A DNA stretch of 40,925 nucleotides from Pseudomonadales bacterium (lineage in GTDB: Bacteria; Pseudomonadota; Gammaproteobacteria; Pseudomonadales; Azotimanducaceae), in contig JANQOA010000181.1 in the NCBI GenBank assembly GCA_028279305.1, positions 1 to 40,925 of the forward strand, in the 5' to 3' direction. Below are positions 1 through 40,925 of the stretch, piece after piece; positions within the stretch are counted from its first letter, which is position 1, and each line of letters begins with the position of its first letter. Below the pieces are notes generated by a model. The model was not told where the DNA came from and did not search any database. It saw nothing but the letters and a program-made list of their open reading frames with translations. The position numbers were made by a program, and so were the translations under genes.

Positions 1-408
1 ATGTTCTGGGTCGGCACAACGGGTACCGCTTTTCTGGTTCTGTACGTTACCTTCCTGGGCTCCGACGGTGACGTTTACCGCACCCTGCGCCGTTACGGCA
101 CCGTGGTATTTTTCGGTTTCACATACCTTGCCCAGTTGCTGCTGGCCAAACGCCTGCGCGACATCGGCGTCACCTCAGCGCTGCTGACCTGGAAGTTTGC
201 GCTGGCGGTATTCATGCTGACCACCGGCCTGGTATTCGCTACCGCGGCCAATTTCTTTGAGGATGACGACTTTCTGCAGAATATCTCGGAGTGGAACTGC
301 GCCAGCGCGCTGACGGCTTTTCCTCTGCTCACCTGGCTGTTGTGGCGGCAAACCGGATTTACCCTCAAGTACAGTGTTTCGAAGGCGCCGGACGTGAGAG
401 GGAACTAG
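1..408 (+). CDS. DUF805-like small membrane protein, possibly cut at its 5' end
   Basis: The reading frame is open from the first base to a TAG at 406-408 and gives 135 residues. It has about four hydrophobic segments (roughly residues 6-22, 35-50, 62-82 and 100-116). The motif AKRLRDIG at about 49-56 matches the conserved basic/Asp/Ile/Gly loop of DUF805 membrane proteins. Function is unknown for the family. The window begins exactly at an ATG, so I cannot tell whether this is the true start; DUF805 proteins usually have another N-terminal stretch before the first helix, so truncation is likely. Its stop overlaps the stop of the convergent Omp85 gene by two bases, leaving no room for a terminator between them. 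Confidence 0.55.
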   Translation: MFWVGTTGTAFLVLYVTFLGSDGDVYRTLRRYGTVVFFGFTYLAQLLLAKRLRDIGVTSALLTWKFALAVFMLTTGLVFATAANFFEDDDFLQNISEWNCASALTAFPLLTWLLWRQTGFTLKYSVSKAPDVRGN

Positions 409-2105
409 AAGCGCTGCCTGCCGCTCAAGCTGATTTCCCAGGTATCGACAAACGGGCCGTCCACCAGCGGACGGGCAATATCCAGATGGAACACCCGGTC
501 CCGCCGGGTGCGGATGGACTCCAGACGCAAGCCCACGCCGACGTTGGTCAGTTGCCCAAAATGATCGCCGTCCCGGGCCGGCACCCAGTCAGGTGCGGAA
601 TCGTGGAACCAGGCACGGCCGCTGTCGACAAAAGCCGCGTAACCCAGGCGCAGCAGCCCAAACGGCGTGGCATCCGAATAATAACGCTGCTCCAGAGTCA
701 CCAGAAAGCTGCGGTCGCCGGGTTGATAACGGGACGGATAACCCCGCAAGCCGCTATCTCCGCCCAGCGTCAGTTGTTTATCCAACGGCAGGTTTTTGGT
801 GTGCTGATAGCGGGCGCTGCTGAACAGGCGCCACTTCTGCGCCTGCTGCCAATGGTAGGTGGCCTGCAACCGCCACTGCACATCTTCAGCGCGGCTGTTG
901 TCCAGATCATAGCGGCCCGCCGCGCGGGTGCTGAAAGACAGCAGGTGGCGGCCGTTGTACAAACGCCGCCAGGCCGCAGACCCCTGCCATAACAATACAT
1001 CACCGTCGCTGCTCAATTCGTCCGGCGACCAGCCCAGTTCCACATAACTGCTCCAGCCCAGCTTGATGTCTTCGGTGATACCCACCCGGTCCACGTCGGA
1101 TTGCTCAACAAAACTGTCCTGCACCAGCTGCCAGCCGACGTAGGGATAGGTAAAACGCCGCCGGGTTTCCGGCGCGCCGGGAAAATCCACGGGAAATTCA
1201 AACTCTTCCTGCACATAGCGGGCGCCCACAAAATAGCGGTTCACCCAACCGTTGCGCCGGCCGCCGGAGCGGGCGGCAAATACCGCCAACTGATCAGTTT
1301 CGGCCTGTAACTCAAACTCGTCCTCACCGAGAAATTCCAGGTCCTGCTCGCGTTCAAAATGGTCAACGCTGACCCCTAGAGAATAGGTGCTGTCGAGGCT
1401 GAAAAAAGGGCGCACCAGAGACAGGCCGTAACGCTCACCGTCATCGTTATCGATACCCACTACCCGGCCTGCCCAGCGGCTGCCCAGCAGATTAGGGTCT
1501 GTATAACTCACCGATGCGCCGGCGCGGTCGCGGTCATCAAAAAATGCCACGCTTATGCTCTTGCCGCTGCCCAGCACGTTGACGTCCGACAACGAGACAC
1601 TGGTTTCATTGTCGCCTCCTGAACGGCTCACCCCGACACCCGGCGTCAGCGTCCACACGTCGCGCACAACAACGTCCAGATCAACCCGCCCGCCGCAGAT
1701 CTGCCGCACCATCACCGCTGCATCATAAAGGTACGGTTTGGCACGCAGAATGCGCTCCGCTTCCTGCACTTTCTGCGTGCTCAGCACTTCCCCGGATGCC
1801 AGCGGGAACGCCTGGCGCAGTGCCCGCTCGCGGGTCAGGGTGTTGTAGCGGTTGGCCTGCCGGGCCAGCCAGTGGGACTTATGCGGGAAGACGTTCTGCC
1901 GGTAGTAACGGACCTCACCCAGACGGGTGCCGTCCAGGTTGGTCTGGATCTCCGCTTTGTTGCGGTAGCGGTCAAAATCCAGATTCTGCAACTGCCCAGG
2001 CAGCAAGCCATGTCCCCGGGTATAGGCCTGGGTACAAGCCTGGGCCCAGGCCGCCCCGGTCAGCCCGCAGCACAACAGCAGCAAAACATATCGAATGACA
2101 GTCAT
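405..2105 (-). CDS. Omp85/BamA-family outer-membrane beta-barrel protein
   Basis: This 566-residue protein has a signal peptide (cleavage after about residue 21, AWA). A POTRA-like segment at about 95-150 contains EAERILRAKPYLYDAAV, and a long beta-barrel follows. The Omp85 loop-6 signature appears as GLRGYP near residue 455, and the last residue is Phe, as expected for a Bam substrate or barrel. It is shorter than BamA (about 800) and has one clear POTRA, so it is closer to single-POTRA surface-antigen/TamA-like or secretion-type members. It lies 36 bp downstream of the P450 gene on the same strand and may be co-transcribed with it. The role (insertion, secretion or transport of a hydrophobic substrate) cannot be decided from sequence. 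Confidence 0.8.
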   Translation of the reverse strand: MTVIRYVLLLLCCGLTGAAWAQACTQAYTRGHGLLPGQLQNLDFDRYRNKAEIQTNLDGTRLGEVRYYRQNVFPHKSHWLARQANRYNTLTRERALRQAFPLASGEVLSTQKVQEAERILRAKPYLYDAAVMVRQICGGRVDLDVVVRDVWTLTPGVGVSRSGGDNETSVSLSDVNVLGSGKSISVAFFDDRDRAGASVSYTDPNLLGSRWAGRVVGIDNDDGERYGLSLVRPFFSLDSTYSLGVSVDHFEREQDLEFLGEDEFELQAETDQLAVFAARSGGRRNGWVNRYFVGARYVQEEFEFPVDFPGAPETRRRFTYPYVGWQLVQDSFVEQSDVDRVGITEDIKLGWSSYVELGWSPDELSSDGDVLLWQGSAAWRRLYNGRHLLSFSTRAAGRYDLDNSRAEDVQWRLQATYHWQQAQKWRLFSSARYQHTKNLPLDKQLTLGGDSGLRGYPSRYQPGDRSFLVTLEQRYYSDATPFGLLRLGYAAFVDSGRAWFHDSAPDWVPARDGDHFGQLTNVGVGLRLESIRTRRDRVFHLDIARPLVDGPFVDTWEISLSGRQRF

Positions 2106-2141
2106 CGGCCGGAATGTGTATGCCCGGGGCGGCAGCTCAAC

Positions 2142-3467
2142 CTAACGGTCATGGACCACCACCGGTAACTCGGTGATGCCGCGGATAAAGCTGGAGTTGA
2201 GATAGGCAGCCGGCCCCACCACCTCAATATGCTCGAAACGGCGCATGATCTCCTCCCACAGGATGGTCAGCTGCATTTCCGCCAGGCGGTTGCCCAGACA
2301 ACGGTGGATGCCGTAGCCGAAAGACAGATGCTCCCGCACCCTGGGGCGGTCGATGATCAGCTCATCAGGATTGTCAAAGTGATCCAAGTCACGGTTGCCG
2401 GATACGTACCAGATGGCCACCTTGTCCCACTTTTTGATTTCACGGCCGCCGATCACCGTGTCCTGCATGGCGGTTCTGCACATGTGCGCCACCGGCGACT
2501 GCCAGCGGATAATCTCGGGGACCATGTTGGGGATGAGCTCCGGACGGTCGCGTAACTTGTCATACTCGCCGGGAAACTGGTTCAACGCCTGCACACCGGC
2601 GGTGATACTGTTGCGGGTGGTGTCGTTGCCGCCGACAATCAGCAGCAGTACGTTGCCGAGAAACTCGTTGGGCGGCATGTTGCGCGTGGATTCACCGTGC
2701 GCCATAAAAGATATCAGGTCTTCGCCGGGTTCACTGGCTTGTTGCCGCTGCTGCCAGATGCCGTTGAAGTACTCAAAACACTTCCAGATCTCGTTAAACC
2801 CGTCCGCCGGCGTGTCAAAGTAGTCCGGGTCGCCGATTCGCTCAACCGTGTCCGACCAGTGGATCAGCAGATGCCGGTCCTCCTGGGGTACATCAAACAG
2901 AGTGGCCAGCATGCGTCCGGTAAGTTCCACCGAAACTTCCCGCACCCAGTTAAACGGCTCGCCCCGCGGCAGCTTGTCGAGAATGTCGCCGGCACGCTGA
3001 CGGATCATGTTACCCAGCGCCGCCAGGCGGGTGGGCGTAAACATCGGCGCCACCACTTTACGCTGCTGGTCGTGCACCGGTTGATCCTGCATGATGAACA
3101 TAGGCAGATGAAACAAACCGTCGGGCGCTTCTTCCATCGGCCGTCCGCCCAGCCGGATACCGCCGTTCATGATGTCTGAAGAGAAGATCTGCTGGTGGGT
3201 GTCTACATATTTGACATCATCAAACCTGGTCACCGACCAGTAGGGCCCAAACTGGCTGTCAGCGGTAAAGTGCACCGGGTCTTCCGCCCGTAAACGCTCA
3301 AACACGGCCAGTTCCTTGTGGGCCTGAAACCAGTTGCTGTTGCCTGGATCCAGTTCCGCCAGCGGCATCCCCGCAGGGTCGGCGTCGTCCGCCAACCGCC
3401 AGCGCTCGCGGATTTCCGCGTTGGACGTTTCGGTTTCAAACAAGGGCGACTGGGGGCGATCGGCCAT
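2142..3467 (-). CDS. Cytochrome P450, CYP153-like (alkane/fatty acid/alicyclic hydroxylase type)
   Basis: The protein is a 441-residue soluble bacterial P450. The I-helix motif GGNDTTRNS starts near residue 279, the K-helix ExxR is EIIR at about 318-321, and the heme ligand is Cys390 in SFGYGIHRCLGNRLAE. LTGRMLATLFD, ELIPNMVPEIIRWQ and VSGNRD closely match CYP153 alkane and fatty-acid terminal hydroxylases as I recall them. An ATG at 3494 is in frame, but the ATG at 3467 has AGGAG seven bases upstream and is preferred. No ferredoxin or ferredoxin reductase is present in the window, so redox partners must be elsewhere. CYP153 enzymes hydroxylate alkanes, cycloalkanes and terpenes; the substrate here is unknown. 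Three 14-bp direct repeats lie about 105-145 bp upstream. Confidence 0.88.
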   Translation of the reverse strand: MADRPQSPLFETETSNAEIRERWRLADDADPAGMPLAELDPGNSNWFQAHKELAVFERLRAEDPVHFTADSQFGPYWSVTRFDDVKYVDTHQQIFSSDIMNGGIRLGGRPMEEAPDGLFHLPMFIMQDQPVHDQQRKVVAPMFTPTRLAALGNMIRQRAGDILDKLPRGEPFNWVREVSVELTGRMLATLFDVPQEDRHLLIHWSDTVERIGDPDYFDTPADGFNEIWKCFEYFNGIWQQRQQASEPGEDLISFMAHGESTRNMPPNEFLGNVLLLIVGGNDTTRNSITAGVQALNQFPGEYDKLRDRPELIPNMVPEIIRWQSPVAHMCRTAMQDTVIGGREIKKWDKVAIWYVSGNRDLDHFDNPDELIIDRPRVREHLSFGYGIHRCLGNRLAEMQLTILWEEIMRRFEHIEVVGPAAYLNSSFIRGITELPVVVHDR

Positions 3468-3570
3468 GATGGTACTCCTGTGCTGCCGCTTCACTTTAAC
3501 CAGCCCATACCACCGCGTCTATCTCATCTGTCCTCATCTGCCCTTCAGGCCGGTGGATGCCGTGCGCCTG

Positions 3571-3612
3571 TGCCGATGCACTTATACCGATGCGCTTATG
3601 CCGATGCGTTCA
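3571..3612. repeat. Three tandem 14-bp direct repeats upstream of the P450 gene
   Basis: The units are TGCCGATGCACTTA (3571-3584), TACCGATGCGCTTA (3585-3598) and TGCCGATGCGTTCA (3599-3612), sharing the core CCGATGCnyTw. They lie in the 245-bp divergent region between the P450 (minus) and the small membrane gene (plus). Spacing and position suit a multi-site binding region for an activator or repressor of the P450 promoter, but no regulator gene adjoins it. Apart from these repeats and an AT-rich stretch at about 3668-3700, the gap 3468-3712 shows nothing I recognise. Confidence 0.6.
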
Positions 3613-3712
3613 TCTCGCAGCCCGCTAGGGGTATGTACGCATAGGCGGACGCTGAGCAGCTTGCCAGAATTGATTTAATGCAATTTGTACATATTCCAGT
3701 TAGGGGCCTGAT

Positions 3713-4141
3713 ATGAATGTTCTCAATCCTCCCATCATTGCCCGCATTGCCATCGGCAAAGGCATCGGCCTGGTTTTTGGGCTGGCGGGCATGTTGTCCG
3801 CACCACTGTTTTACCCTGAAATCGATAACCTGACGCGCATCGGCATCCTCTTGTGGTACCCGACCATGGGTGCATTCATCGGCGTGTTCGGCGTGCTTAT
3901 CCACCATCCGGTTCTGAATATGCCGTTGCCCTGGTGGGTCCGCGCGCCATTAATCGGCGCCTGGATGAATTTTGTGCTGGTGTTTTTTGCTTATGACACA
4001 TTGAGCGCGGTGATCAGCGGGACCACCGGCACGGATCTGTCACCGTTCTGGTTTGTGCTGCAAGGTGCGATTGTCGGCGCGGTCATCGGTTTCCTCGCCA
4101 CCCGCTATGCCGGCGACGGGCCGGCTATTCTGGCCAGCTGA
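3713..4141 (+). CDS. Small four-helix membrane protein of unknown function
   Basis: This is a 142-residue, strongly hydrophobic protein with four predicted membrane segments (about 17-34, 43-64, 77-97 and 110-130). AGGGG lies six to seven bases before the ATG, supporting the start. I do not recognise a family. The segments are rich in Gly, and a short N-terminal arm precedes the first helix. The gene is divergent from the P450 and convergent with the flavin monooxygenase, 18 bp away. Its placement between two monooxygenases suggests, but does not show, a link to the same substrate, for example membrane passage of a hydrophobic compound. Confidence 0.7.
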   Translation: MNVLNPPIIARIAIGKGIGLVFGLAGMLSAPLFYPEIDNLTRIGILLWYPTMGAFIGVFGVLIHHPVLNMPLPWWVRAPLIGAWMNFVLVFFAYDTLSAVISGTTGTDLSPFWFVLQGAIVGAVIGFLATRYAGDGPAILAS

Positions 4142-4159
4142 GCGGGCTGACCCTGCAGT

Positions 4160-5890
4160 TCAGGCGTTTTCACCCTTGCGGCGCAGGACAAAGGACGCGT
4201 CCATTTTTTCCCGCACTTCACCCTGATGCTGCCAGTAGCGCCGGAAGCCGCCGTTGTAGTTACCATCCTGACGGCGGTTTTCCGCACCTTCGAAGTTGTA
4301 ATATCCGGGGGTGCAATCCTGATTGCGGCTGGTCTTGCCGCGGTGTTTGATCACTTCCTGCACCCACCACTCTTCCGCATCGTAGGTGGGGTCCATGCTG
4401 TGATAGCCGTTCTTGCGCACATAGTCGATGCAGGCGGCAATATGGTCACCCTGGGTCTGCAACATATCCGTAAGGTTAAACTGGAAGGAAGCCTGGTAAC
4501 CGCCCATGATAAAAAGATTCGGGTAGCCGGCGGTGTGAATGCCTAACAGCGTGCGTATGCCGTCTTCGTACTTGTCATTCAGATTCAGTCCGCCGCGGCC
4601 GACGATGTTGTTGTATATACCGGTCTGCTGGACCTCAAACCCCGTTGCATAAATCAACAGGTCCAGCTCGTACTGCTTACCGTCAAAGACCGGCCCCTGT
4701 TCGCTGATCTGGGTAATACCCTTGCCATGGGTATCCACCAGATGAACATTGGGCAGGTTAAAGGTAGGCAGGTATTCATTGTGGAAACAGGGACGTTTGC
4801 ACATGAACATGTACCACGGTTTCAGCGCGTCAGCGACCTCGGGATCGTTTACCGATTCGTCAATACGCTTGTGAATGCGCATCATGTAGTCGATGTTGGC
4901 ATTTTCCTGCCGCCGCACTTTTTCTTCCGGAGAAAGCGCATCCAGCTCTGCCTTCTTCTCCGGCGGGATCTCCACTGCCGCCAGCACTTTCTCCCGCCGC
5001 CGCGCCTGCCAGCCCGGCTGCAGCTTACGCGCCCAGTTGGGGTCCGTGGGCCAGTCGTCGCGCACGTCGATGGAGGACGGCGTACGCTGGAATACGTACA
5101 GTTCTTTTGCGGTTTTGCCCAGCTCCGGCACAATCTGCACCGCGCTGGCGCCGGTACCGATGATACCCACCACCTTGTCGTGCAGGTTTTCCAGCTTCTG
5201 GCCGGTGTACTGGTAGTCCCAGCGGGAAGTGTGAAAGGAGTGCCCGGCAAACGACTGCATGCCTTGAATGGTGGAGAGTTTGGGTTTTGACAGGGTGCCG
5301 TTGGCGCAGACTACAAACTGAGCGCGCATGTTGTCGCCGCGGTCGGTTTGCAGGTGCCACATCTCCTCTTGTTCATTCCACACCGTGGATGTGACGGTGG
5401 TACCAAACACCGCCAGTTCATAGAGGTTGTATTTGTGCGCTATGGCCTGGCAGTGGCTGTATATCTCGGGGCCCCTGGAATAATGGTTCACCGGCACATA
5501 GTCCATCTCGTCCAGCAGCGGCAGATAGTCGTAACCCACTACATCACAGGCCACCCCGGGGTAGCGGTTCCAGTACCAGGTACCACCCACGTCCGCGCCT
5601 TTCTCGACAATCCTGATGCTCTCCACACCTTTTTCGCGCAGCCGGGCTGACGTCAGCAGGGCGGAAAAGCCGCCGCCGATAAACAATACCTCCACCGTAT
5701 CGTTGATGGGTTCCCGCGCGGCTACCTCTCCCGCATAGGGATCTACCGCGTATTTGGCCAGATCACCAGTGAACTCCGAAGTAAACTGCTGGGTGCCGGG
5801 GGGCCGGAAGCCCAGACGCAAATCCCGCTCTTCGCGGAATTTATCTTTAATCTCATCGTAATAAGCTTGCGGACGACGGGTTTTAGGCAT
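4160..5890 (-). CDS. Flavin-containing (Baeyer-Villiger type) monooxygenase
   Basis: The protein is a 576-residue FAD- and NADPH-dependent monooxygenase. The FAD Rossmann motif is IGGGFSA at about 71-77, with Ala where the third Gly is usual. GGTWYWNRYPG at about 102-112 is typical of BVMOs. The type I BVMO fingerprint FxGxxxHxxxW is present as FAGHSFHTSRW at 214-224. The second, NADPH-binding motif is GTGASA at 245-250. These enzymes insert oxygen next to a ketone to give an ester or lactone. The start has AGGGA seven bases upstream. It is transcribed away from the SDR at 6218, sharing a 327-bp regulatory region. The substrate is unknown; cyclic ketones, terpenones and steroids are all possible. 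Confidence 0.88.
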   Translation of the reverse strand: MPKTRRPQAYYDEIKDKFREERDLRLGFRPPGTQQFTSEFTGDLAKYAVDPYAGEVAAREPINDTVEVLFIGGGFSALLTSARLREKGVESIRIVEKGADVGGTWYWNRYPGVACDVVGYDYLPLLDEMDYVPVNHYSRGPEIYSHCQAIAHKYNLYELAVFGTTVTSTVWNEQEEMWHLQTDRGDNMRAQFVVCANGTLSKPKLSTIQGMQSFAGHSFHTSRWDYQYTGQKLENLHDKVVGIIGTGASAVQIVPELGKTAKELYVFQRTPSSIDVRDDWPTDPNWARKLQPGWQARRREKVLAAVEIPPEKKAELDALSPEEKVRRQENANIDYMMRIHKRIDESVNDPEVADALKPWYMFMCKRPCFHNEYLPTFNLPNVHLVDTHGKGITQISEQGPVFDGKQYELDLLIYATGFEVQQTGIYNNIVGRGGLNLNDKYEDGIRTLLGIHTAGYPNLFIMGGYQASFQFNLTDMLQTQGDHIAACIDYVRKNGYHSMDPTYDAEEWWVQEVIKHRGKTSRNQDCTPGYYNFEGAENRRQDGNYNGGFRRYWQHQGEVREKMDASFVLRRKGENA

Positions 5891-5943
5891 GTTTCATTCC
5901 CTGGTCAGATCTGGCGTTGGGCAAGTAAAGAACGTCGGAAATC

Positions 5944-5972
5944 ATTATATAAGACTATAGTGTTTCGTTTAA
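5944..5972 (-). promoter_or_regulatory. Candidate promoter of the flavin monooxygenase gene
   Basis: On the minus strand a perfect -10 box TATAAT (5944-5949) is preceded at 17 bp by a weak -35 TTAAAC (5967-5972); TTGACT sits slightly further out (5972-5977). An 8-bp palindrome ACTATAGT (5954-5961) lies inside the spacer and could be an operator. The stretch is strikingly AT-rich against the surrounding GC-rich sequence. The downstream ATG is at 5890. Confidence 0.5.
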
Positions 5973-6002
5973 GTCAAACATGCCCGCGCGGCCGCAGCCG
6001 CG

Positions 6003-6014
6003 GTTTATCATAAC
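6003..6014. promoter_or_regulatory. Palindrome, first copy (GTTTATCATAAC)
   Basis: An interrupted palindrome shares the core TTTATCATAA with a longer perfect palindrome 135 bp downstream. It lies in the 327-bp region between the divergent BVMO and SDR genes. Duplicated matching palindromes are what a dimeric repressor would use, but the sequence names no regulator. Confidence 0.35.
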
Positions 6015-6137
6015 GGTCGCGGTGCATGAAAGCACCGTTGCAGCCCAACCCGGGCCCGGCCGCCCGCAGTCCGCCCCCTTGAGGTTTATCTCCGCGACCG
6101 CCGACGCCGCCTGCAAAAACTGCTTTCAATCTGTTAA

Positions 6138-6152
6138 GTTTTATCATAAAAC
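6138..6152. promoter_or_regulatory. Perfect 15-bp palindrome (GTTTTAT C ATAAAAC), candidate operator
   Basis: The arms GTTTTAT and ATAAAAC are exactly complementary around one C. It is 65 bp before the SDR start at 6218 and shares TTTATCATAA with the copy at 6003-6014. An HxlR or TetR-type dimer could bind here. The rest of the gap (5891-6217) is GC-rich and shows no gene. Confidence 0.45.
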
Positions 6153-6217
6153 CAACTTTGCGGAGCCTCTTGCCCCACAAGATCAACACGAATTCCCATC
6201 TACAACAGGAGACCATT

Positions 6218-6976
6218 ATGGCTGACAACAACCACACGGTGGCGCTGATTATCGGCGGCGGACCGGGCATCAGCGCAAGCTGCGCGAGACGCTTCAGCAG
6301 CGCGGGCATGCGGGTGGCGGTGGCGGCGCGTAATCCTGACAAACCGGTTCTGCAGGCCCTGGCAGCCGAGCACGGGGTCAGGAACTATGCTTGCAACGCC
6401 GCCCGGGCGGAGGATGTGGAGGCGCTGTTCAAGCAGGTGCGGGAGGACCTGGGCACCCCGGGACTGGTGGTGCACAACATTGACGGACGGGTGCGGGAAG
6501 TATTCCGTCAGCCCATTACCGACGTCCAACCCGACCTGGTCCTGGCCACCCTGCAGAATTCAGCTTACAGCGCCTTTCTGGTGGGCCAGCAGGCGGCGCG
6601 GCAAATGCTGGCCGCGGAACCCGGCGCTAACGGCCAGCGGGGCACCATCATCTACACCAACGCCAGTGCCGCCATGAAGGGTTACCCGTTAAGCGGCGCG
6701 TTTGCCATGGCCTCACACGGCAAGTCCGGGCTGGCTCAGAGTATGGCCCGCGAACTGATGCCCCAGGGAATTCATGTCGCCCACGTACCCATTGACGCTG
6801 CTATCGGCTGGACCCAGGAAGACGGTACCCGGCAACACCGGGTTGCCGGTACCACCCGGGATGACAATATGGCGGACCCGGACTTCATCGCGGAAACCTA
6901 TCTGCAGTTGCACAACCAGCACCGCTCCACCTGGGCTTATGAGGTGATTCTGCGGCCCTGGGTGGAAACCTGGTAA
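6218..6976 (+). CDS. Atypical short-chain dehydrogenase/reductase with substituted active site
   Basis: This SDR-fold protein has 252 residues. The nucleotide-binding glycine motif is GGGPGIS at 13-19. Where NNAG is expected it reads HNIDG at 86-90. At the usual YxxxK site the sequence is FAMAS at 162-166, so Phe162 replaces the catalytic Tyr and Ser166 the catalytic Lys; a Ser (150) is present at the third catalytic position. GIHVAHVPID near 184-193 resembles a group of atypical bacterial SDRs that I recall also carry Phe for Tyr. It could be a degenerate enzyme, a binding protein or one with different chemistry. The start at 6218 is chosen because CAGGAG lies seven bases upstream; an in-frame ATG at 6158 lacks this. 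It is convergent with the crotonase. Confidence 0.8.
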   Translation: MADNNHTVALIIGGGPGISASCARRFSSAGMRVAVAARNPDKPVLQALAAEHGVRNYACNAARAEDVEALFKQVREDLGTPGLVVHNIDGRVREVFRQPITDVQPDLVLATLQNSAYSAFLVGQQAARQMLAAEPGANGQRGTIIYTNASAAMKGYPLSGAFAMASHGKSGLAQSMARELMPQGIHVAHVPIDAAIGWTQEDGTRQHRVAGTTRDDNMADPDFIAETYLQLHNQHRSTWAYEVILRPWVETW

Positions 6977-7011
6977 ACCTCTCAGCAGGTTGATTACCAG
7001 GGACTGCCGGA

Positions 7012-7836
7012 TTACCGGCCTTTGAATTCCGGGGTACGTTTCTCCTGGAATGCGCGGATGGCTTCTTTGGCGTCCTCCGTTTGAAACGAGCGCACCATGT
7101 ATTCCGCTTCCTGGTCCAGGGCGGATGCAAGATCGCTGGTTGCCGCTCGGTTGATATTGCGTTTCATGTACCTGATGGCAGCCGTCGGGCCATGGGCAAT
7201 ACGCCGCGCAAATTCAAACGCGTCTGAGCGGAACGTGTCATCATCAAACACCCGGTTGACGATCCCCAGCGCCGCCGCCTCGTCAGCGCTGAGCCGGTCC
7301 GAAAGGAAATAAAGCTCTTTCGCCTTGGCCACACCCACCAACCGGGTGAGGTTCCAACTGCCGCCGTAATCGCCGGACAGCCCGATGTTGCGGAACGCCG
7401 TGGTGATAAATGCGCTGCGGCTGGCAACCCGCAGGTCGCAGGCCAGAGCAATGGAAAGCCCGGCGCCCGCCGCGGCACCCGGCAGTGCCGCCAGCAGGGG
7501 TTTGTCGAGTTGCTGCATGCGCAAGGTCAGCGTGTTCTGGCCGTGTTGTAATGTTCTGACCCGGTCCGCCTGGGTTGGCTTGGGCGCATCCGTGTCTGCG
7601 GGCGCCGCACCGCCCATGCCGCTGACGTCGCCGCCGCTGCAGAACGCCTGCCCGGCACCGGTGATCATGATGCAGCGCACGTCCGGCCGCAATTCAAGAT
7701 CATGCAACCCGGCGCGTAAGGCGGGCGTCAACTCGCTGGACAGCGCGTTGCGTTTCTCCGGCCTGTTCAGGGTAAAGGTCGCCACCCCGTCATTGATGTC
7801 ACACAGCAGTTGATCTGTTCCAGTCTGATAGCTCAT
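7012..7836 (-). CDS. Enoyl-CoA hydratase/isomerase (crotonase) family, probably isomerase-like
   Basis: This is a 274-residue crotonase-fold protein. The oxyanion-hole regions are AFCSGGD at 64-70 and PGAAAGAGLS at 119-128. Aligned by eye to rat enoyl-CoA hydratase, the two catalytic glutamates (E144, E164) are Ser128 and Phe148, so ordinary hydration is unlikely. Asp156 in GDYGGSW lines up with the Asp of PaaG-type isomerases (PDCGGTW). CoA-ester isomerisation in a degradation pathway is the best guess. Its ATG overlaps the stop of the HxlR gene (ATGA at 7833-7836), so the two are translationally coupled in one operon, with the regulator first. Confidence 0.83.
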   Translation of the reverse strand: MSYQTGTDQLLCDINDGVATFTLNRPEKRNALSSELTPALRAGLHDLELRPDVRCIMITGAGQAFCSGGDVSGMGGAAPADTDAPKPTQADRVRTLQHGQNTLTLRMQQLDKPLLAALPGAAAGAGLSIALACDLRVASRSAFITTAFRNIGLSGDYGGSWNLTRLVGVAKAKELYFLSDRLSADEAAALGIVNRVFDDDTFRSDAFEFARRIAHGPTAAIRYMKRNINRAATSDLASALDQEAEYMVRSFQTEDAKEAIRAFQEKRTPEFKGR

Positions 7837-8318
7837 GGGGTCTCCGCTATAGGATCATGTGATTGGGATGCGGCCAACGCGGGTCCGGCCCGGGCTTTCA
7901 GGTCCCGCGCCCGCAGCATCCGACCGTCTTCGCTGACCGCGCTCATGGAGCGGATCGGTTGGCCGGAAGCACGTTCGACAAATACCACCCGCGCACCGTC
8001 CTCGTGGGGGCGGTGCTTGTCGCCCCAATGGGTCATGGAGATCAGGATAGGCTGCAGATCCAGCCCTTTGGCGGTAAGTACGTATTCGGGATGAGCGCTG
8101 TCCGCGGCCGCGCGCTTCTGCAGAATGCCTTCGTTCACCAGCCGGTTCAGGCGCGACGTGAGGATGTTTTTGGACACGCCGAGGCTGTGTTCAAACTGGT
8201 TAAAGCGCCGCAGACCGCAAAACACATCGCGCAGAATCAGCAGTGTCCAACGCTCGCCGATGACCGCCAGAGTCTGGGCCAGCGAGCAGTTCATGTGATC
8301 AAAAGACTTATGTTTCAT
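7833..8318 (-). CDS. HxlR-family winged-helix regulator A
   Basis: A MarR-like HxlR-type winged helix-turn-helix covers residues about 8-100 (CSLAQTLAVIGERWTLLILR, later PEYVLTAKGLDLQPIL). The N-terminal Cys11 is at the position used as a redox or ligand sensor in some HxlR/HypR proteins. At 161 residues it is longer than the usual 110-130, carrying a C-terminal extension of about 55 residues also seen in the second copy at 12291-12782. By hand count about 75 of the first 101 residues are identical between the two. GGAG lies nine bases before the ATG. It leads an operon with the crotonase and is divergent from the DsbA-fold isomerase gene, so it probably controls both. Confidence 0.85.
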   Translation of the reverse strand: MKHKSFDHMNCSLAQTLAVIGERWTLLILRDVFCGLRRFNQFEHSLGVSKNILTSRLNRLVNEGILQKRAAADSAHPEYVLTAKGLDLQPILISMTHWGDKHRPHEDGARVVFVERASGQPIRSMSAVSEDGRMLRARDLKARAGPALAASQSHDPIAETP

Positions 8319-8419
8319 CGTTCCACGCTCCTATGCCAAACCAGAGCCAACCTGGGTTGCCTCCCGTGTTGCCGGCCGCGGCGGTTAACAACCGCGCTGG
8401 GGGATTTGCACTTAGTTGC

Positions 8420-8448
8420 TTGATGATACCAAACTCATGGGGTAGAGT
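8420..8448 (+). promoter_or_regulatory. Candidate promoter with internal inverted repeat
   Basis: TTGATG (8420-8425) and TAGAGT (8443-8448) are separated by 17 bp. The inverted repeat TACC-N10-GGTA lies within and at the edge of the spacer (8428-8445), where a bound repressor would block polymerase. Divergent HxlR regulator A is the obvious candidate. The predicted transcription start near 8455 argues against any translation start upstream of it. Confidence 0.5.
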
Positions 8449-8485
8449 TAAGCGGAATTCATCCTCAATGCTCCGGAGACCTGAT

Positions 8486-9091
8486 TTGCCCAGCGTAGAA
8501 TTTCATTTTGATTTCGGCAGCCCTAATGCCTACCTTTCCCATCTGGTCATTCCCGCCATCGAAGCGCGCACCGGCATCAAGTTCACCTACGTGCCGATAC
8601 TGCTGGGCGGGGTGTTCAAAGCCACCAACAACGTTTCCCCCGCGGTCTCGCTGCAGGGCATCAAAAACAAACCCGAGTATGCTCAGATCGAAACCCAGCG
8701 TTTCCTGCAGGCCCACGGCATCACCGCGTATGAGCGTAACCCGCACTTTCCGGTGAACACCCTGCACATCATGCGCGGCGCGGTGTACGCCCAACAACAG
8801 GATTATTTTGCCCGCTATATCGACGAGGTTTACCGCCATATGTGGGCGGAGCCGAAAAAGATGGACGAGCCTGAAGTCATTGAAGCAGCCTTGCAGGCAT
8901 CCGGTTTACCCGCCGCGGACATCCTCGCCGGCAGTCAGGATCCTGAGGTTAAACAGGCACTGATCAGCAGCACGGAAGCATCCGTGCAGAAAGGTACCTT
9001 CGGCTCCCCCACTTTTTACGTGGATGAAGAGATATATTTTGGCAAAGACAAGCTGCGCGACGTGGAAGAGGCAATCACCCGGCGCGAATAA
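8486..9091 (+). CDS. DsbA-fold 2-hydroxychromene-2-carboxylate isomerase-like protein (copy 1)
   Basis: A thioredoxin/DsbA-fold protein of the HCCA isomerase/GST-kappa group, about 201 residues. It begins with VEFHFDFGSPNAYL, where Ser in the SPxxYL motif is the catalytic or glutathione-contacting residue of this family, and ends with GSPTFYVDEEIYFGKDKL containing the cis-Pro. There is no CxxC, so it is not a disulfide oxidoreductase. NahD-type relatives isomerise chromene carboxylates during aromatic degradation. I chose TTG at 8486 because GGAG is seven bases before it and homologues start with this strand; ATG at 8468 is the alternative, and ATG at 8333 lies upstream of the candidate promoter. 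Two further family members lie at 15936 and 16641. Confidence 0.82.
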   Translation: MPSVEFHFDFGSPNAYLSHLVIPAIEARTGIKFTYVPILLGGVFKATNNVSPAVSLQGIKNKPEYAQIETQRFLQAHGITAYERNPHFPVNTLHIMRGAVYAQQQDYFARYIDEVYRHMWAEPKKMDEPEVIEAALQASGLPAADILAGSQDPEVKQALISSTEASVQKGTFGSPTFYVDEEIYFGKDKLRDVEEAITRRE

Positions 9092-9109
9092 GTTCCTGCG
9101 CCCCGCTGT

Positions 9110-9874
9110 TTACAAACCGCGGCTGGTTAAAAACTGCAGCACGCCGGCATTAAATGCCTCTGGCTGATCAATGTTCACCGCATGCCCGGCGCGTTCGATG
9201 ATCAGTTTCTCCGCGCCGGGGATTTTTGCCGCCATGTAGTCGGTGGCGGCCAGAAAAGGCGTGTCCTGCGCACCGGCCACAACCAGGCTGGGCACCGCAA
9301 TCTGGGGCAGCGACAAAATCACCCGCGGACTGTGCTGGGTAAGCATATGGCGGCCCGCCATGGCCAACCCCTGGACGTTGTTGTGCTCGGATTGGCTGCG
9401 CTCGGCACTGGCGTCGGCCAGCGCCTCCAGCCCGTGGGTGGCGATGTTCTCCGCCGTCTCCAGCGCCTGACGGTTCCAGGCTTCGCGGGCGTCGTCCCGT
9501 TTGTAACCGGGGCCGGTATCGATAATCAGCAGCGCCTTAACCCGTTCCGGCCACTCCGCATGGAACGCCAGCGACATATATCCGCCCAGGGACAAGCCGC
9601 CGATGATTCCCTGCTGCGCCCCGGCCTGATCCAACAGGGCTGCCATGTCGCCAATGGTCAGGCTTTCGTTGTAAAGGGCCGCGTCCTCGGGTGCGCCGCT
9701 GCGGCCGTGGCCGCGCATGTCCCACAGGATCAGCGTGTGCCGCTCCGCCAGCGCGGCAATCTGTCCCTGCCACATCTGGCTGGTGGCGGAAAAACCGTGG
9801 GTCAGCAGCAGGGCCGGACCGCTGCCGTGAATCTCGTAATATATGTCCACTCCCTGCCGCTGCAACAAAGCCAT
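9110..9874 (-). CDS. Alpha/beta-hydrolase, enol-lactonase/esterase-like
   Basis: This 254-residue alpha/beta-hydrolase has the oxyanion segment HGFSATSQMW (from His26), the nucleophile elbow GLSLGG with Ser95, and probable acid Asp204 and base His231 (GHAVN). The overall pattern (WDMRGHGRSG, GLSLGGYMSLAFH) resembles 3-oxoadipate enol-lactonase and related C-C or ester hydrolases. Next to a Baeyer-Villiger monooxygenase a lactone hydrolase role is attractive, but this is inference. GGAGG lies four bases before the ATG at 9874; the in-frame ATG at 9907 is less likely. It is convergent with the DsbA-fold gene, with 18 bp between. Confidence 0.83.
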   Translation of the reverse strand: MALLQRQGVDIYYEIHGSGPALLLTHGFSATSQMWQGQIAALAERHTLILWDMRGHGRSGAPEDAALYNESLTIGDMAALLDQAGAQQGIIGGLSLGGYMSLAFHAEWPERVKALLIIDTGPGYKRDDAREAWNRQALETAENIATHGLEALADASAERSQSEHNNVQGLAMAGRHMLTQHSPRVILSLPQIAVPSLVVAGAQDTPFLAATDYMAAKIPGAEKLIIERAGHAVNIDQPEAFNAGVLQFLTSRGL

Positions 9875-10056
9875 ACACCCTCCGCCAAACCGCTTTAACC
9901 CGTACATCGTAACCTAATTGCTGCACGCCCGGACCGGTAACAGAGCCGGGTCCCGATGACCACAAGCGGAGAAATTTCGACTCGACAGACCGCGCGGCCC
10001 GGTTAACAATGCTAACGTCACCCCAATCGAGCGGTGCAGTACCAGGAGAATTGCGG

Positions 10057-11391
10057 GTGCAGACCCAACTCAGCAGAAAAACCCTGGCCAGCTATTCCGC
10101 GGTAAGCCTGCCGCTGGCAGCCATGGCCATGCCGATGGCAGTCTACCTGCCGCCGTTTTACGCGGAAGCCCACGGCATGGATCTGTCAACCGTAGGCCTG
10201 GTGTTTACCCTGGCCAGGCTCTGGGATGTGTTTACCGACCCGGTGATGGGCATGGTCATCGACCGTTTCCAGACCCGCTGGGGCCGGCGCAAGCACTGGG
10301 TGGCGATAGCCATTCCCATTTTGATGTTGGCGGTATGGATGGTGTTCATGCCGGACGGAGACAGCGTCTCCGCCCTGTATCTGGGGTTCTGGCTGCTGTT
10401 TCTGTATGTCGGCTTCACCATGCTGGGTATTGCCCATCAGTCCTGGGGCGCAGAGCTGGCGGTATCTTATGACGACCGCTCACGGCTGTTCGGCTGGCGG
10501 GAAATATTTGTCCTGGCCGGCATGATCCTGGTGCTGGCGTTACCGGCGCTGGTGGAATGGATGGACGCCGGCGGCCAGGTGGAGAAAGTGGCCAGCATGG
10601 GCTGGTTCTGCCTGATTCTGTTTCCCGTCACCGTGTTGCCGACCCTGCTGTTTGTGCCGGACCGGCGCAGCACCAGCCAGGACAACCTGGTCTGGTCCGA
10701 AGCCTTGCGCATCATTGTCACCAACCGGACGTTGTGGCGCCTGTTGCTGGTGGACTTTGCGGTGAATTTTGGCTCCACCGCATCAGGCACCCTGTACCTG
10801 TTTCTGGCTACTTATGTTTTTGAATTACCGCAATACGCCAGCGCGGCGCTGCTGGCTTACTTCCTGGCCAGTTTTGCCGCCATGCCGCTGTGGCTGAAAA
10901 TCGCCTACCGCTTCGGCAAAGACACCACCATCCGTATCGCCCTGGTATACGGCCTGATTGCCAAAGCCGCTTTGTTTGTGCTGGCGGAGCCGGGTAACAC
11001 GGCGCTGATGTGGACCTACACAATTCTCTACGGTATTGCCTTTGGGGCCGGCCCCACCCTGCTGCGCTCCATGATGGCGGACATTATCGATATGGACGAA
11101 CTGCACAGCGGCCGGCGCCGCGCCGGCGTGTTCTTCGCTTTGTTAACCACCACCAACAAACTGGGCAGCGCGGTGGCCGTAGGGGTGTCATTTGCCATCG
11201 TTGAGTCGGTATTCGGCTTTGCGCCCGGCCCTGACAACAGCCAGTCCGCCCTCGACGGGCTGCTGATCACATACTGTCTGACCGCCGCAGCAGGGATGCT
11301 GGCCGCTTACGTCCCGCTGTTGAAATATCCGCTGGACAAACAGCGACACGAGGAAATCCGCATGGAGCTGGCCGGCCGCGAGGCCGCCTGA
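10057..11391 (+). CDS. GPH-type (MelB-like, MFS_2) membrane transporter
   Basis: The protein has about 444 residues and 12 predicted helices. The family pattern is clear: DVFTDPVMGMVIDR after helix 2, then RWGRRKHW, and later AFGAGPTLLRSMMADIIDMDE with GRRRAG. This is the glycoside-pentoside-hexuronide:cation symporter family (MelB, YihO), which imports sugars and other organic anions with Na+ or H+. In catabolic clusters of proteobacteria such proteins also occur beside hydrophobic-compound degradation genes, so a sugar is not assured. I chose GTG at 10057 because AGGAG is eight bases before it; ATG at 10009 would add 16 residues and has no ribosome site. It is followed after 42 bp by an SDR on the same strand, probably one operon. 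Confidence 0.85.
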   Translation: MQTQLSRKTLASYSAVSLPLAAMAMPMAVYLPPFYAEAHGMDLSTVGLVFTLARLWDVFTDPVMGMVIDRFQTRWGRRKHWVAIAIPILMLAVWMVFMPDGDSVSALYLGFWLLFLYVGFTMLGIAHQSWGAELAVSYDDRSRLFGWREIFVLAGMILVLALPALVEWMDAGGQVEKVASMGWFCLILFPVTVLPTLLFVPDRRSTSQDNLVWSEALRIIVTNRTLWRLLLVDFAVNFGSTASGTLYLFLATYVFELPQYASAALLAYFLASFAAMPLWLKIAYRFGKDTTIRIALVYGLIAKAALFVLAEPGNTALMWTYTILYGIAFGAGPTLLRSMMADIIDMDELHSGRRRAGVFFALLTTTNKLGSAVAVGVSFAIVESVFGFAPGPDNSQSALDGLLITYCLTAAAGMLAAYVPLLKYPLDKQRHEEIRMELAGREAA

Positions 11392-11433
11392 GCCCGCGCA
11401 GCCGGCACCAGTGAACGCACAGGAGCAATCGCG

Positions 11434-12282
11434 ATGAACAACGTCCTCACCGCCGGCCGCGCCGCGGTCATTACCGGCGGCGCCAGCGGCATCGGCCTGG
11501 CCGCCGCCGCGCACTTTGCCGGTCTTGGCATGCATGTTTGCGTGGCGGATGTGAACGATGAACAACTGGCTGACGCCCGTGCGCTGTTGGAGAAGGTGGA
11601 CGGTGCCGGCAGCATCATCTGCACCCGCACGGATGTCTCTGATCTGAACAGCGTGGAAAGCCTGCGGGACGAGGTAACGAGTACATTCAACGATATCGCG
11701 GTGGTGATGAACAATGCCGGCATCGGCGCCGGCGGCGGCGCGTTTGGGAATTTGTCAGGCTGGCAGAAGGTGATGGCGGTTAATCTGTGGGGTGTAATCC
11801 ACGGTGTCCAGACCTTCACCCCGTTGCTGGTGGAACAGCAAAAACCGGCGGCCATCATTAACACCGGCTCCAAACAGGGCCTCACCAATCCACCGGGCAA
11901 CGCCGCTTACAACGTGACCAAAGCCGGGATCAGAGCGCTGACCGAATCGCTGGCGTACGAGTTGCGCAACATCGACCGGTGTGCAGTCAGCGCGCATCTG
12001 CTGGTCCCCGGGTTCACGTATACGGGCCTGATCAGCAAACACATTCCTGAAAAGCCCCCGGGTGCCTGGACACCGGAGCAGGTTGTTGCATACATGGTGG
12101 AAAAACTTGCTGCCGGTGATTTTTACATCCTCTGTCCGGACAACGACGTCAGTGTGCAGACGGACCATCTGCGGCTGCGTTGGAATACTGAAGACGTGGT
12201 CAAAAACCGGCCGGCGCTGTCCCGCTGGCACCCGGATTACACCGCTGAATTTGAAGCTTTTGTTAATACCCCGCAGGATTAA
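11434..12282 (+). CDS. Short-chain dehydrogenase/reductase, canonical
   Basis: A 282-residue classical SDR has TGGASGIG at 14-21 for NAD(P), acidic DV at 39-40 ending beta2 (favouring NAD), NNAG at 93-96, Ser146, and Tyr159/Lys163 in YNVTK. The C-terminal region after 200 is longer than in minimal SDRs and includes RLRWNTEDVVKNRPALSRW, typical of longer SDRs I have seen near GPH transporters and P450s. It oxidises a secondary alcohol or reduces a ketone; the substrate is unknown. AGGAG lies about eight bases before the ATG. It follows the transporter and is convergent with HxlR B, eight bases away. Confidence 0.87.
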   Translation: MNNVLTAGRAAVITGGASGIGLAAAAHFAGLGMHVCVADVNDEQLADARALLEKVDGAGSIICTRTDVSDLNSVESLRDEVTSTFNDIAVVMNNAGIGAGGGAFGNLSGWQKVMAVNLWGVIHGVQTFTPLLVEQQKPAAIINTGSKQGLTNPPGNAAYNVTKAGIRALTESLAYELRNIDRCAVSAHLLVPGFTYTGLISKHIPEKPPGAWTPEQVVAYMVEKLAAGDFYILCPDNDVSVQTDHLRLRWNTEDVVKNRPALSRWHPDYTAEFEAFVNTPQD

Positions 12283-12290
12283 CCGGGTGT

Positions 12291-12782
12291 TCAGCCGGCG
12301 TCTTCGGCTACCCTGGGCGCACCCGGCGCGCGGGCATCAAATCCCGGACCCGCAACTGCCTTAATCTCGCGGGGCTGCAGCGCACGCCCGTCCTGGGACA
12401 TCACCGCCATTCTGCGGATCGGCCGGTGCGTACTGCGCTCGATAAACTCCAGCCGCTGGCCGGCTGGATGCGCTTTATACTTGTCACCCCAATGGGTCAT
12501 GGACAGCAGTATCGGCTGCAGGTCCAGGCCTTTCTCGGTTAACACGTACTCAGGATGCCCGCGGTCATTGACGACCCGCCGCTGTAGAATGCCTTCGTCG
12601 ACCAACTGGTTTAACCGGGTCGTCAACACGTTGCGCGCAATTCCCAGGTTCTCCTGAAACTGGCTGAAACGCCGGGTGCCGAAAAACGCGTCCCGCAGGA
12701 TCAAAAGGGTCCAACGCTCACCGATGACATCCAGGGTCTGCGCCAGCGAGCAGTTCATCTGATCGAACTTCTTGTATTTCAT
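12291..12782 (-). CDS. HxlR-family winged-helix regulator B (paralogue of A)
   Basis: The protein has 163 residues, with the same winged helix (CSLAQTLDVIGERWTLLILR, PEYVLTEKGLDLQPIL) and the same extended C-terminus as the gene at 7833-8318. Cys11 is conserved. The identity between the two is concentrated in the DNA-binding half, so they may recognise similar operators while the divergent tails respond differently. It lies 32 bp downstream of the amidohydrolase gene on the same strand and may be read from it. The gap contains AGTT-N6-AACT (about 12793-12806) immediately upstream. I see no strong ribosome-binding site. Confidence 0.84.
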   Translation of the reverse strand: MKYKKFDQMNCSLAQTLDVIGERWTLLILRDAFFGTRRFSQFQENLGIARNVLTTRLNQLVDEGILQRRVVNDRGHPEYVLTEKGLDLQPILLSMTHWGDKYKAHPAGQRLEFIERSTHRPIRRMAVMSQDGRALQPREIKAVAGPGFDARAPGAPRVAEDAG

Positions 12783-12814
12783 GGGGCAATTCTAGTTGAT
12801 TTTAACTGCGCAGC

Positions 12815-14584
12815 CTAATTGTCCGATTGTCCTGACATGCCGCTATTTGCGGTCAGGCTGTAGACCCGCTCTCCCTGGAAATAGGTGGCCACCGCCAGGG
12901 TTTCGCTGATCTGCTGGGGCGGGATGGCAAACAGATCCTGATTCAGCACCACAAAGTCCGCCCATTTGCCGGCTTCCAGAGTGCCCACCTGATCCGCCAG
13001 CCCCAGCGCCCGCGCACCACCCATGGTCATAATCTGCAGCCCCTGTTCCAGACTCAGCGCCTGCTCCCGCCAGCCGGTGCCGGGATACGCCGCGGCCGGA
13101 TCAGTCCGGGTGATCAAAGCCTCAAGACCAATCCAGGGGTTAAGGTCCGGCGCCACCGCCGGCCAATCCGAACCCATCAGCAACGGCGCACCGCTGTCCA
13201 ACAGGCTCCTGTTCGGCCAGTACCGCATGCCGCGGTCCCCCAGCGCTGCGCGCACCGAGGCGACAATCGGCGACGGAAACCAGAGGTGGGGTGACAAATC
13301 GGCAACCACATTAAGCTGGGCAAAACGCGGTATATCAGCGTCCAGCACAAAGCCGGCGTGGGCAATTTCGTGACGCCGGTTGCTGCCGCCGTTGGCCGCA
13401 CGCGCGGCATCGATGGCGTTAAGCGCGGTGTGCACCGAGCGGTCGCCGGCGGCATGAATTTTCACGGTAAAGCCGGCGGCATCAAGCTCTGTCATCACCC
13501 GCGCCAGGTCTGCCTGGGATAGATGCATTTCCCCATAGATTGGTTGTTGTTCCTCGCTGACCGTCACGTAGGGCTCCACCATGGCCGCGGTGCGCGACGT
13601 GGTGGGAATGCCGTCGAGAAAAATTTTCACAAAATTGGTGTGCACCCGGCTGCTGCGGTAGGCGTCGCGCATGCGCCGGTAACCGGCAACGTCCACAACT
13701 GACATATCTTCATCCGCGGTGTACAGGCAGGCAGCTACGTTAACCTTCAATTCTCCAGCCTGATCCGCGGCAAAATAGGCCTGCACTTCGGTTTCCGTGG
13801 CGCTGGCGTCCTTAAATCCGGTTATGCCGTAACGGTGCGCGTTTGCCACCGCGTAGCGGACCCCGGTGCGGTAGTGGTCTACGGTCCAGGGCGGCAGTTT
13901 GTCCGCCAGCAAGCCGAAAGATTCAATCAAAACCCCGTTAAGCTCACCATCCGGCTGTCTGCCGAATACAGCCCCGGCGGGGGGAACCGAGCCCGCATCC
14001 AAGCCAAGCAGTTCCAGCGCCGTGCTGTTGACCCAGTAGTTGTGGCCGGAATCGTCTTTCAGCGCAATGGCTTTGCCCGCGGACAAACCGTCCAGCCAGG
14101 CCCGGGGAGATTCAATCTGATATTGGGTGAAAAAATCCGCCGCCCACAAGCCACCCTGAATCCACCGTTCATCCTCTGCAGCCTGCGCAACGCAGGCGCT
14201 GATGGTCTCAGCAACCTCGTTGGGCAAAGCGGTGGCGGGAAACAGGCAGTAGTAGCTGGCGGTGACACCACCCCATGCCGGGTGAGCGTGGCCGTCGATA
14301 ATCCCCGGCATCACGAACTGCCCGGCTAAGTCCACGCGGCGTGTCTGCCCGTTGGCGGTCTGCTCAACCTGATCAGCCGCGCCAACGGCCAGGATCCGGC
14401 CGTCCGCAACCGCTAATGCCGTGGCCCCGGGCAATCCCGCGCCGGTATAGATGTTGCCCTGCGCGTAGATGACTTCAGCCGCCGGCAAGGGCGCCGGCGC
14501 AGGCTGGGCTGGTTCCCGGCAGCCCGTCACCAGGCAGGCTGCGCACAAGACCGTGACAAAGCGTTGGGTAATCAGTGAATTCAT
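12815..14584 (-). CDS. Amidohydrolase family 3 (YtcJ-like) lipoprotein
   Basis: The protein has 589 residues. A lipoprotein signal peptide ends in LVTGC (Cys about 22), so the enzyme is probably anchored facing the periplasm. The metal-dependent hydrolase fold has GIIDGHAHP (HxH), KIHAAGDRSVH, HEIAHAGFVLD and MGSDWP, covering the metal-binding His and Asp residues of amidohydrolase 3. Members hydrolyse amide, carbamate or cyclic amide bonds; the YtcJ group is poorly characterised. The open frame extends to 14764 but would overlap the divergent CoA-transferase and spoil the signal peptide, so the ATG at 14584 is used. A TATACT box at 14594-14599 on this strand would give an almost leaderless mRNA. 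Confidence 0.85.
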   Translation of the reverse strand: MNSLITQRFVTVLCAACLVTGCREPAQPAPAPLPAAEVIYAQGNIYTGAGLPGATALAVADGRILAVGAADQVEQTANGQTRRVDLAGQFVMPGIIDGHAHPAWGGVTASYYCLFPATALPNEVAETISACVAQAAEDERWIQGGLWAADFFTQYQIESPRAWLDGLSAGKAIALKDDSGHNYWVNSTALELLGLDAGSVPPAGAVFGRQPDGELNGVLIESFGLLADKLPPWTVDHYRTGVRYAVANAHRYGITGFKDASATETEVQAYFAADQAGELKVNVAACLYTADEDMSVVDVAGYRRMRDAYRSSRVHTNFVKIFLDGIPTTSRTAAMVEPYVTVSEEQQPIYGEMHLSQADLARVMTELDAAGFTVKIHAAGDRSVHTALNAIDAARAANGGSNRRHEIAHAGFVLDADIPRFAQLNVVADLSPHLWFPSPIVASVRAALGDRGMRYWPNRSLLDSGAPLLMGSDWPAVAPDLNPWIGLEALITRTDPAAAYPGTGWREQALSLEQGLQIMTMGGARALGLADQVGTLEAGKWADFVVLNQDLFAIPPQQISETLAVATYFQGERVYSLTANSGMSGQSDN

Positions 14585-14607
14585 CGCGGCCCAAGTATAG
14601 TGCCTGT

Positions 14608-14647
14608 CCGGAAAAAAGGCCGGAAAAAAGGGCCGAAAAAAATAGGG
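14608..14647. repeat. Three A-tract repeats in a divergent promoter region
   Basis: CCGGAAAAAAGG (14608-14619), CCGGAAAAAAGGG (14620-14632) and CCGAAAAAAATAGGG (14633-14647) form a short tandem array in the 115 bp between the amidohydrolase and CoA-transferase genes. The A-tracts recur every 12-13 bp, near the helical repeat, so the DNA may be bent here. It could be a regulator site or a slippage-prone microsatellite. Confidence 0.5.
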
Positions 14648-14699
14648 CGGCAGCCCAAACAGGGCAAATGGCGTTACACTTAGCGCCACTGGAGGAGGC

Positions 14700-15932
14700 A
14701 TGGAACAAAGCATGGGTAAGCGCACCGGCCCACTGGCCGACGTCACAATTATTGATTGCACCATGGCGCTGGCCGGACCCTACGGCACCGCCCTGCTGGC
14801 GGACCTGGGCGCCAATGTCGTCAAGGTAGAACCACCCGGCGGAGACAATTTCCGTCCGCTGCCGCCCACCCTTCCGGATTATGCCAACGTCGGCAGCGGC
14901 AAAACCGCCGGGGTGGATTACGGCGCCGCATTTGCCAGCGTAAACCGTAACAAACGCGGTATCAGCCTGGATTTTAAAGATCCCGCCGACCGGGAAACTC
15001 TGCTGCAGCTCTGCGAACAGGCGGATGCGGTGGTGGAAAACATGCGCGCCGGGGTGATGGACAAACTCGGACTGGGTTATGAAGTGATCAAAACCCGGAA
15101 TCCACGCATCGTTTACGCCGCGGTGCGCGGCTTCGGCGATCCGCGCACCGGCGCCAGCCCCTACGCACAGTGGCCTTGTTACGACATGGTGGCGCAAAGT
15201 ATGGGCGGCCTGGTACATCTGACCGGCCCGGCCGGGGACAGCGGCTATCCCAGCGGCGTCTCGGTAGGTGATATCTACCCGGGTACCTTAATGGCGCTGG
15301 GGCTGGTGTCAGCGCTGCATCACGCCCGCAGCAGCGGCGAAGGCCAGTTTGTTGATGTAGCCATGTACGACGCCATGCTGGCGCTCACCGGTGTATCGCT
15401 GTCCGGCTTCGGCCACGGCGCCGCTGCGGCGGGCGCCCAGGGCAGGCACTCCAGGACCCTGCTGCCCTTCGGCTTGTATCCCGCCAGCGATGGCCGGGTG
15501 GCGATCTGCGCCCCCGGTCCCAACCATTGGCCAAAGCTGTGTGAAGTTATAGAACGTCCGGATCTGATCAACGACGAACGGGCGCGCAATACATTTGTGC
15601 GGGTAAAAAATGGGGAGTATGTCATTACGGAAATCAGCGCCTGGACAGCCTCCCGCAGCAAACAGGAAATCATGGCGCAACTCGGCGGCGTGGTGCCGTG
15701 CGGACCGGTTAACGATGCTGAAGACATTTTTGCCGACCCCCACCTCAGCGCCCGGGAAATGCTCGCCCGCTACAACCCGCCTGGTGATAATCCCCAGGCC
15801 ACCATAGTCGGCAGCGCCATCAAATTTTCGCAGACACCTTCGGGAGTTTACCGGTCACCGCCCACCCTGGGGCAGCATCAGGATGAGGTGCTGGCTGAAT
15901 TCGGCATCAGCCCGCGCCGCGGGCGGGGGTAA
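14700..15932 (+). CDS. Class III (CaiB/BaiF, formyl-CoA transferase-like) CoA-transferase
   Basis: This 410-residue protein has the family N-terminus (DCTMALAGPYGTALLADLGANVVKVEPPGGD), RNKRGISLD near 83-91, and catalytic Asp162 in YDMVAQSMGG, the residue that forms the acyl-anhydride intermediate. The enzyme moves CoA between carboxylates and would activate an acid without ATP. GGAGGAGG directly precedes ATG 14700; the next ATG (14712) is an alternative. It starts a plus-strand operon with the two DsbA-fold genes (3-bp and 18-bp gaps). The acyl substrate is unknown. Confidence 0.88.
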   Translation: MEQSMGKRTGPLADVTIIDCTMALAGPYGTALLADLGANVVKVEPPGGDNFRPLPPTLPDYANVGSGKTAGVDYGAAFASVNRNKRGISLDFKDPADRETLLQLCEQADAVVENMRAGVMDKLGLGYEVIKTRNPRIVYAAVRGFGDPRTGASPYAQWPCYDMVAQSMGGLVHLTGPAGDSGYPSGVSVGDIYPGTLMALGLVSALHHARSSGEGQFVDVAMYDAMLALTGVSLSGFGHGAAAAGAQGRHSRTLLPFGLYPASDGRVAICAPGPNHWPKLCEVIERPDLINDERARNTFVRVKNGEYVITEISAWTASRSKQEIMAQLGGVVPCGPVNDAEDIFADPHLSAREMLARYNPPGDNPQATIVGSAIKFSQTPSGVYRSPPTLGQHQDEVLAEFGISPRRGRG

Positions 15933-15935
15933 AAG

Positions 15936-16622
15936 ATGCCCGCATCCCTGCAGCCGCTGTCCTCCGACGCTCCGCTGATCGTCTATGTGGACATAAAAAG
16001 CCCTTATGCCTTTGTTGCCATTGCACCCACCCTGGCCCTGGAACGGGAACTGGGGGCCGCATTCGACTGGCGGCCGCTGACCCTGGATATCCCCAGCTAT
16101 CTCGGCTCAGCACAAAAAAAAGCCGGCAAGGTGGTCAAATCCAACCGCTCCGCGGCGCAATGGGCGGGCATCAAATACGCCTACCGGGATGCCCGGCGTT
16201 ACGCCGAGCGGCAAGGCCACATACTTAAGGGCACGGAAAAAATCTGGGATTCCAGCCTCGCCAACATTGGCATCATGTGGGTGGTGGAACAGGACCGCAG
16301 CCGCCTGCCCGCCTACTTTGACGCGGTTTACCCGGCCTTCTGGCGGCGCGAACTGGATATCGAAGATGCGGACGTGGTTACTGCATGCCTCCAACAAGCC
16401 GGCGTCAACACCCGGGGCTTTGCCGGGTTTCTGCGGACAGACGGGCGGCAGCAACACGATGCGCTGCAGGCACAGCTGCATCCCGCCGGCATTTACGGCG
16501 TACCTACGTATGTGTTTGCACAGCAGATCCTGTTTGGCAGAGAACACCTGCCGCTGATCCGCTGGCATCTTCAGGGGCGCCGGGGACAGGCCCCCGACAT
16601 GGCTTACGAACTTGAGTTTTGA
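15936..16622 (+). CDS. DsbA-fold HCCA isomerase-like protein (copy 2)
   Basis: This 228-residue member of the 2-hydroxychromene-2-carboxylate isomerase/GST-kappa group has the N-terminal motif VDIKSPYAF with the family Ser, and the cis-Pro near the end in GVPTYVF, then QILFGREHLPLI. There is no CxxC. It starts 3 bp after the CoA-transferase stop, so the two are co-translated. It is clearly related to the next gene (shared YVD-KSP--F-A and LFGREHLP patterns). A glutathione-dependent isomerase step on an aromatic or alicyclic CoA or acid intermediate is possible; the reaction is unknown. Confidence 0.82.
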   Translation: MPASLQPLSSDAPLIVYVDIKSPYAFVAIAPTLALERELGAAFDWRPLTLDIPSYLGSAQKKAGKVVKSNRSAAQWAGIKYAYRDARRYAERQGHILKGTEKIWDSSLANIGIMWVVEQDRSRLPAYFDAVYPAFWRRELDIEDADVVTACLQQAGVNTRGFAGFLRTDGRQQHDALQAQLHPAGIYGVPTYVFAQQILFGREHLPLIRWHLQGRRGQAPDMAYELEF

Positions 16623-16640
16623 GCTGCACGCGGTTTGTTG

Positions 16641-17237
16641 ATGGATATGAAAATATATGTTGATTTTAAATCCCCGGCATCTTTCCTGGCGTTGCAGCCC
16701 ACCCTGGCATTGATAGGCAAAACCGGCACCACGGTGAAATGGCTGCCGTTTAACACCTCCCAGCAGCCCTTACCCGAACAGCAGGACAACGAGGATGTGG
16801 GTGCCCGCCACCGCCGGGTGCGTGCTCACGCGCGCCGCTCGGTCCATGAACTGTATGCGCGGCTGCGGGGTGTGGACATGCATTTCCCTGAGCAGCCGGG
16901 TGATACCCGCCTGGCGCTGGCCGCCCTTTCCGCAATTACCCGAAGCGGCGCCGACCCCCTGCCCTTCATACAGGCGGCTTTCTCGGCTTACTGGCAGTCC
17001 GGTCAGCGGCTCAACCTGCAGGACCGGTCAGGGGTAGAGAAGCTGCTGGAGGCCGGCAACGGCTCTGCCGCTCTACCACCGGATTTGCTGCAGGATCTGG
17101 ACGTAGACGGAGAACTGCAGCGCTGTGCGGAGCAGGCGGAAGCTGACGGCGTTGTTGAGGCGCCCGCTTACGTAGTGCACGGCCAGCTTTTTATCGGCCG
17201 GGAGCACCTGCCTTGGATTGAAGAGTTGTTGAGCTGA
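16641..17237 (+). CDS. DsbA-fold HCCA isomerase-like protein (copy 3, divergent)
   Basis: About 198 residues. It keeps IYVDFKSPASFLALQPTLAL at the start and EAPAYVV (cis-Pro) plus LFIGREHLPWI at the end, but the middle is shorter and rich in Arg and Gln, and diverges strongly from copy 2. This may be a subunit that pairs with copy 2, or a specialised duplicate. Start choice is uncertain: ATG at 16641 and 16647 and TTG at 16635 are close together and none has a good ribosome site, suggesting coupling to the gene before it. Its last 47 bp overlap the convergent symporter gene. Confidence 0.75.
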   Translation: MDMKIYVDFKSPASFLALQPTLALIGKTGTTVKWLPFNTSQQPLPEQQDNEDVGARHRRVRAHARRSVHELYARLRGVDMHFPEQPGDTRLALAALSAITRSGADPLPFIQAAFSAYWQSGQRLNLQDRSGVEKLLEAGNGSAALPPDLLQDLDVDGELQRCAEQAEADGVVEAPAYVVHGQLFIGREHLPWIEELLS

Positions 17238-18942
17238 CCCCGGACTGGTAACGCCGCCGCCATGCCCGGTTACCGAGCCAGCAACAGCAAATTGTCGCCG
17301 CCACCACCGCTGCGCTGCTGATCACGAAGGTGGTGCCGATGGTGCCGGCCAGGCCTATCGGTGAAAACACCAGATAGGTCATGACAATGGACGCCACCAG
17401 CAGCACCGCCGCGGAAGTGGCATACCGCCAGGGCGTCAGGTCAACCAGGTCGCGGCTGGTGTACTGCCACGCCCGGCTCATGGGCTGCCACCAACCGATG
17501 ACCAGCATCATGCCTACCTCTATCACAAACAGGATGGCATATACGTGGATGAAATTGATATTCACATCCAGCACAAACTGCAACAGGCCGTAAGCAATGA
17601 CGTGGAAGACCACCACCACCTTGGCCGCCAGCGCCGGCACCCGCCGGGTAAATAAACCCACCAGCACCAGGGTAATCACCGGAATGTTATAAAAACCGGT
17701 GAAGATGCGGATAATCTGCCACAGACCTTCCGGGGCATACTGCAGCAGCGGCGCCGCGACAAATGAAAACAAAGCGATAATCACGCTGGCAATTTTTGCC
17801 ACCTTTATCAGCTTTGCATCGGATACCGGCGATTTGCGCAGCGGCTGGTAAATGTCCAGGCAAAACAGGGTCGCGGCGCTGTTTAACAAAGAGTTAAAGG
17901 AGCTGAACACGGCGCCCAGCAGCACTGCCAGGAAAAAGCCGGCCAGGTAGACCGGTAACACATCGGCAACCAGGGTCGGGTACGCCATATCCATATGCTC
18001 CAACTCGCCCTGATACATGTGGTAGGCGATGATTCCCGGCAGCATCATGAAAAACGGCACCAGCAGTTTAAAGAAGCCTGAAATCAGAACCCCCTTCTGC
18101 CCTTCAGCCAGGTTTTTTGCGCCCAGGGTGCGCTGGATAACATATTGGTTGGTACCCCAGTAGAACAGATTCGCCAATATCATGCCGGTGAACAAAGTGG
18201 CAAACGGCACGGGATCGTCGACGCTGCCGATGGCGTTAAGTTTGTGGGTGTCTTCCGTCAGCACGATCTTCAGACCGGCCGCGGCACTGCCCTCACCCAG
18301 CGCCACCAGCCCGAGAACCGGCACCAGGGTGCCGACAATGAGCAGGCCGGCGCCGTTAATGGTGTCCGACACGGCCACCGCGCGCAGACCGCCGAACACC
18401 GCATAAACGCCGCCGATGCAGCCGATCACCAGAATGGTGATCAACAGTCCGCCTTCGAACCCCACCCCCAGCAGGCCGGGCACATCAAACAGGCGCAGCA
18501 CCGCTAACGACCCGGAATAGAGGATGGACGGGATGGTGATCAGACCGTAACCCAGCAGAAACAGGCCCACCGTCAAACGGCGCACGGTTTCGTCAAAACG
18601 ATCTTCGAGAAACTGCGGCAACGTGGCAAACGCGCCGCCCAGGTACCTGGGCAGAAACACCAGCGCCATAACAATGATGGCAATACCGGCGGTAACCTCC
18701 CAGGCCATGCTGGACATATTAAAGCCGAAAGCGGAACCGTTCAGACCAATCAACTGCTCAGCCGACAGATTGGTCAGCAGCAGGGACCCGGCAATAAACG
18801 TCCCCGTCAGGCCGCGTCCGGCGAGAAAGTAGCCTTCCTTGGTTTCTACCGCACCACGGGTCTTAAGGTACGATACCCACCCCACCAGGCCCATAAACAA
18901 CAGGCACGATAGCAGCGTGGAGATAATATCTTCGGTAGCGAT
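17191..18942 (-). CDS. Sodium/solute symporter, vSGLT-like sugar type
   Basis: An SSS-family symporter of about 583 residues with roughly 13-14 helices. FYWGTNQYVIQRTL, FKLLVPFFMMLPGIIAY, MAYPTL and SSFNSLLNSAATLFCLDIY match the Vibrio sodium/galactose symporter vSGLT as I recall it, including the sugar-contacting Asn in GTNQ. It would import a sugar-like substrate with Na+. The first normal start is TTG 18900, which cuts through helix 1. The frame stays open upstream to a stop at 18988-18990 without ATG, GTG or TTG. An ATC at 18940-18942 has AGGA seven bases upstream and restores the helix (DIISTLLSCLLFMGLVGW), so I place the start there as inference. It follows the TonB receptor, separated by a hairpin. 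Confidence 0.82.
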   Translation of the reverse strand: MATEDIISTLLSCLLFMGLVGWVSYLKTRGAVETKEGYFLAGRGLTGTFIAGSLLLTNLSAEQLIGLNGSAFGFNMSSMAWEVTAGIAIIVMALVFLPRYLGGAFATLPQFLEDRFDETVRRLTVGLFLLGYGLITIPSILYSGSLAVLRLFDVPGLLGVGFEGGLLITILVIGCIGGVYAVFGGLRAVAVSDTINGAGLLIVGTLVPVLGLVALGEGSAAAGLKIVLTEDTHKLNAIGSVDDPVPFATLFTGMILANLFYWGTNQYVIQRTLGAKNLAEGQKGVLISGFFKLLVPFFMMLPGIIAYHMYQGELEHMDMAYPTLVADVLPVYLAGFFLAVLLGAVFSSFNSLLNSAATLFCLDIYQPLRKSPVSDAKLIKVAKIASVIIALFSFVAAPLLQYAPEGLWQIIRIFTGFYNIPVITLVLVGLFTRRVPALAAKVVVVFHVIAYGLLQFVLDVNINFIHVYAILFVIEVGMMLVIGWWQPMSRAWQYTSRDLVDLTPWRYATSAAVLLVASIVMTYLVFSPIGLAGTIGTTFVISSAAVVAATICCCWLGNRAWRRRYQSGVSSTTLQSKAGAPGR

Positions 18943-18972
18943 GTTGCTTTCCTGACCCGGGGGCGGCTGATA

Positions 18973-19008
18973 TCCCGCCTCATCAATTCATCGATTGATG
19001 AGGCGGGA
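18973..19008 (-). promoter_or_regulatory. Perfect 15-bp-arm hairpin between receptor and symporter genes
   Basis: TCCCGCCTCATCAAT (18973-18987) and its exact complement (18994-19008) are separated by a 6-base loop. It lies 30 bp after the receptor stop and about 30 bp before the symporter start. No run of T follows on either strand, so it is not a classical terminator; mRNA protection, processing or attenuation between the two genes is more likely. Confidence 0.7.
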
Positions 19009-19038
19009 CCCTAGCATGCCACCAGTTTCGCAGGCGCT

Positions 19039-21396
19039 CTAGTCGAACAGTGCCCGCAGGTTAATGCCGAAGTAGCGTTCCGCCTCACGGGGAATCTGAT
19101 AACGGAAGCTGTCACCGCTGTAAGTGGTGATGTAGCTCTCATCAGCGAGATTCTTACCAATCAAAGTCACCCGGAATTTGTCGTCATTAAACGAAAACGC
19201 CACGCTGGCATTAATCACATCGTAATCCGGCAACAGGGTTGCGGGATTAAACGTACCGTCGTTGCCCGGCAGCGTAGCCTGCTGCTCATCGGTGTAGACG
19301 TAAGAGGCATTCAGAATGATGTCCATGGACTCGCCGGGAATCACGTAGTTCGCCATCAGCGAGTACTTCAACTCCGGTGCAAACGGCACCTCAAGTCCGG
19401 ACCGGTCCGAACAGTTTGCCGGCGGCAGTCCGGTGGTCGGGTCAATCGGGCAGTTGAACTCGTCAATTTCAGCCTCCACCGCGGCAAAGCCGCCGGTCAG
19501 GCTGAAGTTCTCAGTCGGGTTCCAGATTACATCCACTTCAAACCCTTCCGTGGTTACATCGCCGGCGTTAGTCAGCCGGGTGATGGTCACCCCGGTGGAG
19601 TTGTCGAAGTTGTTGGCCTGGAAATCTTCGATATCCGTGCGGAAATATGTGGCGGCCAGGTACAGGGTTGAACCGACGTACTTGTAGCCGATTTCATATG
19701 AATCCGATGTTTCCTCGCCAATCGGCAGGGTGTCGTTGGTACCCATGTTATAGAACACGTTGAACGCGGGGCCCTTGTAGCCCTGGCTGTAGGTTCCGTA
19801 AATGCTGTGGTTTTCACCGAACTGCCAGTTCAAACCAATTTTGCCGGAGACGTCCGTTTCATCGGTGTCGCCGTCAAAGTTTGTGTTAAAGCCACCGCTG
19901 GCGGGACCAAACTGGCTGTTCGGCGCTGCCGGCCGCACCCCTACCCCCTGGCGTCCGAACTCATCGCTGTTGGTACGGTTGTGTTTAAAGGTCACTTCAT
20001 CGTCGGTATAGCGGATGCCGAGAATGGCGCTGAGGTTTTCGGTGAAATGCCAATCCGCCTGGGCAAATACGGCAAAGTTATTGAACTCCGTACGCATGTT
20101 GCCGGTTGCTGCAACAATATCGTTGGCGTTACAGGTCAAACCGGGGTTAGCGTCCAGAATATCCTGGTTCTGGCCGCCGTTGTTCTGACAACTGGCTTCA
20201 CGGGTGAAAAAGCGCTCGGAATCCAGATTCCAGTAGAACAGCCCCGCCTGCCAGACCAGGGCCTGATCCTGGGGTGAGCTGATGCGGAATTCCTGGGAAA
20301 ACTGGGTCCAATCCACGCCGCCGACGTCATGCAACTGGAAAGGCACGCCGAACACCGGCGCGGCGGCGCTGCCGCCGATGGAGGTGAAGTCACCTTCTCT
20401 GAATTCCGTATTGTCCCAGGAGCGGTACGCGGTGATTGAAGTCAGCTCGTAGTCGTTGTCGAATGACTTGTTGAACTGAATGGAAAACGCGGTGGTTTCA
20501 TCCAGGCTCTCGGTCACAAAGTCATGGTCCACGCGCCGCTGGTCCAGGTCGATGTCAGCATCATTGCCGACCACGCCGACGCTGTCCGGCACCGCTTCAG
20601 ACAACGGGTTGCGGCCGCTGGGCAAACCTTCCAGGTCGGCACAGCACTCGTCGTCAGCGTCAAAGTACTCAGCAATGGCCAGCACCGTCAGGTCGTCAGC
20701 AACATCGTACTCCAGCATGGCGCGAAAGCCCTGGCGGTCGTAGCCATTGGTTTCCTTGTTATTGAAGACATTTGAGATGTAGCCGTCGAATTCGGATCTG
20801 ATGATATTCAGGCTGCCTCGGGCATTTTCACCCAACGGCCCGCTGACCTTGCCGCGCAATCTGAATTCGTTATCCTGGAAAAAGGACGTATCGACATAAC
20901 CCTCAAACGTATCCGTTGGCCGTTTGGTTGTAATGTTAACCACCCCGGCGGACGCGTTCTTGCCGAACAGCGTGCCCTGGGGGCCGCGCAGCACTTCGAT
21001 GCGCTCGATATCATATAGATCGGTAAAGGCCTGCCCGGAGCGGCCCAGCACAACGCCGTCCACGACGGTGGATACGGAGGGTTCAGCAGCAACACTGAAA
21101 CTGATGGTACCGATGCCGCGGACGGTCAGTGCCGAGTTGCGGATGGTTGTGCCTTTGCGGAAGCTCACCGAAGGCACCAGCGCCTGCAATTGTTCAATGT
21201 TGTTACCAAAAGCGGCATCGACAGTTTCTGATTGCAAGACTGAAACAGCCAGGGGTACTTCCTGCAGCCCCTGTTCCCGTTTCTGCGCGGTGACCACTAT
21301 TTCTTCGATCACCGATTCAGCCGCGGCTGTGCCGACGCTGCACACTCCGCAAAGCAGCAGCGGCCACAACAGCCTGCTGATGGTTTTCTCTCTCAT
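19039..21396 (-). CDS. TonB-dependent outer-membrane receptor
   Basis: The protein has 785 residues. A signal peptide ends near TAAA (residue 26), followed by a TonB-box-like segment IEEIVVTAQKREQ at about 30-42. The plug domain has PLAVSVL, RGIGT, the LRGPQGTLFGKNASAG motif and NITTKRP. A 22-strand-type barrel follows with typical DLTVLAIAEYFD, GIRYTDDE and YGTYSQGYKGPAFN strands. It ends in NLRALFD rather than the usual terminal Phe. Such receptors import substrates too large or scarce for porins. Position beside a sugar-type symporter, an SsuD-like monooxygenase and sugar oxidoreductases suggests a sulfosugar or its glycoside, not iron. GGAG precedes the ATG by nine bases. Confidence 0.9.
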   Translation of the reverse strand: MREKTISRLLWPLLLCGVCSVGTAAAESVIEEIVVTAQKREQGLQEVPLAVSVLQSETVDAAFGNNIEQLQALVPSVSFRKGTTIRNSALTVRGIGTISFSVAAEPSVSTVVDGVVLGRSGQAFTDLYDIERIEVLRGPQGTLFGKNASAGVVNITTKRPTDTFEGYVDTSFFQDNEFRLRGKVSGPLGENARGSLNIIRSEFDGYISNVFNNKETNGYDRQGFRAMLEYDVADDLTVLAIAEYFDADDECCADLEGLPSGRNPLSEAVPDSVGVVGNDADIDLDQRRVDHDFVTESLDETTAFSIQFNKSFDNDYELTSITAYRSWDNTEFREGDFTSIGGSAAAPVFGVPFQLHDVGGVDWTQFSQEFRISSPQDQALVWQAGLFYWNLDSERFFTREASCQNNGGQNQDILDANPGLTCNANDIVAATGNMRTEFNNFAVFAQADWHFTENLSAILGIRYTDDEVTFKHNRTNSDEFGRQGVGVRPAAPNSQFGPASGGFNTNFDGDTDETDVSGKIGLNWQFGENHSIYGTYSQGYKGPAFNVFYNMGTNDTLPIGEETSDSYEIGYKYVGSTLYLAATYFRTDIEDFQANNFDNSTGVTITRLTNAGDVTTEGFEVDVIWNPTENFSLTGGFAAVEAEIDEFNCPIDPTTGLPPANCSDRSGLEVPFAPELKYSLMANYVIPGESMDIILNASYVYTDEQQATLPGNDGTFNPATLLPDYDVINASVAFSFNDDKFRVTLIGKNLADESYITTYSGDSFRYQIPREAERYFGINLRALFD

Positions 21397-21421
21397 CGTC
21401 TCTCTCTCCAGTTCTAATTAT

Positions 21422-21438
21422 GCGCCGCCCTGCGGCGC
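21422..21438 (-). promoter_or_regulatory. GC hairpin just upstream of the receptor gene
   Basis: GCGCCGC and GCGGCGC form a perfect 7-bp stem with a 3-base loop, in the 72-bp gap between the monooxygenase stop and the receptor start, just upstream of the receptor ribosome site. No T-run follows. With the hairpin at 18973-19008 it brackets the receptor message. Confidence 0.6.
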
Positions 21439-21468
21439 TTTCTCCGCGATACGCCCTCAGCGGTTACC

Positions 21469-22545
21469 TCATGCGGCCAAAGCCCCGTGTGGTAACTGCG
21501 GAAGCACGTATTTCGCAAACAAGTCACATTCATCCCGGTGCGGATAGCCGGACAGGATAAATGCTTCAATCCCCAGATCCATGTACTGACGCAGCTTGCG
21601 CAGCACCTGGTCCGGGTCACCGACTATGGCGGCGCCGCAACCGCTGCGCGCGCGTCCTATGCCGGTCCACAGGTTATCTTCGACAAAACCCTCAACATCC
21701 GAGCGTTCACGTAATTCCCCTTGCGCCCGCACCCCAACCGACTGGCTGTCCAGGCTTTTGGCCCGAATGCGGTCCCCCGCATCGTCGTCAAGCTGGGACA
21801 CCAGATGCGCCGCGGCAGCGCGCGCCTGGGCCTCCGTTTCCCTGACAATAACGTGCACGCGGTAACCAAAACGCAGGGTGCGGCCGAAGCCGTCAGCCCG
21901 GGCGCGCATATCCTGCAGAATTTTCTCCACCTGATCCAGCGTATCCGGCCACATCAGAAATACGTCTGAACACTCCGCCGCCACCTGCCGCGCCGGTTCC
22001 GACAAGCCGCCAAAATAAAACAGCGGGCAGCGGCCGGAGCGGGTGTGGACCACCGGCGCCTGCAGCGACAGATTGTAGAAATCACCCTGGAAATCAATGT
22101 CGCTGCCGTTCAGCAGGCTGCGCAAAATCTGCATGGTTTCGCGGGTGCGCGCATACCTCGGCTCGCTTTCCAGTTTCTCCCCGGGGATGTCCGAAGAGAT
22201 AATATTGATGCTCAGCCGGCCGTCCAGCATCTGATCCAGGGTGGCCATCTGCCGCGCCAACTGCGGCACCCACAACTCGCCGCAACGCACCGCCACCAGC
22301 AGGTGAATCTGCTCCAACAGCGGCGCGATGCCGCCGGCAAAAGCCACCGAATCTATCCCCAGCTGGTAACCCGAGGGTAACAGTATATTATCGTAACCGT
22401 TGCGGTCAGCCGCCTGCACAATGTCGCGGCAGTGGTTCCAGGAAGATTTCAGCTCGGGCTCATGTACACCCAGCAGCCGGTAGTCGTCGTCACACAGGGC
22501 GGAAAACCAGCTGACCTCCACGCTGCTGTCTTGTCCGTTACTCAT
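21469..22545 (-). CDS. SsuD-like FMNH2-dependent sulfonate monooxygenase (LLM family)
   Basis: This 358-residue luciferase-like TIM barrel aligns along its length with alkanesulfonate monooxygenase SsuD as I recall it (VSWFSALCDDDYRLLG, QAADRNGY, LLVAVRCGE, PLFYFGGLSEPARQVAAE). Residues equivalent to SsuD W196, R226, H228, R297, Y331 and H333 are all present as W199, R229, H231, R300, Y334 and H336. SsuD Cys54 is not conserved. The enzyme should cleave a C-S bond, giving an aldehyde and sulfite, using FMNH2 from a separate reductase that is not in this window. SmoC of the sulfoquinovose sulfo-SMO route belongs to this family. Its start overlaps the reductase gene stop by four bases (ATGA), indicating coupled synthesis. 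Confidence 0.85.
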   Translation of the reverse strand: MSNGQDSSVEVSWFSALCDDDYRLLGVHEPELKSSWNHCRDIVQAADRNGYDNILLPSGYQLGIDSVAFAGGIAPLLEQIHLLVAVRCGELWVPQLARQMATLDQMLDGRLSINIISSDIPGEKLESEPRYARTRETMQILRSLLNGSDIDFQGDFYNLSLQAPVVHTRSGRCPLFYFGGLSEPARQVAAECSDVFLMWPDTLDQVEKILQDMRARADGFGRTLRFGYRVHVIVRETEAQARAAAAHLVSQLDDDAGDRIRAKSLDSQSVGVRAQGELRERSDVEGFVEDNLWTGIGRARSGCGAAIVGDPDQVLRKLRQYMDLGIEAFILSGYPHRDECDLFAKYVLPQLPHGALAA

Positions 22546-23438
22546 GGTAATGCCGCTCCCATCGATGCCTGAATGATCCGGTAGACGTCCGCACGGTTAA
22601 GCTGCACCGTCAGCGCCCGGGTTGCTTGCACGATCCGCTCGACATTGGTGGAACCCACCAGCGCTACCGGCCGGCTGGGGTGCGCCAGCACAAAGGCCAG
22701 GCATAAAGTGGCGATATCCACTTCTTCGCGGGCAGCCAGTTGTTCCAGCGCCGCTGCCAGCTCCGCGTTCAACTGCGACGGGTCCGCCAGACGCCCGCCG
22801 CCCAGCGGCGACCAGGCCAGCACCGTGTGCTGATACTGCATACACTGGTCGAACGTACCGTCAAACAGGGGCTGCAGATGCAGGGCCGAGTACTCCGGCT
22901 GCTGACTGACCAGCGGAAAGCCCAGATAAGCGGCCAACGCCGCGGTTTGCGCCGGTGTATGGTTGGATACCCCAACCTCACGGATCTTGCCGCTGGTGCG
23001 CAGATTTTCCAGCAGCCTGGCGGTTTCCTGCGGATGATTCAGCAGGTCCGGGCGGTGGACCTGATACAGATCCAATTGTTCCACCTGCAGCCGGCGCAAC
23101 GAATCTTCACACGCGGATTGCAGATTAGCTGAGTCATAGGGTACACCGGGGATAATTCCACCCTTGGACGCCAGCACCATGCGGCTGCGCAAATGCGGCG
23201 CCTGCTGCAACACCCGGCCGAGCAGTTCTTCCGCTTCGCCGAAACTCTGCCCGCCCCAATCCAGGCCGTAGACATCAGCGGTGTCAATCAGGTTCATACC
23301 CTGCTCCAGGGCACACTCAACCCGCTGCTGGGCTTCATCCGCGGCCATCGCCACCAGGCGCCAGCAGCCGAAGCCCAGCGGCCCCACCTGCATTTCAGCG
23401 CCCAGCGGCCGCGGCGTGCTATCGACTAGGTTCTGCAT
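22542..23438 (-). CDS. Aldo/keto reductase, YdhF/SmoB-like
   Basis: A 298-residue AKR TIM barrel has the catalytic tetrad Asp52, Tyr57 (DTADVYG), Lys92 (ASKGGI) and His128 (YQVHRPD). NADPH-site segments GVSNHTP and LAWSPLGGGRL are present. CEDSLRRLQVEQLDLYQVHR and LRTSGKIREVGVSN resemble the 6-dehydroglucose reductase SmoB as I remember it. In the sulfo-SMO pathway that enzyme reduces the aldehyde left after desulfonation of sulfoquinovose to glucose. Adjacent overlap with the SsuD-like gene supports consecutive steps. AAGGA is close before the ATG, which lies inside the end of the Gfo/Idh/MocA gene (13-bp overlap). Another carbonyl substrate is possible. Confidence 0.85.
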   Translation of the reverse strand: MQNLVDSTPRPLGAEMQVGPLGFGCWRLVAMAADEAQQRVECALEQGMNLIDTADVYGLDWGGQSFGEAEELLGRVLQQAPHLRSRMVLASKGGIIPGVPYDSANLQSACEDSLRRLQVEQLDLYQVHRPDLLNHPQETARLLENLRTSGKIREVGVSNHTPAQTAALAAYLGFPLVSQQPEYSALHLQPLFDGTFDQCMQYQHTVLAWSPLGGGRLADPSQLNAELAAALEQLAAREEVDIATLCLAFVLAHPSRPVALVGSTNVERIVQATRALTVQLNRADVYRIIQASMGAALP

Positions 23439-24634
23439 AATTCCTTATCCATAAATTGTTTAACTTCCACGGGCTGGCCCTGTTCAATTGACGCCTGGGC
23501 CGCCGCTCCGGTGACCACCGACCACAAGGCATCTTCACCGCTGGGCCCGGAATTACTGCCGCTGAGCAGATCGTCGACAAACGCCACGTGTTCATAGAAG
23601 GTGGAGCCATGGTGACCGGCCCGGTGTATGTGCGGCGCATAGTGCGGCTGCACCGACCGGGAGGTGCCGTGATCACCCAGCCAGACATCAACCTGGTTAC
23701 GGGTTTCTTCGCCGAGCCGGGCGGATTCGCTGGCGAACAGGCGGCCGCGGTCGCCGCACACAGTCAGCTCTTCAACCGAACCGGGCACAAACATGCACAG
23801 GTTGAAGTTGCCCTGCACCCCATTTTCATACTCAATCAGCACCGAGGCCTGATCAAGCCCGTCCGCGCCTTCTCCCCGATACTCAAATGATTTGAAGTTC
23901 ACCGCCTGGGCGCCGTTGGCAAACACCCGCCGCGGCCGGGAACCGGCAAACAGGTTCAACAGGTCAAAATAGTGGCAACACTTTTCGATCAGGGTGCCGC
24001 CGGTGAACTTGTTGAATTTGTTCCACTGGTCAACTTTGTCCAGAAACGGAAAGCGGTGCTCCACCATGGACACGCTGTGTACCCTGCCGATGGACTGCTG
24101 CTGCAGGACTTCGGCAATAGCTTCCTGGTATACGGCTTTGTAGCGGTACTGCAGACCAATCCGGGTCAGTGCATTGTGGGCGTCCAGCAGGCTGCACACC
24201 TCAACAGCGTCAGCCACCGTGGTGGCGATGGGCTTTTCGATGAAGATGGCCTTCCCGCACCCCGCCAGCTCCCGCAGCACCGGCAGATGGGTAAAGTTGG
24301 GTGAACAGATAAAGACCGCGTCCACCGCGGTGTCCTGCAGAATTTCACCAACATCTTCATAGACAGGCAGCTCCACGCCCATTTTGGCGGCACTGCGCTG
24401 TGCGAATTGCACACTTTTGGGCGCCGGGTCGTAAACGCCGGTCACTCTGGCGCGGCCTTCCAGAATGGTGTTGCGGATATGTTCCTGACCCATGTTGCCG
24501 CAGCCGATGACGGCAAAGCCAAATTGCGGTTCAGGCGCCCTTGAAAGGTAGCGGTCGCCGTCCGGCAGATAGTCGAATGCACCCCGGGTAAACACCCGGC
24601 GCGTGGATATCTCGTCCTTGTCTTCCTCTCCCAT
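23426..24634 (-). CDS. Gfo/Idh/MocA-family oxidoreductase
   Basis: About 402 residues. The NAD(P) Rossmann motif is VIGCGNMGQEH (Gly44, 46, 49), EKPIATT at 133-139 is the family signature, and GGTLIEKCCHYFDL at 212-224 holds the conserved active-site His221. A polar N-terminal arm of about 35 residues precedes the fold. Relatives oxidise sugars or cleave glycosides by an NAD-dependent redox route; NAD-dependent sulfoquinovosidases (GH188, as I recall) have this fold. First in a sulfonate and sugar operon, it may release sulfoquinovose from its glyceride or oxidise the sugar. The start is uncertain: ATG 24634, GTG 24652 (GGAG four bases before), ATG 24703 and ATG 24721 are all in frame. The divergent LysR gene argues for a downstream one. 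Confidence 0.8.
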   Translation of the reverse strand: MGEEDKDEISTRRVFTRGAFDYLPDGDRYLSRAPEPQFGFAVIGCGNMGQEHIRNTILEGRARVTGVYDPAPKSVQFAQRSAAKMGVELPVYEDVGEILQDTAVDAVFICSPNFTHLPVLRELAGCGKAIFIEKPIATTVADAVEVCSLLDAHNALTRIGLQYRYKAVYQEAIAEVLQQQSIGRVHSVSMVEHRFPFLDKVDQWNKFNKFTGGTLIEKCCHYFDLLNLFAGSRPRRVFANGAQAVNFKSFEYRGEGADGLDQASVLIEYENGVQGNFNLCMFVPGSVEELTVCGDRGRLFASESARLGEETRNQVDVWLGDHGTSRSVQPHYAPHIHRAGHHGSTFYEHVAFVDDLLSGSNSGPSGEDALWSVVTGAAAQASIEQGQPVEVKQFMDKELCRT

Positions 24635-24713
24635 GACAGCCCGTTTGCCCACAGCACTCCAGAGCGAGATGTTATCGCAAGAAAAACCGTTTATTATTTC
24701 CATATCGAGAATA

Positions 24714-24726
24714 ATTGCCATTCAAT
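24714..24726. promoter_or_regulatory. ATTG-N5-CAAT dyad in the LysR intergenic region
   Basis: A 13-bp dyad lies between the LysR gene and the divergent operon, of the size of LysR-type binding boxes. It overlaps the most upstream possible start of the Gfo/Idh/MocA gene, another reason to prefer a downstream start. The match is short and could be chance. Confidence 0.3.
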
Positions 24727-24742
24727 TTGTCATGGATTTTTC

Positions 24743-25621
24743 ATGATCGACCCGAAACAGCTGGCCTACTTTGTTGCCGTATACCAGCACGGCAGCTTTC
24801 ATGCCGCGGCCGCCGCCGCCGGTACTTCCCAGAGCGCCATGACCAAACATGTGCAACGCCTGGAGGAACGCCTGGGGGTCAAATTGTTCAACCGCACCAC
24901 GCGCAAGGTCGAAGCGACGGATATAGCGCGGCAACTGGTGCTGCAGGCTGAAGCATCGCTACAGTCGCTGCAGGCTTTTGAAGCTGAAGCGCGCCTGCTG
25001 GGCAGCGGCGAGTTGGGCTCGCTGCGGGTCGGCGCCATTGCCCTTGCGTCCGAAACGCTGGTGACGCCGGCGCTGGCCCGGCTGGCCCGCTCCAACCCGG
25101 ATCTGGAAGTGGAGGTGGTGGTCGGCAGTGAAGATGTCTACCGGGATCTGGCCACCGGACGCTGCGACGTGGTAATCGGTGATGAGGCCAATTTCTCTTC
25201 CTCGCCATACGCCGGAGCACTGCGTATGAACAGTATCCGGCGGGAGCCGTTGCGTATAGTGCTGCGCCGGGGCCATCCGGCTGCCCAGGCTGACGTGCAC
25301 ACGCTGTTAACCCGTTACCCCTGGGCTATCCCAAGCCGCTACTTCAACGAAAACGAACTGTTCAGCAATTTGAAGAGCCATATGGCCAAAGCCCGGCACT
25401 ATCGCTTAACCAGCCTCACCGCGTGTTTAAGCCTGGCCGAGGCCAGTGACGTGGTCACCCTGGCGCCGGACTCCCTGGTCAGCGCCGGCAGTTCACCCTA
25501 CCGCCTGGTGCCTTCACCCGTGGACATCAACCTGACCATTCACTTTGCCCTGTTCACCATCGCCGCCAATTCACCGACGCCCGCCGTAAGGGCGCTGCAG
25601 AGCGCGCTGACAAGAGGTTAA
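24743..25621 (+). CDS. LysR-family transcriptional regulator
   Basis: This 292-residue LTTR has an N-terminal winged helix at about 4-62 (QLAYFVAVYQHGSFHAAAAA, SQSAMTKHVQRLEERLGVKLFNRTTRKVE) and a periplasmic-binding-like effector domain from about 90. It is transcribed away from the five-gene minus-strand operon, the standard arrangement for a regulator of that operon. The effector is likely the imported substrate or an intermediate. Its TAA stop is embedded in a 12-bp palindrome AACGGTACCGTT (25620-25631). Confidence 0.9.
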   Translation: MIDPKQLAYFVAVYQHGSFHAAAAAAGTSQSAMTKHVQRLEERLGVKLFNRTTRKVEATDIARQLVLQAEASLQSLQAFEAEARLLGSGELGSLRVGAIALASETLVTPALARLARSNPDLEVEVVVGSEDVYRDLATGRCDVVIGDEANFSSSPYAGALRMNSIRREPLRIVLRRGHPAAQADVHTLLTRYPWAIPSRYFNENELFSNLKSHMAKARHYRLTSLTACLSLAEASDVVTLAPDSLVSAGSSPYRLVPSPVDINLTIHFALFTIAANSPTPAVRALQSALTRG

Positions 25622-25655
25622 CGGTACCGTTGCACGGCAGCGGCTGAGAGCACGG

Positions 25656-25679
25656 AGACTGTGAGCTGGCGCACAGTCT
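25656..25679. promoter_or_regulatory. Inverted repeat between LysR and histidine kinase genes
   Basis: AGACTGTG and CACAGTCT are exact complements separated by 8 bases. With the 12-bp palindrome at 25620-25631 they occupy the 121-bp gap. No T-run follows. TATACT at 25706-25711 may be the -10 box of the kinase operon, so this repeat could be an operator upstream of it. Confidence 0.4.
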
Positions 25680-25742
25680 GCACCGCAGGCACAGCGGGCC
25701 TTTTCTATACTGAATAGATCTAGCGGTGGAACGTCTACACGT

Positions 25743-28151
25743 TTGCAGGGTGTGAACAGCACAAGACAGCAGCACAACGGCTTCCGGCACCTGCGGGTGA
25801 CGGCACTGTTGCTGTGCGCCTTTGCCGGCAGTGTCGGGCCGGCAAGCGCCTGGGCCGTCACTGACCTGGCGCACGACGCCAGATCCGCCGGTTACGTGAG
25901 CCTGGAGAACCTGCAATGGGCGCCGGCGCAAGGCGAAAACACGGCGGTGGGCGCGGCGCATTCAGTAGCTGACGTATTTGATGACAAATTTTTCCGGCGC
26001 TTTAAAGCCTACGGCGGCCAACAATTTGACAGTGGGGACATCTGGTTCAAGACTGAACTCACGCACCTGGATGCCAGCGGCCCGCGCTATCTGAAACTGG
26101 GTGATCCGCGCCTGCTGGCGTCTGAAATCTGGGTGCGCGCGGGACAACGCTGGCAGCGGCTGTCAGCGGAAGGACCTGCCGCAGGGCTGGGCGTGCACAC
26201 CGGTTCATTCCCGAACGTGACCGTAAAGCTGCCGGAGACGCCGGGGACCGCCACGCTGCTGGTGCGGCAGACCTCCACGGTACCATTCGTCGGCACCCTG
26301 GAGCTGTACGATAGTCTGAGCTTCCGCGCCGCCACCCGCATGGCATTGTTCGGCGGCGGGGCCGGCTTCGGCGCGCTGCTGATCTTAACCGTCTATGCCT
26401 TTTTTATCGCTGCGCTGACCCGCGACCGGTTGTATGGCTTGTTGGGCGCACATTGCCTGGCGATGCTGATTTTCCTCTTTCATTATATGGGTTACTCGCG
26501 CCCGATCATGTGGGGCGACCTGGTAGCGCTGGACTATACCGTGACGGTGTCAGCGCCGTTTTTTGTATTTGCCAGTTATCTGGTGTTCTGCCGCTCGTTT
26601 CTGGGGTTCACGGCAAACATCTGGTACCGCATACCGCTGTACTGCTCCATGCTGGCCGGCGGTCTGTTCATGGCTGGGCTCCAGGCGCCGCAGTTGTACA
26701 CCGCCGCCACCGCCCTGGGCGGCGTGGCCTGCTGCGCCATGACCGTCGTTTCGCTGATTATGGGCTTGCGCGGCAACAGACGCGGCTGGCACTACCTGAT
26801 TGCCAATTCATTTTCATTTATCGGCGGCACCGCTTCGATTCTGGATGCAGTGTTCGGCCTCGGCCATCCGGGTATCGGCAATGTGCTGATGCTGGTGGGC
26901 ACGGATCTGACCGTATTCTGCCTGGTGATGATTCTGGCCGGACACATCAGAGTGCTGCAGCGGCAGAACAAAGACGCTAACCTGCGTGAAGAAGCAGCAC
27001 GCCAGGCTGCCCAGAATGCCCACGCCGTTGCGGCCCAAAAAAGCGCTTTTCTGGCCACCATGAGCCATGAAATCCGCACGCCCATGAACGGTGTGCTGGG
27101 GATGTCGGAGCTGCTTGCCGCAACCCGCCTGGATGCTGAACAGAGCAGCTACGTGGATGCGATAGGCCGCTCCGGCACCACCCTGATGGCCATTCTTGAC
27201 GATATTCTGGACTATTCGAAATTTGAATCCGGCAACTTCAACTTTGAGCAGGTTGAAGTAGACCTGGTACAGCTGATTGACGACGTCAGCCTCAGCGCCC
27301 GGGAACAGGTGCAGCACAAGAGTGTAGCCATCCAAGCGGATCTGGCCCCCGGAGTGCCCCGGTGGGTGTGTTCCGATCCGACCCGGCTGCGGCAGATCAT
27401 CAGCAACCTGGTAAACAACGCCATTAAGTTCACTGAACAGGGTTATATACGCCTGCAGGTCTGCCCGGCTGAGAACGGTGTCGAATTCATCATCACCGAT
27501 ACGGGAATCGGCATGGACCAACAGGAGTTGGCCTCGCTGTTCGAACGCTTCAAGCAGGCTGACTCATCCATCACCCGCAAATACGGCGGCTCCGGCCTGG
27601 GTTTATCCATCTGCAAATTGCTGACGGAAGCGATGGGGGGCAGCATTACCGTAAACACGCGCAAGGGGCTGGGTTCCACCTTCACGGTCCGCTTGCCGCT
27701 GGCCGAGGCGCAGCAGCCGGTACAGCAGCGGCAGGCCTCCGGCAACACCGCCACCGACACACCGCTGAGCGGCTGCAACATACTTGTCGCTGAAGACAAC
27801 AGCACAAACCAGCTGGTGGTGCGCAAACTGTTAACCCAGGCGGGAGCTGCGGTGACGGTTGTGGAAAACGGCCAGCAGGCCGTGCAGGCGGCTGCACAAC
27901 AGGCGTTTGACGTGGTACTCATGGATTGTGAGATGCCCGTCATGGACGGTTATACCGCCACCCGGGAAATCCGCGCCGCTGAGGCGGACGGCCGGCGCAC
28001 GCCAATCATCGCCGCAACCGCCCACGTCACCAGCGAATACCGCAATCTGGCAAGAGAGGCGGGTATGGACGGTTATATCGCTAAACCGCTGAGACGGGAC
28101 AAGCTGCTCAACACGCTCAAACAACTGGTGTTAGACTCTCCCCAGCACTGA
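25743..28151 (+). CDS. Hybrid sensor histidine kinase with 7TMR-DISM sensor and receiver domain
   Basis: 802 residues: signal-like hydrophobic N-terminus (about 18-38), periplasmic 7TMR-DISM extracellular domain at about 45-195, seven membrane helices at about 200-400, coiled segment 405-435, HisKA with His442 (SHEIRTP), HATPase with N-box NLVNNAIKF (555-563), DTGIGM and GGSGLGLSI, then a receiver domain with acidic pocket AEDN (683-686), phospho-acceptor Asp728 and Lys781. DISM sensors are thought to bind carbohydrates or other small ligands. No separate response regulator or Hpt protein lies nearby, so the output is unknown. The start is TTG 25743 or GTG 25752; neither has a strong ribosome site. 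The RDD gene follows after 5 bp, implying one operon. Confidence 0.9.
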   Translation: MQGVNSTRQQHNGFRHLRVTALLLCAFAGSVGPASAWAVTDLAHDARSAGYVSLENLQWAPAQGENTAVGAAHSVADVFDDKFFRRFKAYGGQQFDSGDIWFKTELTHLDASGPRYLKLGDPRLLASEIWVRAGQRWQRLSAEGPAAGLGVHTGSFPNVTVKLPETPGTATLLVRQTSTVPFVGTLELYDSLSFRAATRMALFGGGAGFGALLILTVYAFFIAALTRDRLYGLLGAHCLAMLIFLFHYMGYSRPIMWGDLVALDYTVTVSAPFFVFASYLVFCRSFLGFTANIWYRIPLYCSMLAGGLFMAGLQAPQLYTAATALGGVACCAMTVVSLIMGLRGNRRGWHYLIANSFSFIGGTASILDAVFGLGHPGIGNVLMLVGTDLTVFCLVMILAGHIRVLQRQNKDANLREEAARQAAQNAHAVAAQKSAFLATMSHEIRTPMNGVLGMSELLAATRLDAEQSSYVDAIGRSGTTLMAILDDILDYSKFESGNFNFEQVEVDLVQLIDDVSLSAREQVQHKSVAIQADLAPGVPRWVCSDPTRLRQIISNLVNNAIKFTEQGYIRLQVCPAENGVEFIITDTGIGMDQQELASLFERFKQADSSITRKYGGSGLGLSICKLLTEAMGGSITVNTRKGLGSTFTVRLPLAEAQQPVQQRQASGNTATDTPLSGCNILVAEDNSTNQLVVRKLLTQAGAAVTVVENGQQAVQAAAQQAFDVVLMDCEMPVMDGYTATREIRAAEADGRRTPIIAATAHVTSEYRNLAREAGMDGYIAKPLRRDKLLNTLKQLVLDSPQH

Positions 28152-28156
28152 GATAG

Positions 28157-28927
28157 ATGATGAGCGAAACCTTTCAGATCACCAGCACCACCGGTGTGGA
28201 TGTCAACGTCTGCATTGCCGGTCCCGGCGCCCGCAGCTACGCGTTTGTTGTCGACTGGCATATCCGCCTGGTGCTGGCCATGGCCTGGTTTGTGATTGCC
28301 GCCCTGCTTTACAGCGGTACGCTGGAATTGATCGACGCGGAATCTCCGGCGTTCAGCGGCTACTTTTTTGTTGTCCTGCTGCCCGCCATCGCCATCTACG
28401 CCCTTTACCACCCGGTGCTCGAAGTATTAATGGCCGGCCGCACACCCGGCAAGCGGATTGCCGGCGTAAGGATTGTGACCACGGACGCCCAGGTGCCGGG
28501 GGTGCTGGCACTGCTGATCCGCAATGTGCTGCGGCTGGTTGACAGTCTGCCGTTCGGTTACGTGGTCGGGCTGATCAGCACCGTTGCCACCGCACGCAGC
28601 GTGCGAATCGGCGACCTTGCCGCCGGCACCCTGCTGGCTTATGAAAACACTCAACAGGCCGCGCCCGCGCCCGGCTTCAGCCTGCAGCCCGCCCTGGCCG
28701 AGGGGCACAACGGTTCCGTAGATCGCTTCGGCGTGGATGCTGAAGCCATTGCAAAAACCGAACTGGTGCAGGATCTGGTGGAGCGCTGGCAGCAGCTGGC
28801 ACCCGAGAAGCGGCAGCAACTGGCGGCCAAACTGCTGAACCAGCTTGCGCCTGAACAAGCGGCGCCGCACGGACCGCAGACTGCTGACGAAAAATTGAAG
28901 CAGCAGCTGCAGGCGTTGCTGCGGTAG
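28157..28927 (+). CDS. RDD-family membrane protein
   Basis: The protein has 256 residues. An N-terminal beta-like stretch is followed by RSYAFVVD (the Arg and Asp of the RDD name), three to four helices, and the diagnostic loop GRTPGKRIAGVRIV near 93-106. The C-terminal 80 residues are soluble, Gln-rich and likely coiled-coil (ELVQDLVERWQQLAPEKRQQ). RDD proteins have been linked to ion or osmolyte stress, but the function here is unknown. It sits between the kinase and the SpoIIM-family gene (5-bp gaps each side), a common partner set of MoxR/DUF58 clusters. Confidence 0.85.
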   Translation: MMSETFQITSTTGVDVNVCIAGPGARSYAFVVDWHIRLVLAMAWFVIAALLYSGTLELIDAESPAFSGYFFVVLLPAIAIYALYHPVLEVLMAGRTPGKRIAGVRIVTTDAQVPGVLALLIRNVLRLVDSLPFGYVVGLISTVATARSVRIGDLAAGTLLAYENTQQAAPAPGFSLQPALAEGHNGSVDRFGVDAEAIAKTELVQDLVERWQQLAPEKRQQLAAKLLNQLAPEQAAPHGPQTADEKLKQQLQALLR

Positions 28928-28932
28928 CTCAG

Positions 28933-29946
28933 TTGGCGGTATCCGAACAACAATCCCCCGGCAGCCACCAGGCCTGGCTGGAGGCGCGCAACCCGGAGTG
29001 GCAGCACATCGAACAGAGTCTGCCGGCGCTGGCCGACGACAAACCCATTCAGCCCCGGGAAATCGAACTGGCGATGCGCCGCTACCCGGAACTGGCTCGC
29101 GATCTGGCCATTGCCCGGCGCACCGCCGCCGGCTCCAAGCTGACCGCTTATCTGGAATACCTGTATCAGAATCTGTACCGGGCCCTTTACCGGCAGCCGC
29201 GGCTGACCCGGGACGACGTGCGCTACTTTGCCCAGAGCGAGGTACCGGCTGCGGTGTATCTGCTGCGCTGGCATATTTTCAGCGTGGCGGTGGGATTTGT
29301 GCTGGCCGCGGCAGCGGGTTGGTGGCTGGTCTCAAGTTATCCTGAACTGGCGGCACTGTTTGCGTCGGAAGAAATGATCAACGGCGTGCAGAACGGCGAG
29401 CTGTGGACCGACGGTCTGTTGAACATTATTCCATCCTCCATCCTTTCAGTGCAGATCTTTACCAACAACATCATGGTGGCATTAACCGCGCTGAGCCTGG
29501 GCGTGCTGTACGGCATTGGGACAATATACATCATCGGCCTGAACGGCCTGATGCTGGGCGGTGTCTTTGCCTTTGTCGCAGCTTATGGTATGGACGACAA
29601 CCTGTTGAATTTTATTGCCGCTCACGGGCCCGTGGAGCTGAGTGTTATCGTCATCGCAGGCGCTATCGGCTTCTACGCAGGCGAATCCCTGGCCCGGCCC
29701 GGCCAGCGCAGCCGCGGCCAGGCTTTTCAGGCGGCCGTAAAACTGGGCAGCAAGCTGATGCTGGTGTGTGTCATTTTCCTCATCGGCGCCGGTCTGATCG
29801 AAGGTTATATCTCACCGGACCCGGCATTCGGGTTCACCACCCGGGTCACTGTAGGCCTGCTGTACTGGGTGATATTTATTTACACGCTGATGGGATTCAG
29901 ACTACATTGGCGGCATGGATCCGGCCGCCAACACAGCCAACGCTGA
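28933..29946 (+). CDS. SpoIIM-family (DUF95) membrane protein
   Basis: 337 residues. A soluble N-terminal helical region at about 1-105 is followed by about six helices, with the conserved [22 protein letters not shown] near 233-254 typical of stage II sporulation M-like proteins. The name does not imply sporulation; in gammaproteobacteria these occur with RDD, MoxR and DUF58 genes. The only start after the RDD stop that keeps the N-terminal domain is TTG 28933, six bases after that stop, implying translational coupling. Its last 32 bp overlap the next gene. Confidence 0.85.
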
Positions 29947-30295
29947 AGCCTTCTACCACCTGATGTTCAACGAGTGCCAGCCGCGCCTGGCGGTTGAGCG
30001 CTACGTGGGAGCCACTTACACCCAGCACAATCCGGAAGTCGCTGACGGCAAAGCGGCGTTTATCGAATATTTTGAGCGTATGGCTGAGGCATACCCGGGC
30101 AAAACCGTGTATTTCAAACGCAGGATAGCCCAGGACAACTATGTTGTGCTGCATTGCCACCAGGTGTGGCCGGGAGACCAGGAATACGCCGGGATCGATA
30201 TCTTCCGTTTCGACGAAAACGGTAAAATTGTTGAGCACTGGGATGTCTTGCAGGTCATTCCCGACACCGCTGCCCACGACAACACCATGTTTTGA
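29915..30295 (+). CDS. SnoaL-like (NTF2-fold) protein
   Basis: A 126-residue small cone-shaped alpha+beta protein has [24 protein letters not shown] and a C-terminal [19 protein letters not shown], both hallmarks of SnoaL-like predicted ester cyclase or aldol-type proteins. The substrate is unknown. It starts inside the SpoIIM-family gene (32-bp overlap, different frame) and ends one base before the thioesterase start, so all are probably co-translated. It has no obvious link to the membrane genes before it. Confidence 0.82.
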
Positions 30296-30296
30296 C

Positions 30297-30752
30297 GTGT
30301 CCGCCGTACCCCCGGATTTTCAGCCGCTAGCCACCGGCAGCCCATTCAACCAGGCGGTGGGCCCGTTCCATTGCGCTCTGCGCGGAGACCACTTGATCAT
30401 CGGCCTGTTGATTGAGCAGAAACACTGCAACAGTGCCGGTAATCTGCACGGCGGCATGGTCAGTTCCATTGCAGACGTCGCGCTGGGGCATAACATCGGT
30501 CTGGCAATGGGCCGGCAGGCCGGCGCTGAGATTCGGAGTCTGTCCAGCGGCACCCCCAGGGCACCCATTGCCACCGTCAGCATGTCCACCGACTTTGCCG
30601 GTACCGCGCGTCTGGGCGACTGGGTGGAAGCGCATGTGGATGTGCAGCGTACCGGCCGTTCGCTGGCTTTTGCCAACGCCTACCTGGTACGCGGAGAGCA
30701 GCGCATTGCCCGCATCAGCGCGGTCTTCAGAATCCTCGCCGACCCGGCGTAA
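30297..30752 (+). CDS. PaaI-type hotdog-fold thioesterase
   Basis: 152 residues from GTG 30297, which is one base after the SnoaL-like stop. The hotdog fold has the PaaI signature NSAGNLHGGMVSSIADVALG (Asn, HGG and the acidic residue used to activate water), then STDFAGTARLGDWVEAHVDV. It would hydrolyse an acyl- or arylacyl-CoA. The frame is open upstream but overlaps the SnoaL-like gene out of frame, and those residues do not look like coding sequence of this family. It is convergent with the DUF58 gene, 5 bp away, leaving no space for a terminator. Confidence 0.83.
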   Translation: MSAVPPDFQPLATGSPFNQAVGPFHCALRGDHLIIGLLIEQKHCNSAGNLHGGMVSSIADVALGHNIGLAMGRQAGAEIRSLSSGTPRAPIATVSMSTDFAGTARLGDWVEAHVDVQRTGRSLAFANAYLVRGEQRIARISAVFRILADPA

Positions 30753-30757
30753 GGTGT

Positions 30758-32059
30758 CTAAATCCGGTGACTCTGTTTCAGTTGCTGGTAGAGCCGGTAG
30801 ACCCGCTGCTCCAACTCCGCAGCCGGTGTCACAACCGGGTGGGCGCCCATGCGGCGGGCGCCGCCGGCAACATTATTCACCGTGCGCTGATATTCATCCG
30901 CCGCCAGTTGCAGGTACGCATCCCGTTCCAGTTGCGCCGGTTGCTCGCCGAGCAGTGCAAGCTCTGCACTTAACAGGCTCACCACCACCGGCAAATGGCG
31001 GCGGCCCCACAGGCGCAGACTGCGGCCGAAATTACCGCTCAGGGACTGGCCGTACAAATCCGTCAACAGAATAATCAGGCTGCGGTGGGCGACCAGCCGG
31101 TCAACCTGCAGCGCCGCACTTAACATATCCGTTTCCACCTGTTCAGCCGGCACGCTGCTGACCGCGATGCGCACCTGCCGCGCCCCCAGCACACCCGCCG
31201 CCGGCGCCACCACCCGCAGCGGCTGTGCGGCGGCCACCACCAGCCCCACCTGATCCCCCTGTGCCACCGCACGCTGGGCAAAACGGCTGCACAGGTTGAC
31301 ATAATGTCCAAGCTGGCTGAGTCCATCTATCCGGGTGCGCGCGGTACGGCCGGCATCCACCACCAGCATAATCTGCAGATTCTGTTCTTCACTGCGGACC
31401 CGGGTGATTAACTTGCCGAGCTTGGCTGAGGCTTTCCAGTCCACCGCCTGGCGTGGATCTCCGGGCACGTAGTCACGCACATGGTGCAACTCCACGCCAC
31501 TGCCGATGTGTGCCGTCTGTGTGCCCGTACGCGTGTTACCCGCCAGGCCCTCAGCAGCACCTGCCAGGTCCGGAACCACTTCCAGGGTCTGCTCAATCTC
31601 AAGCGGCAACGGCCACCACGCCAGTCCCAGAGCCCCGGCCGTCCGGGCTGGTATCCGCGGCCAGGGAAATTCACCAAGCTCCGTGGCGCATACCAAAAAC
31701 TGCACGGCGCGGCTCTGCCCCCCGGCAAGCCTCAGCCGCCGGATGTTGTCCGCCGCCTCGCCGGCAAGCTCCACCCCGCCGGGCAGGCGCGGCACAAACT
31801 GCAGATCCTGAGCGCGGGGTTGGGGGTTATGAAAGTCACAGGTCAGTACTTCCTCACGACCCAGGTGCAAACGCCGGTCCCCGGTCAATTCAACCGTAAA
31901 GCGGATCTGCCGCATCCGCACCCACTCGTAGAGCAGGCCCAGCAGCCACACCGCCAGCAGATACCGCCACCAGCCGGCACCCTGTTCCAGCCATTGGCCG
32001 GCCACCCCCGCCAGACAGACGAGGGCCAATACCACAATGCTCAGCGCGGAAAGGTTCAT
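30758..32059 (-). CDS. DUF58 protein (VWA-like, MoxR partner)
   Basis: This 433-residue protein has two N-terminal helices (about 5-22 and 31-46), then an Ig-like region and the DUF58 hallmark GSGVELHHVRDYVPGDPRQ at 187-205, followed by DWKASAKLGKL, and a VWA-like segment starting MLVVDAGRT (Asp235). DUF58 proteins are encoded with MoxR AAA ATPases and are thought to serve as adaptors in assembling or activating membrane complexes. It is the last gene of a five-gene operon, 13 bp after MoxR. No ribosome site stands out. Confidence 0.88.
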   Translation of the reverse strand: MNLSALSIVVLALVCLAGVAGQWLEQGAGWWRYLLAVWLLGLLYEWVRMRQIRFTVELTGDRRLHLGREEVLTCDFHNPQPRAQDLQFVPRLPGGVELAGEAADNIRRLRLAGGQSRAVQFLVCATELGEFPWPRIPARTAGALGLAWWPLPLEIEQTLEVVPDLAGAAEGLAGNTRTGTQTAHIGSGVELHHVRDYVPGDPRQAVDWKASAKLGKLITRVRSEEQNLQIMLVVDAGRTARTRIDGLSQLGHYVNLCSRFAQRAVAQGDQVGLVVAAAQPLRVVAPAAGVLGARQVRIAVSSVPAEQVETDMLSAALQVDRLVAHRSLIILLTDLYGQSLSGNFGRSLRLWGRRHLPVVVSLLSAELALLGEQPAQLERDAYLQLAADEYQRTVNNVAGGARRMGAHPVVTPAAELEQRVYRLYQQLKQSHRI

Positions 32060-32072
32060 GCCGTGGGGCCGG

Positions 32073-33029
32073 CTACTTGGGTACCGCGACGTGCTGCAGA
32101 ATGTGATCGACTATCTGGGCGGCGGTGGTGCCGTCCAGTGCCGCCTCCGCGGTGAGTACCAGGCGATGTTCAATCACCCACGGCGCCACCCGCCTTACAT
32201 CATCCGGCAATACAAATTCCGCCCCGCGCAAGGCCGCTTCCACCCGCGCGCATTGCGCCAGAACCAGGGCGCCGCGCATGGACAAACCGAGATTAACGCT
32301 GGCGCTGGCGCGCGAAGCGGCGGTCAGATCCAGCACATAGTTAACCAGTTCTTCCGACATATGCACGGCGGCCACCGCGGTTCTGGCACGCTGCAGAATG
32401 CCGTCCGCAACCTGCTGCAGCGGCGCCGCCTGATCCGGCGATTGGTCGGAAGATCCGCCGGGCCCGCTGTACGCGGTAATCACCGCCACCTCGTCTTCGC
32501 GCTGGGGATAAGGCACGGGCACATTCAAGGCAAAACGGTCGAGTTGCGACTCCGGCAGCGGAAACGTGCCTTCAAATTCCCGGGGATTCTGGGTGGCCAC
32601 TACCAGAAAGTTTTCCGCCAGCGGATAGGTGTCCCGGTCCACGGTGACCTGCCGTTCTTCCATGGCTTCCAGCAGCGCAGATTGGGTCTTCGGCCCCGCC
32701 CGGTTGATCTCATCCACCAGCAGCAGGTCGGCAAACAGGGGGCCGCGCTGAAACTCAAACTGTTGTTGAGCAGCGTTGTAGATGTGCACGCCGGTCACAT
32801 CCGTGGGCATCAGATCCGCGGTGCCCTGGATGCGCTTGAAGGTGCCGCCGACTACCTTTGCAAACGCCTTGCTGAGGCGCGTTTTGCCCAGACCCGGCGG
32901 CCCTTCCAACAGCACATGACCACGGTTGATCAAGCTGATGGTCAACGCATGAATGGTATCTTCCATACCGAATAGCACCTTGCCTAACTCAGCGTTCAAG
33001 TGCCGCTCAAGTTCTACCGCTTCCGTCAC
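32073..33029 (-). CDS. MoxR-family AAA+ ATPase
   Basis: This 318-residue protein has Walker A GPPGLGKT (43-50) and Walker B LLLVDEINRA (102-111), with sensor 1 in VVATQNP and a C-terminal lid domain including GLSMRGALVLAQCAR and ADVRR-like VLPDDVRRVAPWV. MoxR ATPases act as chaperones with DUF58 or VWA partners. The start is GTG, with AGGAG five bases before it. It is preceded by DUF4350 (27 bp) and followed by DUF58, the usual order. Confidence 0.92.
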   Translation of the reverse strand: MTEAVELERHLNAELGKVLFGMEDTIHALTISLINRGHVLLEGPPGLGKTRLSKAFAKVVGGTFKRIQGTADLMPTDVTGVHIYNAAQQQFEFQRGPLFADLLLVDEINRAGPKTQSALLEAMEERQVTVDRDTYPLAENFLVVATQNPREFEGTFPLPESQLDRFALNVPVPYPQREDEVAVITAYSGPGGSSDQSPDQAAPLQQVADGILQRARTAVAAVHMSEELVNYVLDLTAASRASASVNLGLSMRGALVLAQCARVEAALRGAEFVLPDDVRRVAPWVIEHRLVLTAEAALDGTTAAQIVDHILQHVAVPK

Positions 33030-33056
33030 GCCTACTCCTTTTTGCCTACATCGAAT

Positions 33057-34346
33057 TCATTTCAAAGCGCGCTGCAGATCCAGCAACTGGTTGCGCAACT
33101 GCTTGATGTCAACCTGCCCGCCCGCACACAGCTTCCGGTAACTGTGCTGCACCCGCGCCACTTTGTCCTGCTGCAACAGCGGCATGCCCTGCAGTTGCGG
33201 CCAGGCCTCTGCATAAGCGTACCCCGCATCAGCAGCAGGCCGGTGCAACAGGATGCTGCCGCTGCCGTGAAGCTGTTGCAGCCAGTTTTCCACCAGCAGA
33301 CGGCCGGCATCTGCCGGTTTGAGCTTGCGGTGAACAAAGCCGCCCAGGGCAGTAATCAGGTCCTTTTGCGTCGGCACCGCCGGCGCCGGTCTGACAGGTG
33401 CTATCCGTGCTGAGGTGCCCAGCAGGTATATCAGCCAGAACAGTATCACAAAGGTGACGCTGATCAGCAGGCGGCTGTCGGTAAAAAAAGCCTGCGGATC
33501 GTAGAGGTCGCTTAAACCCTGATGAAAATCGTCAAATACCACCGCGCCGCCCGGCCCCAGATGAAAGCGCAACAGATTACTCAGCAGTTGCGCGTTGTCC
33601 GCCGCCGCCAAGCCGCTGTTGGTGAACAAAGAGGCAAACGCACTGATGATGATAAACCCCTGTCCCCGGCGTCGCTGCCACAGCGCAGCCGCGGGATAGT
33701 CTTGCAGTTGGGCAAGTTCCGCCACATGGCTCACCTCTTCCGACAGCCGCGGCTGCCACAACTGCGTCGCCATCGGGCTGATGCCGCGCAGACGTTCAAC
33801 ATCCTGCAACAGCGGGTGTTCCGGTTGCGGCAATGCCCATATCTCAAGCGGTGCCGGAGGAGTGGCTGAAAACGAAAATTCCGGCGTAACCAGCAGCACT
33901 TCATCTTCATCATCGAGAACCGGTTTAAAGCTCATTCCGGTCAACTCCCGCAGCGACTGCAGTGGTAATTCCAGCGGCGTGATCCAGCGCGGCGTTTCGT
34001 TTAACGCGGCCATCACCACCAGGGTGTTGCCGCGTTCAACCCACTCAGCCAGCGCCGCCGCGTCGCGGTCGTGAAACGGCTTCAGGTGCGGGACCGTGGT
34101 GAGCAGAATGTTGCCTGCAGGCGGCAAATCCTCACGGGTCTGCAGCGCCGCAAAGCGTTTGCGCAGGCTGATCACCGGCACCCTGCTTTGCTGCAGCCAA
34201 CGCCAGGCGCCCAGATAACCGTCGCCGGCGGCACCGTTGCTTAACGGCCGCGGCGCCTGTTGCTGCTGTTGCGGCTGATAAACCAGCGCCACCATCAACA
34301 GTAAAGCCAGCAAGGCTCCGCCCAGGGTAGTTAAGCGGTCACTCAC
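33057..34346 (-). CDS. DUF4350 membrane protein
   Basis: 429 residues from GTG 34346. An N-terminal helix (about 7-23) is followed by a glutamine-rich linker and a soluble region with a glutamine-amidotransferase-like Rossmann pattern (GNILLTTVPHLKPFHDRDAAALAEWVERGNTLVVM), then a second helix (about 307-325) and a helical C-terminus. DUF4350 is a standard member of MoxR/DUF58 clusters; its biochemical role is unknown. The GTG start overlaps the DUF4129 stop by eight bases; the frame is open to 34454 but that part overlaps DUF4129. Confidence 0.83.
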   Translation of the reverse strand: MSDRLTTLGGALLALLLMVALVYQPQQQQQAPRPLSNGAAGDGYLGAWRWLQQSRVPVISLRKRFAALQTREDLPPAGNILLTTVPHLKPFHDRDAAALAEWVERGNTLVVMAALNETPRWITPLELPLQSLRELTGMSFKPVLDDEDEVLLVTPEFSFSATPPAPLEIWALPQPEHPLLQDVERLRGISPMATQLWQPRLSEEVSHVAELAQLQDYPAAALWQRRRGQGFIIISAFASLFTNSGLAAADNAQLLSNLLRFHLGPGGAVVFDDFHQGLSDLYDPQAFFTDSRLLISVTFVILFWLIYLLGTSARIAPVRPAPAVPTQKDLITALGGFVHRKLKPADAGRLLVENWLQQLHGSGSILLHRPAADAGYAYAEAWPQLQGMPLLQQDKVARVQHSYRKLCAGGQVDIKQLRNQLLDLQRALK

Positions 34347-35136
34347 CCGGCTGCAGCTCCGCGCCCCGCAACAAGCTGGCGCCCGCATCCATGACGTCCT
34401 GCATCTGCGCCGCATCAGGCACCCAACCGCCGTAGGTGGCATGCTCAGCCGCACGCACTACCGTTTCCAACTGCGGCGCGTAACTGCGGCCGCGGGTGTG
34501 GGCAACAATATCCCGGTGGGTAAACACCCGTTGCGGCTGCAGCAATTCCCGCTGCTCCAGGCGCGCCAGAATCAATTGCAGCAGCAAGCCGGGCTGCTGC
34601 TGAAGCGCGGCAGTTTTGACCTGATCCAACGACAGCACCTCCGGCGCCGGGCCGCCTTCCGGCACCATATCCGCAACCGAAGCATCTACCGTGCGCCGGT
34701 GTTTCAAGCCGTGGCGCACCTCGGTATACACCACATAAGCCGCCACCAGCACAATTCCCGCCATGCTGAGGTAGAGGATGGTTTCAAACACCTGCTCTGA
34801 AATAGAGATTTCGTTCAGCCAATCCGGCAGTTCATCGTCGCGGTCCGCAAACAGACCCCAGAACCAGGCCCAGAAGCGCTCGCCCCAGGACGGTACGGCC
34901 ACCGGCTCTACCGGGAGTTCAGCCAGGATGGCTTGCAGTTCCGACACATGCACAAGCTGGTCACCGGGCTGCTGCCGGTAGAATTCGCGCAGTTCGGCAA
35001 TCTCATCACCACACTGCAGGCGGTGTTCGATATTGGCTTCAGACTGGACCTGACAACCGGCAAAACCGGCCGGCAAGCCGCCGGCCGCCCCTGCTGCAAA
35101 TAGAAAACCTACAACAAAGGCAGCCGCTGTGCTCAC
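34339..35136 (-). CDS. DUF4129 membrane protein
   Basis: This 265-residue protein has a signal-like N-terminus and CxxxC-free soluble stretch, one clear helix at about 117-136, and a C-terminal cytoplasmic region with LILARLEQRELLQPQRVFTHRDIVAHTR, the pattern of DUF4129. Family members accompany MoxR and DUF58 and some carry transglutaminase domains; none is seen here. The GTG start shares one base with the stop of the upstream membrane gene (TAGTG). Confidence 0.78.
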   Translation of the reverse strand: MSTAAAFVVGFLFAAGAAGGLPAGFAGCQVQSEANIEHRLQCGDEIAELREFYRQQPGDQLVHVSELQAILAELPVEPVAVPSWGERFWAWFWGLFADRDDELPDWLNEISISEQVFETILYLSMAGIVLVAAYVVYTEVRHGLKHRRTVDASVADMVPEGGPAPEVLSLDQVKTAALQQQPGLLLQLILARLEQRELLQPQRVFTHRDIVAHTRGRSYAPQLETVVRAAEHATYGGWVPDAAQMQDVMDAGASLLRGAELQPGE

Positions 35137-35912
35137 TAGGCGTTGAGCGCCTCGATGCGCGCGTCCAGGTCACCCCCTTCCTTGCGCAACTTAAGATCGT
35201 TGAAAATGGCCACCCCAAAAGCGTAGGTGACGGGTGTGATCACCGCTGACATCAACGGCACCACCACCAGGTTGATAAAGGTGAACATCGGGCCGGTTGC
35301 ATCCGTCGAAGACGAGAAAAATGCCCCCATGCCGGAGACAATACCCACCAGCATGTAGATGGCCATAAATATAAACAGCAGGATGGTCAGAATCACAGAC
35401 GTGCGCCACCAGTCACCCCAGACCAGGTTGTGGCTTTTCTTTATCGCATCGATGGGACCCAGACTGTCGGTTACAACCAGATAGTTGGAGAACAACAACG
35501 ATACGGTCAGAATAATGCCCGGGATAATCAGGGCAACGTAACCGAGCAGCACAATCAGGCTGTAGAGGATAAGGCAGCCCAGTACCGCCCAGTAACGGCT
35601 CATGCCCACGCCGCAGGCTTCACCGATGCTTGTGTCCCTGCCGTCAGCAATGCCGCTGACAAGTGCAATCAGTGCGCCGTAGAACACCACGGCTACGAAT
35701 AAACATACCACCACCAGAATACCGGCAACGGCGCCCATGGCGCCCACGTCACCGTCCGCCGCGGACATCTGCAGTACCGCAGAAGGAACGTTGGTTAAGA
35801 ACGAAACTATGGCGCCCAGGATCAGGGCTTTAACAAAACAGGCTTTCAACAGACGAAAACCGTCATCCAATACGCCGCCAATGGAAAGCGGCTCGGTAGG
35901 CTTCTGATACAT
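35136..35912 (-). CDS. Six-helix integral membrane protein, first gene of the MoxR operon
   Basis: 258 residues from ATG 35912 (GGGAG nine bases upstream; an in-frame ATG at 35981 is less likely). It has about six hydrophobic helices and the pattern LGPIDAIKKSHNLVWGDWWRT in the middle, which resembles YciC-like or glycerophosphodiester-phosphodiesterase membrane-domain proteins, with no catalytic domain. Function unknown. Overlap with DUF4129 shows it belongs to that operon, and suggests an envelope role. Confidence 0.75.
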   Translation of the reverse strand: MYQKPTEPLSIGGVLDDGFRLLKACFVKALILGAIVSFLTNVPSAVLQMSAADGDVGAMGAVAGILVVVCLFVAVVFYGALIALVSGIADGRDTSIGEACGVGMSRYWAVLGCLILYSLIVLLGYVALIIPGIILTVSLLFSNYLVVTDSLGPIDAIKKSHNLVWGDWWRTSVILTILLFIFMAIYMLVGIVSGMGAFFSSSTDATGPMFTFINLVVVPLMSAVITPVTYAFGVAIFNDLKLRKEGGDLDARIEALNA

Positions 35913-35993
35913 ACTAGTTGCTCCCTGGATAATCCATGAACTATTGCCTGCTCCCAGGTTAGCATATTGCCTGCGCCGCAACGTGCAACCAGT

Positions 35994-36899
35994 TCACTCA
36001 ATCTCCCCGTTTGCATTCAACAGCGTGAACTGAACCGTGAACTCCATTGTTTCGTCCGGGCCAATTGTCAGAAATCCTGCCGAATCCACCAGGCCACTCA
36101 ACGGTTCGACACAGAAATAGGCGTATTGTGATGGCGTCCACAGCACGAGTTCACGCAGGTTGCTTGACGCCTCCATACGTAAACCCCTGTGCCACTCAGG
36201 CCAGTAGATTTCCGCCGCGCCGCGCCAACCGGAACAGACTGTATCCAGAGCTTTGTCCGCCACCCGCAGACCATCCGCCAACTGCCGCTCCAACGGATGC
36301 GAGCCGTCAGAACCGGGAGCAGCGGAGCGCAACGGTGCCGCCGGAAATCCGGCCTTGTCCATGCGCCAGGCGTGGTCGATCTGCGCGCTGACCCGCGTGC
36401 TGCCGGTACGGCTGAAAAACGGATGCAATCCGGCACCCGCGGGCATGGCCTCATCCGTCAGATTGTGTACGCGGATTTGCACCTGCAAAACAGCACCGCT
36501 GAGTTCGTAAGCCAACTCCGCCACGTAATCCCACGGCCAACTCCGGTCCCCGGCGTAAACATATTCCAACAGCACCCCGTGCGGCTGCTGTTGCCGCACC
36601 TGCCACCGCCGCAGCCAGCCGTGGCCGTGTATCGGATGGACGCCGGGCGGTTGGTTGGCGGCCACGCGGTAATCGCGCCCCTTGAACTGGAAGCGGCCGT
36701 TGCGCAGGCGGCTGCACCAGGGCACTACCGGAAAACACGCGGGAAAGCGGTTGTCCGCCGGGTGCAGCCAATGCCGCTGCACACCGTCCGCGAAGCGTGT
36801 GTAAAACGCGCTCACCGCAGCCCCCCGGTGCGGCGCAATCTCGACGTAGTGAAGTGCACCGCTGCCGGTGCTGGAATGCATGACAACTTTGTCAGTCAC
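35994..36899 (-). CDS. Aldose 1-epimerase (mutarotase) family protein
   Basis: This 301-residue beta-sandwich protein has the active-site pattern VHPIHGHGWL (His of HxHG), AGLHPFF and CVEPLSG (the catalytic Glu), with NLTDEAMPAG. It would interconvert alpha and beta anomers of a hexose or hexose derivative. The start is GTG 36899 or ATG 36881. It is divergent from the 2-hydroxyacid dehydrogenase over 100 bp that includes GGTTAACC (36973-36980). There is no evident link to the sulfosugar operon 11 kb away, although sulfoquinovose mutarotases belong to this fold. Confidence 0.85.
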   Translation of the reverse strand: MTDKVVMHSSTGSGALHYVEIAPHRGAAVSAFYTRFADGVQRHWLHPADNRFPACFPVVPWCSRLRNGRFQFKGRDYRVAANQPPGVHPIHGHGWLRRWQVRQQQPHGVLLEYVYAGDRSWPWDYVAELAYELSGAVLQVQIRVHNLTDEAMPAGAGLHPFFSRTGSTRVSAQIDHAWRMDKAGFPAAPLRSAAPGSDGSHPLERQLADGLRVADKALDTVCSGWRGAAEIYWPEWHRGLRMEASSNLRELVLWTPSQYAYFCVEPLSGLVDSAGFLTIGPDETMEFTVQFTLLNANGEIE

Positions 36900-36999
36900 T
36901 GGTACAACCGGAAAGAGTCAGCTAAAAATACACCAACGCCGGGCACGGGTGAAGCATCCGGGCAACGGCGCCGGTTAACCAGTTAAACAGGAGTAAACG

Positions 37000-38055
37000 G
37001 TGAGCAAGAAGAAAAAAGTCGGTATCCAACTGCCGCGTCAGGCACAGAACCAGACCGTGGAAGAACGCTGGTCGCTGGAACTGGAGGCCCTCGCACCGGT
37101 GGCGGAGATTGTTGAGATCCGGGCGGATTCACCGTCCGAATTTGCCGCCGGCGTGCAGGATCTGGACGCCATCATCACCAGTTGGGGCCTGCGTATCGAC
37201 GCTGAGGTGATCAAGCATTTAAACCAGGCGGTGGTGATAGGGGTCGGCAGCGTCGGGGTGGATATGGTGGACATTGAAGCCGCCACCGAGGCCGGGTTGG
37301 TGGTCACCAATGTACCCGACGTGTTTATTGAGGAAGTGGCCGACCACGCCATGTCGCTGTTGCTGGACATGGCGCGCCTGACACCCACCATGGTACGCAT
37401 GGCCAAAAGCGGTGACTGGTATAAGGCGCGGCCTGTTTTGAGCCGCATTCCGCGCCTGATGGGCCAGACTCTGGGTCTGTTTGCGTTCGGCAATGTGGGT
37501 CACTGCGTAGCGCGGCGGGCCCAGGCCTTCGGCTTGCGCGTCATTGCCCACGACCCCTATGTCAGCGAACTGGAGCTTTCCGCGCAGGGGGTGGAACCGG
37601 TGGGGTTCAACGAACTGCTGGAGCGCAGCGACTATCTCTCGGTACACGCACCTCACAACGATGAAACCGAACACCGATTCAGCGGTGATGCGTTCGCCCG
37701 CATGAAAAACACCGCGGTCATCATCAACACCGCGCGCGGGCCGATTATCGACGAAGCGGCGTTAATTGATGCGCTGCAACGCGGCGAGATTGCCGGTGCC
37801 GGTCTCGACGTGCTCGAACAGGAGCCCCCGGATACGGACAACCCGCTGTTCTCGATGGAGAATGTTGTGGTCACGCCGCATGTGGCATCCGCAACCACCC
37901 GCATGCGGCCGGAAACCCGCCGGCGCGTCGGCCGGGAGGTGGCCCTGGTGCTGCGCGGCAAGTGGCCCATGAGCTGCGTCAACCCGACGGTACTGCCGCG
38001 GGTGCCGCTGGAGCGCTGGCAACCCTACCCGATGAACCGGGGACCGAACCGCTGA
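37000..38055 (+). CDS. D-2-hydroxyacid dehydrogenase family protein
   Basis: The protein has 351 residues. The nucleotide-binding loop is AFGNVG at 162-167, where the first Gly of GxGxxG is Ala. Catalytic residues are Arg246 (NTARG), Glu275 and His294 (TPHVAS), with GLDVLEQEPP. It oxidises or reduces an alpha-hydroxy acid/keto acid pair with NAD(P). The start is GTG with CAGGAG six bases upstream. Its N-terminus is lysine-rich (MSKKKK). It is convergent with the SDR, ten bases away. The substrate is unknown. Confidence 0.87.
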   Translation: MSKKKKVGIQLPRQAQNQTVEERWSLELEALAPVAEIVEIRADSPSEFAAGVQDLDAIITSWGLRIDAEVIKHLNQAVVIGVGSVGVDMVDIEAATEAGLVVTNVPDVFIEEVADHAMSLLLDMARLTPTMVRMAKSGDWYKARPVLSRIPRLMGQTLGLFAFGNVGHCVARRAQAFGLRVIAHDPYVSELELSAQGVEPVGFNELLERSDYLSVHAPHNDETEHRFSGDAFARMKNTAVIINTARGPIIDEAALIDALQRGEIAGAGLDVLEQEPPDTDNPLFSMENVVVTPHVASATTRMRPETRRRVGREVALVLRGKWPMSCVNPTVLPRVPLERWQPYPMNRGPNR

Positions 38056-38065
38056 CAGCGGCTGC

Positions 38066-38902
38066 TCAGAGAATATATCCGTCGCCGCTGGCGCGTACGG
38101 TGATATCACCGATGGCAACACCCCAGGGCTGATTGATGGCGTAGACAATCTGTTCCGCAAGGTACTCCGGGTCCAGCGCGTAGTACTCGATATGATCCGG
38201 ATCAGTATGTTCAGCCGGTAACTCCCCCGCCGCATGAGCCTGCATTAACTGGCCGTAGGCCGCCGCGTTGTGGCCGAGAATGCCGACAATGGCCTCGCTG
38301 TTCACGATACCCTGGGCCAGACCGGTGCCCGGCACACCGGTGGGCTTGACAATGGTCACCTTGATTTTGCCCTGGGATTCCATGCGCATGGATTCCGACA
38401 GGAAGTTGACCGCTGCCTTGGTAGCCCCATACACCCCAGCGCCAACCACCGGAAAATTACCGTAGATGGAGGACAGATTGACAATATGTCCACGGCCCTG
38501 CTGAAGCATCTGGTCGTGGGCCGCCAGCATGCCATGCAGCACACCCTTGATATTAATATCAATGCAACGGTCCCAGGCGGCGGCCGCCTGCTGGTGGTCA
38601 GCAAAAAAAGCCAACGGCATGGTGCCGGCGTTGTTCACCATCACATCCACCGCAGCGTAGCTGGAAACCGCTGCCGCGATCAGCGCCTGCATCTGCGCAA
38701 GGTCGGTCACGTCGGCGGGCACCGCCAGTGCCTGACCGCCGGCGTCTTTGATTAACGCCACCGTCTCATCCAGACCGGCGGGGTCGATGTCCGCACACAC
38801 CAGGCGCGCGCCCAAGGCCGCTGATTTGGTACTGACCAGGCGTCCGAAGCCGCCGGCCGCGCCGGTGACGACAATCACTCTGTCGGCAATAGGCTCGGGC
38901 AT
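38066..38902 (-). CDS. Short-chain dehydrogenase/reductase
   Basis: This 278-residue classical SDR has TGAAGGFG at 13-20, AxAD at 37-38 region (CADID), NNAG at 90-93, Ser145 and Tyr158/Lys162 in YGATK. The C-terminal region has ALDPEYLAEQIVYAI, as in several fatty-alcohol or steroid-type SDRs. It follows the desaturase gene by 13 bp on the same strand and is probably co-transcribed, hinting at lipid or fatty-acid chemistry. No strong ribosome site is visible. Confidence 0.85.
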   Translation of the reverse strand: MPEPIADRVIVVTGAAGGFGRLVSTKSAALGARLVCADIDPAGLDETVALIKDAGGQALAVPADVTDLAQMQALIAAAVSSYAAVDVMVNNAGTMPLAFFADHQQAAAAWDRCIDINIKGVLHGMLAAHDQMLQQGRGHIVNLSSIYGNFPVVGAGVYGATKAAVNFLSESMRMESQGKIKVTIVKPTGVPGTGLAQGIVNSEAIVGILGHNAAAYGQLMQAHAAGELPAEHTDPDHIEYYALDPEYLAEQIVYAINQPWGVAIGDITVRASGDGYIL

Positions 38903-38915
38903 AAACTTCGACGCC

Positions 38916-39830
38916 TCAGGCGTCGCGCAATTCTTTGGGAATCTTCAGATCCGACGCCAGCCCGACGGCTTTGAGGCAGCGGATAAACCACCAGGTGATA
39001 TCCAGCTGCCACCAGCGCAGGCCGTGCCGCGCCGAACTGGGATAAAAGTGATGGTTGTTGTGCCAGCCTTCACCAAACCCAAGCACGCCGATAAACACGT
39101 TATTGGTGCTGGCGTCGCCGGTGTCGTAAGGCCGGCCGCCCCACCGGTGGCAAACGGAGTTGACCATAAACGTGATATGCCAGGTAAACACGGTGCTGAT
39201 GAAAAAGCCCCACACCACCAATTGCAGACCCGAGGTCTGCAGCTGGGGAAACGCAGCCCCCAGCCAGGCGCCCAGCCCAAACAGCAGGCCGATCTGGCCG
39301 ACAATCAGCCAGACGTAGTGACGTTGTAGAAATTTGATTTCAGGAAACTTGTGTAAGTCTCTGGAATTATTACCTTTTTCATTGAACGCGGCATCCGTCA
39401 TCATCCACCCCATATGCGCCTGCCACATGCCGCGGGTGACCGGCGAATGGATATCGCCTTCCGTATCCGTTTCCGCGTGATGCTCGCGGTGGTGGGCCAC
39501 CCACCACAGCGGTCCGCCCTGCACCGCCAGACTGCCGGCAAATGCCAGCATGAACTGGATGAAGCGGTTGGTCTTGAATGAACGGTGCGCCAGCAGGCGG
39601 TGAAAACCGGTTGTCACCCCCATACCGCGGATCACGTACATGAGTATCGCGGCCACCACCGCCGTGGTGCTGACCCCGGTGTAGAAGGCGCCGAGACACG
39701 CCAGATGAAAACCCGCCATCCCCAGCACCACGCCCATTACCTGGGAGCGGGCTTTACGGATTTTTCGGGCGGATTCTGCAGGGGTCTCCGGTACCGCGGA
39801 CGGGTCCGGCAAGTTGGTCGTTTCCGACAT
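38916..39830 (-). CDS. Acyl-CoA/acyl-lipid delta-9-type fatty acid desaturase
   Basis: This 304-residue integral membrane di-iron desaturase has three histidine boxes: HRLLAH (77-82), HREHH (114-118) and HNNHH (257-261), with helices between them. These bind the two irons that insert a cis double bond into a saturated acyl chain. Box spacing matches stearoyl-CoA desaturase/DesC-type bacterial enzymes. CGGAG is 11 bases before the ATG. The upstream intergenic region is repeat-laden, which may affect its expression. A Ser/Pro/Glu-rich N-terminus precedes the first helix. Confidence 0.92.
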   Translation of the reverse strand: MSETTNLPDPSAVPETPAESARKIRKARSQVMGVVLGMAGFHLACLGAFYTGVSTTAVVAAILMYVIRGMGVTTGFHRLLAHRSFKTNRFIQFMLAFAGSLAVQGGPLWWVAHHREHHAETDTEGDIHSPVTRGMWQAHMGWMMTDAAFNEKGNNSRDLHKFPEIKFLQRHYVWLIVGQIGLLFGLGAWLGAAFPQLQTSGLQLVVWGFFISTVFTWHITFMVNSVCHRWGGRPYDTGDASTNNVFIGVLGFGEGWHNNHHFYPSSARHGLRWWQLDITWWFIRCLKAVGLASDLKIPKELRDA

Positions 39831-39879
39831 AGAGCTGAAGGCTCCGGGTGGTTTGCTGCGGCGATACTACCAGAAAGTG

Positions 39880-40267
39880 TTTGGTTTTTGGTGTTCAGTT
39901 CTGCCCGGGCTGCTTGGTGAATAGCAGGGGAGTTTCAGGAACGCTGTAAATACGTCCGTGTACGCTCCGGCGCCGACATCCCTGTCGGCGACGGTCCTGA
40001 AACTCTGCTATTCACACGCAGCCCTCGCGTATCCGCAGCACAAAACACACACTCCAGGCGTTGGAGTTTTGCTACACCCAGGCGTTGAACAAAAACACCT
40101 GGATAAGAATCCGCAATGAAGTTCCGCTAAATCGAGCCCCCAACACACGTGACTGGCTCTAAGTGCGGTGGGTGGACCAGGAAACTGCGAGTGTCTGAAT
40201 GTGGCAAAGACTCCAACAGGGTATCTACACACCAGGCTGGTGGACGGATAACTCAATTGGCCGAGGT
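39880..40267. repeat. Tandem duplication, unit 1 (about 388 bp)
   Basis: This unit and the one starting at 40268 share, in the same order, a ~117-bp palindromic element, a GCTGGAGTTTT-like segment with CTACACCCAGGCGTTGA, and the block ACTCCAACAGGGTATCTACA followed by CACCAGGC and GGTGGACGG. The shared block starts at 40210 here and 40598 in unit 2, giving the 388-bp period. No reading frame looks like a gene. Confidence 0.7.
39907..40024. repeat. Palindromic (MITE/REP-like) element, copy A
   Basis: A 118-bp element with terminal inverted repeats: GGGCTGC...GAATAGCAG...GAGTTTCAGGA at the left matches the complement of TCCTGAAACTCTGCTATTC and CACGCAGCCC at the right. The core carries CCGGCGCCGACAT...GTCGGCGAC. 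It has no coding capacity and would fold into a long hairpin if transcribed. Confidence 0.75.
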
Positions 40268-40648
40268 TCTTTTTTTGGGGCGTTCAGTGTTGCCCGGGCT
40301 GCTTTGTAAATAGCAGGCGAGTTTCAGGACCGCTGTAAATACGTCCATGTACGCTCCGGCGCCGACATCCCTGTCGGCGACGTCCTGAAACTCTGCTATT
40401 CACACGCAGCCCTTACATTTTTGCACCAAACAAACACGTTCCCAGCGCTGGAGTTTTTCTACACCCAGGCGTTGACGTACTCGCTCGGCTAATCGCTCCG
40501 CAAGTGAGTTACGCAACACTCTGGCAGCAACGCAAATGTACCACTCCTCGGCAATGAGACTCGCACCAGGAAACTGTGGCGGTTCAAATGTGGCGAAACT
40601 CCAACAGGGTATCTACACACCAGGCCGGTGGACGGGTAACCAAGTTGT
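40268..40648. repeat. Tandem duplication, unit 2
   Basis: Second copy of the ~388-bp unit, partly diverged, with the palindromic element at 40296-40412 and the conserved block from 40598. A short T-run (40268-40276) marks the junction. It runs into the hybrid palindrome at 40634-40728. Confidence 0.7.
40296..40412. repeat. Palindromic element, copy B
   Basis: The same element in the same orientation as copy A, 117 bp, with few differences (for example TGTAAATAGCAGGCGAG in place of TGAATAGCAGGGGAG). It is within unit 2 of the tandem duplication. Confidence 0.75.
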
Positions 40649-40728
40649 TTCGGGGTGTCGGCGACAGGACGTCGCCGCCACAGCCTACAGGGACGTATCT
40701 ACGGCGGCCCGAGACAACTCAGTTACCC
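40634..40728. repeat. Hybrid palindromic element with different outer arms (copy D)
   Basis: The 95-bp inverted repeat has outer arms that match at 18 of 21 positions (left begins GGGTAAC, right ends GTTACCC) and are unlike those of copies A-C. Its core (GTCGGCGACAGGA, AGCCTACAGGGACGTAT) is the same as the inverted copy C core. The left arm is the diverged tail of the tandem unit. Confidence 0.65.
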
Positions 40729-40827
40729 GGTAACCGGCCGGATGAGCAGTAACCTAGATAGGGCTTGCAGCGTTTATCTCCTGACTCTTAGCAGCCTGGG
40801 GCAATATTTTGAGTTCTCACACCGCAA

Positions 40828-40925
40828 GGGCTGCGTGTGAATAGCAGAGTTTCAGGACCGTCGCCGACAGGAAGTCGGCGCCGGAGCCTACAGGGATGTA
40901 TTTACGGCGTTCCTGAAACTCCCCT
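40828..40925. repeat. Palindromic element, copy C, inverted and cut by the window end
   Basis: The reverse complement of copies A and B: it begins GGGCTGCGTGTGAATAGCAG and contains GTCGCCGACAGGAAGTCGGC and TACAGGGATGTATTTACGGC, then GTTCCTGAAACTC. Its right end is outside the window. Confidence 0.7.

Follow-up and report, generated by a model that had tools for sequence, protein, structure and literature searches.

Sulfoquinovose (SQ) is the sulfur sugar of plants and algae. The sulfo-SMO pathway of Agrobacterium uses a GH31 enzyme, and in the sulfo-ED cluster of Pseudomonas putida SQ1 transporter genes were reportedly annotated. SQ production is put at about 10 billion tons a year in PMC10755693. 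In the sulfo-SMO pathway, also called sulfo-ASMO, of Agrobacterium tumefaciens and Novosphingobium aromaticivorans, as presented in PMC9594981 and PMC12890257, an LLM flavin monooxygenase and an aldo/keto reductase (AKR) act together to yield sulfite and glucose; the former source also gives an ABC transporter for the glycoside SQGro in Agrobacterium, and a clustered flavin reductase as missing in N. aromaticivorans. Hosts in a review table are alpha- and betaproteobacteria, and the pathway is already known from one Vibrio, Actinomycetota and Spirochaetota (PMC13372026). NAD-dependent sulfoquinovosidases of family GH188 cleave alpha and beta glycosides, and their placement in the sulfo-SMO clusters of Roseobacter and others is already known (PMC10755693). 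The literature that we searched says little on the passage of SQ across the outer membrane of Gram-negative degraders, and among the papers listed by narrow all-term queries, judged mainly by title and the beginning of the abstract, none was seen that deals with an SQ-transporting TonB receptor or Na+/solute symporter.

We analysed a locus in a stretch of 40,925 nucleotides from an uncultured Pseudomonadales bacterium, hereafter the window, in which the following features were delimited:

17191..18942, minus strand: Na+/solute symporter (vSGLT/YidK-like), putative inner-membrane importer; ORF tool start 18900
18972..19009, minus strand: hairpin with a 16-bp stem in the receptor-symporter gap (MFE -49.2, z -5.26)
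19039..21396, minus strand: TonB-dependent receptor (Pfam PF00593 and PF07715), putative outer-membrane importer
21469..22545, minus strand: LLM flavin monooxygenase, putative SQ monooxygenase (SmoC/SquD family)
22542..23438, minus strand: AKR (Pfam PF00248), putative 6-dehydroglucose reductase
23426..24634, minus strand: Gfo/Idh/MocA gene, putative NAD-dependent sulfoquinovosidase (GH188, SqgA-like); ORF tool start 24721
24693..24715, strand not applicable: inverted repeat ATTATT-N11-AATAAT, located between the divergently oriented LysR and Gfo genes and a candidate operator of the LysR protein
24743..25621, plus strand: divergent LysR-family gene (Pfam PF00126 and PF03466), putative local regulator

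Gene content and order are thereby established computationally: the six genes, their strands and the overlaps of 13 bp (Gfo/AKR) and 4 bp (AKR/LLM) in the ORF list are as originally predicted, and Pfam and NCBIfam confirmed the named family of each of the six proteins. The LysR gene starts just beyond position 24721, where the original prediction had ended the region. Neither a flavin reductase (SmoA/SsuE) nor a TauD-family SQ dioxygenase, the hallmark of sulfo-SDO, is among the six genes; elsewhere, the genome holds two PF01613 genes and a TauD relative (at C177), and it encodes both glycerol kinase and glucokinase.

The three enzymes were compared with their characterised relatives. The best PDB matches of the Gfo protein are the SqgA structures 8qc3 (228 bits) and 8qc2 (218 bits), at only 37% identity, and an alignment with ArSqgA showed that it keeps all nine residues of the SQ/NAD site (K107, Y136, E164, R166, L170, K172, E189, H193 and H321; taken from PMC10755693, whose Glu163 we took to be the Glu numbered 164 here). 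The set is complete in 35 of the 36 aligned rows (34 of the 57 extracted Gfo proteins, the window and SqgA), the exception being an inositol dehydrogenase outgroup. The protein thus shares with SqgA its family, the full residue set and a sulfo-SMO cluster setting, and the proposal that it is an NAD-dependent sulfoquinovosidase is well supported at this level. The LLM protein scored 370 bits against 7olf and 368 bits against 7oh2 (51% and 50% identity), which we take to be SmoC structures, versus 219 for MsuD, 195 for SsuD and 104 for SfnG, and it lies below the cut-offs of the NCBIfam SsuD and SfnG models. In a tree of 42 of the 92 extracted LLM proteins, the window and four structures, computed without SfnG, it grouped with SQ monooxygenases, SsuD and MsuD lying across a branch with support of 100. 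With 7olf and 7oh2 as references, scores, identity and tree all place it in the SmoC/SquD type of sulfo-SMO, and the predicted SQ-type monooxygenase is probably what the gene encodes. A methanesulfonate, alkanesulfonate or dimethylsulfone enzyme is ruled out by the bit scores, and for SsuD and MsuD by the tree as well, SfnG being set apart by score; the grouping that had been named as contradicting the original prediction was not seen.

The AKR has a more distant relationship to its counterpart. Its best PDB match is YdhF (150 bits), followed by 7bby (126 bits), presumably SmoB. In a tree of 32 of the 73 extracted AKRs with the window, 7bby and YdhF, it joined AKRs from sulfo-SMO loci of the same genus, of actinobacteria, of myxococci and of Rhodobiaceae and lay apart from 7bby and YdhF, which fell together with a Ruegeria AKR; the AKRs of other Novosphingobium loci (without SquF of N. 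aromaticivorans) formed a separate group. Orthology to SmoB is therefore ruled out by the position of the window AKR outside the 7bby group. The anticipated pairing of AKR and LLM holds as an arrangement, the 4-bp overlap placing the AKR within ten ORFs of the monooxygenase, the co-localisation window used in PMC13372026; membership of the presumed SmoB group does not.

This core recurs in relatives. LysR (divergent), Gfo and LLM are found in the same order in nine of the ten same-genus LLM loci, the tenth (L022) being cut by a contig end, and the arrangement is thus not due to chance; seven of these nine have the AKR between Gfo and LLM. In three of three genomes whose core is without AKR, a genome-wide search at E 1e-20 detected none. 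Among 80 related loci from named genomes, the bit cut-offs used gave 61 with an AKR, 46 with a GH188 homologue and 37 with the receptor; five Pseudomonadales-type loci (L032, L033, L034, L036 and L038) were left out before a 14/75 count among related loci.

We then considered the transporters. The receptor has a signal-peptide-like start, and its sequence EEIVVTAQKR was judged by eye to be a TonB box. It belongs to a clade with support of 99 in the larger tree (55 of the 68 extracted receptors and the window) and of 100/99 in trees of smaller picks. The clade spans sulfo-SMO clusters, clusters of the TauD-dioxygenase type and one with a sulfofructose-kinase-like gene, and occurs mostly in SQ-type clusters. 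The second receptors of the sulfo-SMO loci L070, L074 and L094 were labelled "other" in one smaller tree and counted as SQ cluster in the larger one, where that group requires five changes. The clade is not exclusive to known SQ clusters: three receptors from Azotobacter and Acinetobacter are nested within it beside a different LLM, and those of Azotobacter also adjoin an SsuA-type protein. The LLM of these Azotobacter clusters is of the NtaA/DmoA type. Of the plasmid records with a match, 26 for the receptor and 37 for the symporter, three were examined in each case, with two others for the receptor; in two of the comparisons only the two or three best candidates per genome were scored.

The symporter scored 712.8 bits against NCBIfam NF007790 (PRK10484, YidK-like; cut-off 401) and 188 bits against vSGLT (2xq2). 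Its nearest relatives sit in TauD-dioxygenase-type clusters, four of which hold relatives of 68–73% identity. In L125, L126 and L128, from the same class, nearest relatives of the symporter (67–72%) and of the receptor (59–62%) lie side by side, the symporter before the receptor, unlike in the window; these clusters carry a TauD-family dioxygenase, another type of AKR, GH31 and GntR, whereas the window has LLM, GH188 and LysR. We call them only sulfo-SDO-like because their GH31 is nearer YicI than YihQ and, at 150 bits, matched nothing in any of the 80 loci with an LLM; the label rests on the TauD, AKR and exporter genes and on a GH188-bearing relative in G314, where a TauD relative adjoins GH188 and AKR. 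A more distant symporter relative (54.7%) adjoins a YihQ-type sulfoquinovosidase on a Burkholderia multivorans plasmid (L188). This cluster is sulfo-ED-like and differs from the window by its lactonase-family, dehydratase and aldehyde dehydrogenase genes, without oxygenolytic desulfonation, and by having no TonB receptor among the genes listed. Symporter relatives of 45–58% also occur away from SQ genes: L129 and L130 (45–49%) lie among other sugar genes, read by eye, with a 35% AKR in L129 as the only match to an SQ query, and around the 58% relative in Staphylococcus no SQ genes were found among those listed within 8 kb. Exclusivity of the symporter subfamily to SQ is ruled out by these cases.

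The assignment of receptor and symporter as importers, proposed originally from the window, is strengthened because their relatives occur in other SQ-type clusters, and it may well be correct. Where Agrobacterium has an ABC transporter and a GH31 enzyme, the window has TonB receptor, Na+ symporter, GH188 and LysR. Sulfo-SMO cores with a TonB receptor nearby are not new, being common in sphingomonads and relatives, so that the unusual feature is solely the presence of this Na+ symporter alongside them. A plasmid of Sphingomonas paeninsulae (NZ_CP032828, L120) has, like the window, TonB receptor, Gfo/Idh/MocA, AKR and LLM together, but its surroundings include a LacI regulator and an MFS transporter, and no Na+ symporter is listed. 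On an Emticicia oligotrophica plasmid (L123), an LLM (46%) is followed by a sodium/solute symporter; however, this symporter is only 32% identical and the stretch has no GH188 or AKR match. Only the window and the sister genome G027 showed this core together with the receptor and this symporter, which follow it there; of the other same-genus loci, eight with 7–10 kb downstream lack both, a ninth being cut at the LLM.

From the receptor clade and the symporter relatives in other SQ-type clusters, the operon looks like a sulfo-SMO core joined to an uptake module common to other SQ pathways; the desulfonation chemistry is known, and the joining of this import machinery to the core looks like a new combination. 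We consider it likely that the operon imports and mineralises SQ, probably as the glycerol glycoside SQGro. Counted in favour, besides the comparisons above, were the genomic glycerol kinase and glucokinase; counted against were the missing flavin reductase, the AKR position outside the 7bby group, the related cores without AKR, the same-genus cores without the transporters, the occurrence of both transporter families away from SQ clusters, the YicI-like GH31 of the TauD-type clusters and the 6.56% contamination of the assembly. Substrate, transport direction, enzyme activities and regulation are all predictions from sequence. The sugar would cross the outer membrane through the TonB receptor and the inner membrane through the Na+ symporter; the GH188 enzyme would free SQ in the cytoplasm by oxidising C3 transiently in an NAD-dependent step; the LLM monooxygenase, with reduced flavin from a reductase encoded elsewhere, would convert SQ to sulfite and 6-dehydroglucose; and the AKR would reduce the latter to glucose, under control of the LysR protein. 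With a confidence little better than even, we further propose that the receptor clade and the symporter subfamily form a portable SQ uptake module, reused with chemically different pathways, of which the window operon is a recombinant with the sulfo-SMO core. The pathways concerned would be flavin monooxygenase, TauD-type dioxygenase and sulfo-EMP-like for the receptor, and monooxygenase, dioxygenase and sulfo-ED-like for the symporter. If so, the receptors of this clade would form an outer-membrane family serving a sulfosugar, of a kind that our literature searches did not bring up, and could be a marker for new routes (e.g., the Azotobacter clusters). A receptor and symporter common to several pathways would also identify SQ users in metagenomes whatever the chemistry.

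Three other explanations were weighed. The ssu genes are controlled by CysB/Cbl-type LysR regulators, and the operon might mainly scavenge sulfonate sulfur under sulfur limitation, like ssu, with carbon use secondary. The three same-type cores without AKR, the same-genus cores without receptor and symporter directly downstream and the SsuA-type neighbours in Azotobacter would fit; however, ssu-type scavenging requires no glycosidase, sugar-type Na+ symporter or AKR, and no CysB or Cbl model is among the NCBIfam matches listed for the LysR protein (25 of 55), which makes this explanation unlikely. We regard as improbable that the same chemistry acts on a different sulfosugar or SQ glycoside (e.g., sulfofucose or an SQ-bearing N-glycan): the acceptance of both anomers by GH188 enzymes (PMC10755693) and the modest identities of LLM and GH188 to their references would allow a shift in specificity, against which stand the intact GH188 residue set and the recurrence of the transporter relatives with other SQ-type pathways. 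That receptor and symporter are unrelated neighbours, merely downstream of the catabolic core, is highly improbable despite the eight of eight judgeable same-genus loci that have neither there and the hairpin between the two genes, as SQ-type clusters in further families of the class repeatedly contain relatives of the two genes, and support for the receptor clade is 100/99.

Turning to regulation of the SQ operon, LysR is divergent from the Gfo gene in all nine same-genus loci where no contig end interrupts this part. The inverted repeat with perfect 6-bp arms is at the same place in five of ten loci (the window, L023, L029, L030 and L031), and the alignment shows a related imperfect sequence at this position in the others. 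Because the repeat, related in relatives upstream of the gene, falls inside the longer frame, the Gfo gene probably starts at 24634 and not at 24721. The symporter frame probably begins not at TTG 18900 but farther upstream, with an ATC start at 18942, an ATC that is also present in the sister genome (L022). The hairpin of the receptor-symporter gap is not called a terminator since no T-run is seen by eye; the corresponding gap of the sister genome also holds a hairpin, whose sequence differs.

The original prediction described a run of five genes on one strand with a divergent LysR gene and gene overlaps of 13 and 4 bp, and the open reading frames bear this arrangement out, all six families being assigned by both Pfam and NCBIfam:

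24743-25621, plus strand, divergent: LysR regulator
24693-24715, LysR-Gfo gap: inverted repeat ATTATT-N11-AATAAT, candidate operator
23426-24721, minus strand: Gfo/Idh/MocA protein (Gfo), longest frame (start placed at 24634)
22542-23438, minus strand: AKR, overlapping Gfo by 13 bp
21469-22545, minus strand: LLM monooxygenase, overlapping AKR by 4 bp
19039-21396, minus strand: TonB receptor
17191-18900, minus strand: Na+ symporter, probable start ATC at 18942

The window (contig C340) comes from a 5.7-Mb assembly of 399 contigs (completeness 97.41%, contamination 6.56%). The Gfo start was placed at 24634 because the inverted repeat falls within the longest Gfo frame in the window. Of 10 loci examined, 5 have a repeat with perfect 6-bp arms at the same place; in the alignment, the remaining loci have a related, imperfect sequence. 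No ATG was found at the symporter N-terminus common to relatives. An in-frame ATC at 18942 (minus strand), with a purine-rich stretch just 5' of it, occupies the position of the ATG in L125, a TauD-dioxygenase cluster, and is also present in the orthologue of the sister genome G027 (near 3911 of its locus, L022); this ATC is probably the start codon of the symporter gene. Strong hairpins lie in the receptor-symporter gap of the window (18972-19009, z -5.26) and of L022 (3795-3905, z -4.21); they differ in sequence and perhaps serve mRNA processing or differential expression.

The LLM turned up at E 1e-60 in 10 of 57 relatives beyond the window genome, every one of them belonging to the 36 same-genus genomes. 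Divergent LysR, Gfo and LLM genes follow the same order in 9 of these 10 loci; the tenth, in G027, is interrupted by a contig end, its AKR being divided between two contigs. Seven of the 9 have the AKR placed between Gfo and LLM. Receptor and symporter genes are found 3' of the LLM in the window and in G027, which also have in common a DsbA-like pair further downstream; neither gene is downstream in the 8 other same-genus loci with 7.0-10.0 kb of sequence 3' of the core, a count that excludes L031, whose contig stops at the LLM. In L027, a 27% receptor is on the opposite side of the core, and a GPH-type symporter adjoins the LLM. For the LysR-GH188-LLM cores without an AKR (L027, L031 and L034), no AKR relative was detected anywhere in the three genomes (G008, G010 and G425) at E 1e-20.

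The 5.7-Mb genome holds 78 luciferase-family matches, so membership of the LLM family tells little and the subfamily decides; it also holds 50 receptor matches to query P0002 at E 1e-20. Against solved structures, the LLM scored 370 bits with 7olf and 368 with 7oh2 (51% and 50% identity), compared to 219 with MsuD, 195 with SsuD and 104 with SfnG. We take 7olf and 7oh2 to be structures of SmoC, the sulfo-SMO monooxygenase; the depositors' names do not state this. A quick 47-row tree, for which the tool flagged long branches meeting at the outgroup, separated the SsuD/MsuD pair at support 100 and grouped the two presumed SmoC structures with a Ruegeria protein (99), joined by two Bacteroidota proteins at 85. 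The window LLM fell in a 9-row group (99) made up of same-genus proteins and a single Pseudomonadales one. At 80-87 this group is united with proteins of Myxococcota, Acidimicrobiia and Rhodobiaceae; the Sphingomonas, Novosphingobium and Rhizobium LLMs form a group apart from it. The SsuD/MsuD split and the low SfnG score uphold the predicted sulfoquinovose (SQ)-type monooxygenase, and the window LLM thus belongs to the SQ monooxygenase family, outside the Agrobacterium subgroup.

The AKR is a predicted 6-dehydroglucose reductase but not an orthologue of the presumed SmoB. The protein retains the Asp/Tyr, Lys and His motifs, which are functional in AKRs, and in a quick tree it falls in a 14-row group (support 98) of same-genus, actinobacterial, myxococcal and Rhodobiaceae AKRs from sulfo-SMO loci. 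It lies outside the group (96) formed by 7bby, presumably SmoB, with the Ruegeria AKR, YdhF and one further protein, and its score is 150 bits with YdhF against 126 bits with 7bby. Sphingomonad AKRs form a separate group (90).

The top structural matches of the Gfo protein are 8qc3 (228 bits) and 8qc2 (218 bits), given as the GH188 enzyme SqgA in PMC10755693. That paper describes eight SQ-contacting residues in ArSqgA plus a Glu proposed as a substitute for a catalytic Tyr, printed as Glu163 and equal to 164 when counted from Arg166. The set K Y E R L K E H H is complete in 35 of 36 aligned Gfo rows, window and SqgA included; the sole exception is an inositol 2-dehydrogenase. With SqgA as best match and all tested residues kept, the Gfo protein is probably of the NAD-dependent sulfoquinovosidase type. 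The presence of GH188 within sulfo-SMO clusters is already published.

A scan of named genomes returned at least 578 related loci, of which the best 80, many with flanks ending at contig ends, were analysed. With neighbour cut-offs of 150 bits (300 bits for the receptor), 61 of the 80 contain an AKR, 46 a GH188 homologue, 37 a receptor and 3 a symporter: the G027 locus (L032), L055 and L078, the latter two at ~34%. Receptor, GH188 and AKR occur together in 14 of 75 analysed loci, five Pseudomonadales-type loci being set aside. The neighbourhoods differ in composition: MFS, receptor, Gfo, LacI, AKR and LLM in Sphingomonas paeninsulae; receptor, alpha-glucosidase, LacI, AKR, LLM, glycerol-3-phosphate dehydrogenase and glycerol kinase in Novosphingobium pentaromativorans; Gfo, GntR, LLM, AKR, flavin reductase and TRAP in Ruegeria sp. 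TM1040; ABC, LacI and LLM in Rhizobium; LLM followed by a sodium/solute symporter 32% identical to that of the window in Emticicia; and SusC/SusD genes near the LLM in Spirosoma.

At E 1e-110, the symporter was found in 6 of 368 other Gammaproteobacteria genomes. The clusters that hold four of these relatives (68-73%) also encode GH31, GntR/UTRA, a DkgA-type AKR, a TauD-family dioxygenase and, apart from L128, which had no YeiH match, a YeiH-type exporter (families by Pfam for L125 and L127, by NCBIfam for L125); in 3 of the 4, a receptor of 59-62% adjoins the symporter. The other two (46-49%) have other genes as neighbours. On a Burkholderia multivorans plasmid (L188), typed as conjugative, a 54.7% relative is followed by a GH31 (best structural match YihQ-type 5ohy, 987 bits), then TSUP transporter, glycerol kinase and glycerol-3-phosphate dehydrogenase genes; SMP-30-family, aldehyde dehydrogenase and IlvD/Edd genes lie close by. 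A Paraburkholderia caribensis stretch matches its symporter, GH31, TSUP, SMP-30 and aldehyde dehydrogenase genes, not the glycerol genes, and the cluster looks like a sulfo-ED one. No such genes are listed within 8 kb of a 58% relative in Staphylococcus saprophyticus. In genome G314, a TauD relative (57%) is directly beside an AKR (64% to that of L125) and a GH188 homologue (36% to that of the window) with complete residues. By its description in PMC12890257, the sulfo-SDO set (SqoD plus SquF) resembles this arrangement, with GH188 added; PMC10755693 reports GH188 in sulfo-SDO clusters.

The receptor, at E 1e-95 or better, was found in 5 of 368 other genomes. Those of G200, G312 and G408 sit in TauD-type clusters. 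That of G223 (L181) accompanies a GH188 homologue (49%), a TRAP component, two more Gfo-type oxidoreductases and a PfkB kinase best matched by sulfofructose kinase (220 bits), then sugar kinase (162) and ribokinase (94). In G404, it is beside a TauE protein ~32 kb from the symporter gene, whose cluster is adjoined by a different receptor. In a quick 56-row tree, one clade (support 99) unites 26 of the 29 receptors from sulfo-SMO loci with three from TauD clusters and that of the window, and excludes the 22 other window-genome receptors included; the remaining 3 from sulfo-SMO loci are second receptors there. With G223 and G404 added, a careful 40-row tree gave the clade support 100/99. A search of plasmids that did not require SQ genes yielded 26 receptor records, 12 at or above 390 bits and 14 weaker. 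Eight of the 12 have an LLM of the SQ family within ~5 kb; the other four, three Azotobacter and one Acinetobacter, do not. In the three of these four that were opened (L184-L186), whose receptors fall inside the clade, a different LLM, which in the two scanned is of NtaA/DmoA type, and an AKR come after the receptor; on the two Azotobacter plasmids, SsuA-type protein, TonB, ExbB and ExbD also follow. These may be an undescribed desulfonation cluster. The clade thus tracks oxygenolytic sulfonate-type clusters, SQ mostly but not exclusively.

Because receptor and symporter each occur with chemically different SQ-type routes sharing that substrate, they would most simply be importers of SQ or its glycerol glycoside, SQGro. 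The Gfo protein has, by eye, no apparent signal peptide, so cleavage would be expected in the cytoplasm, and it is the glycoside that the symporter would need to transport. The two PF01613 flavin reductases encoded in the genome could supply the LLM; glycerol kinase, glucokinase and two sulfite-oxidase-type domains are also encoded. We infer all operon functions from sequence comparison, and it is very probable that the operon imports and desulfonates SQ, probably as SQGro. The chemistry and the GH188 pairing are known; the pairing of these transporters with a sulfo-SMO core, and their sharing pattern across pathways, are new.

A second GH188 paralogue (55%) of the window genome, on contig C177 (11000-30900; L146), adjoins a TonB receptor (30%) and a TauD-family dioxygenase 55% identical to the sulfo-SDO-like TauD, possibly a second, dioxygenase-type SQ locus.
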